From a bacterium HR37 (GTDB lineage: Bacteria > Desulfobacterota_D > UBA1144 > Nemesobacterales > CSP1-2): a stretch of DNA of 64,000 bases. Within the stretch, counting starts at the first letter, position 1, and each line of letters begins with the position of its first letter. Both the position numbers and the translations under genes were made by a program. A model generated the notes under the pieces. The model had not been told where the DNA came from and made no database searches. It worked only from the letters and a program-made list of their open reading frames with translations. Below are positions 1 to 64,000 of this stretch, one piece after another. The DNA lies in NCBI GenBank assembly GCA_002898375.1, contig BEIN01000008.1, forward strand, positions 36,453 through 100,452, read 5' to 3'.

Positions 1-786
1 TGTCTCCTCTAATCTTTTCCTGTTTGTAGGATGATTACTATAGAAAAACTGTTCCAGAGGAGGAGGATCTCCATAGGTTTTTAAAATAAGTTCAAACACC
101 TTTGGTATTTCACGTGGATCATATCCAGACCTAAAAGCGTATTCGATCCCAACACGGTCAGCCTCACTTTCCTGTTTTCTTCCATGACCATTTACTGCCG
201 CAAGCGCAGTATAGATAAAGACCATGCGCGTAAGCTCTCCCAAACGTGCAAGTCCGGGAACCAGAAAGGAGCTTGCTATATAAGCCAGATTAAGAGCCCC
301 AAGCATTGCCGCTCTGGCTTTTACTCCCTCTTTAATATGTGCCTTGGATACATGTGCAATCTCATGTGAGAGTATATAAGCAAGTTGGGCTTCATTGTCT
401 AGGGTTGCAATGAGTCCCGAAGTTACATAAATGTAACCACCTCCAAAGGTAAATGCGTTTATATGGGGATCATGTACTATCTTAAAAGTATAGAAAGGAA
501 TTATAGGTCTATCTTTCTTTGCAATCTCAGCTATTTTCTGACCAATACCGCTTATATACTCTTCCAAAAAAGGATCTACATAGAGCTTACCCTCAAGAGA
601 CTTTTCCATCTCAAACATCTTTGCTGCTTTTTCTGCCTCGCGTATTTCATCCTCGTCAGAAAAAGACAATCCCTTCTGTATATCTACTATTTGAGCACAG
701 GAAAAACAGAGGAAGGCAAGAATAAGTAAAAGGACTAAACTGCAAACACGTAACTTCCTTAGCTTAAAAACACCCTCACACCCCAT
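1..786 (-). CDS. M48 family metalloprotease, lipoprotein-like signal (3' end runs off window)
   Basis: Reverse-strand reading from 786: MGCEGVFKLRKLRVCSLVLLLILAFLCFSCAQIV...SHEIAHVSKAHIKEG; HExxH zinc motif and downstream ESEADR. Confidence 0.85.
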   Translation of the reverse strand, partial: MGCEGVFKLRKLRVCSLVLLLILAFLCFSCAQIVDIQKGLSFSDEDEIREAEKAAKMFEMEKSLEGKLYVDPFLEEYISGIGQKIAEIAKKDRPIIPFYTFKIVHDPHINAFTFGGGYIYVTSGLIATLDNEAQLAYILSHEIAHVSKAHIKEGVKARAAMLGALNLAYIASSFLVPGLARLGELTRMVFIYTALAAVNGHGRKQESEADRVGIEYAFRSGYDPREIPKVFELILKTYGDPPPLEQFFYSNHPTNRKRLEET

Positions 787-851
787 ATAATCCCAACTCT
801 CCACCCCAACAGCTCCCTTCTAAATCTTATACTTCAATTAAAAGGTCTCTG

Positions 852-1193
852 TCAAGTATCCTTAAACTCCTCCGGTACTGAAATCGGAATAGGGTCAAAC
901 CCTCCTTCATACTCCTTAGCAAGGATAACGCACGTATTTCGTCCACCCGATGTATCCCAAGCTGTCCATACCATTATCTTGTGGACGTTTCCATCCGTAC
1001 CCTTAAAATCGTAGAATGTAACAATATCCCCCCAGCCCCTGGCATAGACATACTGATTCATACCGTCTAGGAGTGCTTCCTGGCAGTGTTTTAAAATAAG
1101 CTCATACTCATCGTTTTCTTTTGAAATCCTTTCAAATCCTGCTGAAATCCAACACAGGCCCAGGTCCTCTACATTTAGCCTCTTTTTCTCCAT
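852..1193 (-). CDS. hypothetical protein
   Basis: 113-aa ORF, no family recognised. Confidence 0.5.
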   Translation of the reverse strand: MEKKRLNVEDLGLCWISAGFERISKENDEYELILKHCQEALLDGMNQYVYARGWGDIVTFYDFKGTDGNVHKIMVWTAWDTSGGRNTCVILAKEYEGGFDPIPISVPEEFKDT

Positions 1194-1310
1194 ATCATTT
1201 AACCCCCAATTAAAGAGCTTAAAAGATATTTTAACAATTTTCTACCTTGACTAAATGGAGCGTTCTGTGAGATAATGCCAGTAATCAGGCTTTATCAGGG
1301 GGAGGTTGTA

Positions 1311-2732
1311 ATGAGAGTACTTCTTATACAACCCCCACAAGGCACAAACCTTGGGTTAAGTAGAGCCCTTATTACTGAACCTCTTGGACTTGAAAATGTG
1401 GCCGCTTCACTCCTTGAAGACTCACATGAAGTCAGGATACTGGACCTTAGAATCAAGAAGTTAAAGAAACTCTATGATGAAATTCGCTACTTTTCCCCCA
1501 AAGCAGTAGGTATAAGTTGCTCATTTACAACCGATGTGTACCCAACGCTAAAAATCGCAAAATATGTGAAAGAACTTGATCCAGATACCTTTGTGTTTGT
1601 GGGGGGACATCATGCATCCCTGCTTCCATCGGATCTCCTGCGGGGTCAGGTGGATGCAGTCGTAGTAGGAGAAGGGGAAATAACTACAAAAGAGATGATA
1701 AACTCTTTAGAACACAAAGGGGATGTAGCACAGGTAAAAGGGGTAATGACGCCTTATGGATTTACACCCAGAGAAATAATAAGGAACCTCGATACACTTC
1801 CCTTTCCCGCAAGACATCTCACAAAGGATTTAAGAAGGCAGTACCACATAGGTTTTGATGGACCAATGGCTTCTCTTGAAATGAGCCGTGGATGTCCTTA
1901 TGAGTGCAACTTCTGCAGTGTGTGGGTCTTTTACTCACGGAAGATAAGAGGGAAATCACCTGAGAGACTTGCTGAGGAAATAGCTGGGATAAAGGAGAAG
2001 TACATATTTCTTACCGATGACATTGCTTTTCTCCATAAGGAGCCTGCAGTTAACCTTGCTTTAAAACTAAAGGAGATGGGTATAAAGAAAAAGTTTACCT
2101 GTGAAACCAGAGCAGACGTTGTTGTTCGACACAAAGACGTTATAGCCCTATGGAAGGAGGTTGGACTCGAATTTATATTTCTTGGTCTTGAGAAAATAGA
2201 CGATGAAGGACTAAAATCGGTAAACAAACATACCAAAGCAACCGTGAATGAGAAAGCACTTGAGATCGTAAGGTCACTGGGTATAACACCTATGGCTACA
2301 TTCATAGTGGATCCAGAATGGACTGAAGAAGACTTTGAGAAGCTTAAAAGATACGTTATAGAGCACAGGCTTGAGACACCGTCATTTACAATACTTACCC
2401 CCCTTCCTGGAACGGAGGTCTATGAGGAGAGGAAAAATGAGTTGATCACACATAACTACCTTCTCTTTGATCTACTTCATGCTGTTCTACCCACAAAGCT
2501 TCCTCTAAAGGAGTTTTACACTAAATTCGCAGAGCTGTGTCATCAGGGACACAGAAATAAACGTATAGGATGGTCTTTCATGAAAAAACTACTCGTTGGT
2601 ATCCTACGGGGAAATCCCTGGGCAGCTATAAGGATTCTAAATGTAGCAAGGCTTATGAGAAATCCAGAAACATACCTAAAAGCACATAAGTACTCAGAAG
2701 AGATTCCCTTAGACCTTGGCTTTGAGTTTTAA
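1311..2732 (+). CDS. B12-binding radical SAM protein, HpnR-like (hopanoid C-3 methylase family); ORF opens at 1275 but MRVLLIQPPQGTN is the likelier start
   Basis: IQPPQGTNLG...EPLGLE...VFVGGHHASLLPSDL cobalamin-binding region and CPYECNFCSVWVFY radical SAM motif. Confidence 0.65.
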   Translation: MRVLLIQPPQGTNLGLSRALITEPLGLENVAASLLEDSHEVRILDLRIKKLKKLYDEIRYFSPKAVGISCSFTTDVYPTLKIAKYVKELDPDTFVFVGGHHASLLPSDLLRGQVDAVVVGEGEITTKEMINSLEHKGDVAQVKGVMTPYGFTPREIIRNLDTLPFPARHLTKDLRRQYHIGFDGPMASLEMSRGCPYECNFCSVWVFYSRKIRGKSPERLAEEIAGIKEKYIFLTDDIAFLHKEPAVNLALKLKEMGIKKKFTCETRADVVVRHKDVIALWKEVGLEFIFLGLEKIDDEGLKSVNKHTKATVNEKALEIVRSLGITPMATFIVDPEWTEEDFEKLKRYVIEHRLETPSFTILTPLPGTEVYEERKNELITHNYLLFDLLHAVLPTKLPLKEFYTKFAELCHQGHRNKRIGWSFMKKLLVGILRGNPWAAIRILNVARLMRNPETYLKAHKYSEEIPLDLGFEF

Positions 2733-2743
2733 TGGAGGCTAGG

Positions 2744-2776
2744 GGAAATCCGGCAAATAATGCCGGATTTCCTTTT
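2744..2776 (+). terminator. Rho-independent terminator
   Basis: Perfect 12-bp stem GGAAATCCGGCA/TGCCGGATTTCC followed by TTTT, just after the radical SAM stop codon. Confidence 0.85.
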
Positions 2777-2785
2777 AGGGGGTTT

Positions 2786-3067
2786 TTATAGCCTTGTTTT
2801 AGGTAATATCCTTACACCGAAGATGGATATATAGTTATCTTTCTCAACAACTGCTTCTCTTTTAGAAACACCCTCTGTAGCCGTTTTTGAACTCGTATAG
2901 AATCTAAGAAAATCTCTTTCTATATCCCCTCCCTTAACGCTATCTCTAACCTCATTTTTAACAACTGGAACATTAACCCCAAATACGTTATGCTCATTAG
3001 AAGCTAAGGAAAAAGAAGAAAAACCAAATGCAAAAACCAAAGTTGTTATAGTTAGAAACCTTTTCAT
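2786..3067 (-). CDS. small exported hypothetical protein
   Basis: Signal peptide MKRFLTITTLVFAFGFSSFSLA. Confidence 0.5.
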   Translation of the reverse strand: MKRFLTITTLVFAFGFSSFSLASNEHNVFGVNVPVVKNEVRDSVKGGDIERDFLRFYTSSKTATEGVSKREAVVEKDNYISIFGVRILPKTRL

Positions 3068-3146
3068 GTTTCTTGCCTCCTTATTTAAGTATTTACCTAT
3101 TTAGATAAATATCTAATAAAAACGTTTCAAAAATAAATACTATCAG

Positions 3147-3404
3147 CTATTTTTTAAGGTCAAAAACAGAGTAGACCTTTTCACACTTGGGACAGCTTAT
3201 GCTATCTGAGTCACCTGAGTCTATAAACACAGCCCCAAGCCTTTTAGAAAACCTCTTTGCCTCTTCAATTTTCTCAGACCTAACCTTCTCAGAATACTCT
3301 TCCTGCCAGCTTAGAGGGTTTATTTCAAGTTTAAAAAACCTTTCTTTTGATACATAGACATGAATACTACAACCACACTCACAGTGTAAAAAGACAATTG
3401 GCAT
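3147..3404 (-). CDS. hypothetical protein with Cys pairs
   Basis: 85-aa ORF with CECGC and CPKC motifs. Confidence 0.4.
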   Translation of the reverse strand: MPIVFLHCECGCSIHVYVSKERFFKLEINPLSWQEEYSEKVRSEKIEEAKRFSKRLGAVFIDSGDSDSISCPKCEKVYSVFDLKK

Positions 3405-3425
3405 TATATATTACCTCAAACGATA

Positions 3426-4067
3426 TCAGAGCTTTTTAAAGCAGCAATAGATAAAACGTTGCTCAGTTCCCCATGGGGTAATGTGTTTTTCACCAACACT
3501 TTCAATCAGCTTAAAACCCTCTCCAAGCTCGTTTTGCAAGGTATAGGGAGTATACCTGATAACATCAAGCCCGCTACACTTAGGAGGACCATCAATAGCA
3601 AAGGTTGCAATTATAGCATACGCTCCTTTTTTTAAGCAATTCTCCATAACCCTGACATAACTTCTACGCTCCTTAGGATCCAAAAGAAAATGAAATAAAG
3701 CACGGTCATGCCATATATCGTACCAATCTTTGGGCAGATTAACACAGGTTACATCTCCCTCTACCCATACGATCTTATCAGCATCTAAACCAAAAATAGA
3801 TTTCGCAATAGATAGAGCAACGGGTGATATATCTAAAACAGTAATATTTTTAAACCCTTCCTTTATAAGATCCAGAGCAAAACTTGAGGTTCCCCCTCCA
3901 ACATCTATTATGCGCGCAGAGCTATCTACACCAAGCTTCTTAACTATCCGAAGAGATGTTTCAAGGTGGTCTTTATACCAGCTAACCTCACTGGGGCCTT
4001 TAGTCTTATAGATTCTATCCCAATGAGATTTCCGTTCCAAACTGCTCATTTTATTTTTTGCAGACAA
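3426..4067 (-). CDS. class I SAM-dependent methyltransferase
   Basis: IIDVGGGTSSFALDL motif I and HDRALFHFL. Confidence 0.8.
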   Translation of the reverse strand: MSAKNKMSSLERKSHWDRIYKTKGPSEVSWYKDHLETSLRIVKKLGVDSSARIIDVGGGTSSFALDLIKEGFKNITVLDISPVALSIAKSIFGLDADKIVWVEGDVTCVNLPKDWYDIWHDRALFHFLLDPKERRSYVRVMENCLKKGAYAIIATFAIDGPPKCSGLDVIRYTPYTLQNELGEGFKLIESVGEKHITPWGTEQRFIYCCFKKL

Positions 4068-4073
4068 AAACCA

Positions 4074-4538
4074 CTAACGGGGATATTTATTATATAGAAC
4101 CAAGAATACCGCATTTCCCTCTTTTTTACTTCTGTAGAAATCCTGTACGTAACCGTTTATCTCAAAACCGTGTCTAAGATAGAGGATTATTGCATTTTTA
4201 TTTCCCGCTTCCACATCGATAAAAACCTTTTTGGCCCTTATTTCCCTTGATTTCTGTATCATTTGCTTTAAAAGTAAGGAACCATATCCTTTTCGTCTGT
4301 ACCCCTCATCAATATAGAGACTGTCTATAAAAACCGAATTGTTCCACCTTTGCCACTCTGCCGATATAAAGCCAATAACCTTTCCATCCTCTTCAGCAAC
4401 ATAGATGAAATGATCCTCATCCCCGATTTGCTTCTCTATTTCGTCCTCTATTATCTCTATGCTCTCTGTAGATGATTGTTTTTCAATTTTTGCACAGGTT
4501 TTAACATCGTCCTTTGTAGCTTCTCTTACAATAGCCAT
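4074..4538 (-). CDS. GNAT family N-acetyltransferase
   Basis: IDEGYRRKGYGSLLLKQMI acetyl-CoA binding motif. Confidence 0.8.
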   Translation of the reverse strand: MAIVREATKDDVKTCAKIEKQSSTESIEIIEDEIEKQIGDEDHFIYVAEEDGKVIGFISAEWQRWNNSVFIDSLYIDEGYRRKGYGSLLLKQMIQKSREIRAKKVFIDVEAGNKNAIILYLRHGFEINGYVQDFYRSKKEGNAVFLVLYNKYPR

Positions 4539-4684
4539 AACAAAACTCTATTATTTAACCTCCCTTTTGTTTCAAAGTGTCTACTAATATAATCTACCAT
4601 TTGCTTTGAGATTCTCAATTTAGAAAGCCACCCAAAAAGGTATTTTAACCCATTAAAATTACAGCTAAAATTAGCATATACTAC

Positions 4685-5350
4685 ATGTGTGGACGATATA
4701 CGCTTACAGCAAACATAGATACTATCTCCCAAAGATTCAAACTCGATGCCCATGGGTTAAAGACTGAACCACGGTATAATATTGCCCCATCACAGGAAGC
4801 ACCTGTTATAGTGGTGGAAGATGGTAAAGTACTTAAGATGATGAGATGGGGGCTTATACCTTCCTGGGCAAAGGATGAATCCATAGCATCTAAAACGATA
4901 AACGCAAGGGCAGAGACACTTCACCATAGACCCAGCTTCAAAAAGAGCCTAACAGAAAAGAGATGCCTTGTTCCAGCAGATGGTTTCTACGAGTGGAAAA
5001 AAGAAGGCAGGAAAAAAATTCCTATACGGTTTGTACTTAAAAACAGAGACGTATTTGCCTTCGCAGGGCTATGGGATACATGGAGAAATCAAAGAGGGGA
5101 GCTCATTTTCTCCTTTACAATAATAACAACCCAAGCAAATGACTTAATACGTCCAATTCATGACCGTATGCCCGTTATCCTAAAAAGAGAGTACGAAGAG
5201 CTGTGGTTGGACCCTGAAGTAAATGACATAGATAAGCTCCTTTCCCTCCTGATTCCATATCCACCAGAGATGATGGAAGCATACAGGGTTTCAAGCCTGG
5301 TTAACTCCCCAAAAGAAGACTCCCCAGAGTGTATAAAACCAGTTGGGTGA
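4685..5350 (+). CDS. yedK: SOS response-associated peptidase (SRAP/HMCES family)
   Basis: N-terminal MCGRYTLT, ARAET, LVPADGFYEW. Confidence 0.85.
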   Translation: MCGRYTLTANIDTISQRFKLDAHGLKTEPRYNIAPSQEAPVIVVEDGKVLKMMRWGLIPSWAKDESIASKTINARAETLHHRPSFKKSLTEKRCLVPADGFYEWKKEGRKKIPIRFVLKNRDVFAFAGLWDTWRNQRGELIFSFTIITTQANDLIRPIHDRMPVILKREYEELWLDPEVNDIDKLLSLLIPYPPEMMEAYRVSSLVNSPKEDSPECIKPVG

Positions 5351-5449
5351 GTTTGGATTTATCGAGCAAATATGAAACCGCTATTTGAAGCAAGTTCCTA
5401 AAACATGCTAACTTGTAAATTGGCCAACTCAAAGCTACACTATTGATGA

Positions 5450-6421
5450 TTGATAATGATTGAGTATGACGAGGGGATCCATCTTAAAGGAACAGACCTA
5501 TGGTTTGATTCACAAAAGAAGGTTCAACTCTCTTTCATTTCTAATGCAAACACAAACTGCATAGTATCACATGAGAAGATTATAGCCACTCCGCAGACAA
5601 TAAAGCTTCTGGAGAAAAGGATAAAAAACTCGGTTGTACTTCCTTGCCCTTTTAACCATCCTTTCAGTCTAGGGAGGATTCAGATAGAGATCATACCGGC
5701 TGGATACATACCGGGTTCTGCACAGATAGTTGTAGAATTTGATGGGAAGAGAATCATCTATACGGGTGATTTCAAACTGAGCCCAAATGAAACCTCAGAG
5801 CCTATTCAGATAAAAAAGTGCGATATATTAATTATGAAGTGCAGATACGGACTACCAAAATACGTATTCCCCTCACCACAGGGTGTGGTTGAGTCAATAA
5901 CAGATTTTGTTGAAAACTCCCTTCTTTCGGGAAAAATCCCGGTGCTTTTGGTTGAGACACTTGGAGAAGCCCAAGACATAATAAAGATTTTAGGAAACAA
6001 AGGCCACAAGCTCAGCCTCCATAGCTCGATCTACAGAACCGTAAAGATATACGAAGAATTCGGAATCAGATTCTCAAACTACGAGAGGTTTAGACCAAGT
6101 CAAATAGAAGGCAAGGTGGTTCTTATGCCCTTCTTCTTAAGAGGATCAGAAGTGGTTGAGAGAATCGAGAATAAAAAGATTGGAGTGGTCATGGGATGGG
6201 CTATAGATAAAGCCTTTACAAAGTCACTTTTCAAAGCCGATGAGGTGTTCCCACTTAGCAACATTGCAGGCTACGATGAGCTTATTCAGTTTGTAGAGAT
6301 TGTAAAACCCAAAGAGGTATACCTGGTTTACGGTTTCAGCACAGAGTTTGCAAGAACCCTTCAGAAAAGGGGCTTTAATGCAAAGCCTCTTGAAACCCCT
6401 TCACAGCTAAAACTATTTTAA
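5450..6421 (+). CDS. MBL-fold exonuclease-like protein (mRNA 3'-end processing factor-like)
   Basis: AGYIPGSAQIVVEFDGKRIIYTGDFKL. Confidence 0.6.
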   Translation: MIMIEYDEGIHLKGTDLWFDSQKKVQLSFISNANTNCIVSHEKIIATPQTIKLLEKRIKNSVVLPCPFNHPFSLGRIQIEIIPAGYIPGSAQIVVEFDGKRIIYTGDFKLSPNETSEPIQIKKCDILIMKCRYGLPKYVFPSPQGVVESITDFVENSLLSGKIPVLLVETLGEAQDIIKILGNKGHKLSLHSSIYRTVKIYEEFGIRFSNYERFRPSQIEGKVVLMPFFLRGSEVVERIENKKIGVVMGWAIDKAFTKSLFKADEVFPLSNIAGYDELIQFVEIVKPKEVYLVYGFSTEFARTLQKRGFNAKPLETPSQLKLF

Positions 6422-6438
6422 TTCTAAGGAGATACTAA

Positions 6439-6858
6439 ATGGCGGTAAAAACCCTACGTTTTACCCTAGAGACAAAAGGAGAGACAGACCTAATAGATAT
6501 AACCCGCAATGTAGAAAAAGCCATAAAGGACTCTGGGATATCCTCGGGTATAGCCACGGTGTTTGTTCCTGGCTCTACAGCAGGGATAACCACCATAGAA
6601 TACGAAAGCGGGGCAATAAAAGACTTTCAGAGGGCAGTTGAAAGGTTGATCCCCAAAGGGATACCCTATGAGCATGATGCAAGGTGGGGTGATGGAAACG
6701 GATACTCCCATATAAGGGCCTCTTTTCTCGGTCCATCCCTAACCGTTCCGTTTTCATCTTCGAGGTTGCTTACCGGTACATGGCAACAGATTGTGCTTGT
6801 GGATTTTGATAACAGACCAAGAAGAAGAGAGATTATAGTACAGGTTGTTGGTGAATAG
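6439..6858 (+). CDS. YjbQ/UPF0047 family protein
   Basis: GIATVFVPGSTAGITTIEYE...SHIRASFLGPS...GTWQQIVLVDFDNRPRRREI. Confidence 0.85.
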   Translation: MAVKTLRFTLETKGETDLIDITRNVEKAIKDSGISSGIATVFVPGSTAGITTIEYESGAIKDFQRAVERLIPKGIPYEHDARWGDGNGYSHIRASFLGPSLTVPFSSSRLLTGTWQQIVLVDFDNRPRRREIIVQVVGE

Positions 6859-6861
6859 GCA

Positions 6862-6890
6862 GGGTGCAATGTAAGAATTGCACCCCTTTG
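6862..6890. terminator. hairpin between convergent genes
   Basis: GGGTGCAAT gtaaga ATTGCACCC then CTTTG. Confidence 0.7.
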
Positions 6891-6897
6891 ACAAAAT

Positions 6898-7557
6898 TTA
6901 CACAAACTTTACCGAAAAGTGCCTTGGCTTATACCTAAGATTGAGGTTGATTATCAAGGGGGTTATAGCCTCTACCATCATAGATACCTCAAGTGGACCT
7001 GCATCCAAAGCCCTTAACTTTGGCATATCTTCTGTAAGTTTTTTCACAACAGCCTTTGCTTCCTCATCGTCTCCACATATGACAACATCATAGTCCAGTT
7101 CCTTATCTATTTTGCTCAACTCCTTTGCAGGAAGGTTATGATAGGCTGAAACCAGTTTTACCCCTTCAGGCAATGCTTCCTTTATCTCAAGTGCACAAGA
7201 GCCCTGAGGTGGGGGAGTGTACATAAAGTAATTTCCCTTCTTTACCATTGACACAACAGGGGTAATAACAATCTGGTTTGTAAAGCTGTCTCTTATCTGC
7301 CTTACGGTTGATGCCGCATACTCTGGAGGTATGCTTATTACAACGACCTCAGCAGAACGCGCCGCATCTGCATTGGGCATTCCGTGTATGTTTGGAGTAA
7401 TGCCCAGTTTCGATAGGGTTTCTATGTACTCTGAGGCTATTTTCTTTGCCTTTTCATCGCTTCTTGAGCCTATAAATATCTCGTGGCCTGCCTTTGACCA
7501 TCGAAGTACCAGCCCCTCAGCTATATCCCCGGTTCCGCCTAAAAGAGCTATCTTCAT
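6898..7557 (-). CDS. npdG: NADPH-dependent F420 reductase (NpdG-like)
   Basis: MKIALLGGTGDIAEGLVLRW...IGSRS...SAYHNLPA...DYDVVICGDDEEA...LDAGPLE. Confidence 0.75.
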   Translation of the reverse strand: MKIALLGGTGDIAEGLVLRWSKAGHEIFIGSRSDEKAKKIASEYIETLSKLGITPNIHGMPNADAARSAEVVVISIPPEYAASTVRQIRDSFTNQIVITPVVSMVKKGNYFMYTPPPQGSCALEIKEALPEGVKLVSAYHNLPAKELSKIDKELDYDVVICGDDEEAKAVVKKLTEDMPKLRALDAGPLEVSMMVEAITPLIINLNLRYKPRHFSVKFV

Positions 7558-7596
7558 CTCCTCTCTCCTTCTTAAAAAATTTTTAGTTCAATTGTA

Positions 7597-7962
7597 CTAA
7601 AATTTTTTGCTAAAGTATAGGAAGAAAAACATACTTTCCTGGGAAAACAAATCAAAATCCTCTTCCTCATCCCTTCTTACAGGAAGGGAAACAAAGGGTA
7701 TTCCTCCAAGGATAACCCTTGTTTTTTCGCTATCCCCAAAGTAGCTGTTTTCTTTTGAGAAAGTTTTAGGGGAAAAAGCCCTTAGAAGCAAGGCAAAATT
7801 AGGCCTTTCGTATCTCTTTAGTTCCGAAAAGCCGTTTGACTTTATAACCTCCACAATATTTAAAAGCATACTGCCTTCTTTTTTTAACTCACTTTCCTGT
7901 GCACCAACACCGTTTACGGAAACAAAAAGAATAGCAAGGATAACCAGAATAACCCTTCTCAT
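7597..7962 (-). CDS. exported hypothetical protein
   Basis: Signal peptide MRRVILVILAILFVSVNGVGAQ. Confidence 0.5.
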   Translation of the reverse strand: MRRVILVILAILFVSVNGVGAQESELKKEGSMLLNIVEVIKSNGFSELKRYERPNFALLLRAFSPKTFSKENSYFGDSEKTRVILGGIPFVSLPVRRDEEEDFDLFSQESMFFFLYFSKKF

Positions 7963-8013
7963 ATCTCTCCGACCTTTATTCTCTCTAAATGATATATAAT
8001 CACTTTATCCAGG

Positions 8014-8811
8014 TCAACTTCCTACTTGGTGTTTTAGAGAAAGCGAGTCCAGAAAATCCATTAAGATACGATTAAACTCCTCTGGTTTCTCCTGCATCAT
8101 AAAATGACCTGCCCCTCTAATCACATAAAACCTAGACCCTTTAATTTTACCGTGCAAATACTCCCCATATTTAACAGGGGTAAGAATATCTTCATCAGCA
8201 GAGATTATAAGCGTAGGAACCTCTATTGAGCTGATCCTTTCGGTGATATCGAAATCATCACAGGCAAGCAAGTCCTGGTGTATAACGGATTGAGGGGTTT
8301 TAAGAATAGTCTCAACAAAAGCCTCTCTAAGCTCTTTAGGCGCCGAACCTGAAAAGGCACGTGTCGGGGCAATCCGACAAAACGTTTCAAAATCGTTTTC
8401 CACACTCCATAGCGTCTCTTTGGCAACCCGAAGCCTACTGCCTGTTCCTACAAGGACTAATGCACAAACCCTCTGTGGCCACTTAAGTGTAAACACCTGA
8501 ACTATCCCCCCACCCATTGAATGGCCAACGAGTATGAGCTCCCCAAGGTCAAGTGTATCCACAAAGTCTTTTAAGAAATTGCTGTATTCCTCTATAGTTT
8601 TGCAACCGTTCCCTGTAGACTTATCATGGCCAGGCAGATCAGGTACAACCAGGTTGAAATAAGGATGGCTTTTTAAACACCCAACCTGATACCTCCAGGT
8701 AAGGCTATTTTGTCCCGCTCCATGAACCATCAAGACTGTGGGTCGCTCCTTTTTAAGGACATCCCCACTTATGTAGTGTATTCTATCTCCTTTTACAGTT
8801 ATGCCTGGCAA
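8014..8811 (-). CDS. alpha/beta hydrolase
   Basis: VHGAGQNSLTW, LVGHSMGGG nucleophile elbow, ISADEDILTP, GAGHFMM. Confidence 0.85.
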   Translation of the reverse strand: MPGITVKGDRIHYISGDVLKKERPTVLMVHGAGQNSLTWRYQVGCLKSHPYFNLVVPDLPGHDKSTGNGCKTIEEYSNFLKDFVDTLDLGELILVGHSMGGGIVQVFTLKWPQRVCALVLVGTGSRLRVAKETLWSVENDFETFCRIAPTRAFSGSAPKELREAFVETILKTPQSVIHQDLLACDDFDITERISSIEVPTLIISADEDILTPVKYGEYLHGKIKGSRFYVIRGAGHFMMQEKPEEFNRILMDFLDSLSLKHQVGS

Positions 8812-8862
8812 ACCTTTTCCTCCTTTAAGTTTCCTTAACTACATAGCCCAACCTATAAGACT

Positions 8863-9600
8863 TTAAATAACTGCTGCAACAAGTGCAATCCCCCCAACCA
8901 CAAATAAGGCTATTGCCCAAATCAGATCAAAGTTAATCCACCTCTGTCTTAAAACAACCAGCCCCAGCTTTCTATAAACCACCCAGGCAACCATTCCCAT
9001 TGCTACCAACATGGAAACGGTATGAATACCTACTGCCAGAAGCACGCTAACCCCAGCAGGTAGATAGAGATTTACCATACTGTGATGATTTGGGCTATGT
9101 ACACCCGCCACATTTACAAGCACCGGGGCTACCATCAATCCAGCCCCATGGGCTGATGCCATAAGAAAAGACCACAGAAATAGATCCCGCATTCCGACCT
9201 TCATTCCCACCCAACGTGGATGTCTGTAGTAATTAAACAACCTGTATACCGCAAAAGCCAAAAGAATGGCTGCGGTAAATAACTCAAGAAGGTTAAGGGA
9301 AACAAAATACAATCCAACAACCACCATAAAAGCAACCAGAGCTAGGGAAACAGCATGGCCTAGGGCAATTGGAAACAATGAGAGCCATATTGCCTTTTCA
9401 CTGCGCTGCTGCAGTCCAAGAGACAGAGCAAAGAGCCAACCCATGCCGGGATTTAGTCCATGGTAAACTCCAAGAGCAACAACAACCACCCAGGGACCAA
9501 CCCAATCAGGAGGGGTAAGAAGGGTAACAGAAAGAATCAGCAGAAGCATCTCCACCTTCGAGCCTAACCTGATGAGGACGAGTTTGCCCAAAGTAAACAA
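8863..9600 (-). CDS. polytopic membrane protein with conserved-looking His motifs (possible metal transporter)
   Basis: YHGLNPGMGWLFALSLG, ALGHAVS, SAHGAGLMVAP, GIHTVSM within TM segments; overlaps the 3' end of the SBP56 gene; true start may be internal. Confidence 0.55.
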   Translation of the reverse strand: MFTLGKLVLIRLGSKVEMLLLILSVTLLTPPDWVGPWVVVVALGVYHGLNPGMGWLFALSLGLQQRSEKAIWLSLFPIALGHAVSLALVAFMVVVGLYFVSLNLLELFTAAILLAFAVYRLFNYYRHPRWVGMKVGMRDLFLWSFLMASAHGAGLMVAPVLVNVAGVHSPNHHSMVNLYLPAGVSVLLAVGIHTVSMLVAMGMVAWVVYRKLGLVVLRQRWINFDLIWAIALFVVGGIALVAAVI

Positions 9601-10909
9601 AGAAATCTGGATCCAGCTTTAACCCACCACCAGGTTCAGCAATTGCTTTTACCATCCACCCTTCGAGACCATCCGGATAGAACTGATCATCCCAAGTACT
9701 GTAGAGGGAGTTGGTAAAATACACTCTACGACCATCACGACTTATCTCAACCATCTGTGGTCCACCTGATAGTGACTCCCCGCCTTTTGGATGTCCTTTT
9801 CTGCTTACAATCCCCCCAATCTCAACCTTTCCCACAAGTTTTGGCTCAAACGGATTGGAAACATCGTACTGATGCAACTGTCCCGTTCCCCAGCAGGAAA
9901 CATAGAGAAACCTGTCATCAAGGGAAAGGTTAATATCTGTAACAAGCGGTGGGACAGCACCGAAAGGTTTTAAGATTGGAGGCAAATCAGATTCACTAGC
10001 AGGAACAGGAGGAATCGTTATAACCTTTTTTATCTGCCACTTGTTGTTTTCCCTGTACCAAAGCCAAATTGAAGAAGAGAGGTCTTTTGTGCTTACCACA
10101 ACCCCTGCAAATCCGTAAACCCTGGTTGGTTCATGAGCCGGACGTAGCTCTAGAAGCATCTGATTCTCTGCCCCTATGTCTATTGTTTGGATAATCCTTC
10201 TTTTACGCAGGTCCCAAAAATGGATTTGGTGGCCGTATTTGTTTGCCAGCAAATCTTGTGGTACCAACCCGTTTTCAAACTGGCTTGGTTTAGCCCATTC
10301 ACTGGTTACCATAACGTCTTCAGCTAGATGCCACCAGAAATCATAGGCAAGCTCCTGTGAACCCCGGTAGATTTCCCAGGGCCCTATTACCTCAAAGCTA
10401 AAGTGGTCAAGTAAAAATATACCTCCAGGGCCATCTCCATCAGCAGAACCCAAGGCACTTATGTAAATTGCATCCGGGCCACAGTGTACAGTATGAGGAC
10501 GACTGTAACCGGATTTTGACATTACCTCCTGCGGTTCAATAACCTTAACGATACGCGGTCTAATGGGATCAGGTTTGGTATCTATTACGTAAATACGTGA
10601 ACTGCGTATACCCGGTACAATCAGGTAACGTCTTTCCAGATGAGGATGGGGTGCATAAGGACATAGGGCAGAACTACAGGCATTCCAGCCAAAATGGTGT
10701 AATTCATCACCCACATAAGGCAACTCAAGGGTATTTATAACCTGACTGTAGGTAGGGGATTGAGGATCAAGATCAACAACACACACAACATCAGGACGGT
10801 TGCCTTTTCCATAGTTTAGAGCTACCACGTAGCCAAACCGCTCAGGAGGGGCTTTCATTGCCATCTTGGGTGAAGGGTAAAAAGAAGGATCTGGTTTCCA
10901 AAGCACCAT
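9506..10909 (-). CDS. SBP56 (selenium-binding protein) family, methanethiol oxidase-like
   Basis: DELHHFGWNACSSALCPYAPHPHLERRYLIVPGIRSSRIYVIDT and YVSCWGTGQLHQYDVSNP. Confidence 0.85.
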   Translation of the reverse strand: MVLWKPDPSFYPSPKMAMKAPPERFGYVVALNYGKGNRPDVVCVVDLDPQSPTYSQVINTLELPYVGDELHHFGWNACSSALCPYAPHPHLERRYLIVPGIRSSRIYVIDTKPDPIRPRIVKVIEPQEVMSKSGYSRPHTVHCGPDAIYISALGSADGDGPGGIFLLDHFSFEVIGPWEIYRGSQELAYDFWWHLAEDVMVTSEWAKPSQFENGLVPQDLLANKYGHQIHFWDLRKRRIIQTIDIGAENQMLLELRPAHEPTRVYGFAGVVVSTKDLSSSIWLWYRENNKWQIKKVITIPPVPASESDLPPILKPFGAVPPLVTDINLSLDDRFLYVSCWGTGQLHQYDVSNPFEPKLVGKVEIGGIVSRKGHPKGGESLSGGPQMVEISRDGRRVYFTNSLYSTWDDQFYPDGLEGWMVKAIAEPGGGLKLDPDFFVYFGQTRPHQVRLEGGDASADSFCYPSYPS

Positions 10910-11091
10910 GGCTTTACCTACCTTTTTTAATTACATTACCTATTAGTGCAAAAAGGATACCAGAATCAAGCTTTCTTAATATTTTCAAATACTTACACAG
11001 GTTTTGCAGATTTTTTATGGTAATCTTTTAATCAGTTTGTATTTTTTTTATACAAGCAGTAAAAACCTCTAAAAACTAGGAAAAATTACTC

Positions 11092-11120
11092 TTGACAATT
11101 TAAGTAAAATACTTTATTTT
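11092..11120 (+). promoter_or_regulatory. candidate sigma-70 promoter
   Basis: TTGACA, 17-nt spacer, TATTTT. Confidence 0.5.
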
Positions 11121-11126
11121 TGTATA

Positions 11127-11216
11127 TAAAGTTAACAAGTATTCTTAAAAGGCATCATCTCTCCATCCTCCTTCGGGTGGGGGTGCTTGACAAAAGGCAT
11201 TCCCACCCGTTTTTAT
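11127..11216 (+). ncRNA. candidate small RNA ending at a strong intrinsic terminator
   Basis: Promoter-like sequence upstream; 13-bp stem CGGGTGGGGGTGC/GCATTCCCACCCG (2 G-U) then TTTTTATT on the + strand; no + strand ORF in the interval. Confidence 0.4.
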
Positions 11217-11220
11217 TCGG

Positions 11221-11649
11221 CTAAGATTCGGTAGTAAAAACGTCTTCTTTATCGGTTTCCGAAGAGCCCTCTAAAGACCCGGAGGAGGCCTGTTCCATAA
11301 AGCACTTTCCGTTGTATATAGCCCCATCTTCCACAACCAAAGACCTGGTAAAAACATCTCCAACCACGCTACCGTTTCTCTTTATTTCAAGCCTTTGAGA
11401 TTCGATATTTCCCTCAACCCTTCCGTAAACTATAATCTCTACAGCCCTAACTTCACCTGAGACAAATCCGCTTTCCCCTATTATAAGAACTCCCTCTCCC
11501 CTTACGTTTCCCTTAACGCTTCCATCTATCCTCGTTGAAGAAGGAAAAGATATATCACCTTCAAAGGAACACCCCTCACCTATCAAAGTGGTTATCTCAT
11601 CCACCCTCTGGTTAAGGTGTTTTTTCCCCTTTTTTTCCTTTCCAAACAT
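11221..11649 (-). CDS. bactofilin (polymer-forming cytoskeletal protein)
   Basis: LIGEGCSFEGDISFPSSTRIDGSVKGNVRG repeats. Confidence 0.9.
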   Translation of the reverse strand: MFGKEKKGKKHLNQRVDEITTLIGEGCSFEGDISFPSSTRIDGSVKGNVRGEGVLIIGESGFVSGEVRAVEIIVYGRVEGNIESQRLEIKRNGSVVGDVFTRSLVVEDGAIYNGKCFMEQASSGSLEGSSETDKEDVFTTES

Positions 11650-11659
11650 GTTTATACCA

Positions 11660-12490
11660 TTATCTCAGAGAAAGATACCTTGCAGGGTCTACATTCTGGT
11701 TGTTCTTCAGTATCTCATAGTGTAGATGAGGACCTGTGGACCTCCCAGTAGAACCTGCAAAGCCAATTACATCACCGCTTTTTACATACTGTCCCTCTTT
11801 TACATTTAAACTAGATAGGTGTCCATAAAGCGTTTCGTACCCGTTTTTATGCTCCACAATTATTGTTTTACCGTATCCTTTGTACCATCCAGCATGCCTT
11901 ACAACACCGTCTGCTGTTACGATCACAGGCTGCCCCCAATATGCATCTATATCAACACCTGAATGAAACGCCAATCTGGAGTTTATAGGGTCTTTTCTGT
12001 AACCAAAACCAGAATTTATTTTTCCGGACAATGGCTTGCCAATAGGAACTGTTTTTATGGTATCCATTAACTTATCTATATCCTTTTCCAGAATGTCGAA
12101 ATAAGAGCTGCTTAACCTATCTGCGGGTATAAACTCACCACCTATGGAGAGCTCCTTTTTTATGCCTTTTTTTCTAAGTAGCTTTTGCATCTCAATTAGC
12201 TTTTGCTCAATATCTCCCAGCCTTTCATTTAGCTGGTCTTCTAAAAACAGATTACTGCTTAAAGCCTGACTTAAAGTTCCTATTTGGTTAACCAGATAAC
12301 CCATAACCTCATTTTTGCGTTTTGCTTTTTTGTAAAGCTTATAACTGGCCACAAAAGAGACAAGAGAAACCAACATAAAACCTGTAAGTACGAAGAAGAG
12401 TGCCCTTATATGAAAGGTCCTAATGTTAAGAGACCTTACTCCTCGCTTATCAGGGGTGACAACCAAAATCGTTACGCGATCCCTTTCCAT
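11660..12490 (-). CDS. M23 family metallopeptidase
   Basis: SGFGYRKDPI...FHSGVDIDA...YGHLSSLNVKEGQYVKSGDVIGFAGSTGRSTGPHLHYEI. Confidence 0.9.
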   Translation of the reverse strand: MERDRVTILVVTPDKRGVRSLNIRTFHIRALFFVLTGFMLVSLVSFVASYKLYKKAKRKNEVMGYLVNQIGTLSQALSSNLFLEDQLNERLGDIEQKLIEMQKLLRKKGIKKELSIGGEFIPADRLSSSYFDILEKDIDKLMDTIKTVPIGKPLSGKINSGFGYRKDPINSRLAFHSGVDIDAYWGQPVIVTADGVVRHAGWYKGYGKTIIVEHKNGYETLYGHLSSLNVKEGQYVKSGDVIGFAGSTGRSTGPHLHYEILKNNQNVDPARYLSLR

Positions 12491-12691
12491 CTCTCTTCCT
12501 CCTTGAATAGAAGAATCTAAATCCAGATTGAATCCTCCCCCCTAGGCCTTTCCTATAATGCCTTTTTTTCTCCAAAAATTCAACACACTAATTGAATATA
12601 AGAAAATACAAAAACACCAGAGAAGCAACTATAAAACAGATTAAAAGGAACCTAAAAGAAAGGAGCTAATCCTCTCCGATAGGACACCTTG

Positions 12692-13225
12692 CTACCTTAT
12701 AGGATAGCACAACTGCTCCTGACCACTTGTGATCCAGTTTCCCTCAACAATTCTAATACGCCCAAAAGGGCTTACAACAACCTGCCCACACCTTTTTACA
12801 CTCGAGGCTGAATCTGGCTTTATCTCAACCGTTCCGCTTGCCCCTCCAAGAGTGCCGTTTGGGTTAAAGTCAAATACCCCACTGCCTGAAAACTCTACCG
12901 TAAACCCATCTAGAACCTCTACGGTTTGTTGAGTCTCTTCTTGGTAGGTATCTGAGCCCCTGTTACTGTTTCCCCTGCTTGTTACAATAGAGAGAAGCCT
13001 CTCTTCAGGATTATAGCTCAACTCCACCCTGTACTCCACACCGTGTCTTGCAGCCTTTAACTTTGCAATCTGAAGGGCAGAAGATACGTTCCTTAAGACA
13101 CTATCAACAGAACGCCTTGAATATACCTTGCTTGATAGTACACCGGCTATAGCCAAAACAACAGCCATAACCCCAATTACAACCAGAAGCTCAGTAACGC
13201 TAAAACCGCCGGTTCTATAAAACCT
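12692..13225 (-). CDS. type IV prepilin-like protein (GspH/FimT family); start probably MRFYRTGGFSVTELLVV, ORF opens at 13306
   Basis: Type IV N-methylation motif GGFSVTELLVVIGVMAVVLAIAGV. Confidence 0.8.
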   Translation of the reverse strand, partial: RFYRTGGFSVTELLVVIGVMAVVLAIAGVLSSKVYSRRSVDSVLRNVSSALQIAKLKAARHGVEYRVELSYNPEERLLSIVTSRGNSNRGSDTYQEETQQTVEVLDGFTVEFSGSGVFDFNPNGTLGGASGTVEIKPDSASSVKRCGQVVVSPFGRIRIVEGNWITSGQEQLCYPIR

Positions 13226-13245
13226 CATATAAAGGCTTCTCCTCT

Positions 13246-16200
13246 TTAAAGCATCTCCTCCCAGAAAAGGGTTTGAGTCCTTGTCGGAAACGGAGGAAGT
13301 TCCCACACCAGAAACTGAGACCCCCCGGTTGCAGCACTTCCGGTAAAGGCCATTGTAAGAACCACAGAGCCACGGGCACCGAATGTAAGCTGTGCGGGTG
13401 TAGGCATACCCTCTGCCACCGTTCTTCCCGCTGCATTCTCCTTTTCACTATCGTTTCCCTGAATTAGCTTTTTTGCCCCCGGTACCCTTGCCAGGGCTGG
13501 CTCTCCAGTTAGGTAGTCTATTGCAAACACCCTTCCAACACCTGCACTTGAGGTACAGGGGTCTTCTGAGCCTCCAATATCGGGTGCAAACGTTGCAAAT
13601 ATAAGTACCCTGTTTATAACAACAGGTGAGCCAAACCCCTTCTCCCCTCCCGGAGAATCAGCGTTATTGGGAAAAACAACTATAAACTCTCCCTGATTGT
13701 TAACAGCAGCCCCACCAGAGGTTGTAAACTGATCAGATATACCCGTACCTGTCTGAGGAACAAGCTTTATTATCTGACCGGAAGTAAAATCAGCCTCTGT
13801 CTTTGTTGGGGCTGATACAGCGCTACCAGCTTCACCACCTGCAAGAAAAGCAGGGATAAACTCATCTATAAAATTGTAGAGCTTACCGTACTCGGCTATG
13901 TTGCTTGGATGTCTTCTGTTTCCCGTAACAAATACTACATGTCTTCTACCCAGGTCATCCAAAACAACGGTAGGAGCAAAGAATATGGGTTGCCTTTCCC
14001 CTTCTGGAATAGAGCCCGGATCGTTACACTGCTCTAAATTAGCCGTTGCACAAAATGCTATGTCCCCTGTCCAGTCAGGAGCCGTTATATTTGCGTTCCC
14101 ATCACGGCCGGTTTGCGAAATGTCTGAGTCCGCTACAATCGGTTTTGATATATCAAACCTCCATAACCTTCCGCAGGTATCACCCGCATAGGCTATATCA
14201 ACGTACCCATCTGCATTGAGATCAAATACACCAACCTTACTTGGAACATCACAAGTCATTCTCGGGTCCGTAAGTGTAGCATTTGGTGCACTTGCTGTAT
14301 CCTTTGCGAACTTAAATATTATCTTTCCAGTCGGTATATCTATGGCGTAAAAAGCGTTTCCAAAACTAACACCATCGGTTGGGTCCGTATCAGTTGGGTC
14401 AAGCCCTCCACCAACAAACATAACCCATCTATCCACAGTCTGTCCTGCCACCTTCATCCTTACCCTTCCAATCGTTGGATCAGACCATGAGTTTCCAAAG
14501 TTCTTATCAAAAGTGGTCCAGAGGTGCTGTGGGTACTCGGGACCACTATCCTTTTGCTTTCCTACCTCCGTACAGTTCTCATCCATACACTTTATATTGG
14601 TAACATCAAGGGCAATATAAGCCCCTCCCCCGTTTCTAAAGCCTGAGAGAAGAACAGTGTGCCATTCTCTACCGCACTTATCTATCTCCCCATCAACCAA
14701 GGGTATATCTTTACACACTTTTTTTTCACTTTCCGTAATCTGTATACCGTTTTCATAGCCATCTATAAACACATCAGCAACTAAGGGAGAGCCATCAAAA
14801 AAAGACCTCTCTACCTGGCTATCTACAATAAAGGTCTTAAAATCCCCAAACCTGTAATCCGGTATAATACCTGAAGGGGATTCAGGAGACTTTGTAAGGG
14901 GAGCACGAGAGTCGGGAAGAAAAGATGGGGGAGCAAACCCAAAAACCTCCCTTCCCGTTCCAGCATTAAAGAAAGGTACCTTCTCCACCTCCCCCGTAAA
15001 TGGGTTTACCTTGCTTGAATCTGGTAGAGACGGGTCAAGCGGATTTATAAAGTTTCCGGCATGAAAACCGTGTATAAACCCATCGTTTGCACCAACGTAA
15101 ACCACTGCCGTTCTGTCTCTAAACTCCTTTGCAAAGTTTTGAAACCCCACATCGAAGAACAAAGCTGAAGGAGAACCCACAACAACAGGTACCGAATGGA
15201 ATATATCTCCCAGACGGATCGAACAGGTTGCAAAGCTTCCCCCAAGCTGAGGGTCAGGACAGTTGGTTCCCATTGAGCCCATGGGATCTCCAACGGGGAG
15301 TATGTTTGTGTTTCCCTTCATGAAATCCACAATCTTATCCCTTATGCACTCCTTTACACAGCTTCTGCACTCCTCACTTCCCGTATCGCCACAGAGGGAA
15401 GAACAATCCTTTATGCCGTTTTCCTGGCAGAAATCCGGAATGGGATCCGTAACATCTGCATCACTTATACCAAAAACCTCAGGCTCAAAGGTGTTATTGA
15501 AAACAACCCTCTCACCCGTATATCTTATGCTTACAATCTGGTCATCACTTGTTTTAACCGTCTCTATTTTGGATGTATCCATTGTGTTAACGGTAAAAAG
15601 GTTTCTCGGATCAGAGGCTATATCCCTTTCCGCTAGTGTTTTTCCAGCCTCCCAGTGGAAGTTCTTTGCATTCTGATTAAGAGAGCCGTCTTCATCAAAG
15701 ATAACGTTTCCGTTTACATCAACCGCCATTTTTGCCCCGGGGTTTTGAGGGTCATTAACAAAACCGTAAAGGGCAAGTCTTCCCTGCCAGAGTCTCTCAC
15801 CACTTACAGGGGTGAGTATGGATAAAAACACCCTGTCTCTAAGGGCAACACTTGTAGAAGACTGTGGTGCCGTGGGAGCAATTCCAGAGGTGCTAAATGT
15901 TTGTATAAACTCTAATATGGTCTTAAGTGCATCGGCAAGCTCCTCCGCGTTGTTTGCAAAGAAGGCAAAACCCTCAAGCGGTTGACCTTCTGTAAACGGG
16001 GTCCCTGTTTCAAAGAAGCTGTTATCGAATACATTAATACCCTGAAACTGACACACCCCATCTTCATCCGGTGTCTTGCAGCCGGCAAGGGTTGCACTCA
16101 CCGGGTCAGTATCTATGCCCTTTGCAATCCCAAGGTCTTTAAAAACACCAAACGCATCCCCAGAAGGAAGCACACTCTCTATGTCAACCGTTCCGACCTC

Positions 16201-17835
16201 TTTCCCATCTGGTCCCTTGTGTTTTATAACACCGGTTGTGTGTGTTCCTCCCGCAAGTGCCATGGCATTTAGCGTCCTTTTTGCCTGAGGAGAGTCAATC
16301 CCTATACCGATAACGAAGGTTAGGATCTCTTTCTTAAATTGCTTTCCTCTGTTTTTTACCGGGTTTCTTGCGTAGTAGGTTCTTAGGTTGCTTACAGCCT
16401 GTATGGAGCTTCTTCGATTGGCATTTGTTGTTTCAGAACCACTACACGAACCCGGGGTTACACTGCACTCCCCTGAACACGTATCCTCACCATCCGTTAT
16501 CACAACAACAAACTCGGGCCTGCACTCAATTGCGGGGTCAGTCTGTAGCTCAACCCTGTAGGCTCCAAGTGCATCGTTTGGAATGGTGCTGTTACTTGCA
16601 CTGCTATCATCAAAGCCAAGCGAATAGGCAAGAGGGGTTCCACCCCAGGCAGTTTGGCCTCTATAGAACTTCCATACGTTATCAAGGGCCTGCTTGCTAC
16701 CACCAGCAAAACCTCCCTGAGGAAGCTGAAAGGTGTTTCCTGCCGTACATCCCCTCCAGGCCGCACCTGAATAGGTCATGGGACGAAACCTTATCCCGAG
16801 AAGCTCGGCATCGTTATCGGTAAGCTCATCTATAAGAGGGGTGTCGCTACCATTGGTTATTGGAAGCTTAAAACCGCTTCCCGTTCCCTTAACATGAGAA
16901 CTTACATCCCTGTAAGGGGTCTCCATGTAATCCCTGCAACTTATAGAGGAGTTAACACCGTCAAAGAGCTTGCCCGGGTCATCACAGAACTTGGAGGCAA
17001 GAGAGTCATCTGCATCCAGGAAATTGAAAAACACACTGAGAGCAACATCCAGACGGGAACTTCCAAACCTTGGTTCCCCCTTACAATCTGAGGTTCCACC
17101 ACTACAGTTATCATCCTTATTTTTTGAGATTAACTGAAGCGTTTGCATGCAGGTTTTAAACCTGCTGTAGTCACTGCTTGTATCACAGGATGGGTCTCTA
17201 TCTGAGCCAACCTGACAGTTTGTTGGCCCAGAGCACATGGTAAGCCCTGCAGCAGCCTCTATAGCCGCAGCTGCCCTTGAGCGCTCAAAATCGTCATCAC
17301 AGCTTGAGGCTGTTTCCCCGCAAACCCCGTTATTGTTACCGCATACCCTGTCATAGATACAGGATGGGTCAAAACCAGGTACCTTATCAAGCACGCAGTT
17401 TAAAAGGTTGTTAAATTCTTCCTCAGAGGAGCAGACACCGTTTGGACACCACTTCGAGCCACATTCGCTTGTGTTTGCCGTGTTTTCAGCACAGTGAGCA
17501 GACCTGGCCCTTCTATCATCGCTACTGCTTCCGAATGCATCCTCACAGTCATTGATTGTGGATTTAACATCCCAGTTCCCAACCTGGGTTCCCCCCCAGT
17601 TTCTTCCCATTGAACCTGAGAGATCCAGTATGGTAAGGACGTTTGGCTGCCCACCAACAAACTGGGAAATAAGTATGTTAAGGTCCTCTACCTCGTTTTT
17701 GGTAATAGGGTCGCTTTGAGCACCGGTTACAAGAGCAAGAGATAGCAAAACAATTGCTAACTTTACCCTGTAAAAACCATGTCTTAGCCTAGTAAACATT
17801 ACTGGCACCCCCCGGGATAAAGGTTTCAACCCCAA
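13246..17835 (-). CDS. pilY1: PilY1-like pilus tip-associated protein with VWA domain
   Basis: VWA MIDAS (NVLTILDLSGSM, VVVITDGED), PilY1 beta-propeller (VVYVGANDGFIHGFHA), Ca-binding-like DLNADGYVD. Confidence 0.85.
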   Translation of the reverse strand: MGLKPLSRGVPVMFTRLRHGFYRVKLAIVLLSLALVTGAQSDPITKNEVEDLNILISQFVGGQPNVLTILDLSGSMGRNWGGTQVGNWDVKSTINDCEDAFGSSSDDRRARSAHCAENTANTSECGSKWCPNGVCSSEEEFNNLLNCVLDKVPGFDPSCIYDRVCGNNNGVCGETASSCDDDFERSRAAAAIEAAAGLTMCSGPTNCQVGSDRDPSCDTSSDYSRFKTCMQTLQLISKNKDDNCSGGTSDCKGEPRFGSSRLDVALSVFFNFLDADDSLASKFCDDPGKLFDGVNSSISCRDYMETPYRDVSSHVKGTGSGFKLPITNGSDTPLIDELTDNDAELLGIRFRPMTYSGAAWRGCTAGNTFQLPQGGFAGGSKQALDNVWKFYRGQTAWGGTPLAYSLGFDDSSASNSTIPNDALGAYRVELQTDPAIECRPEFVVVITDGEDTCSGECSVTPGSCSGSETTNANRRSSIQAVSNLRTYYARNPVKNRGKQFKKEILTFVIGIGIDSPQAKRTLNAMALAGGTHTTGVIKHKGPDGKEVGTVDIESVLPSGDAFGVFKDLGIAKGIDTDPVSATLAGCKTPDEDGVCQFQGINVFDNSFFETGTPFTEGQPLEGFAFFANNAEELADALKTILEFIQTFSTSGIAPTAPQSSTSVALRDRVFLSILTPVSGERLWQGRLALYGFVNDPQNPGAKMAVDVNGNVIFDEDGSLNQNAKNFHWEAGKTLAERDIASDPRNLFTVNTMDTSKIETVKTSDDQIVSIRYTGERVVFNNTFEPEVFGISDADVTDPIPDFCQENGIKDCSSLCGDTGSEECRSCVKECIRDKIVDFMKGNTNILPVGDPMGSMGTNCPDPQLGGSFATCSIRLGDIFHSVPVVVGSPSALFFDVGFQNFAKEFRDRTAVVYVGANDGFIHGFHAGNFINPLDPSLPDSSKVNPFTGEVEKVPFFNAGTGREVFGFAPPSFLPDSRAPLTKSPESPSGIIPDYRFGDFKTFIVDSQVERSFFDGSPLVADVFIDGYENGIQITESEKKVCKDIPLVDGEIDKCGREWHTVLLSGFRNGGGAYIALDVTNIKCMDENCTEVGKQKDSGPEYPQHLWTTFDKNFGNSWSDPTIGRVRMKVAGQTVDRWVMFVGGGLDPTDTDPTDGVSFGNAFYAIDIPTGKIIFKFAKDTASAPNATLTDPRMTCDVPSKVGVFDLNADGYVDIAYAGDTCGRLWRFDISKPIVADSDISQTGRDGNANITAPDWTGDIAFCATANLEQCNDPGSIPEGERQPIFFAPTVVLDDLGRRHVVFVTGNRRHPSNIAEYGKLYNFIDEFIPAFLAGGEAGSAVSAPTKTEADFTSGQIIKLVPQTGTGISDQFTTSGGAAVNNQGEFIVVFPNNADSPGGEKGFGSPVVINRVLIFATFAPDIGGSEDPCTSSAGVGRVFAIDYLTGEPALARVPGAKKLIQGNDSEKENAAGRTVAEGMPTPAQLTFGARGSVVLTMAFTGSAATGGSQFLVWELPPFPTRTQTLFWEEML

Positions 17836-18355
17836 ATGCTATCTCTGTTCCGGTGTTAATCTCCTCTTTTGTGTCTTCGGGGTCCTTATCCCTTGCATCC
17901 TTTCCAACAACCGTAAAGGTTGTAGAAACCAAAGCGGCTCCTCCAATTCCGCCGGAGGGAAGGCTTACGTGCTTTATAGGTCTTCCATACGCCTTTGTAC
18001 TAACCTCTTTAGGAACTATGTAAAGGTCGGAAGGGTTATTTTCACTCCAGTCAAAATCCCGTCTTCCGCTTCTACATCTTGCTCCATTTGAAAGCTCAAG
18101 CTCAACAGTTAAGTCCTCTGCGTTAATTTCACTTTGAAGTAAAAAGTATAGCGTCTCTATACCCACCACCTCAAACCTTTTTCTTCCCTCCTCAATGCAC
18201 CTTTCTGCAGCCAGAAAAGCCTCCTGCCCCTGCTTGTAGTTTGACATGGTTTGAAAGTCCACATTTGACATAAAAGATATGGTTACCGCAAGCACTGATA
18301 GAACAAGAAGCATTATAAGAGCAAGTATTATTGCTATCCCGTCTTCCCTCTTCAT
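17789..18355 (-). CDS. pilX: PilX-like minor pilin
   Basis: KREDGIAIILALIMLLVLSVLAVTISFMSN, position in cluster. Confidence 0.75.
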   Translation of the reverse strand: MKREDGIAIILALIMLLVLSVLAVTISFMSNVDFQTMSNYKQGQEAFLAAERCIEEGRKRFEVVGIETLYFLLQSEINAEDLTVELELSNGARCRSGRRDFDWSENNPSDLYIVPKEVSTKAYGRPIKHVSLPSGGIGGAALVSTTFTVVGKDARDKDPEDTKEEINTGTEIAFGVETFIPGGASNVY

Positions 18356-18376
18356 AACCTTCTCCTGTATATAGAC

Positions 18377-19630
18377 TTATCCAAACTCCTCTCTTGCCAT
18401 ATTCCTTACATATACGGTTGTCGAAAACACCCTGTATATAAACCCCTCTCCCAGAGAAGAAGATTGCCTTTGCATCACATCCCCAATCTGGGGTATTGTC
18501 TGGGTAGGGATTTGCTGTCCACTTATTAGCTGGGAACTTACCCTGGATCTTACAACAAGGTATATCTCAACGGTTCTTATATCCTTTTCTCTTCCCAGAA
18601 GGGAGGGATCAGAGCTGAAATCGGGATACATCCTGTTAGCCTCATCTAAAGGGACACCAACCTTCGTTATACCCCCATCCGGGTCCTGAAGGTTAAAAAC
18701 AAACTGGATATCAACTATACCGGGAGCATCAACCCCTCCAGCAATAGGCTGGAAAGGCCCACCGTTTTGGGACATCTCTAGCTCCATGTTTTCCATATCC
18801 ACCCTGAACGTCTTTGACTGAACAACTGTCATTTCGGAAACCTGAGAAGAAATCTCGGGGATAAAAAAGGAGCTTAAAAACTCTTCAAAACTAGAGAAAT
18901 CCTCTTCTTGAAAATTCTGCTCCTTTATAAGCCCTTTATCATTGCTCACGGTAATTTGCTTTAAACTGTTATTAACATCGCTTATCTCCAAAATGGCACC
19001 ACACTCAGTACAGAGCTGGGGATTGCTTAGACAATCCACACTCCCACTGGGATTGCACATATTAATACGTGACCTAAAACCGATATAGTCTCCGGGTTCA
19101 ACTATAGGTATAGTTTCTTCACTCCCATCTTCTTTTTTGATAGTAATAATCCACTCATCAGGAAGCCTTAGAATAAGCTGAGGGCCTCCTGATATAATTT
19201 CCACTGTAGTAGCAACAGAAGGAAGATCCACTTTTTTTTCTTTTTTTTCTTCTTTTTCTTCATTTTCTTCATCTTCGTCACCGTTGTTCTGTCCCCTCGT
19301 TATATCCCATGTGTAGAGGGTAATACAGTCTGGAGGGGAAGCCGCTGTTCCCGGAACATCGGTGTTACTGGAACAGGGGGGGTTAACCCCGCTTCCACCG
19401 TTCACAAACTTAATCGAAAAAGTCTTTCCCTGTCTTGAAACGGCATTTCTTATCTCTGTTGCTATGTAATCAAGCGTTGCCCTTGCGGTCTGGTCAATAT
19501 CCACAGCCTCTCTGGTAAAGCTAAACTGTCTTTGCTGCTGGATAAATACCACGGTAAGCCCGGCAATCATGACGGAGAGAATCCCTATAGCCACTAAAAG
19601 CTCAAGTACGGTAAATCCCCTGCTTCTCAT
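18377..19630 (-). CDS. pilW: PilW-like minor pilin
   Basis: RGFTVLELLVAIGILSVMIAGL prepilin motif; neighbours. Confidence 0.75.
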   Translation of the reverse strand: MRSRGFTVLELLVAIGILSVMIAGLTVVFIQQQRQFSFTREAVDIDQTARATLDYIATEIRNAVSRQGKTFSIKFVNGGSGVNPPCSSNTDVPGTAASPPDCITLYTWDITRGQNNGDEDEENEEKEEKKEKKVDLPSVATTVEIISGGPQLILRLPDEWIITIKKEDGSEETIPIVEPGDYIGFRSRINMCNPSGSVDCLSNPQLCTECGAILEISDVNNSLKQITVSNDKGLIKEQNFQEEDFSSFEEFLSSFFIPEISSQVSEMTVVQSKTFRVDMENMELEMSQNGGPFQPIAGGVDAPGIVDIQFVFNLQDPDGGITKVGVPLDEANRMYPDFSSDPSLLGREKDIRTVEIYLVVRSRVSSQLISGQQIPTQTIPQIGDVMQRQSSSLGEGFIYRVFSTTVYVRNMAREEFG

Positions 19631-19650
19631 AGCCCACCTGCAGTTTAGCT

Positions 19651-20379
19651 TTAAGGTATATGCGGTATAAGAACCTCATTCCATCCCGGAACAAAGTTAG
19701 AATAGTCGCTCTCATGAGCGGTAATCTCGTATACCTGACTTGCAAGAGAATCACTTATATCCACACTGAATCCGGTATCCTCAAACTGAGCCTCTGTTTT
19801 TACGGCATAGTTTATAGAAACCGTAAGGGTTCTTATCCCGTTAAGAGTCTCTTCCCTGGCTTCTGCCCTTTTTACAACGTAGAGAAAAGACCTGTTTGCA
19901 TCCCTCATGCTGGTCGCATCACTCTTACAGTCAGAAAGGGTATTTCTAAACACAACCTTATCCGGGTCACTGTCTTTTAGATCCACAACCGCGCAGGTAT
20001 TCTCAACAGTTCCATTATCCAGTTCTGAAATCACAAACTCAAGCGGGTTACAGGGACAGGAATCACAAACTGATTCACTAGAAGAATCATTACAGTAGCT
20101 AAGGTCATATGTCTTTCCAGCCTGGGCATCCATATATACAATTGAGTTATAAAGATGCCTTCTTTTTACCTCTGCCATATCTCTGTCTGCGATAAACTGG
20201 ATAACGTTTGTAGCAACGGTTCCTTCCTCTGCCCTCTGCTTTTGCCTCAGGGCAAGAAACTCCATTTCAGCCATGGCTAAGAAGCCAAGCCCCATTATGA
20301 GCAGTGCCACAAGCACCTCGGTTATCGTAAACCCTTCCTGCTTCTTTAGGCCGCACATATTCAAAGACTTACGTAGCAA
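19651..20379 (-). CDS. pilV: PilV-like minor pilin
   Basis: EGFTITEVLVALLIMGLGFLAMAEME prepilin motif. Confidence 0.75.
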   Translation of the reverse strand: MLRKSLNMCGLKKQEGFTITEVLVALLIMGLGFLAMAEMEFLALRQKQRAEEGTVATNVIQFIADRDMAEVKRRHLYNSIVYMDAQAGKTYDLSYCNDSSSESVCDSCPCNPLEFVISELDNGTVENTCAVVDLKDSDPDKVVFRNTLSDCKSDATSMRDANRSFLYVVKRAEAREETLNGIRTLTVSINYAVKTEAQFEDTGFSVDISDSLASQVYEITAHESDYSNFVPGWNEVLIPHIP

Positions 20380-20450
20380 TATCTATACCAGTTCAGATAC
20401 AGAACCAACTTGTTGAAATTACTGAATATTTTCCTGAGCAGAAGAAAAAC

Positions 20451-20491
20451 AGGTGCAATTTTTTGCACCCAAAGTGCAAAAAATTGCACCT
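20451..20491. terminator. perfect 17-bp inverted repeat downstream of metG
   Basis: AGGTGCAATTTTTTGCA CCCAAAG TGCAAAAAATTGCACCT. Confidence 0.65.
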
Positions 20492-20500
20492 AAAGAGGGT

Positions 20501-22039
20501 TTATCTTTCGTATCGCGGAAAGAGAGCTCTTCCCTTCTCTACCTGCCAGCCAGGCCTTGTTAAACCCCATTCCTTTGCGTAAGAGAAGAGCTGAGATTCA
20601 AGTGGTTCAGGAGAACCAATTCTTCTCCATATTTCCCTGGAGGATGACGGGATAAATGGGTAAAGCAAAAGCGCAAGTATCCTTATTGACTCAACCAGGG
20701 TCCAGAGAACAAGACCTAACCTTTCCCTGTTTCCCGATTTCTCCAGCGACCACGGGGCAGATTCATCCACGTACTTGTTCATAAAACCTATAAAGTCCCA
20801 TATTGCATTCAGGGCCCTATGAAAAGCAACCTCCTCCATTGCTTCCTCCACCTGCCTAGCAGTTTCCATAGCCTTTTCCCTTACCCTTTGCTCATATCCT
20901 CCAACAGATAACGTGGGTTCTGGAACCCTTCCCCTCATGTACCTCTCTATCATACCCAGGGAGCGGCTTACCAGGTTCCCAAGACCGTTTGCAAGCTCAC
21001 CGTTTACCCTGCCTATTAGAGCAGTTCTAGAGAAATCCCCATCCAGTCCAAAAGGAACCTCCCTTAGGAGGAAATACCTAAGAACGTCTGCCCCGAACTC
21101 ATCCACTATATCGTTAGGGTCAACCACATTACCCTTAGATTTGGACATCTTCTCTCCTTCAACCGTCCACCATCCATGAGCAAACACCTTCTTTGGAAGA
21201 GGAAGCCCTGCTGACATTAGAAAAGCAGGCCAGTAGATAGCATGAAACCTAAGAATATCCTTACCTACAAGATGTATGTCGGCAGGCCAAATCTCGCTGA
21301 ACCTCTCCATATCATCTGGAAAACCAGGAGCCGTAATGTAGTTTGTGAGTGCATCAAACCACACATATATAACGTGTCTTGGATTGTTTGGAACGGGGAT
21401 TCCCCATGAAAAGGTGGTTCGGCTTATACTTAGGTCTCTTAAACCTCCCCTTACAAAGCTTATAACCTCGTTTCTCCTAAAGGGAGGCTGGATAAAATCC
21501 GGATTGTCCTCATAGAACTCAAGGAGTGGCTTTTCGTATTTTGAGAGTCGAAAAAAATAACTTTCTTCCTTTAGTCGCTCTACAGGCCTTCCACAATCAG
21601 GACAGAGCCTCGAGCCTCCAAGCTGTGTTTCAGTCCAGAAAGTTTCGTCAAAAACACAGTACCAGTCCTCATACTCCCCAAGGTATATATCTCCCTTTTC
21701 AAAGACCCTTCTAAAGAGCTCCGTTACCGATTTTATGTGCCTCTCCTCTGTTGTCCTTATAAAGTCGTCATTTGAGATATTTAGCTTCTTCCAAAGCTCT
21801 TTGAATCTAACAACCACACGGTTTGCAAGCTCTATTGGTTCTTCCCCCGATGCCCTTGCGGTTCTTTCAATCTTCTGACCATGTTCATCTGTACCGGTAA
21901 GAAAGAAGACCTTTTCTCCCTTAAGCCTTTTAAATCTTGCAATAACATCGGCAGCTACGGTAGTATATGCATGCCCGATGTGTGGCACATCGTTTACATA
22001 GTATATTGGGGTTGTAACATAAAACACCTTCTTTTCCAT
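20501..22039 (-). CDS. metG: methionyl-tRNA synthetase
   Basis: TTPIYYVNDVPHIGHAYTT, KMSKSKGN. Confidence 0.95.
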   Translation of the reverse strand: MEKKVFYVTTPIYYVNDVPHIGHAYTTVAADVIARFKRLKGEKVFFLTGTDEHGQKIERTARASGEEPIELANRVVVRFKELWKKLNISNDDFIRTTEERHIKSVTELFRRVFEKGDIYLGEYEDWYCVFDETFWTETQLGGSRLCPDCGRPVERLKEESYFFRLSKYEKPLLEFYEDNPDFIQPPFRRNEVISFVRGGLRDLSISRTTFSWGIPVPNNPRHVIYVWFDALTNYITAPGFPDDMERFSEIWPADIHLVGKDILRFHAIYWPAFLMSAGLPLPKKVFAHGWWTVEGEKMSKSKGNVVDPNDIVDEFGADVLRYFLLREVPFGLDGDFSRTALIGRVNGELANGLGNLVSRSLGMIERYMRGRVPEPTLSVGGYEQRVREKAMETARQVEEAMEEVAFHRALNAIWDFIGFMNKYVDESAPWSLEKSGNRERLGLVLWTLVESIRILALLLYPFIPSSSREIWRRIGSPEPLESQLFSYAKEWGLTRPGWQVEKGRALFPRYER

Positions 22040-23077
22040 CTAATCACCCGCTGTATCTATAATCTTTACCAACAGATTTTCAAGGACAATCTGTTTATTT
22101 GCATTCCCACGAAATATAACATACCAAGCCTCTTCAAGAAAGCTAAGTATCTCCAGTATACCGGACAAACTAAACCTGCCTGCTGCCTTTTTGATAACAG
22201 GAAGCAAATCCTTGTTTGAAATTTGATCCTCTTTAAGCCCGATTTTAACAAACATTATATCCCTTAGCCAAAAAGCTATAAGTTGAAGAAAAAAAGAAAC
22301 CCTATCTGTGTCGTTCAAATGCCCCTTGCCAAGGATATGCTCCACAACACGGGAAATAACAGATATATCCCTTATGGTTCTGAGAGCACATATAGCCTCT
22401 ATAACGCTTTTCCTCTCCGTTAAAAGCCCCCTATCAATACGTATAGCCCTTCCCAGACTTCCACCCGAGAGCATTGAAGCTATGTGAGCCTCCTCATTGG
22501 AAAGACCTCTTTTAACAAGCTCCTCGCGTATCAGGTTAAACGGTAACGGCTTAAACTCAATCCTTTGGCACCTTGAGTGAATTGTTGGAAGCAAAAACTC
22601 AGGTCTTGATGTAACAAGAACTATTACAGAATCTACCGGTGGCTCCTCAAGTGTTTTGAGAAAGGCGTTCTGAGCACTAACATTCATCCTTTCTGCTTCA
22701 TCAATAACGGCAACCTTATACCTTCCCTCAAAAGGCCTTAAAAAGATTCTCTCTTCAATCTCCTCACGAACCTGGTTAACCTTTATATCCCTTACCCCCT
22801 CGTATTCTACCAAAAAAACATCTGGATGTACCCCTTTTTCTATCTTTTTGCACGAGAAACACCCGCATTTCTCATGCATTTCCTCTCCTTTTCTTCTTTG
22901 AAGCTCCAGGCAGTTTAGACACTTTGCAAATCCAGTAGCAACCAACCTTTTACCAATACCCTCCATACCCGAGAACATGTAAGCATGAGACACCCTGCCT
23001 TCACAAACAGCCCGCCAAAGTGCTTGCTTTTGAAACTCATGCCCCACTATACCTTCAAAATACCCACCGTAATTCAT
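22040..23077 (-). CDS. holB: DNA polymerase III subunit delta'
   Basis: HAYMFSGMEGIGKR, CGCFSC zinc motif, NAFLKTLEEPP, SRCQRIEF. Confidence 0.85.
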   Translation of the reverse strand: MNYGGYFEGIVGHEFQKQALWRAVCEGRVSHAYMFSGMEGIGKRLVATGFAKCLNCLELQRRKGEEMHEKCGCFSCKKIEKGVHPDVFLVEYEGVRDIKVNQVREEIEERIFLRPFEGRYKVAVIDEAERMNVSAQNAFLKTLEEPPVDSVIVLVTSRPEFLLPTIHSRCQRIEFKPLPFNLIREELVKRGLSNEEAHIASMLSGGSLGRAIRIDRGLLTERKSVIEAICALRTIRDISVISRVVEHILGKGHLNDTDRVSFFLQLIAFWLRDIMFVKIGLKEDQISNKDLLPVIKKAAGRFSLSGILEILSFLEEAWYVIFRGNANKQIVLENLLVKIIDTAGD

Positions 23078-23086
23078 GCGGTTACC

Positions 23087-23701
23087 TTATCTGGATAACC
23101 TTGTAAGCACTATATCCGTTATCTCTTCCCGTATTTGATCTACCCCGCGTGCTGCATTAATTACCTTTATCCTATCCGGTTCCTTCTGGGCAATAAAGAG
23201 GTAACCCTGCCTTATTCTCTCGTGAAACTCCAGGGGCTCTTCTTCAAATTTGGTCATAGATTCCCTATTTCGTATCCTTGAAAGGGCAATCCTTACAGGA
23301 AGGTTTAAAAGCAGTGTAATATCTGGTTTTAGCCCAAGTGTTGAGGCATTTGCCACCTTTTTAACAAGCTCTATGTCCAATCCTCTCCCATACCCCTGAT
23401 ACACAACCGTAGAATCCACAAACCTATCACATATAACTATATCCCCCGCCTTTAACCTCGGCCTTAGAAGCTCCTTTACATGTTGAGCCCTATCAGCACA
23501 AAAGAGGCAGAGTTCTGCCACCGGGTCAAGCTCAAGGTCACGTTCCTCAAGAAGCATTCTGCGGATAAGACGTCCAAGAATCCCCCATCCTGGCTCTCTT
23601 GTAAAGGTCACCCGATACCCCTTATTAACCAAAAAATCCCTAAGAAGCTGTGCCTGGGTAGTTTTACCGCTTCCCTCAATCCCCTCAAATGTAATAAACA
23701 C
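23087..23701 (-). CDS. tmk: thymidylate kinase
   Basis: MFITFEGIEGSGKTTQAQLL, DRFVDSTVVYQGYGRG. Confidence 0.95.
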   Translation of the reverse strand: MFITFEGIEGSGKTTQAQLLRDFLVNKGYRVTFTREPGWGILGRLIRRMLLEERDLELDPVAELCLFCADRAQHVKELLRPRLKAGDIVICDRFVDSTVVYQGYGRGLDIELVKKVANASTLGLKPDITLLLNLPVRIALSRIRNRESMTKFEEEPLEFHERIRQGYLFIAQKEPDRIKVINAARGVDQIREEITDIVLTRLSR

Positions 23702-23769
23702 CTTAACTTTATCCTCGATTTGTTTTACATAAATCCTACCACAATAAGTTGAATAGTTAAATTACACAC

Positions 23770-24495
23770 TCACTTAAACCCCAAGCTTCTTTTAAGTGCC
23801 TCTAGCTCTTCAGGAGTTAGATCCCTCCATTTCCCTCTTGGCAGGTTTCCAAGTCTAATGGGTCCTATAGCTACCCTCTTTAATCTTAAAACCGGGTAAC
23901 CCATGCTTTTAAAAAACCTCTTTACAAGGTGCTTTCTGCCTTCGTGAAACGCTATCTCTAAAACGGTGTTATCGTTTTTTTTACCCAATATTTTTATCCA
24001 ATCTGGCCTGGCAAGGCCGTCTTCAAGCTTAATCCCGAAAGCCCCTTTTTCGAGCACATCACTGCTTAAAGCTCCCTTAACAAGCGTCAAATAAACCTTT
24101 GGGAGTTTGTATCTTGGATGAAGTATCCTGTTTGCAACCTCCCCATCGTTTGTAAGCATCAAAAGCCCCTCAGCATCGTAATCAAGTCTTCCTGCAGGAT
24201 AAACCCTCTCCGGTATGTCTCTTATAAGCTCTCTTATGCTTCTCTTCCCATCCCTCTCATCTCCTAAAGAGGTTAGGTAAAGACGTGGCTTGTTTAGAAT
24301 CACATATCTCTTTTTCTGTGGCTTTAAAACCCTTCTTCCAATCGAAACCCTATCCTTATCTGTATCCACTCTGTATCCGGGCTCTCTAACGATTACCCCA
24401 TTTACCCTTACCCTGCCATCCTCTATAAGCCTATCTGCCTTTCTCCGTGATGAAACCCCGCATATAGATAGATACCTGTTCAGTCTGATGATCAT
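23770..24495 (-). CDS. RluB/RsuA-family pseudouridine synthase
   Basis: S4 domain; YPAGRLDYDAEGLLMLTNDGE. Confidence 0.9.
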   Translation of the reverse strand: MIIRLNRYLSICGVSSRRKADRLIEDGRVRVNGVIVREPGYRVDTDKDRVSIGRRVLKPQKKRYVILNKPRLYLTSLGDERDGKRSIRELIRDIPERVYPAGRLDYDAEGLLMLTNDGEVANRILHPRYKLPKVYLTLVKGALSSDVLEKGAFGIKLEDGLARPDWIKILGKKNDNTVLEIAFHEGRKHLVKRFFKSMGYPVLRLKRVAIGPIRLGNLPRGKWRDLTPEELEALKRSLGFK

Positions 24496-24582
24496 AACAT
24501 AATATGATAAAGTTAAACCCCTAAATTACAAAACCCGCTCCACTCCTAGCCGTCTTTCATCGGTAATCAGCTCCCATATAAA

Positions 24583-25266
24583 CTAAAGTAGGTCGTTTTC
24601 CATAAAGCTAAAATAACCGTTTTTACCCACTATTATGTGGTCCAAGACCCTTATCTCCAGGGTTTTAAGAGCATCTCTTACATAGCGGGTAAGTTCTTTA
24701 TCCTCCTCAGACGGTTCAGTGTGTCCACTTGGATGATTATGAACCAGTATAAGGCTTGCAGCGTGATTTAGAAGAGCTGACTCAGCAATACGACGTGGGT
24801 ACACAACTACATGATCCACTGTTCCCTCACTTAGCACCTCATAGTCTATAACCTCATTTTTTACGTTCAGGTAAATAACCATAAAAGCCTCATGATAGAG
24901 ACCGGAAAGCTTTAACCTTGCAAAATTAACCACAAGTTGGGGTGAGGAAAGAACATCCCTGTGCCTTACCCTGCCTAAAAAGTAGGAACTACAAAGCTCC
25001 CTTACCAAGCAGATAAGGGTTGAAGAAGTAGGGCCTATTCCCACCTGCTCCTCTAGTTCCCTTGGTTGTGCATCCAAAACCCCAGTTATGCTTCCAAAAC
25101 GATTTAGAAGCTCCTTTGCAAGGGGTTTTACATCCTTTCTGGGAATAGCATAGGTTAAGAGAAGCTCCAAAAGCTCGTACTCTTCAAGACCACTTCCGTT
25201 TGTTCTCCTAAAGCGTTCCCTTAGCCTTTTTCTATGTGCTATATAATGGGGTTTTTCGGGTGCCAT
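24583..25266 (-). CDS. radC: RadC family JAB-domain protein
   Basis: LVHNHPSGHTEPSEED...LDHIIVGKNGYFSF. Confidence 0.9.
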   Translation of the reverse strand: MAPEKPHYIAHRKRLRERFRRTNGSGLEEYELLELLLTYAIPRKDVKPLAKELLNRFGSITGVLDAQPRELEEQVGIGPTSSTLICLVRELCSSYFLGRVRHRDVLSSPQLVVNFARLKLSGLYHEAFMVIYLNVKNEVIDYEVLSEGTVDHVVVYPRRIAESALLNHAASLILVHNHPSGHTEPSEEDKELTRYVRDALKTLEIRVLDHIIVGKNGYFSFMENDLL

Positions 25267-25373
25267 TGGGATTTCCCTTTAAAGCCATAAGGATTTGCTA
25301 AATTTTACTCCCCATAAGCTATGCTTTTCAATTAACCTTACTTAATTATGGTAAAATAAATAAAAATCTTCCA

Positions 25374-26780
25374 ATGAATAAACTCTTTGTATATCCACAA
25401 GAAGATACAATCGCCGCCCTTGCAACCCCTCCAGGAGAAGGTGGGATTGCAGTAATAAGGATCAGCGGAAAACATGCCCTAGAGGCTTTAAGCAGGGTAT
25501 TTAAAAGAGCCACCCCAGGAAGTGTTTTTGATATGAAGACCCACAGACTTTACAGAGGTCATGTATTTGACCCTGAAAGCAAAGCAACAATAGACAGCGT
25601 ACTCTGTGTTGTAATGCGGTCTCCAAATTCATATACAGGAGAGGATGTGGTGGAGATACACTGCCACGGTGGATATCTGGTCCCAAAAATGATCCTAGAT
25701 GTCCTGTTTAAAAACGGGGTAAGACCTGCTCAACCCGGTGAATTCACCCTAAGGGCTTTTCTAAATGGCAAGATGGATCTTGCCCAGGCTGAGGCTGTGG
25801 CAGATGTTGTACATGCGCAAACACAAAGGAGCCTAAGGCAAGCAGAACTACAACTAGAGGGGATGCTTTCAAAGAAAATCGAAGGCTTTAAAGAAAGCAT
25901 ACTGGATACGCTTGCGGAGATAGAGGCACAGGTAGATTTCCCGGAAGAAGATATAGACCCTATCTTAAAGGAGGAAATAAGCAGAAGGATTAAAACAACC
26001 CTAGAAGAACTGCAAAAGCTGCTTTCCACATACGAAGAAGGAAGAATAATAAAATACGGGGTGTACACCGCTATACTGGGGAAACCAAACGTTGGTAAAT
26101 CAAGCCTGTTAAACCTTCTTGTTATGAAAGAAAGAGCTATCGTAAGCCCATACCCGGGAACAACAAGAGACTTTATTGAGGAAACCGTGGAAATAAAAGG
26201 TATACCCCTAAGGCTAATAGATACGGCTGGACTGAGAGCTACCGCCGATGATATAGAAAGGGTAGGAGTAGAGCTGGCAAAAAAGAAGGCCCAAGAAGCA
26301 GAGTTTATAATCGCGGTAATAGATGGAAGCACAAAACTGGATGAAAATGACCTTGAGGTTCTAGAGAAGATCCAGGGGAAAAAGTCCATAATAGTGGTAA
26401 ACAAACTCGACCTACCACAGGAGGTCTCGGAGAAAGAGTTATCGAGGTTTGTTTCCGAAAGCAGAATTGTAAAGACCTCCGCAAAGCTTGGATTGGGTAT
26501 TGAAGAGCTAAAGGACACTATACTCGAAGTCCTTACAGGTAGAGAAAACCCTCCTAGGGAGGAAGAGGTCATAATAACGGAGCTTAGACACAAAGTGGCA
26601 ATCCAGAAAGCAAAGGAGAGCCTGCTTTCCTTCCTGGAATCACTAGAGAGAGGAGAGTCACCTGAGTTTCTGGCAGTTGACCTACGTAGCGCCCTTGATT
26701 CCCTTGGTGAGATAACAGGAGAGACTTCAACAGAAGATATCCTTGGAAGGATATTTAGCAGGTTCTGTATAGGCAAGTAA
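25374..26780 (+). CDS. mnmE: tRNA modification GTPase MnmE
   Basis: DTIAALATPPGEGGIAVIRISG, GKPNVGKSSLLN, C-terminal FCIGK. Confidence 0.97.
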   Translation: MNKLFVYPQEDTIAALATPPGEGGIAVIRISGKHALEALSRVFKRATPGSVFDMKTHRLYRGHVFDPESKATIDSVLCVVMRSPNSYTGEDVVEIHCHGGYLVPKMILDVLFKNGVRPAQPGEFTLRAFLNGKMDLAQAEAVADVVHAQTQRSLRQAELQLEGMLSKKIEGFKESILDTLAEIEAQVDFPEEDIDPILKEEISRRIKTTLEELQKLLSTYEEGRIIKYGVYTAILGKPNVGKSSLLNLLVMKERAIVSPYPGTTRDFIEETVEIKGIPLRLIDTAGLRATADDIERVGVELAKKKAQEAEFIIAVIDGSTKLDENDLEVLEKIQGKKSIIVVNKLDLPQEVSEKELSRFVSESRIVKTSAKLGLGIEELKDTILEVLTGRENPPREEEVIITELRHKVAIQKAKESLLSFLESLERGESPEFLAVDLRSALDSLGEITGETSTEDILGRIFSRFCIGK

Positions 26781-26800
26781 GATGTTTCACGTGAAACATC
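26781..26800. promoter_or_regulatory. parS site
   Basis: Perfect palindrome GATGTTTCACGTGAAACATC containing the canonical parS TGTTTCACGTGAAACA. Confidence 0.85.
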
Positions 26801-26945
26801 CACAGGCTGTGGATAAACTTTTCCACAGCTGTGGACAACCTGAGGGAAATAAAATTGAATATTTTTAGGAAGTTAGAAGTAACCCTATCCTGGGATAGAT
26901 AAATTATCCACATTTAATCCACAAGTTTTTGTTTAACCTCCAAAA
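26796..26945. other. candidate chromosomal replication origin (oriC): DnaA-box array plus AT-rich segment
   Basis: TGTGGATAA (26808), TTTTCCACA (26819), TGTGGACAA (26830), TTATCCACA (26904), TAATCCACA (26915); AT-rich AAATAAAATTGAATATTTTTAGG between; adjacent parS and mnmE. Confidence 0.7.
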
Positions 26946-26948
26946 GTT

Positions 26949-27764
26949 CTAAAGCCAGTTTAGCTTTTTCATAACCGCACCTCGAACCACTTCAAACCTA
27001 GAAGAGTCCGATGGCAGAAAGACATTTCCTATCTGCGCAACAGGCATAACACCAACAAGGGAGTTTGTTAAAAAAGCCCCATCAGATGAGAGTAAAGCAT
27101 CCAGATCAAACCTACCCTCCTCTACCTTTATCCCAAGCTCACTTGCACTCTCTATTGTAATACCGCGTGTAATCCCCGGTAAAAGCCCACATGAAGGCTC
27201 AGGGGTAAAAAGCATTCCTTCTTTTAACCAAAATATATTACTTGCACTTGCTTCGGTAACCTCCCCTTTTTCATTCAGGAAAACTGCCTCATCAAAACCA
27301 GAAGAAAGGGCACTCCTTCTAGCTATTACGTTTTCTAAATAGTTAATGGATTTAATCCCTGAAACGGGAGAGGTAGATGCACGATAAAATGGGGAAACGC
27401 ATACTCTAACCTGCGTTTTACAAGGTTCACGGTATTGCCTAACCGTAACAAGCACAGACCCACTTTGAGGAAGCTCATAGAAAACAGGGCTCCCGCAAGA
27501 AAGCAAACACACCTTTACATAAGCATCAGAAATACCTGAGATAGAAACAGCCTCCTCTACACAGGCCAAAAGGTAGTTCTCCCCAGGAAAGGGAATGTGG
27601 AGCATGGCTGCTCCTTTTTTTAACCTCTCGACGTGTCTTTTCCAGAAAACCGGAGGAGAGAACCTCCATCTAAACGTTTCAAAAACACCTTCACCATAGA
27701 AAAGAGACCTTAGAGGAAATCCCTCCTTAAGTGGAGCCCTATTTAAATACACAAACTGCTTCAT
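26949..27764 (-). CDS. pabC: class IV aminotransferase, aminodeoxychorismate lyase-like
   Basis: GEGVFETFRW, NYLENVIARR, EVTEASASNIFW; next to pabB. Confidence 0.8.
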   Translation of the reverse strand: MKQFVYLNRAPLKEGFPLRSLFYGEGVFETFRWRFSPPVFWKRHVERLKKGAAMLHIPFPGENYLLACVEEAVSISGISDAYVKVCLLSCGSPVFYELPQSGSVLVTVRQYREPCKTQVRVCVSPFYRASTSPVSGIKSINYLENVIARRSALSSGFDEAVFLNEKGEVTEASASNIFWLKEGMLFTPEPSCGLLPGITRGITIESASELGIKVEEGRFDLDALLSSDGAFLTNSLVGVMPVAQIGNVFLPSDSSRFEVVRGAVMKKLNWL

Positions 27765-27791
27765 ATTGTCTTTAACGGTTTTAATGGTTTA

Positions 27792-29036
27792 CTACACAAT
27801 CCCTAAAGCGATTTTTATAAACCTTGCCTTTAAAACCGTTTCCTCATACTCTTTCACCGGATCAGAGTCCCAAACTATACCGCTTCCCGTCCAGAAGATA
27901 CCCTCCTTACCTTTAAGAACAAGGATCCTTATGCCAACGCTTAGAACAAAATCACCACTGGGAAAGAATATCCCCAAAACCCCACAGTATGGCCCTCTTA
28001 AATGGGGTTCCAGCTCATCTATTATTTCCAAGGCTCTCCTTTTTGGAGCACCGGTAACAGAACCCGGAGGGAATGTCTTTATGATTATGTCGCTAATGGA
28101 CACCCCATCCTCAAGTTCACCCTCCACTTCCGAAACCATCTGGTGAAGTGTAGAGTAGGGTTCTACATCGAAAAGCTTATTTACCCTTACAGTTCCGTAC
28201 CTGCATATCTTGGAAAGGTCGTTTCTCATAAGGTCAACAATCATTAGGTTTTCTGCTCTTTCCTTTTCGCTGTTTATGAGTTCTGCTCTAAGAAGGTTGT
28301 CTGATTCCTCTGTATCCCCTCTTCTTATTGTTCCCTTTATCGGTTTTGTAATAATCTTATTCCCCTTTTTTCTTAAAAACAGCTCCATAGAACCGCTTAT
28401 AAGCTTAAAGTCTCCAAAGTCTATGTAGCATCCAAAGGGAACAGGTTGCACCCTGTATATGGAAAAGAAACAGGATACCGGGTCCTTATCAACACAGAGG
28501 CTAAACCTGCGTGAAAGATTTACCTGATATATGTCGCCCTTTGCTATGTATTCTCTTGCACGTCTCACCATATCTAGGTACATTTCCTTTGAAACACTGG
28601 ATAAAAACCCGATATCTGTCCTGAGCTCTTTACCCTGGAATACGTTATCCTGGTTTAAAAACCCATCCAGATTCTCAATCCTTCCTCCAGATACACTGCT
28701 TTCTTCAAAAAACAGGAAATAAAACCCGGGAAAAACAGGTCCTTTCTTTTTTACATTTGTGGTGATTCCATCTTCAGTAAAGCGCAGAAACTCGTAGCCT
28801 ATATACCCTACCGCAAAATACCCCCTGCACAGATAGTACTCAAGCAAGTAAAGGGGATTACAAAAACAGGTTTCTTTCCTATCGAAATGGTCAATTACCG
28901 TTCTTTCACCAACAGAGAAAACAGAAAAAGCCGCAGCCTTAAAGAGAAAAAAGGAGCTGGCTTTATCAAAACACCAACCGCCACAAGAATCCAGAAATAA
29001 AGCAGAATATGGAGGAAAGATAAAACTCCTATTCAC
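27792..29036 (-). CDS. pabB: aminodeoxychorismate synthase component I
   Basis: GDIYQVNLSRRF, ITKPIKGTIRRG, MIVDLMRNDLSKI, PGSVTGAPK. Confidence 0.85.
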   Translation of the reverse strand: MNRSFIFPPYSALFLDSCGGWCFDKASSFFLFKAAAFSVFSVGERTVIDHFDRKETCFCNPLYLLEYYLCRGYFAVGYIGYEFLRFTEDGITTNVKKKGPVFPGFYFLFFEESSVSGGRIENLDGFLNQDNVFQGKELRTDIGFLSSVSKEMYLDMVRRAREYIAKGDIYQVNLSRRFSLCVDKDPVSCFFSIYRVQPVPFGCYIDFGDFKLISGSMELFLRKKGNKIITKPIKGTIRRGDTEESDNLLRAELINSEKERAENLMIVDLMRNDLSKICRYGTVRVNKLFDVEPYSTLHQMVSEVEGELEDGVSISDIIIKTFPPGSVTGAPKRRALEIIDELEPHLRGPYCGVLGIFFPSGDFVLSVGIRILVLKGKEGIFWTGSGIVWDSDPVKEYEETVLKARFIKIALGIV

Positions 29037-29076
29037 AGGGTTTATGTGAAAGAAAATTTCACACTCACCTTTTTGT

Positions 29077-30813
29077 TTAAGTCTCGGTATACTCCGGTCC
29101 GCTTCCCCCCTCAGGTGGAGTTAAACGACCACCCTTGGCTGTAATAGCACCACACTGGACACAGTTTGTAGGGTTAATTTCAAGGTGCTTGTGGCCATCC
29201 TTCTCAACCCACTCATAAACCTGAGCAGGACACATATTAACCCAGGTTGTACCTATAATTTCTGGCACATCAGTACGCAAGCGTATATGGTTTGGCTGGT
29301 TATCACGACTGCGATTGCCGCTTGCATAAACACTTGTAAGTTTGTCGAAGATATACTTGTTATCGGGTTTCGGGTAAGTTCTGTTTCCCATAAACATCTC
29401 GTGTTCGCTATCTGGTTCAGTAGTAAACCTCCATCCAGGAAAGTATCCATTAGTTACAGTCATCACCCCAGCAAGTAGGCTTCCCATCCAGAATCCATAC
29501 TTAAAGGCCTGTCGCATATTTCTTACCTTGTAGAGGTCCTTCCAGATGAAGCTGTTCCTTACCGCTTTATCATAAACACCTAAAGCCCCTTGCTCAGCAG
29601 GGTCTTTCCCAGATTTTAGAAGCTCAAAAATGGATTCCGCTGCAAGGATACCAGACCACATGGCATAGTGAATCCCCTTTAAAGCAGGCACGTTTACAAA
29701 ACCTGCACTGTCTCCCACAATCACAGCTCCGGGAACGCTTAGCTTCTCTGGAAGGGAGTAAAAACCTCCCTCAGGTATGGTTTTTGCACCCCACCCCTGG
29801 TCAACCCTCCTTCCACCTTCAAGGATCTTACGAAACAGTGGATGAGTTTTTACCTCCTGAAGCAAGTCGTGCACAGAGAGAGAAGCATCCCTGTAATCCA
29901 GACCAACAACTATACCAAGGGATACCTTGTTTTCACCCATTGGGTAGGCAAAAGTACCACCAAACTCCCTGTATTTTTTCCCTAACCTAAGTGGCCACCC
30001 CATCGTGTGTATAACCCGGTCAAGTGGATTTGGCACCTCCCAGATCTCTTTAACGCCAAGGGCATATATCTGTGGATTTGTTCTCTTTATCTTAAAGTGC
30101 TCAAGCAAGGCCTGGGTAAGGTGTCCCTGCGTACCCTCACCAAGGACGGTAACCCTTGCTATTATATCTGATCCCGGTTGGTAGCTTCCAAGAGGCTTTC
30201 CATCACGGTCAAGCCCTTTATCACCTGTGCGGACACCCTTGACAACCCCATCTTCCACAATAAGCTTGGCACCTGCCGTCTCGCTTAAAATAAAGACCCC
30301 AAGCTCCTCAGCCTTTTCAGCAAGCCATGCACCCATTTTGCTTATGGAAGCTACATAGTTACCATGGTTTCTCATTGTTGGTGGAATCACAGGAAAGGGA
30401 AAGGCTTTGGTTGCCGTTAAAAAGTAAACCGACTCCTTTGTTACCGGGTCAAAAAACGGAAACTCAAATTTGGGAAGTTGTGGAAAGAGCTTCCTAAAAG
30501 CTATAGGGTTAACCACCGCCCCGGATACAAGATGGGCTCCAGGGTATTTTCCCTTTTCTATAACGGCAATTGGAATCTCTCCCAAAGACTCCTTTAACTC
30601 AGGTTCGTTTTCAAGAAGCTGTGCCAGGCGAATTGCACCAGCAAGGCTTGCTGGACCTGCCCCGACAAAAAGAATACCAACCTCAATCCTGTCCTCAGGG
30701 CTATCTGTTATACCTGTAATGAATTCGCCTTCAGATACAGGTGGCTTAAAGTGAGCTGGAATATTTTTCATGATTACCTCATAACAGATTTGATTTTTTG
30801 TAGGTAAAGTCAA
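29077..30813 (-). CDS. electron transfer flavoprotein-ubiquinone oxidoreductase-like
   Basis: VLFVGAGPASLAGAIRLAQ-like FAD motif, GVKEIWEVP, NVPALKGIHYAMWSG; atypical C-terminal Fe-S motif. Confidence 0.85.
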   Translation of the reverse strand: MTLPTKNQICYEVIMKNIPAHFKPPVSEGEFITGITDSPEDRIEVGILFVGAGPASLAGAIRLAQLLENEPELKESLGEIPIAVIEKGKYPGAHLVSGAVVNPIAFRKLFPQLPKFEFPFFDPVTKESVYFLTATKAFPFPVIPPTMRNHGNYVASISKMGAWLAEKAEELGVFILSETAGAKLIVEDGVVKGVRTGDKGLDRDGKPLGSYQPGSDIIARVTVLGEGTQGHLTQALLEHFKIKRTNPQIYALGVKEIWEVPNPLDRVIHTMGWPLRLGKKYREFGGTFAYPMGENKVSLGIVVGLDYRDASLSVHDLLQEVKTHPLFRKILEGGRRVDQGWGAKTIPEGGFYSLPEKLSVPGAVIVGDSAGFVNVPALKGIHYAMWSGILAAESIFELLKSGKDPAEQGALGVYDKAVRNSFIWKDLYKVRNMRQAFKYGFWMGSLLAGVMTVTNGYFPGWRFTTEPDSEHEMFMGNRTYPKPDNKYIFDKLTSVYASGNRSRDNQPNHIRLRTDVPEIIGTTWVNMCPAQVYEWVEKDGHKHLEINPTNCVQCGAITAKGGRLTPPEGGSGPEYTET

Positions 30814-30847
30814 TATTATAATAACAAACCGAAAGAGTCAAGAAACC

Positions 30848-31828
30848 CTAGTAGTATGCTACGAACAAAGAGCTATATGAAGGCTCAAGCTTCCTTAAAA
30901 GCCTGCCATACTCCATTGCCTCTTCCTTGGTTTTAAACCTCCCTATCCTTACCCTATACCATACCCCCTCAAGCTCCAGGCCGGTTTTTTTAATGAACGC
31001 GGGATATCCCTTAGCTCTAAGCTCCTCAACCACATCCTCTGCAAGAGCCCTTTCCCTAAACGAGGCAACCTGAACCGTAAACCCTGGAATTGAATCCAAG
31101 CTTTCCCCTGCATTGTAAACACCGTGTGAGAGCTCAGCGTTAACCCCAAGCTTGCCAACATCATCCCCATCAATCGAAGAAACGATATGCATTTCATCTT
31201 TATTGGTCCTTTTTTTTAGATAACCGTAGTGGGTAAGAACCTTCTCAACGTACTCAATCGTTTCAGCATATGGGGGGATTGCATAACCGTATCTTATAAC
31301 GGCACCCTTTCCCGCATTATACCCTGCAAGAGCAAGATGGATGTTTCCGTTAAATGTATCCATCAATCCCTTTAAATACCTAACGCCACCACGTATGTTA
31401 TCTAAAGGATCAAAGGGCTTAGATACCCCCTGTTCTCTGGCTGTCTCAGGCATAAGCTGCATAATCCCAATTGCTCCCTTTGGGGAAACCGCGTTTGGAT
31501 TAAAATCAGACTCAACCTTTATAATTGCCTTTACGAGGTCAGGGTCCAAACCGTATCTGCTGGCTATATTTGCGATATGGGTATCAAATTCGTTTGAATA
31601 CCTGAAACGGCCCAAAGAATACCTAGAAAGCTTCCTAGAGACCTCTTCAGATAGCACTATACGCTTAAAACCACCTCTGATGGGAGGTATATTTGTGTAT
31701 AAAAAAACCCCATTTTCCATTTTTTTGTAGTAGTAAGTAGCTCCAAAAGCCAAAGAAGAGTCCAAACACAGTAAAAACACAAAGGCCAAATAATGGAGAG
31801 AAAAACCCTTAAGGTTTTTTAACTCCAT
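30848..31828 (-). CDS. lytic transglycosylase with C-terminal SPOR domain
   Basis: VKAIIKVESDFNPNAVSPKGAIGIMQLMPETA; GFTVQVASFRERALAEDVVEELRAKGYPAFIKK. Confidence 0.9.
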   Translation of the reverse strand: MELKNLKGFSLHYLAFVFLLCLDSSLAFGATYYYKKMENGVFLYTNIPPIRGGFKRIVLSEEVSRKLSRYSLGRFRYSNEFDTHIANIASRYGLDPDLVKAIIKVESDFNPNAVSPKGAIGIMQLMPETAREQGVSKPFDPLDNIRGGVRYLKGLMDTFNGNIHLALAGYNAGKGAVIRYGYAIPPYAETIEYVEKVLTHYGYLKKRTNKDEMHIVSSIDGDDVGKLGVNAELSHGVYNAGESLDSIPGFTVQVASFRERALAEDVVEELRAKGYPAFIKKTGLELEGVWYRVRIGRFKTKEEAMEYGRLLRKLEPSYSSLFVAYY

Positions 31829-31957
31829 CCCTCTTTACCATCCTCCTTTAGCTAGCAGTTTAAAATCCCTGCTAAGCAAACACAGATTGCCAAGCGTGGG
31901 TCTTTGCCAAGTTTATACCCCGTGATTTTTTTTGTCAACAACTACAAAGGGTTATAC

Positions 31958-32728
31958 TCACTCAGGGTTGTTCCCTTCATTCTTGCTTTCCGAAAGGAAC
32001 CTATCTATATGGGTTTTAAATACCTGGAAGGGTTGAGATCCCCTTACATAGATAGCAGTTATTTCATTACCGTTGTCCGTTCTCCCTATAAAGAAGCTTG
32101 GGGTTCCCCTGATACCGTACCTACGTCCATCCTCTATATCCTTGTTTATCTCAGGCTCGTATTTCCTCTCTCTTATACACCTTTCAAGTTTTTCAATGTC
32201 CATTCCCAAGCCTAAAGCGTATTCCTTAATGCTCTCAACATCATCCAGCTTATCGGGGTTCTTAAACAAAAAATCATTAAAATCCCAATATCTACCCTGC
32301 TCTCCTGCACAATTTGCAGCAAGGGCAGCAGGAAATGCCCGTTTGTGAAAGGAAAGAGGAAAGTCCCTAAATACGTATCTTACCTTACCCTTGCTTATGT
32401 ACTCTTTTTCAATCAAAGGCAGCGTCTGCTCATGGAACCTTCGGCAAAAAGGGCATTCGTAGTCGCTAAACTCAACAATAGTTACAGGGGCATAAATATC
32501 CCCCTTTACAGGGTCATCATCCACGCTAACCCTGAATTCTCCAGGATTTGCTTTCCTTTCAGATACCGAGGTCTTTATACTCTTTAACTCACCCGAAATC
32601 CTGGACAATTCCCTACCCTGTAATCTTAACTCACCCCTTAGTTTGGATAGCTCAAAAAACATCCAGGCATTTAATCCAAGAACCAGCACAATAAGTGCAA
32701 ACAAAGAGGACATATAAAGACCTTTCAT
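31958..32728 (-). CDS. DsbA-family thioredoxin-fold protein, membrane anchored
   Basis: FSDYECPFCRRFHEQ; N-terminal TM. Confidence 0.85.
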   Translation of the reverse strand: MKGLYMSSLFALIVLVLGLNAWMFFELSKLRGELRLQGRELSRISGELKSIKTSVSERKANPGEFRVSVDDDPVKGDIYAPVTIVEFSDYECPFCRRFHEQTLPLIEKEYISKGKVRYVFRDFPLSFHKRAFPAALAANCAGEQGRYWDFNDFLFKNPDKLDDVESIKEYALGLGMDIEKLERCIRERKYEPEINKDIEDGRRYGIRGTPSFFIGRTDNGNEITAIYVRGSQPFQVFKTHIDRFLSESKNEGNNPE

Positions 32729-32817
32729 AAGAAAAACCTTAACCTATAATCTACTCCTGTCAAGAAACACAGATACCAGAACTTGAAATCCCAGAAAAAC
32801 AAAATAGAATCTCTGTA

Positions 32818-33696
32818 TTGACCATACGTATGAACGAAAAAGGTGTTTCTTTAAAAGAGCTATATGTGCTTGGGAAAAGCAGAATGAAACAGCTAGGAAT
32901 TGAAAATCCAGAACTTGAGACATCCCTGCTAATATCAAAAGCCCTTGGGATAAAAACCCTAGATATCCATATCCATCCTGAAAAGAGGGTAGATCCAGAT
33001 AAAGTAGAAGAGCTTATGAAGCTTATAGAAAGAAGAGCAATAAGGAAAGAGCCCATTGCATATATACTTGAGGAGAAAGAATTCTACTCTAGGCTATTTA
33101 ACGTAACCCCTGACGTTCTTATTCCAAGGCCTGAAACAGAGATTCTGGTTGAAGAGACCCTAAGAACAATAAAGGACATCCACTCACCAGTCATAGTGGA
33201 TGTAGGAACCGGAAGTGGTTGTATAGGAATCACGATATGCTGTGAACGTAAGGACTCCGTTGTGTTTGCCACAGATATATCAATGGAGGCACTGGTTGTA
33301 GCTCACAGAAATGCAGAAAAGCACGGTGTTTTGGATAAAGTAACGTTTGTTCTTGGAGATCTTCTAACACCGTTTAAAGAAGGTGTTTTTGACATTGTGG
33401 TTTCAAATCCGCCTTATGTAGCAGAAAATGAGCTTCCAAAACTCGAGCCAGAGATCAGGTATTTCGAACCCCGCACCTCACTTATAGGGGGAAAGAAGGG
33501 AACCGAGTGTATAGAGAAAATCATAAACCAATCAAAAAGGGTTTTGAAAAACGGTGGATGGTGTATTATTGAAATTGGGTATGGACAGGCCAAAACAGTT
33601 ACAGAGGTGTTTAAAACCGCAGGATTTAAAGACGTCTCGACGGTAAGGGACTACTCGGGAGTGGAGAGGGTAATAAAAGCAAGATGGATAAGATAA
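32818..33696 (+). CDS. prmC: peptide chain release factor N5-glutamine methyltransferase
   Basis: [31 protein letters not shown]. Confidence 0.93.
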
Positions 33697-34940
33697 TAAT
33701 CGAAGGTGGTTATAGGCTGGAAGGCGAGGTTACAATAAGTGGGGCAAAGAACGCCGTGCTTCCACTTATGGCTGCCTGTATCCTTACAGAAGGGAAAAAC
33801 ACCTTTACCAACGTTCCAGACCTAGCCGATGTACGAACCATGTCAAAGCTCCTTAGGATACTGGGAGCGGAGGTAGAATTTGAAGATGGGGTTCTTTATG
33901 TTGATACCTCAAAACTCAGCAACTGGATTGCTCCATATGAGCTTGTAAAAACAATGCGTGCATCGGTGCTTGTTCTGGGACCCCTTACAGCAAGGTTTGG
34001 ACGCTCAAGGGTTTCGCTTCCGGGAGGGTGTGCAATTGGGGAAAGGCCGATTGACCAGCATCTTAAGGGCCTTGGTTTGCTTGGAGCAAAGATACATATA
34101 GAAGAAGGTTATATAGAGACATTTGCTTCCAGACTACGAGGTAACATAATCCCATTTGACATATCAACTGTCACAGGTACCGAGAACATAATGTTAGCAG
34201 CGGTGCTTGCTGAAGGTGATACAATGATACTAAATGCTGCCTGTGAACCGGAGGTTGTAGAGCTTGCAAATGTTTTAAATAAAATGGGGGCAAGAATAAA
34301 GGGGGCGGGAACGGATATAATTACAATAAAAGGGGTGGATAGGCTTTACCCGATAGATGGATATCAAATTATGCCAGATAGAATAGAAACAGGAACCTTT
34401 ATGGTTGCCTCAGCCCTTACAAAAGGAGATATTCTAATCAAAGGGTGCAGGTTTGAAAATGTAGGGGCAGTCGTTGGGAAACTACTTGAAGCAGGGGTAG
34501 ATATATCACTTGTAGACGGTGGTATAAGGGTAAAAGGTAGCGACAGGGTAAAGAGTATCGACATCACCACCCTTCCCTATCCGGGTTTTCCCACTGATAT
34601 GCAGGCACAGATGATGACCCTTATGAGTATTGCAGATGGGCTAAGTGTTATTACTGAAACGATATTCCCCCAGAGGTTTATGCATGCAGGAGAGTTAAGA
34701 AGGATGGGAGCAGAGATAAAGCTTGTGGGAAGCAGTGCAGTGGTAAAGGGTGTACCCTACCTAAGCGGTGCACCAGTTATGGCAAGTGACCTCAGAGCAA
34801 GTGCATCGCTTGTTTTAGCGGGGCTTGCAGCCCGAGGCAAAACCCAGATATCCAGGGTCTACCACCTGGATCGAGGCTACGAAAAACTTGATAAGAAACT
34901 GGAGAGCTTAGGAGCAAGGATCTGGAGAGAATCGGAGTGA
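33684..34940 (+). CDS. murA: UDP-N-acetylglucosamine 1-carboxyvinyltransferase
   Basis: [33 protein letters not shown]. Confidence 0.97.
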
Positions 34941-35560
34941 TTACAGTTGCAATATCACGTGGAAGGCTTTTAAAGGAAACTGTAGAGCTATTAAAAAGAG
35001 CAGGGTTTTCTGCTGCTGGAATTTCAAATGGTTCCAGAAAGCTTATCTTTGAGTATCCAAAAGAGGGATTAAAGGTTTTAATTGTTCGCCCAAGCGACGT
35101 TCCTTCCTACGTGGAATACGGAGCATCAGATTGCGGGATAGTGGGAAGGGACACCCTTCTTGAGGAAAAACATGACCTCTACGAACCCCTAGACCTAAAG
35201 ATTGGTAGGTGCAAACTTGTGGTTGCAGCCCCCAGTGGGTTCAGTCTTACCTCAGAGAGAATTATAAAGGTAGCGACTAAATACCCAAGGATCGCACATA
35301 ACTACTTCACACAGAGGGGAATAAACGTAGAAATCGTCAAACTCTATGGCTCGGTTGAACTTGCACCCATAGTTGGGCTTTCAGATGTGGTGGTAGACCT
35401 TATGTCAACCGGAGAAACCCTTAGAAAAAACAACCTTGTTGTTTTAGAAACCATTGCAGAGATTACCGCAAAGCTTATAGTAAACAGGGTTAGCATGAAG
35501 GTAAAATCCCACGAGATAAAGGAATTTATAAGAAAACTAAAAGAGGTCCGTGAGTTCTAG
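34937..35560 (+). CDS. hisG: ATP phosphoribosyltransferase, short form
   Basis: [56 protein letters not shown]; 207 aa. Confidence 0.95.
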
Positions 35561-35640
35561 ATGCTAAACGGGATGTTTTTCCCCTAGATAATCGAATGAA
35601 ACCCCTTAATGCCAACCCCACTCTGACGGTCACAACTTAA

Positions 35641-36117
35641 ATGGAGTTATATATTAAAAACGTAGATCCCCAAACGATTCAAAGGGAACTTATAGAAATC
35701 TATAAAAGGGCCTACAAGGGATGGGAGGAGTACGCATACAGAATGGACAGAAGCATAAGAGACTACATAAAGTGGCTCAGAAAAAGGGCCCCAGAGGGCT
35801 TTCTCGTTGCATTTGTTGATGGAAAACCTGTGGGTTTCATAGCGGTTGACTATAACTGGATAGACTACTCAGGTGAGCCAATAGGTGAGATCCATGAGCT
35901 GGTAGTAGACCCGGAATTTCAAAACAGAGGGATAGGAAAAAGACTGCTTCTTGCAGGGCTGGATGTCCTTCAAAGAAAGGGTCATAAAAAATTCAAGTTA
36001 TGGGTGGGTAAAACAAACACAAAAGCACAATCACTCTACAAGGGATTTGGATTCCGTGAGGAAGAGCTCAGAAACAACTGGATACGAATGGTAAAAGAGG
36101 TAAACAACCTTAAATAA
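35641..36117 (+). CDS. GNAT family N-acetyltransferase
   Basis: ELVVDPEFQNRGIGKRLLLAGL. Confidence 0.85.
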   Translation: MELYIKNVDPQTIQRELIEIYKRAYKGWEEYAYRMDRSIRDYIKWLRKRAPEGFLVAFVDGKPVGFIAVDYNWIDYSGEPIGEIHELVVDPEFQNRGIGKRLLLAGLDVLQRKGHKKFKLWVGKTNTKAQSLYKGFGFREEELRNNWIRMVKEVNNLK

Positions 36118-37201
36118 ACTCACAAACCTCTTCTATGACAACACGAAGCACCCTAGCTGCAGCCTCAACCTCATTTAGATCCACATACTCCCACGGTGTA
36201 TGGGCTACAGAGAGTTTTCCGGGTCCAAATACTACACTTGGAATACCACTTAGAACCAGATAACCGGCATCTGTCCAGCTTTTTATTCCTCCAATTCTCG
36301 GCTCTTTGCCCAGAGCCCGGTAATATGCCTGCTTTAAAAGCTTAACAACAGGTTCATCTTCTTTAAGCTCAAAAGGCGGCTCAACATCCACAAACTCAGC
36401 CCTTACATCTTCACGTCTAAAAAGCTCAGATAACTCCCTTTTTGCCGCCTCCACATCCTGGCCTGGGAGAATACGGAAATCAACAAACAGCTCACATCTT
36501 TCAGGAACAAGAAGTACATCCCCCCCACCCTTTATCTCCATCACATTAAAACCACCTTTCCCGATCAAGGGATGATACCCATTTCTCACAAAACTTAGAT
36601 TCTCAAAAGCCTTTATGAGAGAAACCGCCTTGAGTATGGGGTTTTGACCTGTTTCAAACTCCCCTCCGTGAGCTGGTGTTCCCAATATCTCTATCTTAAC
36701 CTCAATAGATCCTACTTCAGCCGGACAGATGGCAAGGCCTGTTGGTTCAAGAACCACAGCCCCCCTTGCCCTTATCGCCTGAGGAAGAACCCTTGAGCCA
36801 AGCCCCTCCCTTTCCTCATCCACTGTAAAGGCAACCGCACAGTTGTTAAGCTCTATGCCATCCTCAATAGCCATTTCCAGGGCAATAAGGATAGCGGCAA
36901 TCCCCGCCTTGGTATCAACGCTTCCCCTACCATAAAGACGGTTTCCCTCCAGTCGTGGAGAGTACTGATCCGGGTGACCAAAAGCCGGAACGGTATCTAC
37001 GTGTGCGGAAAAAAGCACCTTTGGATCAGGGCAACCACTCCATATAAGGTTAAACCTGTTATCAACAACCATCTGCCTAAAAGGGGTTAACCCCAGACCC
37101 CTAAGACGTTCTTCAAGGTAGATTAGGATCTCCTGTTCATAACCACTTTCACTTCTTATAGATACAAGTCTAGAAAGCTCCTCACCCACATTTGTTACCA
37201 C
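36110..37201 (-). CDS. M20 family metallopeptidase (ArgE/DapE-like)
   Basis: LFSAHVDTVPAFG, GRGSVDTKAGIAA, FTVDEEREGLGS. Confidence 0.85.
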   Translation of the reverse strand: MVTNVGEELSRLVSIRSESGYEQEILIYLEERLRGLGLTPFRQMVVDNRFNLIWSGCPDPKVLFSAHVDTVPAFGHPDQYSPRLEGNRLYGRGSVDTKAGIAAILIALEMAIEDGIELNNCAVAFTVDEEREGLGSRVLPQAIRARGAVVLEPTGLAICPAEVGSIEVKIEILGTPAHGGEFETGQNPILKAVSLIKAFENLSFVRNGYHPLIGKGGFNVMEIKGGGDVLLVPERCELFVDFRILPGQDVEAAKRELSELFRREDVRAEFVDVEPPFELKEDEPVVKLLKQAYYRALGKEPRIGGIKSWTDAGYLVLSGIPSVVFGPGKLSVAHTPWEYVDLNEVEAAARVLRVVIEEVCEFI

Positions 37202-37282
37202 ATCTTCCCCCCTATTCTCTTGCTGTGAAAGTAGGAAACCTACAGGAAATTATAAACAAAGTCAATATATGGAATAAAAAGT

Positions 37283-38041
37283 ATGCTATCCTTTTCCTAT
37301 AAATTCAAAACAGAGGAGAAAGTACAAATGAAGAACCTCTATACAGTTTTTCTCTGTATTTTAGCCCTTATAACCAATACCACTCAGGCCCAACAGATTC
37401 AAAACACAACACAAAGAAGCACACTTGAGGTTACGGGAAAGGGAGAGGTAAAGGTAAAGCCAGATGTAGCATATCTAAGGCTTTCTGTAGAGACAACTTC
37501 CCCAAGAGCCTCAGAAGCAGTTTATCAAAACGCAGAGAAAATGAAAAAAGTAATTGACAAACTGGAATCCCTAATCGGAAAAGAAGATAAGATCTCAACC
37601 ACAGGATACAACCTCTCCCCTGTATACCAGTACGATGAAAAAACCAGGAGATCCGTTCTAACAGGATATAGGGTTCTAAACCAAGTAGAGATTGAAACCA
37701 GCAGACTGAATGACATTGGAAAGCTTATTGACTCTGCAATCAAATCAGGAGCAAACAGGGTAGAGAGTATAAGGTTTGATACGCATAAAAAAAACGATTA
37801 CAAGAAGCAAGCCCTTGTTAAAGCTGTAGATGAGGCAAGGGAGATAGCCAAAATAGTTGCCAGTGCAAGCGGGGTAAAGTTAGTAAAGATTATAAGAATT
37901 TCTCCCTCCTATGAATCCCCGATTCCGCTATACAAGGAGCTTTCTCTAGTAAGAGGTACTCCTTCCGAGATAAAAACCCCAATAGAGCCTGGTGAGGTTA
38001 CCATACAGGCAAGTGTCAGCATACTGTTTGAGATAGATTAA
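37283..38041 (+). CDS. exported SIMPL-domain protein
   Basis: LEVTGKGEVKVKPDVAYLRLSVETTS; signal peptide. Confidence 0.85.
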   Translation: MLSFSYKFKTEEKVQMKNLYTVFLCILALITNTTQAQQIQNTTQRSTLEVTGKGEVKVKPDVAYLRLSVETTSPRASEAVYQNAEKMKKVIDKLESLIGKEDKISTTGYNLSPVYQYDEKTRRSVLTGYRVLNQVEIETSRLNDIGKLIDSAIKSGANRVESIRFDTHKKNDYKKQALVKAVDEAREIAKIVASASGVKLVKIIRISPSYESPIPLYKELSLVRGTPSEIKTPIEPGEVTIQASVSILFEID

Positions 38042-38082
38042 AGTCCTTAATATACCCTGCTATACTCTAAAAGAGCACAAAT

Positions 38083-38856
38083 ATGAAAAGAAGAGTTTAC
38101 ATAGCCTTTTCCCTCATGCTCTTTCTACATGCTACCTGCGTAAAAGCAGAGGATAGTGAAGTATCCAAAGAAAGCCTCTCAGACTATTTTCTTAAAACCC
38201 TGCCCAAGAACCTGATAACTGAAACGAAAAGGAGCTTTTGGGGATGGAATCTTGTCCTTATTTTAGCAGGAGCAGGAACCGCTCTTGTTCTTTCCCAAAC
38301 CGATATTGACAAAAAGATTCAAGATGCACTTGGAGACCCAGAAAACATTTTTACAGAAATAGGATACATAGGAGGACACGGGATCACCGTATCCGGAATA
38401 GCAGCCTTAACCTACACACTTGGAAGGTTGACCGGTAATGAGAAAACTATAACAACGGGTAAAGCACTGATTGAAGCACAAATCCTGACGTTTAGCGTAA
38501 CGGGCATAACAAAGTTATCCAGCGGAAGAAAAAGGCCAAGTGGTGATAAAAGCCGCTTTTCTTCTTCTTTTCCATCTGGTCACGCATCGGCAAGTTTTGC
38601 CCTTGCTTCTGTAATTGACGTTATGTACGGTCATAAAATCGGTATTCCACTTTACGCATTTGCAGGGTTTATCGGGTTTTCACGCATTGTTGACAACGAA
38701 CATTTCCTATCAGATGTGCTATTTGGAGCTGTGCTTGGAACAGTTATCGGAAGAACGGCGGCAGGGTTTTACAAGAAAAAACAGAATATCAATATCTCCT
38801 TGCTTCCCTATACCACTGGAGACAATATAGGTTTATCCTTCGCTTTCATGTGGTAG
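38083..38856 (+). CDS. PAP2-family phosphatase, exported/membrane
   Basis: KLSSGRKRPSGD, FPSGHASASFALA, SRIVDNEHFLSDVLFGAVLG. Confidence 0.85.
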   Translation: MKRRVYIAFSLMLFLHATCVKAEDSEVSKESLSDYFLKTLPKNLITETKRSFWGWNLVLILAGAGTALVLSQTDIDKKIQDALGDPENIFTEIGYIGGHGITVSGIAALTYTLGRLTGNEKTITTGKALIEAQILTFSVTGITKLSSGRKRPSGDKSRFSSSFPSGHASASFALASVIDVMYGHKIGIPLYAFAGFIGFSRIVDNEHFLSDVLFGAVLGTVIGRTAAGFYKKKQNINISLLPYTTGDNIGLSFAFMW

Positions 38857-38879
38857 TAAAATTCCGTAACGGTTAAAAC

Positions 38880-40235
38880 TCAAATGAAACCTCTATCAAG
38901 TGTTCTATACTGGATAGCCTCCGATATGTGGTGAGATAAGACCTTTTCTGCTCCCTCAAGGTCCGCAATTGTTCTTGCAACCTTTAGAATTCTATCATAA
39001 GCCCTGGCACTTAGACCTAGTCTTTCTATAGCAATCTCAAGGAGCTTTAGTCCTGCCTCATCCGGTTTTGAGTACTTTCTGACAAGCCTTGTATTCATCT
39101 GGGCATTAGAGTAGATACCCGTACCAGAGAACCTGTTTTTTTGAATGCTACGAGCAAGGTTTACACGTTCTCTAATATTAAAAGAGCTCTCACCTCCAGC
39201 TTCATCCGTAAGCTCTTTGTACCTTACAGGGGAAACCTCTACATGTATATCAATTCTATCAAGAAGAGGACCTGACACCCTTGCCCTGTATCTTTGAATC
39301 TGAATTGGAGAACAAAGGCACTCCCTCTTAGGATCACCCAGATAGCCACACGGGCATGGATTCATAGCTGCAACCAGCATGAACCTTGCAGGATACGTAA
39401 CAGAGGTTGTTGCTCTTGAAATGGTTACCTTACCATCTTCAAGTGGTTGACGCATTACCTCAAGAACATTTCTCCTAAACTCAGGAAGCTCATCGAGAAA
39501 CAATACCCCATTGTGGGCAAGGCTTACCTCCCCGGGCCTAGGTATAGCTCCTCCACCTATAAGGCCAGCATCACTTATCGTATGGTGAGGTGACCTAAAA
39601 GGCCTTGTAACAACAAGGGAAGAGTGATCCGGTAAGAGACCGGCAACCGAGTATATCTTTGTTGTCTCCAGGGCTTCTTCAAAGCTCATATCAGGAAGTA
39701 TGGTTGTAAGTCTTCTAGCAAGCATGGTCTTTCCAGTTCCTGGCGAGCCTATCATGATAACGTTATGTCCCCCTGCTGCCGCAACCTCCAGAGCACGTTT
39801 TACGTGCTCCTGACCCTTTACCTCCTGAAAATCAACAGGGTACCGGCGGCTCTGATTGAAGATCCCATTTACATCCACAAATACAGGTAAAAGCTCTCTA
39901 AGCCCTGAAAAGAACTCAACCACTTCTGAGAGGGTCTCAACCGGTAAAACCTCAACACCATCAACCACCGCAGCCTCTTCTGCATTTTCTCTGGGAAGTA
40001 CTATCCCTTTGAGCCCTGAGTCTCTGGCACATATGGTTGAGACAAGTGCACCTTTTACAGGTTTTACCCTGCCATCCAGAGAAAGCTCCCCAATTACCAT
40101 ATACTCGTTTAGTTTATCGGTTTTAACAATACCAGTTGCAGCCAAAATGCCTATAGCAATTGGAACATCAAAAGCAGAACCCTCTTTATTAACTATTTCC
40201 ACTATATAGCTATCCAGGATGGTTTTATACCTCAA
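38880..40235 (-). pseudogene. comM: ComM/YifB-family Mg-chelatase-like AAA protein, N-terminally truncated
   Basis: Starts almost at [19 protein letters not shown]; the usual about 70 N-terminal residues are absent; AAA core [14 protein letters not shown] intact. Confidence 0.75.
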
Positions 40236-40383
40236 TCTTTAATGAAGTATACATCAGAAAAAAAATCAAGTTTAATATAAACATGAAAACAATTCTATTG
40301 TTTTACCTCTACTGCTAATTCTTACTGTTCTCAATCATGCCATACCGTTTTCCCTATCTCACCTTCTTGAAAATAACAAGATA

Positions 40384-40577
40384 TTGACACTTCCACGGCT
40401 AAAGCAGGTGGGATTCCTCCTTCATTGTTTGGAGATTAGTCCAAACTCCAGAAGCTTTACTTCTATAAGATATATTGAACAACAAAGCAAAAGAGCTTAG
40501 AATCATGTCCTAGAGCGTAGCGAAGGAATAGTTACTCATCCAACCACTTAAGTAGTAGGCTTTCTAGATGATTTTCT
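40384..40577. mobile_element. internally deleted IS605-type (MITE/PATE-like) element
   Basis: TnpB-type right-end hairpin (minus strand CCCACCTGCTTTAGCCGTGGAAGTGTCAA), TnpA C-terminal remnant (+ strand SIRYIEQQSKRA*), and a left end matching the copy at 63664 including the flanking TTTAC. Confidence 0.6.
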
Positions 40578-40628
40578 GTAAATTTAGACAGGGTTTTATG
40601 CGGTAAAGCCTCAATTTACTCAATCAGG

Positions 40629-41978
40629 TTAAAAATAAGCTTGAAGTTGAGTCCTAAACACGTTTTGGTCAATTTTAGCACCATCCCTATCTTCCTCTCT
40701 AATGGAAGAGTAGCTAAACTGTAACTTCCATTTGTGGCTCTTTGAGAAGTAGAGATTAAGTCCAGGGGTAATCTCCCATTTACTATCTCTCCCATCCACA
40801 TCATCATCAAAATCTATAAGTGCAAATCTTCCTGCAACCTCTATAAACTCAGTAACCACAAAAAGGCCACCCTGAACTCTAAACCCTTGGTCTGTCGGGC
40901 TTGCAAACCCACCTTCATCTGGGTCTATATGCCTTAAGAAGTAATCTCCCTCAATGCTAAAAATCCAGTACCTGAAGTCAACATCGGCAGTAAAAGCAAT
41001 TACATCTGCTTCCGCATCACCCGTATCTATCACGTCTTTGCCGAATATCTCTTCAAATCTCTCATCTATATCGTTATCCGGGGTTTTTCTCCCAATATTG
41101 AGTCCTGGTATCGTTGCTACTGCTGCCCCAATAGCCAAAAGAGGCTTATCTTTTGGTCCAAAGTTCGGTTCCATGTTGTAATCTCCGCCCGTTGGGAATT
41201 GTCCTTGTTTATACTTTAACTCACCACAGCAGGGAGTAAATTGCACCCTCACAGCATAGAGAAGGTTAGAATCCACACTGATTCCGTTTCTTCCATCTCC
41301 ATTAAATACTCCGGCACCGTAAACAATATAGCTCCCAAGAGCTCCGTAAATTCCAGCACCTCTATCACGTCCGAAACGAAACTCATCATCTAAGATTGAC
41401 CTTTCTACAAGCTGAAGGGAAGAGCCAGAGTATAGCTGCTCTCTGGAGAAAGGAACCTTGTATTGACCTACCCTTGGAGCAAACATGGTGTTATAAGCAA
41501 CATCAAAGTAAAAATCTCTCAAAATTATGTCGTCTGTGGCCTCAACCTGCATGTAGTACAGGAACCAGGGTCTAAAGGCGTTCCCATTCCAAATTAACCT
41601 TAGCCTTCTTATATTGAAATTCGTGGCAGTATCTATATTTTCTGTATCATTTATAGAGAATTGAACCTGACTATACAGGTTCATTTTTATAGAAAAATTT
41701 CCATCTTTTGTCTTAAAGAAGAGACCATCTTTATAACCCACTTCACTTTTCTTCCACAAATCATCCTTTTCCTCTTCTTCTTTCTTTGTGGCTAGCTCCT
41801 CAATCTTTTTCCTGAGCTCCTCGATTTGCTTTTGGTTCCGCCTCTGGATTTCTTTTATCTGCTTTTTCAGGACTTCTATTTGCTCACTACGAGATTGTGC
41901 CTTAGAATCCACAGCAAAAAGCGTTATTACGAACACCGTAACAACTACCATTAAACTAATCCACAAAAAAATCCTCAT
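40629..41978 (-). CDS. OprO/OprP-like porin with coiled-coil N-terminus
   Basis: Signal peptide, coiled coil SRSEQIEVLKKQIKEIQRRNQKQIEELRKKIEEL, YYMQVEATDDIILRDFYFDV, VGQYKVPFSREQLYSGSSLQLVERS. Confidence 0.8.
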   Translation of the reverse strand: MRIFLWISLMVVVTVFVITLFAVDSKAQSRSEQIEVLKKQIKEIQRRNQKQIEELRKKIEELATKKEEEEKDDLWKKSEVGYKDGLFFKTKDGNFSIKMNLYSQVQFSINDTENIDTATNFNIRRLRLIWNGNAFRPWFLYYMQVEATDDIILRDFYFDVAYNTMFAPRVGQYKVPFSREQLYSGSSLQLVERSILDDEFRFGRDRGAGIYGALGSYIVYGAGVFNGDGRNGISVDSNLLYAVRVQFTPCCGELKYKQGQFPTGGDYNMEPNFGPKDKPLLAIGAAVATIPGLNIGRKTPDNDIDERFEEIFGKDVIDTGDAEADVIAFTADVDFRYWIFSIEGDYFLRHIDPDEGGFASPTDQGFRVQGGLFVVTEFIEVAGRFALIDFDDDVDGRDSKWEITPGLNLYFSKSHKWKLQFSYSSIREEDRDGAKIDQNVFRTQLQAYF

Positions 41979-42152
41979 CTTTTTGATCCTCCTTTTCTTG
42001 ATTCTAGAATGGTAAGCACAAACAGCTTTGGAAGTTCCCCGGAATTTTTTTTTAATTCAGAGGGTTACAGTAGAATGTACTTCTTGATTGGTAGTATTTT
42101 AAGAGCAGGCTAAGGCCTACTAGATCACTAAGTAGGTCATTTGATACAAGCA

Positions 42153-42908
42153 TCAAGCTAATCCCCATCTTTCTCTGACTTTGTTCTCTACATTTGCAAA
42201 AATTAATCTATCCACCACTACCCCAATTACGATTATTACAATCATCACAGCTATAACCTGATTCATATCGTTTAGTTCCCGTCCCATCATGAGTAGATGT
42301 CCTAACCCCAGACTCACATAGAGAAGTTCCGCCGCCATAAGAGAGCGCCAAGCAAAAGACCACCCCTGTTTAAAACCGCTTATGATAGATGGAAGTGCCG
42401 CTGGTATAATAACCTTTGTGTATAGTTGAAGTCCCTTTGCTCCCATTGTTCTTGCCGCTCTTATGTAAATAGGAGGAACATTTTTCACCCCTGTATCAGC
42501 ACCAATTATGATTGAAAATAGAGACCCTAAAATAACAACCAGCAAAATCGCAGACTCGCTTAATCCAAACCAGAGAAGAGCAAGAGGAAGCCAGCATATG
42601 CTTGGAAGTGCCTGCAAACCTAGAACCAATGAACCGAAAGTTTCATCAAGCAATTTTACTCTCCCTATTAGAAGGCCTATCCCTAATCCAACCACTATTG
42701 AGAGTCCATACCCTATAAGAATCCTCTTCATGCTGATTAAAATACCAATTATGAAGGTCTTATCTTCAAACCCTGCAACAAGTGTCTTCAAAACACCAAC
42801 CGGTGATGGGAAAATATACTCTGGCCAGAGCCTTAGGGAATAAAGTCCCTGCCACAGTCCCGTGAGAATAAGATAAAAGAGAATTAATCTAGTTAATCTC
42901 CTACTCAT
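42153..42908 (-). CDS. ssuC: ABC transporter permease (nitrate/sulfonate/taurine type)
   Basis: YIFPSPVGVLKTL, ARTMGAKGLQLYTKVIIPAALPSIISGFKQGWSFAWRSLMAAELL. Confidence 0.85.
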   Translation of the reverse strand: MSRRLTRLILFYLILTGLWQGLYSLRLWPEYIFPSPVGVLKTLVAGFEDKTFIIGILISMKRILIGYGLSIVVGLGIGLLIGRVKLLDETFGSLVLGLQALPSICWLPLALLWFGLSESAILLVVILGSLFSIIIGADTGVKNVPPIYIRAARTMGAKGLQLYTKVIIPAALPSIISGFKQGWSFAWRSLMAAELLYVSLGLGHLLMMGRELNDMNQVIAVMIVIIVIGVVVDRLIFANVENKVRERWGLA

Positions 42909-43984
42909 CTGTAAGCTACCTCTTCTACTTTGCGTTCCAATTCTTCCATTTCTTCTCTTATGTCATCTGTAATCCACTTTGTATTTAAAAACACCTCCGG
43001 GTCATCTGCCCTTCTCGGTCTTGGAATATCAATCTCATACTCTGCCTTTATTCTTCCAGGATTTTTGGCAAAGACTATCACTCTATCACCAAGAAGCACG
43101 GCTTCTTGAACGTTATGCGTGACAAAAACAATGGTTTTATGTGATTCGCTCCAGATATTCTGTAATTCTTGCTGAAGCGTTTCCCTAGTGTGGACATCGA
43201 GTGCTGCAAAGGGTTCATCCATGAGGAGAATCGCCGGCTCCATGACTAAAGCCCGTGCTATCGCCACACGCTGTTTCATACCCCCCGACAACTGGTGAAT
43301 GAACGAATTATGAAATTTTTCATCAAGGCCTACAAGTTTAAGGTAATCAACTGCAAGGGTTCTTCTTATCTTAGGGTTGACTTTGAGTATTTTTAAACCA
43401 AACTCTACATTTTCTATCACTGTAAGCCAGGGAAAAAGCGCGCCCTCTTGAAACACAACCACACGGTCTGAACCGGGACCAGTTACACGATTTCCGTTTG
43501 ACCAAATTTCACCCTGAGTAGGTTTATCAAGTCCTGCAATTAAATTAAGAAGCGTAGATTTACCACAACCTGACGGACCAACAATACAAACAAATTCTCC
43601 TTCATGGATTGTCAAATTAATATTATCAAGAGCAGTAACCTTTCCATAGTTTGTCTTGAATACTTTTGACACATTCACAACCTGAAGCCTTGGCTGTGAT
43701 TTCTCAATTTTTTGAATGAAAATATGCCAAACCCCTTTTTTTTCTATAACCCAAAATGGATAACCTCTTCGTTTGCAGAACCTCGGTGTGTTTTCCTTAG
43801 CCGTAGGTTCATGGTCGCATAAAGCCTGAAGAATTTCTTTATCCTTAAGACTTCTCATTGTTTCTCTAATGACGTTGAGTGGATGAGGGCAAACCGCTCC
43901 CCGAAGGTCAACCACCCTGTGTGGTTTTAATTCATCAAGCTTTATTAACTCTTCACTCTGTCCCAATCTCTCTTCTTTAATCAC
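42905..43984 (-). CDS. TusA-like domain fused to sulfonate/taurine-type ABC transporter ATPase
   Basis: N-terminal VVDLRGAVCPHPLNVIRETMRSL (TusA CPxP motif) followed by VGPSGCGKSTLLNLIAGL, LSGGMKQRVAIARAL, LLMDEPFAALD. Confidence 0.85.
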   Translation of the reverse strand: MIKEERLGQSEELIKLDELKPHRVVDLRGAVCPHPLNVIRETMRSLKDKEILQALCDHEPTAKENTPRFCKRRGYPFWVIEKKGVWHIFIQKIEKSQPRLQVVNVSKVFKTNYGKVTALDNINLTIHEGEFVCIVGPSGCGKSTLLNLIAGLDKPTQGEIWSNGNRVTGPGSDRVVVFQEGALFPWLTVIENVEFGLKILKVNPKIRRTLAVDYLKLVGLDEKFHNSFIHQLSGGMKQRVAIARALVMEPAILLMDEPFAALDVHTRETLQQELQNIWSESHKTIVFVTHNVQEAVLLGDRVIVFAKNPGRIKAEYEIDIPRPRRADDPEVFLNTKWITDDIREEMEELERKVEEVAYR

Positions 43985-45078
43985 TTTTTCTCCCCTTTCT
44001 TTGAAATTTCCAGTTTCACAGGTGGAAGTCCTTTTTCAGCTAGAACTTCGTTTAGTAAAGTTAAGTCATAAATGTTTGATAGGTCTGGCTGTTCTTTTCC
44101 TAAAAATCCTAATTCAAACGCCCGCCTTGCCGACTTAAAAAGCGAGATTGCAATAGGATCGTAGGTAAAGCTGATTCTTTTCATTGACTCATCAAGAACA
44201 CCTTTAGGTAGGGCTTTACCCGTTTCCTTTTTTATCTCTTCATTAAGTATCTTTTTTGCTTCTTCAGGATTTTTGTTTATCCAGTCTGTAAGCTCGACAT
44301 GAGCCGTTATCCATTTCTTAACCAAATCCGGATGTTCTTTTAAAAATTTGGTACTGGCAATAAGGTGAGTAGTAACAAACTTCCCATCTGGCCAGAGTTG
44401 TCTTTCATCCAGGAAAAGCCTTCCACCGCCTTCGAGTATCAACCTTGAAACCCAGGGTTCAACCGTCCACGCTCCGTCAATTTCTTTCTTGAGAAATAAA
44501 GTCAGTTGATCAGGGTTCGCAAGCGGTATCACCTGCACGGTGCCCCCTTTTTCTTTTACCTGATAGCCATTTTCTTTAAGCCAAGTTCGTAGCGCTATGT
44601 CTTGAGTATTTCCTAACTGTGGAGAGGCAATTCTTTTACCGTTAAAATCTTTTACAGTGTTTATCCCTGAATCCGCTCTAACTACAAGAGCTGCTCCACC
44701 GCTTGCCGCTCCAGCAATTATACGAAGGGCCACTCCTTTAGATTTTATGTAACCGTTAATTGCAGGATTTGGACCTATGTATGCAAGATCAAGCTGCTCG
44801 GCAAATAATGCTTCGATCGCCGATGGACCGGCATTAAAGATTTTCCAGTTAACCTCTACACCTTCTCCCAAAGCTTTCTCAAACCACCTATTTGCCCGCC
44901 CAATAATACCCTGAGCATGGGTTATGTTAGGGAAATGACCCACGCGAATAGTTATTTGAGACCCATTTGCAACTACTGCTGATTCCAAACTTAGCAACCC
45001 TAGAGTTAACACTGTTACTAGAATCCAAGATAGGTACTTCATCTTAGCATTCTCCTCCACAGTTTGTTTTTTGCCCAT
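43981..45078 (-). CDS. ssuA: ABC transporter substrate-binding protein (SsuA-like)
   Basis: RVGHFPNITHAQGIIGRA, IAYIGPNPAINGYI-like region, WTVEPWVSRLILEGGG. Confidence 0.85.
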   Translation of the reverse strand: MGKKQTVEENAKMKYLSWILVTVLTLGLLSLESAVVANGSQITIRVGHFPNITHAQGIIGRANRWFEKALGEGVEVNWKIFNAGPSAIEALFAEQLDLAYIGPNPAINGYIKSKGVALRIIAGAASGGAALVVRADSGINTVKDFNGKRIASPQLGNTQDIALRTWLKENGYQVKEKGGTVQVIPLANPDQLTLFLKKEIDGAWTVEPWVSRLILEGGGRLFLDERQLWPDGKFVTTHLIASTKFLKEHPDLVKKWITAHVELTDWINKNPEEAKKILNEEIKKETGKALPKGVLDESMKRISFTYDPIAISLFKSARRAFELGFLGKEQPDLSNIYDLTLLNEVLAEKGLPPVKLEISKKGEKK

Positions 45079-45161
45079 ATTATGGATTAATGTATTTGCA
45101 AGAAGGATGCCAAATAAAGAATTTTCTATTTTTCGAAGGAATTCGCAGTAAAATTTGAATG

Positions 45162-45188
45162 TAGGCTGATTAACGATTAATCAACCTA
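45162..45188. promoter_or_regulatory. palindrome upstream of ssu-like operon
   Basis: TAGG-c-TGATTAA-cga-TTAATCA-a-CCTA. Confidence 0.4.
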
Positions 45189-45399
45189 TGTAAGGAGTTA
45201 ACCATTCTGTATATTTTTATGACAACATTCATGAGCTTTGCCTTTATTTCCCTGAGATATAACAATTGCAACCTCAACCCATAGAAGTCGGGCGCAGGGG
45301 ACTGTCGGCTTCAACCGACAGGGGGAATGAGTCCTCCCTTTGCCTCCTTTGTCGCGTTAGACAAGCGCAAGTTTTATAATTAGATTTGGTGATGGTAAT

Positions 45400-45822
45400 A
45401 TGCCAAAGGATGCGAACATACTCGGCGAGCGTTGGTCGGTGCATTATGGTGGTGTGTGTGAAATTCGCTATCACTTCGTTTGGTGTCCGAAGTATCGTCG
45501 TCCCGTCTTGCAAGGAGCAATAGCCGGTCGGCTTAAGGAACTTTTGCAGGATTGCATTGCCGCCCTCGGCGGAGAGGTTCCAGAATTGGCGATTCAACCC
45601 AACCACGTTCATCTTTTCGTGCAGATGCAGACGCCTTACCTTTCTCCGGCCCAAATCGCCTTCCGCCTGAAGGGCTACACAAGTAGAGTTCTGAGGTAGG
45701 AGTTCGCCGAGTTGCGCCGCAGACTTCCCACACTCTGGAGCCGTTCCTACTATGTCGGGACGGTCGGACAAGTCAGTAAAGAGACCGTTGAACGATACAT
45801 CGCAGAGCAGAGAGGGAGATAA
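45400..45822 (+). pseudogene. tnpA: IS200-type TnpA (Y1 HUH transposase) interrupted by in-frame TAG
   Basis: HUH in QPNHVHLFV; TAG at 45697-45699, then in-frame [40 protein letters not shown]. Confidence 0.85.
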
Positions 45823-45828
45823 CAAACG

Positions 45829-46930
45829 ATGAGATTGGCTTACCAGTACCGTCTCAAGCCGAATAGGACGCAGGAAAGGCTTCTGGCGACACTCCTTGGC
45901 GTTGCTTGCTGTTTCTACAACGAAGCGCTCGCCGAGAGGAAGAAAGCTTGGGAACAGGAGAGACGAACCGTCACCTATCTCGACCAAGCAAGGAAACTGA
46001 CAGAATCGAGGAAGATCGATAATGAAATCGCCCGCTTGAACTTCAGTGCCGCCCAGCATGTCCTTCGTCGGCTGGACAAGGCGTTCCGGCAGTTTTTCAG
46101 AGCCGTCCAAGCAGGACAGAAGGTTGGTTATCCTCGGTTTAAAAAACCTCATCGTTTTCGCACATTGGAATTCACCTACGGAGATGGGACGAAGATTAAG
46201 CCCGACGAAAGGGAACGGTTGCGGCTTTATATCCAGAATGTCGGCATGATTAAGGTTATCTGGCATCGCCCTTGAAGTCTCCGATGACCTTCTCCACCGG
46301 CCTTTGCCCCCAACGAGGAAGGTCGTCGGCATTGATGTCGGTGTGGAAAACTTGCTGGCACTCTCCGATGGCAGGTTCATAGATAATCCTAAGTGGCTTA
46401 GGCGTATAGAAGCAAAGATTGCCAAAAAGCAACGCATCCTCAGTAAAAAGGTCAAAGGCTCCAAGCGTTGGAAGCACATGTGCAAGCAAATTGCAAAACT
46501 TCACCTTAAGGTCGCCCGACAGCGCCGGGACTTCTACTTTAAGTTGGCGGCAGAGTTGGTCGGAGACCACGACTTGATTTGCACTGAAAACCTGAACATC
46601 AAAGGCTTGGCTCAGGGTAACCTGAGCAAGTCGGTGCTTGATGCCGGTTGGTCAGTGTTCCTTCGTCACATCCTTCCCTACAAGGCTTGGAGGGTTGGTA
46701 GGGAAGTGGTTTATGTGCCCGCCAACGGCACGAGCCAGACTTGCGCAAACTGCGGTGCCCTTGCTCCCAAAGATCTGTCCGTTCGCCGGCATGACTGTCC
46801 ACACTGTGGATTCTCCGTTCATCGGGACATCAACTCCGCTCTTTTGATACTTCAACTGGACTTGGAACGAGCCCGCAGGGACCGGGTGAATGCCTGGTCA
46901 TGCCTGCAGGAAGCCGTCGGCTTTAGCTGA
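45829..46930 (+). pseudogene. tnpB: TnpB with internal frameshift/deletion around 46260-46304
   Basis: N-terminal part in one frame (...VGMIKVIWHRP*), C-terminal part in another (KVVGIDVGVENLLALSDG, LICTENLNIKGL, CANCG...CPHCGFSVHRDINSA). Confidence 0.85.
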
Positions 46931-47016
46931 CGGTAGTTCACCAAGTTTAGTTTGAAAGAGTCGGATGAAAGCGGTTAACTGCCACCAACTGCCTAGGTCA
47001 GACTTCTTCGCGTTTT

Positions 47017-48858
47017 TCAGGCAGGATGGCTCATTCGACGGTATTCGATCACAAAATCAAATTCTGGAAAGAGTATTGGAAGTTTCATGATATTAAAAAC
47101 AAAAAGCCCCGTAGACAATCTATCAACCCAGGATGATGTAGGCCATCCAAAGTGAATTACAAACCTTCTTTCTGGAAAGTCTGCTTTCAGCGTATAGAGG
47201 ATCGCTAGAATCGAGTGATAAACGCTCTGGGTCTTAAATATTGGAAACCTGAAATGGTTTTCGCCCATCTTGGGTGGAATTCCTTGCCTCGGAGAAAAGA
47301 AGGTTATAAAAAAGGCATCCTTTCTTAGTTCCTCCTTCGTCTCTCCCGGCCTTTTAAAATAGATGTGAATAGTGGTCTCGTCAAGCTCTGCAATCCTTGC
47401 AATAAGCTCCATGGGGAAATCGGTTCTTTTTATCTCTTCGATCTCAGGAGCCCTTTTTCTTGTAATCTGTGTCCCGGCTATAAGGAAGAAAACCACTGAA
47501 ATCGCCCAAAGAACCAATCCATATTGTTTATGAAAAGCAACGTAGATAAAGCATGAGAAAAACATGAGCCATATGAGAAGTGTTCCAATAAGAGAAGTAG
47601 AATAGTCTTTTATCTCTTGCGTTCCTTTAAAGAAACGATATATGAGAAGGCTTCCCATATTTATACAGAAGCTAGCAAGAAGCCCTATTGCATACATCTC
47701 AGCAAGAATGCTTTGGGCACCGCCTGTAATGATAAGGATTATTGAGTATAAGACCGCATTAAGTAAATGAATCCTGTAGAGTGACCCCCTCGAATTAGTC
47801 ATAATAAGCCATTTAAACCCATAGCGGTGAGCCACGCGCTCGAGTAACTCACTCGATGCAACGAATGCTGTATTTACAGCCATCATAAGAGTTATACTTG
47901 CCAAAGAACCAACAGCCAAGCCGAATGCGGTATTACCTACAACCCTTGCGTAATGTGTAATCAGGTCCCCCCTATGAGCATCGAAATCAATTGGGGAGGA
48001 AAGTACAAGTGTCGAAACAACAGGGGTAATAATCCCAACGGTGAGTGCAAGGAATATATAAGCCCTTTCGATATCACGCCAACTCTTTACAAGTCCTGCA
48101 GTTTGTATAACAGATTCAATTCCCTAATAAGCCAGAATGCAACTTCCAACCCCCGCCGCAACGGTGTACATGGCGTGAAAGAGGTTATCCTCTGTAAGGT
48201 CTCTATAGACATTATCAAAACTTGCCTTAATTACTTCTAAATTCTGGGGTGTAAAGTGGAAGAAACCGAGAGTGATGAGGTTGAGTACGATGAAAATAGC
48301 TACTATAAATACAGAAAACGTAAATCTCGCATTCTCTCTTATACCAAGAATATTTAGCCCCGCGATAAACCAGATTATGGCAAATGGAAGAAGAGTTTCT
48401 ATAAAAGGAGGAAGTGAAATGAAAGTCGTTCCATTTGCTACGGCACTCACTGAGGAGATACATGCTGTAAGTATGTAGTCAACTATTATAGAGGCAACGG
48501 CGATAAATGAAATTTTAGGACCTAGCACAAGATAGGAAAATGAGTAAACACCGCCCCCTTTTATCCCGTTTTTCTCGAGGATTTCTGCAATCTCGACCAT
48601 TCGGGTTGTTGAGAAGCGAATGAATATAGAGGTAAAAATAATAAAGAATATTGCTTTATTTCCTATAAACCTATGCGCCTCGCTCGGAGCATAGAAAATG
48701 GACGTGAATTCATCCATAAAGGTAATAACACCAACAGAGAGCCATGTAAGCCACCACCTACCTCCACACAGATAAGCAAGGAGATTCTTCTTCCGAATTA
48801 GACTGACAAATAAAACTAATAAAAAAAGATTAAGCCCTAAGAGAACGAGTTCTTTCAT
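47017..48858 (-). pseudogene. APC-family permease interrupted by an in-frame TAG at 48124-48126
   Basis: N-terminal ORF 48124..48858 ends ...GVGSCILAY*, and GIESVIQTAGLVKSWRDIERAYIFLALTVG continues in the same frame into 47017..47919. Confidence 0.75.
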
Positions 48859-48867
48859 ATAGAGTTT

Positions 48868-49393
48868 TTATCCGTTAAAAGGACTTTTAGGATTCGTAAT
48901 AATAGTAGTAAAAGAACAGCATAGGTCGGATTTCATGTTATATATCCATTGTTGTAGTCTCCTTCTTAACCTCTTACTACCATCTCCTTTACTTCCTTTT
49001 GGCATGTCTTTGAGTCTTTCTATGGCTATTGCCTTGTTTTGTTTTAAGGCTGCATCCACTATCCGATGGACTATATGTAAGGCTAAGTAATCCCTCTGGC
49101 TCCTGCTCTTGTTTATCAGTTCGTAAAGTGGTATTCCATCCACACTTTCTAAGTTTCCGTCAGGTTTTACAAATGCCATAGCTACGTGGTCTACCGCCAA
49201 ACACAACCTTCTTAGGGTTTTTTCCTCTTTCCTTGCAGGCAGATATCAGGCTCTGAGCTTTCAATACAGCATCACCACAGTATCTTGAGTTCAGGTTAAA
49301 GACCTTCTTAAGCTGTTTCTTTAGGTTTTCCCTTGTGTGTCCTTCAAGGAGTCTATTGAAAGCGTATATATAGCAAGAGGAGAATTTTCTCAT
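48868..49393 (-). pseudogene. fragmented TnpB-like (IS200/IS605 OrfB) remnant
   Basis: MRKFSSCYIYAFNRLLEGHTRENLKKQLKKVFNLNSRYCGDAVLKAQSLI...NPKKVVFGGR and, frameshifted, CLAVDHVAMAFVKPDGNL...AIAIERLKDMPKGSKGDG; zinc finger/RuvC-III part missing. Confidence 0.65.
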
Positions 49394-49462
49394 ATCCTAT
49401 TTTCATTCACTCCACTTCTGTCATTTTTTAGCTACTAGCTTTCAGGGAATTCCGTGCCTCTC

Positions 49463-50380
49463 TTAAGTAAGTATCCCTTTTCTATATTTCCAGTAAATCA
49501 CAAAAGCACTTGCTATAAATACAGATGAATAAGTTCCAGTTACAATACCAACAATCATAGCAAAGGCAAAATCATGGATTACCGAACCGCCCAAGAAAAA
49601 GAGAGCAAGAAGAACCAAAAACACAGTTATAACTGTAAGAATTGTTCTTGATAGGGTTTGATTTATACTTTCATTAACGATTTGTTTAAATTCCATATTT
49701 GTGGATTTCTTTAAATTTTCTCTAATTCTATCAAAAATTATTATTGTGTCGTTTACAGAATATCCAATTATAGTAAGAATTGCAGCAACTATAGTAAGTG
49801 TAAACTCCTTATCTGTAATAGAAAGTGCTCCAATTGTTATAAGAACATCGTGAAAAATTGCTATTACAGCACCAAGTGCAAATTCAAATTCAAAACGAAT
49901 CATCAGATATAACAGTATCCCAACACAACCAAGTAAAACGGATATTATACCCTTTTCTATTAGCTCTCTTCCGACTTTAGGGCCTATGTAATCAATCCTT
50001 AAAATATTTACCCTACCCTTTCCAACAGCACTCTCAAAAACTTTTTCTAATTTTCCTTGCAATTCTTGTATTCTTTCAAAAGGCGCTACATCTGGAGAAA
50101 ACCTAATTAAATACTCATTACTCTGTGCCAGACCAAGCTGTTGTACAGATTCAGCAGAATATCCAGCCGAGCTCAAAATCCTTCTTATATTGTCTGAGTT
50201 TATATAATTTGTGAATTTAACGTGAACTTCAGTCCCACCAACAAATTCCACACCCCACCTTGGTCCTTTATGGAAGATAAGAGAAAAAATACCTATAAGA
50301 ATTAATCCCCAAGAGATAAAAAGAGCTTTCTTCATTTTTCCTACAAAATCAATGTGAGTACCGGGCTTGATTAAATCCAA
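49463..50380 (-). CDS. secF: protein translocase subunit SecF
   Basis: HKGPRWGVEFVGGTEVHVKF, DYIGPKVGREL, IIGYSVNDTIIIFDRIREN. Confidence 0.93.
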   Translation of the reverse strand: MDLIKPGTHIDFVGKMKKALFISWGLILIGIFSLIFHKGPRWGVEFVGGTEVHVKFTNYINSDNIRRILSSAGYSAESVQQLGLAQSNEYLIRFSPDVAPFERIQELQGKLEKVFESAVGKGRVNILRIDYIGPKVGRELIEKGIISVLLGCVGILLYLMIRFEFEFALGAVIAIFHDVLITIGALSITDKEFTLTIVAAILTIIGYSVNDTIIIFDRIRENLKKSTNMEFKQIVNESINQTLSRTILTVITVFLVLLALFFLGGSVIHDFAFAMIVGIVTGTYSSVFIASAFVIYWKYRKGILT

Positions 50381-50398
50381 ATTATTAAAACCTCACTG

Positions 50399-50443
50399 CT
50401 CTGTTGCAAAGATATGTCAATATATACCTTAAGGAGGCAAATG
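50399..50443 (+). mobile_element. solo terminal remnant of the neighbouring DDE IS
   Basis: CTCTGTTGCAAAGATATGT...TATACCTTAAGGAGGCAAAT matches the right end of the IS at 51108-52079 with the first hairpin arm deleted. Confidence 0.75.
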
Positions 50444-50461
50444 TTTCAACTCTCAACAGAT

Positions 50462-51094
50462 TCAAAATCGCTGGCGTAGTAATTCGATTATTCCAGGTAA
50501 GATGGAAATTAAAATAATAGCCAAGATAACAAGCTCAAGGTTATCCTTGACAAAAGGAATGTTACCAAAGAAATGGCCTGCAAGGACAAATATAATAACC
50601 CATGCAGTACCTCCTGCGATATTATAGAGTGTAAACCGCTTGTAGTTCATGCGTCCGATACCAGCTACGAAGGGTGCGAATGTACGAAGAATCGGGATAA
50701 ATCGAGCAATAATAATTGTCTTTCCACCATATTTTTCGTAGAACCAGTGTGTGCGCTCCAAGTATTTTTTGTTAAGAAAGAGGGATTTCTCTTTAATAAA
50801 CACTTTTTGACCCGTAAAGTATCCTATCCAGTAATTTACGTTGTCCCCAGAAATAGCTGCAATACTGAGAAGAATAACTAACAATTTAACGTCCATTAAA
50901 TCAAGAGCAGAAAATGTACCCACTGCAAAAAGAAGAGAATCTCCAGGAAGAAACGGTGTTACCACAAGTCCGGTTTCGCAAAAGATAATAAGAAAGATAA
51001 TTGCATATGTCCAAGTGCCATAGTTCGAAATAACAAAATTAAGATATTTGTTGAAATGAAGTAATATGTCTATAACATCTTTTATTAATTCCAT
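50462..51094 (-). CDS. DedA family membrane protein
   Basis: FCETGLVVTPFLPGDSLLFAVG, FYEKYGGKTIIIARFIPILRTFAPFVAGIGRM. Confidence 0.92.
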   Translation of the reverse strand: MELIKDVIDILLHFNKYLNFVISNYGTWTYAIIFLIIFCETGLVVTPFLPGDSLLFAVGTFSALDLMDVKLLVILLSIAAISGDNVNYWIGYFTGQKVFIKEKSLFLNKKYLERTHWFYEKYGGKTIIIARFIPILRTFAPFVAGIGRMNYKRFTLYNIAGGTAWVIIFVLAGHFFGNIPFVKDNLELVILAIILISILPGIIELLRQRF

Positions 51095-51107
51095 ATACTC
51101 TCATATG

Positions 51108-52079
51108 CTCTGTTGCAAAGATATGTATAAGTAGCCTCCTTTATGGCTATAGTTTGCTTTGTTGCAAACATCATTTTTCAGGGAGAGAAAAACAAAATGG
51201 TGTCACCAAACTTTCTCTTAATCACTGAGTTAATTGTCTCACAAAGCCATCCCTTGCCATAAATCCCCATCCATTTTGAAACCCTATAGACCATATAAGC
51301 TAATATCCTATTCCAACTCTTTATACCTCCTCCACGCCTTATGGAGGGAATAACCCTTATTGGAAGTCCAAATCTCATATTTCCACTGCCATTAAATCCC
51401 CCCTCCATTACCTCTATTAAAGACCTAATGGGTGAGTTCTTCTCCAGTTTACAGAGCCCCCAGGAATCCCCACTAGGACCCCTCCCTACTACCTGAGATA
51501 CTAAAGCCTGTGTCCTTGTATCCAATAGATACCAGACCTTTATCCACCTCTTCCTCTTCTTTCCACTCCTTAGGGCATAATAAAATCCTGCTACATCTTC
51601 TTTAAACCCAGTTGAATCACAGGTAAATAAAAACCCTAAACCCCTACTTGAAATAACTACCTCCAAAACCTTCCCTAAAAGCCTCTTTATCCCTTTACCA
51701 CTTATCCTACTTAATGCCCTACAAAATGTTGAATAATTAGGTATCCTCCTTAAACCCAATACCCTGCACATCTCTCCTGAGGATAGTAAAAACTCCTCTA
51801 AGTCCCTATAAGACATGTTCTTCATGTATATCTTTAAAAGCACACATGAGATTAGCTGAGGAAGACTATATATGTGCGGACTCTTCTTGTGTGAATACAT
51901 TGGAAGTGTTTGTCTTGTAACAAAATATGCCACCTTTAAAAACCTCTTGTATCTACCTTCCTTTTTATTCCGTTTAAGATTAAAATTATTACTAAATTTC
52001 ATTTGCCTCCTTAGGGTATAGTGGATTATGTTTAATTTATACCCTAAGGAGGCTAATTATACATATCTTTGCAACAGAG
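51108..52079 (-). mobile_element. insertion sequence with 34-bp terminal inverted repeats (1 mismatch)
   Basis: Left CTCTGTTGCAAAGATATGTATAAGTAGCCTCCTT; right end, reverse complemented, CTCTGTTGCAAAGATATGTATAATTAGCCTCCTT. Confidence 0.92.
51178..52002 (-). CDS. DDE-type IS transposase (IS4/IS5-like)
   Basis: RDLEEFL...RIPNYSTFCRALSRI...LFTCDSTGF...GKGWLCETINSVIKRKFGD; lies between matched TIRs. Confidence 0.8.
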   Translation of the reverse strand: MKFSNNFNLKRNKKEGRYKRFLKVAYFVTRQTLPMYSHKKSPHIYSLPQLISCVLLKIYMKNMSYRDLEEFLLSSGEMCRVLGLRRIPNYSTFCRALSRISGKGIKRLLGKVLEVVISSRGLGFLFTCDSTGFKEDVAGFYYALRSGKKRKRWIKVWYLLDTRTQALVSQVVGRGPSGDSWGLCKLEKNSPIRSLIEVMEGGFNGSGNMRFGLPIRVIPSIRRGGGIKSWNRILAYMVYRVSKWMGIYGKGWLCETINSVIKRKFGDTILFFSP

Positions 52080-52094
52080 TAATAGAGCATATTT

Positions 52095-53087
52095 TTATCT
52101 TTTAATCTTGCCCCTTCTATTAAGAAACCAAATTTTAGAAACACTCTCTCCGAGCTTAGGTAAAATAATCGATGCTATAACCGATATGAGTAAAAAGACT
52201 GCTACTATAGCCAAGGAAATAAACGTTGGAATCTTGTATACATCAGATAAAGTCATTTTAATGCCTACAAAAACCAGTATTGCAGAAAGTCCGTAATGCA
52301 AATAGTAAAAGCGCTCCATCATCCCGGACAACGCAAAATAGAGAGACCGCAAACCCAATATGGCAAAAACATTCGATGTGTAAACGATGAATGGGTCTGT
52401 TGTAATAGCAAGAATAGCTGGTATCGAATCTACTGCGAAAATGAGATCTGTAGTTTCAACAAGTAAAAGCACAACAAAAAGAGGTGTTGCAAAATAATGT
52501 CGCTCTCTCTTCACAAAAAATCTGCCTTCTTCGTATTGATCCGTAAGAGGAACAAAGCGGCGAAAGAACCTTAGTATAGGATTTCTTTCAGGATGAATTT
52601 CCTTATCTTTCTGAAGTGCCATTTTTATACCAGTAAAAACTAAAAAACTCCCAAAGACATATATAAGCCAGTGAAATTTTTGAATTAATATAACACCCGC
52701 TGCTATAAAAATTGCTCTCATTATCAACGCACCAATTATTCCCCAAAAAAGCACTTTATGCTGATACTTCTGTGGTACTCTGAAATAGCTGAAAATAAGT
52801 AAAAAGACGAATATGTTATCAACGCTTAGAGATTTCTCAATCAAATAGCCATTTAAGAATTGCAAAGCAATTTCAAGCCCTCTCCAAAAATAAATTCCAA
52901 CATTGAAGATAAATGCCAATCCGATCCAGATTAAACTCCAAATAATAGCTTCCTTAAATCTGACCTCATGAGCCTTACGGTGGAAAATCCCAAGATCTAT
53001 AGCCAGCATAACAAGTATAAAAATGTTAAATCCAATCCACAAAAATATACTACTTGACATATGGAAACCCTCCAATGAGATATACAA
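52095..53087 (-). CDS. TerC/Alx family membrane protein
   Basis: EKSLSVDNIFVFLLIFSYF, VETTDLIFAVDSIPAILAITTDPFIVYTSNVFAILGLRSLYF. Confidence 0.93.
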   Translation of the reverse strand: MYISLEGFHMSSSIFLWIGFNIFILVMLAIDLGIFHRKAHEVRFKEAIIWSLIWIGLAFIFNVGIYFWRGLEIALQFLNGYLIEKSLSVDNIFVFLLIFSYFRVPQKYQHKVLFWGIIGALIMRAIFIAAGVILIQKFHWLIYVFGSFLVFTGIKMALQKDKEIHPERNPILRFFRRFVPLTDQYEEGRFFVKRERHYFATPLFVVLLLVETTDLIFAVDSIPAILAITTDPFIVYTSNVFAILGLRSLYFALSGMMERFYYLHYGLSAILVFVGIKMTLSDVYKIPTFISLAIVAVFLLISVIASIILPKLGESVSKIWFLNRRGKIKR

Positions 53088-53099
53088 ATTTATATCAAT

Positions 53100-53601
53100 T
53101 TACTTCTTCTCATTATAACCCTCCAAACGTTTACTTATATCATTGAAGATATCTGAGGCTGGGTTTCTTGGTAATATCAGTTCCTTGAGAGGAGGTAAGG
53201 ACATAAATCTGCTTACAATTTCTACGCGTGTGTGATTCTTAAGAGGATCAGATGCAAAAAATACGGCGATTATCCTTCCATTATAAAAAAAAATCCTGTC
53301 CTTCAGCGACAACTATGTATCCCTCTTCTTTATTTGACTCAACGATTGTAAAACCCTTCTTATTTATCAAATAATAAATAGTAGCTTGAAAAACCTCCTC
53401 ATAAGGGAAAGCGTAGGTTCGCGCCGTACCTAAACCCTTTAACTTTTTTATCTCGGCAGGATTAGAAAAGCTTAAGAACTGAAAAAGAAGGACAACCAGA
53501 AATATTATAGTGACCAAAACCCAACCAAAGATAAAAGAAATAAATCCACCCTTCTTTTGGAGGAGTCCCTTTTTACATTCTTTAACGTTATACATCTCCA
53601 T
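53100..53601 (-). pseudogene. membrane-anchored hypothetical protein split by a frameshift in an A9/T9 tract (or expressed by slippage)
   Basis: ...YIVVAEGQDFF / FYNGRIIAVFFASDPLKNHTRVEIV; removing one T of T9 (53285-53293) rejoins the frames. Confidence 0.65.
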
Positions 53602-54877
53602 TAAATTGCCTTACTCCTAATACGTATTTGTCTTTCTCCTCTTGAAAAATTTTTGACCTTCTTGCAGACCATTTTAATAACGGCGGTGTCATTAAAGTAG
53701 TGAAAAGAGCTATAAGAACAATGATTGAGTAGGATATCTCATTCAAAATCCCTAGGCTAAGTCCTACCATAGCAACAACGAGTTCCATAGCTCCTCTTGC
53801 ATTCATGCCAAAACCTACTGAAAGTGCTTCCCAACGTGTAAGACCACCTATTCTTCCCCCAAGAGTACTTCCTAGAATTTTCCCAAAGCAAGCAAGACAC
53901 AGGAAAATAAGGAGAATAGTAGGATTTACTAACCTTATAAGGTCTACCTTTAACCCGGAATATGCAAAAAATAAGGGTGCAAACACAGCTAAAAGGATAC
54001 TCTCTATCCTCCCGCGATATTTAGCTCTTGTTTCAGGACACTGAGCTAACATGACACCTGCTACAAAGGCTCCAAAGACCGCATGTATACCGATGGCCTC
54101 AGTCAAAGCAGAACATAAAAGTGTAACAACAAATATAATGGTTATCGCCCCTTCTTCAATCCATGCCTTATTATCAAACCATTTAACTAAGCGCTTAACA
54201 AGCGGTAACAAAATAAAGTAGCTTCCAAGAATAAAAAGCACCACACTACCAATTGAAAATCCTATGCTAGATAGCTTTAATTCCCCTTTACTCGCCAAAC
54301 CAGCTATCACAGATAGAATAAACCATCCAGTCGTATCATCCACTATGGCAGCACTTATTATAACTACACCTAGGTTTTGGTTTAGTAATTTAAGGTCCAT
54401 AAGAATTCGAGCAATAACTGGAACAGCTGATATAGCCATAGCAGTTGCGATAAAAAGAGAAAAAATCATTCTTTCTGCTGAATTTCCAACAAGATAGTCT
54501 GGGACTAACCATCCTAGTGAAAAACCCAATGCAAAAGGAATAACCATACCAAAAAGTGATGAGAAGAAGGCCGGTTTTCCTAATCTTTTTATAGTTCTTA
54601 TATCCATCTCTAATCCAGTAAGAAGCATAAGAAAAATCATTCCAAGCCATGATATGGTCTCAAGGAGAAGAAGCAGTTCCTTATTTTGAGGGAAAATAGC
54701 AGAAAAGATTTGAGGGAAAAAGTATCCAAGTATTGAAGGCCCAAGTATGATTCCAGCAAGTAACTCTCCTATTACGGGAGGTTGGTTTAGCTTCCTCGCA
54801 ATTATTCCCATTGCTCTTGCAACAGTTAGAAGGAGTCCAAGTTGGATAATAAAGAGAAGAAATTGACCCTTTGACAT
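53588..54877 (-). CDS. Kef-type/CPA2 cation:proton antiporter
   Basis: LNQPPVIGELLAGIILGPSILG, SAAIVDDTTGWFILSV, AFVAGVMLAQ. Confidence 0.88.
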   Translation of the reverse strand: MSKGQFLLFIIQLGLLLTVARAMGIIARKLNQPPVIGELLAGIILGPSILGYFFPQIFSAIFPQNKELLLLLETISWLGMIFLMLLTGLEMDIRTIKRLGKPAFFSSLFGMVIPFALGFSLGWLVPDYLVGNSAERMIFSLFIATAMAISAVPVIARILMDLKLLNQNLGVVIISAAIVDDTTGWFILSVIAGLASKGELKLSSIGFSIGSVVLFILGSYFILLPLVKRLVKWFDNKAWIEEGAITIIFVVTLLCSALTEAIGIHAVFGAFVAGVMLAQCPETRAKYRGRIESILLAVFAPLFFAYSGLKVDLIRLVNPTILLIFLCLACFGKILGSTLGGRIGGLTRWEALSVGFGMNARGAMELVVAMVGLSLGILNEISYSIIVLIALFTTLMTPPLLKWSARRSKIFQEEKDKYVLGVRQFNGDV

Positions 54878-55100
54878 TTATGGGTAAGTTAACTTTGATG
54901 AACTGATTAAGTAAGTATATAAGTATACAAAACTAGTATAGTTAAATCTTTCCACAAAAGCAAGGAGAGCAGATTAACTTATCTTAACAACTATTAAATG
55001 CAGAACCACCCGATAAATCATCTCAAGTAGCAGATGGTGTTATAGTATGGCGTTGTATTGGGAATGACACAGGATAAGGGTTAACTACCTGATAAGCTGG

Positions 55101-56984
55101 CTAAGCTTCTAAGATGTTTAAGAGTTTGTTTTTTCTTATTGCTGCTTTTACCATATAATGGGAGACATTATAACCACTCTTTCTGAGTTCTTCTGTAAGT
55201 TTATTTAGTGAGATTTGCGTATTTGAAGCCATTATATCAGCAAGTTTGATTTCCCAGGGCAAGGGTGGTTTTGGTTTTAAATCACTTAGAAGTGAGGTAA
55301 CACCACGCTTATTAAACTCACTTATTGCGTATCTTATCCGCCCTGGATGGATACCAAGGATACCTGCTATCTTCCAGGAAGAAAGTCCATCGCTTGAAAG
55401 AAGAATAGCCTTTGCTCTTATATTTCCCTTAAGAACAAGTTCTTTTATCTGCTTCTGCTCTTCTTCTGTAAGTGGTCTTACCTTTTCTTTTATGCTCTTT
55501 TCATAATCAGTAAGGGTAAGACAGTAACCTGTTTTAAATACAGCATCAATTTTTTCTGGATAAACAACTATTGACTTAAATATTGCCCTTATTAAGGCTT
55601 TCTTTTCAGAAGGTGTTGCTAAATTTATGATTTTACTGAAGTTGTCTATTGCTTTTGAAAACAACTTACGCTCATGTTCTATATTTTTCTCTCTATCCTG
55701 TCTTAAATACAATTCCTCCTGACGGCTTTTAAGAAGTGCCATTTCGGATTCAAGCTCTTTTAACCTTTCTTTTAAAATAGCTTTATTTATTTCCTCATCT
55801 TCATAAAGTTCAAAAATCTTTTTTCTCTTTGCCTCAATACGCTCAAGGGCAGTTGATATGTTCTTAATTTCTTTACTGATTTCCTCACCCCTATTTTCTC
55901 CCTTAAAAGAGGAAAGAATAAGTTCTTTTTCCTTTTGAGTAATTTCTATAAGTTTGGAAACAAGGAGTTTTTCTATTTTTGTTCCATTTACTGTTCTATT
56001 GTTACATACAACACTTCCCTTGCCTTTTCTTGAAGAGCAGAAATAATTAACAACTCCTCTTTCTTTCCTTCGGTTAACGCTATAGCTCATTCCACAAAGA
56101 CCACACCTTATGATGCCAGAAAGTGGATACACACTTGATAAACTTCTTCCCCTTTGATTTCTTTCTTTTATTCTTGAGGATGCCAGATCAAATAACTCCT
56201 CTGAGATTATAGGGGGAAAGTTACCCTTTAGTTTAATCCATTCGGATTTTGGACGCTTAATTACTTTTCCCCTTAGAGACTTTGTTTTATTCCACACAAT
56301 CAATCCTGCATATATTGGGTTATTAAGAATTGAACTTATACTGCCATGGTTCCAGAATCCACCCTGCCTTGTCTTTAACCCAATCTCATTAAGGTGCGAG
56401 GCTATTTTTCTATATCCCCAGTGATTATCCACACAGAGTTTAAAAATAAGCCTTACAACCTCTGCTTCAGCCTCATTGATTTTATACTCTCCATCCTCTA
56501 TCCTGTATCCATAGGGTGGAAGTCCTAAAGCTGGATTTCCCATCTGAACCTTCTTTAGCTTGCCAAGTCTTGTTCTTTCCCCAATAGATTCCCTTTCAAA
56601 TTGGGCAAAAACAGCAAGCACATTAACAAGGGCACGTCCTGATGGGGTTGAGGTATCTATGTTTTCTGTAGCAGAATCAAAGATAACACCATGTTTTTCA
56701 AAGAACTCAACTATATCCGAAAAATCCCCTACACTTCTTGAGATTCTATCAAGTCTCCATACAAGAACTGCATTTATTTTTCCATCCTCAATATCCTTAA
56801 GAAGCCTTTTTAAAGCAGGTCTATTTATATCCTTTGCAGAAAATCCTGCATCCTCATATATACCTGCAATTTCCCATCCTTTTTTAAGTGCATAGTCCCT
56901 AAGAGCCTCTTTCTGAGCTTCTATTGAGTAACCTCGTATTGCCTGTTCTTCTGTTGATACCCTGAGGTATAAAGCTACTTTCAC
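55101..56984 (-). CDS. large serine recombinase with C-terminal IS630-like HTH
   Basis: ALYLRVSTEEQAIRGYSIEAQ, VWRLDRISRS, Recombinase domain, CGLCGMSY zinc ribbon, coiled coil; then RAKAILLSSDGLSSWKIAGILGIHPGRIRYAISEFNKRGVTSLL. Confidence 0.9.
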   Translation of the reverse strand: MKVALYLRVSTEEQAIRGYSIEAQKEALRDYALKKGWEIAGIYEDAGFSAKDINRPALKRLLKDIEDGKINAVLVWRLDRISRSVGDFSDIVEFFEKHGVIFDSATENIDTSTPSGRALVNVLAVFAQFERESIGERTRLGKLKKVQMGNPALGLPPYGYRIEDGEYKINEAEAEVVRLIFKLCVDNHWGYRKIASHLNEIGLKTRQGGFWNHGSISSILNNPIYAGLIVWNKTKSLRGKVIKRPKSEWIKLKGNFPPIISEELFDLASSRIKERNQRGRSLSSVYPLSGIIRCGLCGMSYSVNRRKERGVVNYFCSSRKGKGSVVCNNRTVNGTKIEKLLVSKLIEITQKEKELILSSFKGENRGEEISKEIKNISTALERIEAKRKKIFELYEDEEINKAILKERLKELESEMALLKSRQEELYLRQDREKNIEHERKLFSKAIDNFSKIINLATPSEKKALIRAIFKSIVVYPEKIDAVFKTGYCLTLTDYEKSIKEKVRPLTEEEQKQIKELVLKGNIRAKAILLSSDGLSSWKIAGILGIHPGRIRYAISEFNKRGVTSLLSDLKPKPPLPWEIKLADIMASNTQISLNKLTEELRKSGYNVSHYMVKAAIRKNKLLNILEA

Positions 56985-57255
56985 ACTCTTTCTTTGTATT
57001 CAAACATTATGTTAGAAAGTGTTTAGGTGAATCATATCAAAAAACTTTATCAAATACAATCTTCACAAGGAAAATACTTTGAACCTGTCCGTTCAAAATA
57101 GCATGGGGCTTTCTAAGCTTGAGGAGGAAGCATTCACCAAGTAGGACTTCCTTGTAAAGGAGTTAAATACCCAAAACAATAGGTAAATATCTTAGACTCA
57201 TACCCTCCTTAAAGTTATCTGACCTGTAGTTGGTAGATACTGTCTTAAGCCAGCA

Positions 57256-59391
57256 CTAGATAAAAAGCGGTGCCAGAACAAGTGTAATGGTAGAGAGTAG
57301 CTTTATAAGAACATGTAGCGATGGTCCAGCAGTGTCTTTGAATGGATCACCTACCGTATCTCCTACAACAGCCGCTTTATGGGTTTCAGAACCCTTTCCA
57401 CCGTACATCCCGGTTTCTATAAACTTTTTGGCATTATCCCATGCCCCACCACCGTTATTCATCATGGTTGCAACAAGGATACCACCTATTGTTCCTACCA
57501 TAAGAAATGCAGCTACCGTTTCTGCTCCCAGACCAAATTGTTTAAACACTAAACCTACCACAACTGGCATGGCAACAGCAAGGATTCCTGGAGGTACCAT
57601 TTCCTTTAAGGCCCCCCTTGTAACAATATCTACACACCTTGCATAATCCGGTTTTGCAGTTCCCTGAAGGATACCCGGGTTTTCCCTAAACTGAGCACGA
57701 ACATCATTTATAACATAATAAGCCGCCCTTGCAACCGCTCTAATTGCAAGAGCACTGAAGAGAAACACAAGCATTGCTCCAAGAAGCCCTCCTACAAATA
57801 CCTCAACCTTGGCAATATCAACGGAATGGAAAGGGTATCCTACAATGTGGGTTACCTCATCCAGATACGCCGAAAAGAGCAAAAACGCAGCAAGTGCTGC
57901 AGAGCCAATTGCATATCCCTTCGTAAGAGCCTTTGTTGTGTTTCCCACGGCATCAAGCCTATCAGTTTTGTTTCTTATCTCCTCAGGTTGTTTACTCATC
58001 TCAACAATCCCCCCAGCATTATCCGTTATAGGACCAAATGTGTCTTCAGCAAGGATATACGCACAGGTAGCAAGCATCCCCATAGTAGCAACCGCCGTAC
58101 CATAGAGCCCAGCTCCTATCTTGGATATATCAGGGAAATCACTTAGTCCCTTAACCCCACAGTAGTAGGCAGCAATAATTGCTGCTGAGATCACAATAAC
58201 AGGTAAAGCCGTACATTCAAGAGCCACAGATAGCCCTGCAATGATATTGGTTGCAGGACCAGTTTGTGAGGCCTCAGCAATTAGCCTCACAGGTCTATAT
58301 CTGTACTCTGTATAGTACTGTGTTATATAAACAAAAACAATACTTGTTATAATCCCTATAAAACCCGCTGTAAATAACCAGATCCACGATGAACTCCCCT
58401 CTACCCTCAGAAGCATATAACTTGCAATGGCAAACCCTATTGTAGCCAGTATGCAGGTTACATAATATCCACGATTAAGAGCACTCATTGGATCCTCCCT
58501 GTCATCCCTTAAACCAACTACCAATACACCAACCATACTAGCAATAAGCCCAAATGCACGTGCAACAAGAGGAAAAAGAATCCCCTTTATACCAAAGTGA
58601 GGGAAAAGGGTTACCCCAAGAATCATAGCCCCAATGTTTTCAGCCGCTGTGGATTCAAAAAGATCCGCACCACGACCTGCACAATCTCCTACATTATCAC
58701 CCACAAGATCCGCAATAACTGCAGGATTTCTGGGATCATCCTCAGGAATTCCAACCTCTACCTTTCCTACAAGATCCGCCCCAACATCTGCAGCCTTTGT
58801 ATATATACCCCCACCAAGCTGGGCAAAAAGAGCAACAAAACTTGCCCCAAATCCATATCCAACTATTAGAAATGGTACCCTTTTTACCACTTCAGAATTA
58901 ACCGAAAGACCACCATAGAGGATAAAAAGAAGCACCACCCCAAGTAGACTCATAGCAACAATGGTAATTCCAGAAACAGCCCCACCCCTGAGAGATATCT
59001 TAAGAGCTCGATCCAGACTGTAACGAACAGCACTTGCCGTACGAATGTTTGATCTTATAGAAATCCACATACCTATATACCCCGCAAGAGCCGAACACCC
59101 TGCCCCAAAGAGAAATGCTACCGTAGTCCGCCATGCCATATCCAGATTTTCCTTTACAAACCAGTAGAGAATAAATATAAGAGCAGCAAGGAAAACACTT
59201 AACATTATTATGGTTGAGTACTGCCTTTTTAAAAAAGCCTCAGCCCCCTCCTTAATAGCGCTACTTATACGCTGCATCTCTTGTGTCCCCATATCATGGT
59301 TTAGAACAAACCTGGCTAGGTACCCAGCAAAAGCAAGGGAAACTATACTTATCCCTAAAACAAGCAAAACAAAGATATGCGTAAATTCCAT
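57256..59391 (-). CDS. hppA: membrane-bound proton-translocating pyrophosphatase
   Basis: GGGIYTKAADVGADLVGKVE, DDPRNPAVIADLVGDNVGDCAGRGADLFES, GNTTKALTKGYAIGSAAL. Confidence 0.96.
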   Translation of the reverse strand: MEFTHIFVLLVLGISIVSLAFAGYLARFVLNHDMGTQEMQRISSAIKEGAEAFLKRQYSTIIMLSVFLAALIFILYWFVKENLDMAWRTTVAFLFGAGCSALAGYIGMWISIRSNIRTASAVRYSLDRALKISLRGGAVSGITIVAMSLLGVVLLFILYGGLSVNSEVVKRVPFLIVGYGFGASFVALFAQLGGGIYTKAADVGADLVGKVEVGIPEDDPRNPAVIADLVGDNVGDCAGRGADLFESTAAENIGAMILGVTLFPHFGIKGILFPLVARAFGLIASMVGVLVVGLRDDREDPMSALNRGYYVTCILATIGFAIASYMLLRVEGSSSWIWLFTAGFIGIITSIVFVYITQYYTEYRYRPVRLIAEASQTGPATNIIAGLSVALECTALPVIVISAAIIAAYYCGVKGLSDFPDISKIGAGLYGTAVATMGMLATCAYILAEDTFGPITDNAGGIVEMSKQPEEIRNKTDRLDAVGNTTKALTKGYAIGSAALAAFLLFSAYLDEVTHIVGYPFHSVDIAKVEVFVGGLLGAMLVFLFSALAIRAVARAAYYVINDVRAQFRENPGILQGTAKPDYARCVDIVTRGALKEMVPPGILAVAMPVVVGLVFKQFGLGAETVAAFLMVGTIGGILVATMMNNGGGAWDNAKKFIETGMYGGKGSETHKAAVVGDTVGDPFKDTAGPSLHVLIKLLSTITLVLAPLFI

Positions 59392-59528
59392 ATCCGCTCT
59401 CCTTTTTCCTTAAGTTTTCTATAGAACAAAGAACCAAATCCCAAACCATCATTCATTCTTGGGAGAGGAAATTATAGATAAAAAGATAAAAACCGCAAGC
59501 GGGTGATTTAAGTTACACATGGTGATCA

Positions 59529-60058
59529 GTGAACTACTCCCAGCTTACGCAGGGAGCTTCTCCTGAGCTTAGCCCAAGAAGGCTAGTTCCTAACCTTAAA
59601 ATATTACGTGACGCATTAATGTCTCTATCAAGAACAATATGACATTTATTGCAAATATGAACCCTATAAGAAAGCAATTTTGGGACTTTAGCACCACAGT
59701 TGCTACAGTTCTGGCTTGTCCCCCTTGGAGCTACCCCAATAGCATACTTACCAGCACTCTCAGCCTTGTAAGCTATGTATTGGAGAAACCTACCCCAGGA
59801 ACAATCACCAATAGATTTAGAAAGATTACCATTTTTTAGGAAATGAACTTCCTCAAACTCAGCTCTAACCTGCTTGACCTCTACAAGGGAATTAGCCTGC
59901 TCAAGATAGGTAACAAGGTATCTTGCTTTTTGCCAAGCCTGAATTCTATGCAGAAGTGCAGAGTTATAAAGCTCTCTACAAAGCTTAAGAGTGGATTCGA
60001 GTTTTTGAAGATGGGTTTTATTGGGGTAGAGTCTGAATTTGTAACTTAGCCTCAACAT
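59529..60058 (-). pseudogene. in-frame internally deleted TnpB with intact right-end hairpin and GTAGTTCAC terminus
   Basis: N-terminus MLRLSYKFRLYPNKTHLQKLESTLKLCRELYNSAL joined to NGNLSKSIGDCSWGRFLQYIAYKAE...CSNCG...CNKCHIVLDRDINASRNI; RuvC-I/II region absent. Confidence 0.75.
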
Positions 60059-60387
60059 TGCAGATTATATATCAGGAAACAATACAATCAAGCCCTTACA
60101 GGATTAGCTTTCCATATCCCCAAGCTTAACACTCTGGGGTCTTGGAAAGCTAAAAAAGATAAATAATCATATCAATCAGTTTAATCGGGTAATCGAAAGT
60201 GAGTATAAATCTGCACTGCTATTTTCAGTTTAGCCGAATTAAGGAATACATAGGTTTTTTATTAACCTCTACTTTTACTTTACTTCTTTAGCATTATATG
60301 ATTCCATTTTCAGTCACATTTCAAACCGCAGAATACACCGGCTTACAATTTATAATTGGGTAGTGTATAATTTTTCATCTAGTATCT

Positions 60388-61833
60388 ATGTTTCTTAAAA
60401 GGCTTCTGGTAAAAAAGCCTATTGCCGAACTAGAAAAAGAAACAGAGGAAAAAGAACACACTCTTAGGCGCGTATTAGGACCTTTAAATCTTATTAGTCT
60501 TGGTATTGGTGCTATTATAGGTGCCGGTATTTTTGTCCTAACGGGTCAGGCAGCTGCTCAGTATGCAGGACCTGCTGTTGTTGTTTCTTTTATACTTTCT
60601 GGTATCAGTTGTGCATTAACTGCTCTTTGTTATGCGGAGATGGCATCTATGGTTCCTGTTGCTGGAAGTGCCTATACATATGCATATGTAACCTTAGGAG
60701 AGTTTTTTGCCTGGGTTATAGGTTGGGATCTTATTCTTGAGTATTTGTTTGGGGCTTCAACGGTAGCTGTGGGGTGGTCTGGATATATGGTGAGTTTGCT
60801 AAAAGACTTTGGTATTTTAATTCCTGATTGGCTTTCAAATTCGCCTCTTGTACTTGATCCAGATTTAGGTTGGGTAAAAACAGGGGCTGTTATCAATTTA
60901 CCAGCTGTTTTAGTTATTTTGGGGGCTACCTTTCTTTTGGTGCTGGGTATAAGAGAGTCTGCCTTTATAAATAATCTGGTTGTATTCATTAAGATACTTG
61001 TTCTGTTACTCTTTATCATTATAGGCGTTTTTTTTATTAACCCACAAAATTGGAGTCCTTTTATTCCTTCCAATAATGGGGCCTTTGGTCATTTTGGCTG
61101 GAGTGGCATATTAAGGGGAGCAGGGGTTATATTTTTTGCATATATTGGGTTTGATGCTGTTTCCACAGCTGCTCAAGAAACACTTAATCCTCAGCGTAAT
61201 ATGCCTGTTGGGATCTTAGGATCACTAGGGGTTTCTACATTACTTTATGTTGTTGTATCAATGGTTTTAACCGGTATGGTAAGATACGATAGGTTACTTG
61301 TTCCAGACCCTATTGCTGTAGCTGTAGATTCTACAGGTTATATTTGGCTTAGTTTCTTTGTTAAAGTTGGTGCAGTTGCTGGTCTTAGCTCTGTAATTCT
61401 TGTTATGCTTCTTGGACAATCAAGAATCTTTTATTCTATGGCACGAGATGGATTAATGCCAAAAAAATTTGCGTTAGTACATCCTGTGTTTAGGACACCG
61501 TATATAACAACGGTTATAACCGGTGTTGTTGCAGCATTCCTTGCAGGAATATTTCCAATTGGTATTTTGGGTGAGCTTGTATCGATAGGGACGCTACTGG
61601 CTTTTGTTATAGTAAGTATTGGTGTACTTGTGCTTCGCTATACCAACCCAGAACTTAGACGTCCCTTTAAAACCCCCTTGTTTCCACTGGTACCTGTTTT
61701 GGGGGCTGCCATTAGTTTATTGCAAATGCTTTCCTTACCACTGGGTACATGGCTACGATTGATAATCTGGATGTTTATTGGATTTCTTATTTACTTTTTC
61801 TATGGCAGCCGGCATAGTTTGCATGGTAGATAA
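60388..61833 (+). CDS. APC-family amino acid permease (CAT type)
   Basis: LGPLNLISLGIGAIIGAGIFVLTGQAAA, FFAYIGFDAVSTAAQE, GQSRIFYSMARDGLMPK. Confidence 0.92.
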   Translation: MFLKRLLVKKPIAELEKETEEKEHTLRRVLGPLNLISLGIGAIIGAGIFVLTGQAAAQYAGPAVVVSFILSGISCALTALCYAEMASMVPVAGSAYTYAYVTLGEFFAWVIGWDLILEYLFGASTVAVGWSGYMVSLLKDFGILIPDWLSNSPLVLDPDLGWVKTGAVINLPAVLVILGATFLLVLGIRESAFINNLVVFIKILVLLLFIIIGVFFINPQNWSPFIPSNNGAFGHFGWSGILRGAGVIFFAYIGFDAVSTAAQETLNPQRNMPVGILGSLGVSTLLYVVVSMVLTGMVRYDRLLVPDPIAVAVDSTGYIWLSFFVKVGAVAGLSSVILVMLLGQSRIFYSMARDGLMPKKFALVHPVFRTPYITTVITGVVAAFLAGIFPIGILGELVSIGTLLAFVIVSIGVLVLRYTNPELRRPFKTPLFPLVPVLGAAISLLQMLSLPLGTWLRLIIWMFIGFLIYFFYGSRHSLHGR

Positions 61834-61939
61834 TTTTTTTGCATAGGGATAGGATGGATATAAAGCACTTTTTGCATTTCTCAAATGATTTGGAGCGTAT
61901 GGAAGAATAGAGGTCTTATAACACTTAAAATTACTACCC

Positions 61940-61999
61940 TGTGTATATATACACAATTTGCACTGTTTACCAATACACAACGGAGTGTTTCTATACACC
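61940..61999. promoter_or_regulatory. cluster of three candidate activator sites upstream of a sigma-54 promoter
   Basis: TGTGTATATATACACA (61940), TGTTTACCAATACACA (61964), AGTGTTTCTATACACC (61984). Confidence 0.55.
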
Positions 62000-62039
62000 T
62001 AACCCACTGAAAAGACTAGATTTAGGTACCAAAAACAAC

Positions 62040-62056
62040 TTGGTATAGATATTGCA
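62040..62056 (+). promoter_or_regulatory. candidate sigma-54 (-24/-12) promoter
   Basis: TTGGTATAGATATTGCA, GG and GC separated by 10 bp. Confidence 0.5.
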
Positions 62057-62101
62057 AACATTATATGAGTATATAAACCTTACACCAAAGGAGGTACTTA
62101 G

Positions 62102-62434
62102 ATGAAAAGACTCTTTATATTTGGGCTAATAACCCTTGGGCTTATACTGGGAACTGTAGGCTCATTTGCAAAGACAAAAGCCAACCCAGTACAGGAGCTT
62201 AAGGGTGAGGTAACACACATTAAGGATGGGTTGTTTACGGTTAAAGACGAAACCGGTAAATCCCATATACTAAAGGCAGCTGACCCAAAGATGTTAGAGG
62301 GGATAAAGGAAGGGGACAAGGTAGAGGTAAAGATAGAGGAGAGAAAAGTAACCTCTATAAGAAAGGTTCAATCAGATGCTGACACAATGCATGAGGAAAG
62401 CCATCCTGAAACCCATACCCAAGGGGTACAGTAA
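62102..62434 (+). CDS. small exported hypothetical protein
   Basis: Signal peptide MKRLFIFGLITLGLILGTVGSFA; RBS AAAGGAGGT. Confidence 0.7.
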   Translation: MKRLFIFGLITLGLILGTVGSFAKTKANPVQELKGEVTHIKDGLFTVKDETGKSHILKAADPKMLEGIKEGDKVEVKIEERKVTSIRKVQSDADTMHEESHPETHTQGVQ

Positions 62435-62449
62435 CCTGAACTAAAGGTC

Positions 62450-62492
62450 AAAAAGGGAGGTAAGTACAGACACTTACCCCCTTTTCTTTTGT
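62450..62492 (+). terminator. intrinsic terminator
   Basis: AAAAAGGGAGGTAAGT acagac ACTTACCCCCTTTTCTTTT. Confidence 0.75.
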
Positions 62493-63349
62493 TAAATGAA
62501 ATGAAAGGATCAAAAAGTACAGTAAATAAAAGATGTCTTGGGCCCCTACACAACCTAGAGAAATTTGTTAAGCCAGATTGGTGGCAACATATCTTTAACT
62601 CAATCTATCTTAAAACCGATGCTGATGTTGTATGTGATTTAAACACCACCAGAGAAGAGGTTAGTTTGTTCTCTTCTATCCTTGGGTTATCACATGAGGA
62701 TAGGATTCTTGATCTGTGTTGTGGACAAGGAAGACACAGCCTGGAGCTAGCAAGGCTAGGGTTCATGAACATAGATGGACTTGATCGCTCCCATTATCTT
62801 ATTCAGAAAGCAAGAGCCAAAGCAAGAGAGGAGGGGTTAAAAGTCAGGTTCAGGGAAGGTGATGCAAGAAAACTTCCATACCCTGACAACTCATTTAGCG
62901 TTGTTATGATACTTGGAAACAGTTTTGGCTATTTTGAGAACATCAAGGATGACTTAAGGGTGCTGAAAGAGGTGTTTAGAGTTTTAAAACCACTGGGAAG
63001 GATTCTTATAGACGTTGCTGATGGAAAGTACTTAAAGGAGAACTTTGAACCGAGATCATGGGAGTGGATAGATAAGAAGCACTTTGTATGCAGGGAACGT
63101 TGTCTTTCCTCTGATAAAGGGCGCCTTATATCCAGAGAAGTGGTCGTTCACGTGGAAAGAGGTGTAGTTGTGGATCAGTTCTATGCTGAAAGGCTCTACA
63201 CCCGTGAGAGCTTAAAGAAGCTTCTGGAGGAAGCAGGATTTGGTTCTATAAACTTTCACGGTGGGATAATTACAGATTCAAAGAGAAATCAGGATCTGGG
63301 TATGATGAAAAAAAGAATTGTTGTTACAGCACTAGTGGAAAGGCGGTAG
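62489..63349 (+). CDS. class I SAM-dependent methyltransferase
   Basis: ILDLCCGQGRHSLELARLG, VMILGNSFGYF. Confidence 0.88.
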   Translation: MLNEMKGSKSTVNKRCLGPLHNLEKFVKPDWWQHIFNSIYLKTDADVVCDLNTTREEVSLFSSILGLSHEDRILDLCCGQGRHSLELARLGFMNIDGLDRSHYLIQKARAKAREEGLKVRFREGDARKLPYPDNSFSVVMILGNSFGYFENIKDDLRVLKEVFRVLKPLGRILIDVADGKYLKENFEPRSWEWIDKKHFVCRERCLSSDKGRLISREVVVHVERGVVVDQFYAERLYTRESLKKLLEEAGFGSINFHGGIITDSKRNQDLGMMKKRIVVTALVERR

Positions 63350-63353
63350 GCAA

Positions 63354-63393
63354 TGTGTATTATTGCACAGCTTTTACTGTGTAAATATACACA
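63354..63393. promoter_or_regulatory. two candidate activator sites
   Basis: TGTGTATTATTGCACA (63354) and TGTGTAAATATACACA (63378), 24 bp apart; together also an imperfect hairpin 63351-63396. Confidence 0.55.
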
Positions 63394-63432
63394 TTGTTTT
63401 TGGAACAGACTGATATTCATTGTCTTTTTATC

Positions 63433-63448
63433 TGGCATGCAACTTGCA
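63433..63448 (+). promoter_or_regulatory. near-consensus sigma-54 promoter
   Basis: TGGCATG-CAAC-TTGCA. Confidence 0.65.
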
Positions 63449-63475
63449 ATTTTTTATTTAGGGAGGTGATGTAAC

Positions 63476-63598
63476 ATGAAAAAAATAGTAACCCTGCTTT
63501 TAATTGCGTTGTTTTCACTCTCTGTAGCAAGCTCAACTTATGCGGCAAAGAAACCACATCCCACCCCAACACCAACCCCTCCAGCTTCTGTTGAGTAA
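63476..63598 (+). CDS. 40-aa exported Pro/Thr-tailed peptide (not in supplied ORF track)
   Basis: MKKIVTLLLIALFSLSVASSTYAAKKPHPTPTPTPPASVE; RBS GGGAGGTGAT. Confidence 0.7.
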   Translation: MKKIVTLLLIALFSLSVASSTYAAKKPHPTPTPTPPASVE

Positions 63599-63612
63599 AT
63601 AGAGAAAACAAG

Positions 63613-63642
63613 GCTGCAGGCAAGGGTTTTCTTGCCTGCAGC
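63613..63642. terminator. 12-bp perfect hairpin downstream of the 40-aa ORF
   Basis: GCTGCAGGCAAG ggtttt CTTGCCTGCAGC; lacks a clear T tract. Confidence 0.5.
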
Positions 63643-63663
63643 AATATAACAAGATGATTTTAC

Positions 63664-64000
63664 AGAAAATCAGCTAGAAAGCCCACTACTTATTAAGTGG
63701 TGTGATGAATAGCTACAATTTAAGCCCCTTTGCTCTGTTTTTCGATATACTTTCTTATAACTTCTGATGATACACTCCCTGCAGTAGATACAAAATAACT
63801 CCTTGTCCACATGGATAGAAGTTTAGCAACTCTCAGTCATAATTACTCTCCGTTGAATAAGAAAGTACAGAGAGGATATAAATTCAAAAAGCCATTCAAC
63901 AGAAACTTACCCACTTTTCAGGTTGCTATCGTCTTATCTATAACCTTGCCCTGCAGCAAAGAATATGGGTATGGAATCAGAGAAAAGTATCACTTTCTTA
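63664..64000. mobile_element. IS605-type element with divergent tnpA remnant (-) and tnpB 5' part (+), running off the window
   Basis: Left end after TTTAC (63659-63663); minus strand ...LRVAKLLSMWTRSYFVSTAGSVSSEVIRKYIEKQSKGA*; plus strand RGYKFKKPFNRN... and, frameshifted, GCYRLIYNLALQQRIWVWNQRKVSLS. Confidence 0.65.
63720..63812 (-). pseudogene. TnpA C-terminal fragment with catalytic-Tyr helix
   Basis: MWTRSYFVSTAGSVSSEVIRKYIEKQSKGA*. Confidence 0.7.

Follow-up and report, generated by a model that had tools for sequence, protein, structure and literature searches.

The question raised by this locus is whether the short gap that follows mnmE, in which a parS site stands beside a cluster of DnaA boxes, is the chromosomal replication origin or an element of another kind. 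The gap (168 bp, 26781-26948) lies within the window, by which we mean the whole stretch of 64,000 nucleotides that was analysed (G000:C8:36453-100452), and the host genome (G000) is a 97.6%-complete draft of 2.42 Mb in 33 contigs. The flanking genes, mnmE on the forward strand and a pabC-like gene of the Aminotran_4 type on the reverse strand, converge on the gap, as the initial annotation had stated and as open reading frames and Pfam matches confirm, and mnmE itself is present in all 44 genomes of the order. That annotation proposed a candidate oriC; our analysis favours, with a probability of roughly 0.6, a parS centromere combined with a DnaA-binding regulatory module, the origin itself being located between dnaA and dnaN (Table 1).

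Table 1. Predicted features of the gap after mnmE, its flanking genes and the likely origin (positions are those of the window unless a contig is named)
Feature	Position	Strand	Remarks
mnmE, tRNA modification GTPase	25374..26780	+	Pfam MnmE_helical, TrmE_N, MMR_HSR1; TAA 26778-26780
parS palindrome GATGTTTCACGTGAAACATC, predicted ParB loading site	26781..26800	.	20 bp; core 26783-26798
DnaA box 1, TTATCCACA	26808..26816	-	perfect; between-family identity 0.83
DnaA-box-like TTTTCCACA	26819..26827	+	at most 1 mismatch; not conserved in relatives
DnaA-box-like TTGTCCACA	26830..26838	-	at most 1 mismatch; not conserved in relatives
Motif M, TTGAATATTTTTAGGAAGTTAG (consensus TTCAATAATTTCAGGTAGTTAG), candidate binding site	26855..26876	+	22 bp; between DnaA-box groups
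DnaA box 2, TTATCCACA	26904..26912	+	perfect; between-family identity 0.90
DnaA box 3, TAATCCACA	26915..26923	+	tandem, 11 bp after box 2; between-family identity 0.70
pabC-like class IV aminotransferase	26949..27764	-	Pfam Aminotran_4
Likely true oriC	G000:C28:5077-5303 (L005)	.	dnaA-dnaN; DnaA-box cluster, box-spacer-DnaA-trio module, AT-rich DNA

The perfect parS that had been annotated directly after the mnmE TAA was confirmed as a 20-bp palindrome (26781-26800), within which the 16-bp consensus TGTTTCACGTGAAACA is matched without mismatch at 26783-26798. With up to two mismatches allowed, it was the single parS site both in the window (0 expected from shuffles) and in the whole 2.42-Mb assembly. 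The annotated cluster of at least five DnaA-box-like 9-mers, two of them perfect, was recovered as five boxes with at most one mismatch between 26808 and 26923, compared to ~0.05 expected in ~165 bp (shuffle rate 17.6 per 64 kb). The annotation of nested inverted repeats also holds, box 1 forming the right half of the inverted repeat ATCCACAG-G-CTGTGGAT (26798-26814). Perfect DnaA boxes are common throughout the genome (68, vs 29 for the reversed control), so the box cluster alone is weak evidence; it is conservation across families that turns this cluster of putative sites into strong evidence. From the sites we infer that DnaA would bind at the boxes and ParB at parS.

parS adjoins mnmE in 41 of the 44 genomes of the order, mostly abutting the stop codon and in family f6 often standing on both sides of the gene, which, together with its being the sole parS of the genome, upholds the parS part of the initial annotation. 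Between-family identity reached 0.92 for parS and 0.60 for motif M, vs only 0.33-0.39 for the spacers. Box 1 lies ~10 bp past parS, with the tandem boxes 2 and 3 a further 94-98 bp beyond box 1 in f1 and f7, and the boxes of the conserved element fall 10-130 bp from parS. Families f1 and f7 keep boxes 1 to 3 beside parS, f2 does so largely and f5 partly, and f3 keeps boxes 2 and 3. The survey of relatives that had been suggested as a check thus bore out parS and these three boxes and found the boxes at 26819 and 26830 not to be conserved. Among the 25 elements outside f4 and f6, a box occurs within 30 bp of parS in 23 (at most 2 in shuffles) and at 85-120 bp from it in all 25 (at most 3 in shuffles), none of the 200 shuffles coming close to the observed counts. 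The strict composite pattern was detected in 20 of the 58 genomes of the phylum (reversed control, 0). A protein similar to the pabC-like aminotransferase is the neighbour of the element in f1, f2, f5 and f7, not in f3, f6 or f8; in f3 the element persists though its downstream gene differs.

The two halves of the element can also part. Family f6 retains parS (often twice) and M and has lost good DnaA boxes, f8, a sister order in which MnmE is 35-41% identical, retains M and boxes and has mostly lost the adjacent parS, and G007 has an intact parS upstream of mnmE and boxes downstream, suggesting that parS itself is not necessarily what the DnaA module acts on. At loci L066, L091, L108, L126, L135 and L144, parS (0-2 mismatches) lies within ~10 bp of the mnmE stop without DnaA boxes, and some of the distant records in which parS touches the stop are labelled Deltaproteobacteria, Desulfuromonadales or Geobacter, uncultured organisms among them. 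The occurrence of parS at the mnmE stop in distant records also means that parS in this place predates the DnaA half and is more widespread than it, and, on this comparison of sequences, the DnaA part would be an addition to the mnmE-parS arrangement made in this order. A literature search for parS, DnaA box and mnmE together found nothing within its incomplete coverage, and one for parS, mnmE and oriC returned nothing on the subject by title and abstract. Neither half is of a new kind; what is new is that both are combined with M in a fixed arrangement throughout the order.

ParB, the partner expected for parS, was detected in 42 of the 44 genomes of the order at E<=0.001, with 39 above the cut-off. 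The TIGR00180 search of G000 gave no ParB match, a miss which arises because the stretch of contig C11 that precedes the readable end of the gene reads N; the ParB C-terminus is present at C11 ~19999-20076 (L269), beside purS-like and purQ-like genes and far from parS.

Motif M is retained after mnmE phylum-wide, including in f6, despite the decay of the boxes there, and in f8, where M follows the mnmE stop and is succeeded by DnaA boxes that read TTATCAACA..TCCACA..TGTTGATAA. It also stands upstream of dnaA in many f1, f7 and f8 genomes, and in G000 at C28 6956-6977 (L005). Across the genome, matches to M are approximately threefold more numerous than those of the reversed control and are mostly intergenic; outside the mnmE and dnaA loci they mostly occur without DnaA boxes, which weakens the idea that M is a DnaA-specific partner. 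Judged by eye, M agrees only partially with the IHF consensus, and it is flanked by boxes. Its sequence and distribution suggest that M would be bound by a DNA-bending or regulatory protein with no particular tie to DnaA.

mnmE (C8) and dnaA (C28) fall on separate contigs in this draft. In relatives with both genes on one contig they are 15-27 kb apart, and parS is there origin-proximal, 15-27 kb from dnaA. The dnaA-dnaN gap of C28 contains six DnaA boxes in ~170 bp (a count that reaches into the last bases of dnaA), and these end in TTATCCACAAATCCACAGCCTCTACTACTATTACTATTATTA, a DnaA-box/spacer/DnaA-trio module that is followed by AT-rich DNA. Such an arrangement constitutes the basal unwinding system, or BUS (PMC8287927), here taken as DnaA-trios no more than 16 bp after the DnaA box(es). 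A DnaA-trio was found at dnaA-dnaN in genomes of f1, f2, f3, f6 and f7 and in f8, which makes up almost every family of the phylum, and was not found at this position in f4; within 600 bp after mnmE, no element examined has one. A better box cluster beside dnaA had been named in the initial annotation as an observation that would tell against an origin at mnmE, and C28 holds such a cluster, trio included.

GC skew, named for the same purpose, also places the switch at dnaA and not at mnmE in G000 and in the relatives whose skew is clear. The relative G026 is complete, and its cumulative minimum (1,107,521) coincides with the end of dnaA; mnmE is located 22 kb from it on the falling slope. The minimum lies inside dnaA in G001, G004 and G007 (the contig of G007 ends just past it), and in G000 it is at dnaA on C28, the skew on C8 falling steadily across mnmE with no switch. 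Strand-corrected skew, in which change-points are sought at third codon positions and corrected for gene strand, placed the change-point at dnaA-dnaN in G000 (C28), G001, G004, G014 and G026. Where both loci were compared, dnaA-dnaN was better than mnmE by 8 to 19 log-likelihood units (gains of 28.5 vs 9.1 in G004, 30.9 vs 12.8 in G001, 16.8 vs 8.7 in G026 and 15.5 vs 6.9 in G014). The signal is ambiguous, weak and inconsistent in G011 (f4), G045 and G057 (f8). The strand-corrected change-point is closer to mnmE than to dnaA in G011 and G057, but the strands or the raw skew disagree. An origin at mnmE would draw on these two genomes and on the presence of parS and DnaA boxes near an origin-associated gene; it was rejected on DnaA-trios, box count and GC skew, and we regard it as very improbable. 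An ancestral origin, relic or secondary, which has kept its DnaA boxes without unwinding activity, would fit both the boxes after mnmE, which are older than the split of the two orders, and the 15-27 kb that still separate mnmE from dnaA where they share a contig. The strong conservation of sites and spacing, however, argues for a present function, and the trio at dnaA-dnaN in f8 too makes the dnaA-dnaN origin equally old, so that a relic is, in our judgement, a similarly slim prospect. A B. subtilis-type oriC with BUS shares DnaA boxes with the mnmE site and is matched by the likely oriC on C28, whereas the mnmE site is without DnaA-trios and off the skew switch.

The sites, their conservation and location, the missing unwinding module and the course of the skew can all be read in the DNA; protein binding and the functional steps that follow we infer from them. 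According to our preferred reading, a centromere with a DnaA-binding module, ParB would load at parS and spread, and ParA would drive segregation of the origin-proximal region so marked. DnaA would occupy box 1 on one side of M and the tandem pair of boxes 2 and 3 on the other, at near-constant spacing, and a protein bound at M would probably bend or bridge the DNA between the box groups. The resulting DnaA complex could make segregation conditional on the state of the initiator, as at the Caulobacter centromere, and/or adjust the amount of active DnaA, as do datA and DARS. On these sites, DnaA could plausibly be coupled to segregation. That DnaA and the M-bound protein act directly on ParB-parS beside mnmE, and so tie the onset of segregation to how active the initiator is, may be put forward only tentatively, because f6, f8 and G007 show that the modules can part.

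The closest precedents appear to be the Caulobacter centromere (parS with boxes) and E. coli datA (boxes, bend, boxes). Caulobacter has a single main parS ~8 kb from the origin (Cori) that binds DnaA (Mera et al., 2014, as summarized in PMC6399470), and DnaA at levels too low to start replication can, by the same summary, still start segregation (PMC6399470). As in Caulobacter crescentus, the main parS here is near the origin and apart from it, with predicted DnaA sites at parS; unlike that system, the element belongs to another phylum with other neighbouring genes and has inverted and tandem boxes at conserved spacing around M. The parS2 locus of Vibrio cholerae binds the initiator RctB (PMC6399470). 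The rctA/parS2 region of chromosome II is likewise a centromere locus with sites for a replication initiator (predicted, in our case), but that initiator is not DnaA, and the chromosome whose origin holds the locus is a secondary one. The datA and DARS loci of E. coli are clusters of DnaA boxes in intergenic DNA at which a bend protein alters DnaA activity, and the datA core, also intergenic, reads box-box-IHF site-box (PMC5742627). The mnmE element resembles datA, DARS1 and DARS2 as an intergenic box cluster away from oriC whose boxes flank one motif, and differs from them in being joined to parS, in the imperfect agreement of M with an IHF site, and in lying only 15-27 kb from dnaA in relatives. 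To our knowledge, E. coli is without parABS.

This likeness makes it necessary to consider that the boxes form a datA/DARS-like element regulating DnaA (by titration, ATP hydrolysis or reactivation) which merely stands beside parS, both being kept near the origin with no link to segregation. Such an element would account for the order box pair, M, box pair, which resembles the datA core at intergenic gene ends, for the separation of the DnaA module from parS in f6, f8 and G007, and for the presence of M with DnaA boxes upstream of dnaA as well. It would not account for the imperfect IHF match of M, for a parS that nowhere in the order lies more than ~2 kb from mnmE, or for the near contiguity of parS and box 1 at near-constant spacing in f1 and f7, and we consider it rather unlikely. 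A transcription terminator or RNA element between the convergent genes, the palindromes being RNA hairpins, would agree with a sense RNA that folds better than shuffles (z = -3.5). A fold of this kind is, however, expected from the palindromic parS and the inverted boxes, and what is conserved is the exact predicted protein-binding sites and not the spacers. No terminator-like or promoter-like sites were found in the element, and the Rfam search of it gave no match, so a terminator, promoter or RNA element was rejected and seems to us hardly credible.

If DnaA does act directly on ParB-parS in this element, it would provide sequence-level support that the action of DnaA at centromeres, previously established in Caulobacter, is not peculiar to that organism. 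The element bears on how bacteria coordinate the onset of replication with that of segregation, and a strictly positioned parS-box-M-box in an uncultured order offers comparative evidence for such a link as well as the exact bases to mutate. It also advises caution in origin calls, since finding DnaA boxes and parS close to mnmE is not enough to identify an oriC.

Several further observations concern the genome at large. On contig C6, copies of M at L248 3665-3686 and 3753-3774 flank a tandem pair of DnaA boxes beside a CRISPR-like array. This pair consists of two perfect boxes 11 bp apart (G000:C6:33709-33728; L248 3709-3728) and occupies the leader side, between RAMP-like genes (type III CRISPR-type by the look of the sequence) and the CRISPR-like repeat array. 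Within the window, GC skew is positive in the right part, past 60 kb. TnpB-like, transposase-like and serine recombinase-like open reading frames, which have the look of a mobile-element cluster, are found at 46304-46930, 51178-52002, 55101-56984 and 59534-60058, and at 13246-19630 a large gene, PilY1-like by the look of its sequence, stands beside minor pilin genes of type IV pilin-like appearance.

Follow-up and report, generated by a model that had tools for sequence, protein, structure and literature searches.

Sigma-54 has been viewed as chiefly controlling the bacterial exterior (PMC3162934). In the PrsK-PrsR system, a kinase-regulator pair is matched with a sigma-54 motif and an upstream motif located before mostly single-gene operons for exported proteins (Haft et al. 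2006, PMC1569441), the regulon having been recognized from the agreement of motif and gene distributions (PMC1569441). The ZraPSR system of enterobacteria, which is concerned with envelope stress, has a membrane kinase and an NtrC-type regulator, is autoregulated, and transcribes its kinase-regulator operon and the gene of a small exported protein divergently, both from sigma-54 promoters (PMC4987338). The sigma-54 regulome of Desulfovibrio vulgaris has 37 enhancer-binding proteins, with TGT/ACA dyads and response regulators assigned to envelope stress (PMC4641369). The NifA regulon has a 16-bp TGT...ACA dyad about 70 to 120 bp upstream of the start, plus a -24/-12 promoter.

The locus described here resembles each of these systems. 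It lies in a 64-kb window, the whole stretch of DNA that was analyzed (C8:36453-100452 of genome G000, which is 2.42 Mb in 33 contigs and 97.6% complete), and comprises two genes for small exported products, each behind a sigma-54 promoter and a pair of 16-bp palindromes. We think it probable that both promoters are part of a sigma-54 regulon governed by a single two-component system that binds the paired sites and is directed at the cell envelope.

Two twin-site promoters in the window

The first promoter serves the gene for a 110-aa exported protein (62102-62434, + strand). Its twin site consists of a distal palindrome, TGTGTATATATACACA (61940-61955), which is a putative activator site, and a proximal palindrome, TGTTTACCAATACACA (61964-61979), 24 bp from it; all palindromes are given without strand. 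The -24/-12 element, TGGTATAGATATTGCA (62041-62056, + strand), lies 61 bp past the twin site. A third palindrome, AGTGTTTCTATACACC (61984-61999), is weak, with three mismatches, and is probably not essential for the promoter. The first-pass annotation of this DNA had proposed three sites here, centered at about -118, -94, and -74, and these distances are correct on direct reading; all three sites are present, but the one at -74 is the weak one and the constant feature is the 24-bp twin. TnpB-like transposase fragments are found near this cassette (59534-60058, - strand).

The second promoter serves the gene for a 40-aa Pro/Thr-rich exported peptide (63476-63598, + strand), with distal and proximal palindromes TGTGTATTATTGCACA (63354-63369) and TGTGTAAATATACACA (63378-63393), again 24 bp apart, and the -24/-12 element TGGCATGCAACTTGCA (63433-63448, + strand) 39 bp past the twin site, two helical turns closer than at the first. 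Here, too, direct reading agrees with the centers given earlier (-97 and -73). The promoter elements listed in that annotation were all located to the base, the best palindromes of the two promoters are indeed identical at 15 of 16 positions, and the spacing of exactly 24 bp, counted between the starts of the 16-bp palindromes, holds in both promoters. A methyltransferase-like open reading frame between the two genes (62489-63349; 861 nt) lacks a separate twin site. Downstream (3') of the 40-aa gene is a perfect 12-bp hairpin, GCTGCAGGCAAG-GGTTTT-CTTGCCTGCAGC (63613-63642, + strand), without a T-run, which is a possible terminator of the gene.

These sites exceed chance expectation. Within the 64-kb window, the single palindrome at up to three mismatches has 12 matches, compared with 1.17 expected by chance, and the twin pattern at the same tolerance occurs solely at these two places, giving 4 matches over both strands where 0.05 is expected; none of 100 shuffles reached 4.

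Conservation, promoter coupling, and helical phasing

Among the 81 genomes searched, the twin pattern at up to two mismatches is present in all seven genomes of the window's family, at three to eight places each, and also in several genomes of a sister family (f3), so that the conservation in related genomes that was to be checked is borne out. With the pattern reversed as a control, none of the six relatives gave a match, and the own genome gave three strand-counts.

Promoter coupling was scored at 43 distinct twin sites (all 37 from the family and 6 from f3), using a -24/-12 element at a weighted consensus score of at least 16.5 of 19.5 and 20 to 105 bp away. Such an element accompanies all 43 sites, compared with 140 of 3,787 random positions at the same loci, and the 37 family sites have it at 29 to 96 bp (null, 3.7%). 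The palindromes are thus not randomly placed; random placement would have counted against the first reading. Of six further sites, two, in f3, have a promoter, at 72 and 84 bp, and the four without one look like chance matches, so that across the genomes examined a promoter accompanies 45 of the 49 twin sites.

Measured from the twin-site end to the TGG of the promoter, the gaps cluster near 29, 39, 50, 61, 72, 83, and 94 bp, a period of about 11 bp or one helical turn (R = 0.69; 0 of 20,000 uniform draws), and the period persists with likely orthologues removed (R = 0.65; again 0 of 20,000 draws). An activator that loops while bound to a fixed DNA face would be expected to give such phasing. 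The combination of a twin palindrome, a 24-bp spacing, and an 11-bp phased gap to the -24/-12 element is a code strict enough to trace the regulon in relatives.

Regulon members in the genome

An rpoN gene is present in the genome, with Sigma54_DBD scoring 198.9 bits in a 505-aa frame on C15. A second, short RpoN-like open reading frame (C7:7020-7445, L037) encodes 233 aa that include a sigma-54 DNA-binding domain, and a histidine kinase gene is located nearby. Pattern searches, with the sigma-54 score being a simple weighted consensus, answer the suggested genome-wide scan with about ten twin-site/sigma-54 promoters. Besides the two in the window, these are located before a C18 copy of the 110-aa gene (96% identical), before a copy of the 40-aa gene followed by a gene for a 100-aa exported protein on C20, in a second C20 region in which a gene for a 95-aa homologue of the 110-aa protein starts about 460 bp downstream, before a gene for a 53-aa acidic exported peptide on C25, and on C9, where promoters in both directions serve a kinase-regulator operon and a gene for a 114-aa exported protein. 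On C8, a site pair with a sigma-54 promoter precedes dapL, with the sites 22 bp apart rather than 24. One clear and one degenerate palindrome, with a promoter, precede short paralogous open reading frames on C24 and C10 (L025:8028-8207 and L030:4051-4233; MERKKGIL...), which diverge abruptly after about 46 shared residues; these appear truncated, since a possibly related protein behind a twin site in G004 (L198) has 194 aa. A looser search of the own genome found, beyond the known sites, no strong promoter at an in-phase distance.

Three pairs of paralogous loci were noted: window positions 63350-63658 and L024:14501-14812, with 95.5% DNA similarity (the latter including, at L024:14629, a near-identical paralogue of the 40-aa gene whose twin site and promoter are the same), 61939-62489 and L023 (93%), and L025:7797-8173 and L030 (87%). 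In all three, the similarity starts at the distal palindrome's left edge or within a few bases of it, a pattern suggestive of whole enhancer-promoter-gene cassettes having been copied together, and the duplicated 40-aa cassette stops just past the hairpin. TnpB-like fragments (L023:10100-10295) lie directly upstream of the C18 copy of the 110-aa cassette. Adjoining the second 40-aa cassette is a C-terminal fragment of an ion-pumping pyrophosphatase (L024:14216-14368), which copies the end of the gene at 57256-59391 in the window.

The 16-bp length of the sites and half-sites matching TGT-N10-ACA are those of NifA upstream activator sequences, and a C20 protein scoring above the cutoff of the NifA model (538.3 versus 528.85 bits) is encoded about 4 kb from a twin site, near the copy of the 40-aa gene. 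A nitrogen response acting through this protein is nonetheless very improbable: the NifA N-terminal region was found in only 3 of the 15 twin-site genomes tested (G000, G001, and G005), the genome has no nitrogenase component (PF00148), the twin-site targets are not nif genes, and TGT...ACA motifs are common to several different regulators in D. vulgaris (PMC4641369). NifA as the general activator, at first attractive from the twin-site neighborhood, was ruled out by this distribution. The NifA-like gene (L024:15949-19501) has P-II (glnB-like) and amtB genes as neighbors, PF00148 being undetectable in the genome, and a scan with its protein returned only distant relatives.

Targets and the cell envelope

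Both small proteins have a hydrophobic signal-like stretch at the N-terminus. Single-sequence AlphaFold predicts that the rest of the 110-aa protein folds into an OB-like barrel of five strands (pLDDT about 88 in the core and 72.6 overall). A fold search gave weak OB-fold matches only, such as IF-1, and there is weak profile similarity to CusF and ExtJ; no solved structure matched this protein family by sequence, and no relatives were found in named genomes. A homologue in G004 has the OB domain fused to LysM.

Further targets were seen in relatives. These include an RlpA lytic transglycosylase, a ten-LysM protein, a CpoB-like TPR lipoprotein, a GT2/BcsA-like polysaccharide synthase, and, in four genera (G000, G001, G002, and G005), the LL-diaminopimelate aminotransferase DapL, which in G000 scores above its NCBIfam cutoff; the main target in f3 is acidic exported peptides. 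PrsK was considered as the identity of the G005 target (L206) and rejected, the protein being the GT2/BcsA-like synthase. The proposal of a dedicated sigma-54 regulon for small secreted products therefore stands as to a dedicated regulon, but not as to small products alone, as dapL, rlpA, LysM, CpoB-like, polysaccharide synthase, and histidine kinase/regulator genes are also targets. Judged by annotation, the targets suggest the cell envelope and peptidoglycan as their common theme.

A PrsK/PrsR-type PEP-CTERM (exosortase) regulon, with a different motif, would have the same layout of single-gene operons for exported proteins, a repeated upstream motif, and sigma-54. PrsR motif 1, at times repeated, precedes the sigma-54 motif by 62.8 nt on average (PMC1569441), and PrsR is the second-best NCBIfam model for the C9 regulator described below. 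This reading is hardly credible, however, as PrsR motif 1 is a 17-mer ending in TTTACA and the window's two targets have no C-terminal PEP-CTERM region; membership was rejected on the sub-cutoff PrsR score (410 versus 502.6) and on the missing exosortase, PF09721 being absent from all seven family genomes.

The C9 kinase-regulator pair as candidate activator

A candidate for the enhancer-binding regulator that was to be located was found on C9, with a twin site of its own. It is one of 11 strong enhancer-binding proteins in the genome and contains Response_reg, Sigma54_activat (AAA+), and HTH_8 (Fis-type HTH) domains (L219:4941-6320); its partner kinase has two hydrophobic helices about 40 to 45 residues apart, followed by HAMP, HisKA, and HATPase domains. 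The twin site (L219:3393-3432) is common to the kinase gene and the divergent 114-aa gene. In G001, G002, G003, and G004, as in G000, a twin site and a sigma-54 promoter mark the start of the kinase-regulator operon, and the G006 operon is immediately preceded by a twin site that has promoters facing both ways; the G005 contig ends inside the kinase gene, and a twin site is thus at or adjoining the operon start in all six family genomes where the promoter can be read. The operon is divergent from a small exported protein gene or a CpoB-like gene in several genomes, and it is conserved in f3, mostly divergent from a CpoB-like lipoprotein gene. No twin site was found in the f3 kinase-regulator promoter region, which argues that autoregulation is a feature of the window's family and that control of the targets is shared.

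Regulator orthologues and twin sites co-occur: 14 genomes have both, 9 the regulator only, 3 the sites only, and 55 neither (Fisher p = 2e-7, with genomes counted regardless of shared ancestry). The nine regulator-bearing genomes without a twin site at up to two mismatches are all from f3 except G020, and no regulator was matched in G025, where a twin site is present together with a promoter and a target. Distribution across relatives was profiled for two of the 11 enhancer-binding proteins. The recognition-helix region of the regulator HTH is nearly invariant among orthologues, and the sigma-54-contacting loop reads GAFTDA in all orthologues examined (GSFTDA in one genome) in place of GAFTGA. 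In the remaining ten enhancer-binding proteins of this genome the loop is GAFTGA or GAFSGA, and GAFTDA is found at 7 of about 80 other enhancer-binding-protein loci. The GAFTDA variant of DVU2106 in D. vulgaris is listed as compatible with activation (PMC4641369); for VfmH of Dickeya, the effect of GAFTDA was not decided (PMC10714721).

Position and distribution make the C9 regulator the likely cognate activator of the twin sites. A twin site in the regulator's promoter may also signal control by another regulator, in which case one of the nine remaining enhancer-binding proteins would be the true activator and the C9 operon one of its targets, as the f3 promoter without a twin site might suggest. 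We consider this distinctly unlikely, as the C9 regulator matches the twin sites in distribution, has a conserved HTH, and is adjacent to a twin site in six genomes.

Discussion

Building on the observed site anatomy, promoter coupling, phasing, conservation, and rpoN, and on the co-location and co-distribution with the kinase-regulator pair, we propose a circuit in which the C9 regulator would bind the twin sites in response to envelope or cell wall status. The membrane histidine kinase, with a periplasmic part of about 40 to 45 residues, would probably sense the state of the envelope and phosphorylate the NtrC-type response regulator (receiver, AAA+ with the GAFTDA loop, and Fis-type HTH). 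The regulator, probably as two dimers, would bind the two 16-bp palindromes 24 bp apart and loop to RNA polymerase-sigma-54 at the -24/-12 element over a distance of whole helical turns. Outputs would include small exported OB-fold proteins, tiny exported peptides, peptidoglycan-linked proteins, and DAP synthesis, with positive autoregulation in the window's family, where the kinase-regulator operon is itself a target.

This would be an undescribed sigma-54 two-component regulon; a literature search, of incomplete coverage, found no description of the twin motif. It spans at least six genera of one bacterial family plus a sister family, and it gives a candidate activator, an operator code, and a likely role to some ten promoters and to many small exported proteins without a name. 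The regulon fits the view of sigma-54 with which we began. A more elaborate version, which we hold as speculative and unlikely, is that the 24-bp pair is a single composite enhancer read by an activator with a lineage-wide GAFTDA loop, that the kinase receives feedback from the OB-fold proteins and peptides, and that an undescribed peptidoglycan-status circuit is spreading by duplication of cassettes cut at the distal palindrome. Feedback of small exported products on the kinase has parallels in ZraP and CpxP, which act in this way on theirs.

Compared with the D. vulgaris regulome, neither the 24-bp twin palindrome nor a matching target set was found described in the available part of that study (PMC4641369). 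ZraPSR is matched in its divergent promoter arrangement by the C9 kinase-regulator operon and the 114-aa gene. The kinase scores 191.6 of 479 bits against the ZraS model and the regulator 351.6 of 760 bits against the ZraR model, far short of equivalog assignment. The small proteins here are OB-fold proteins rather than ZraP, the sites are strict 24-bp twin palindromes, the activator loop is GAFTDA, and about ten target promoters are served, compared with two in ZraPSR.
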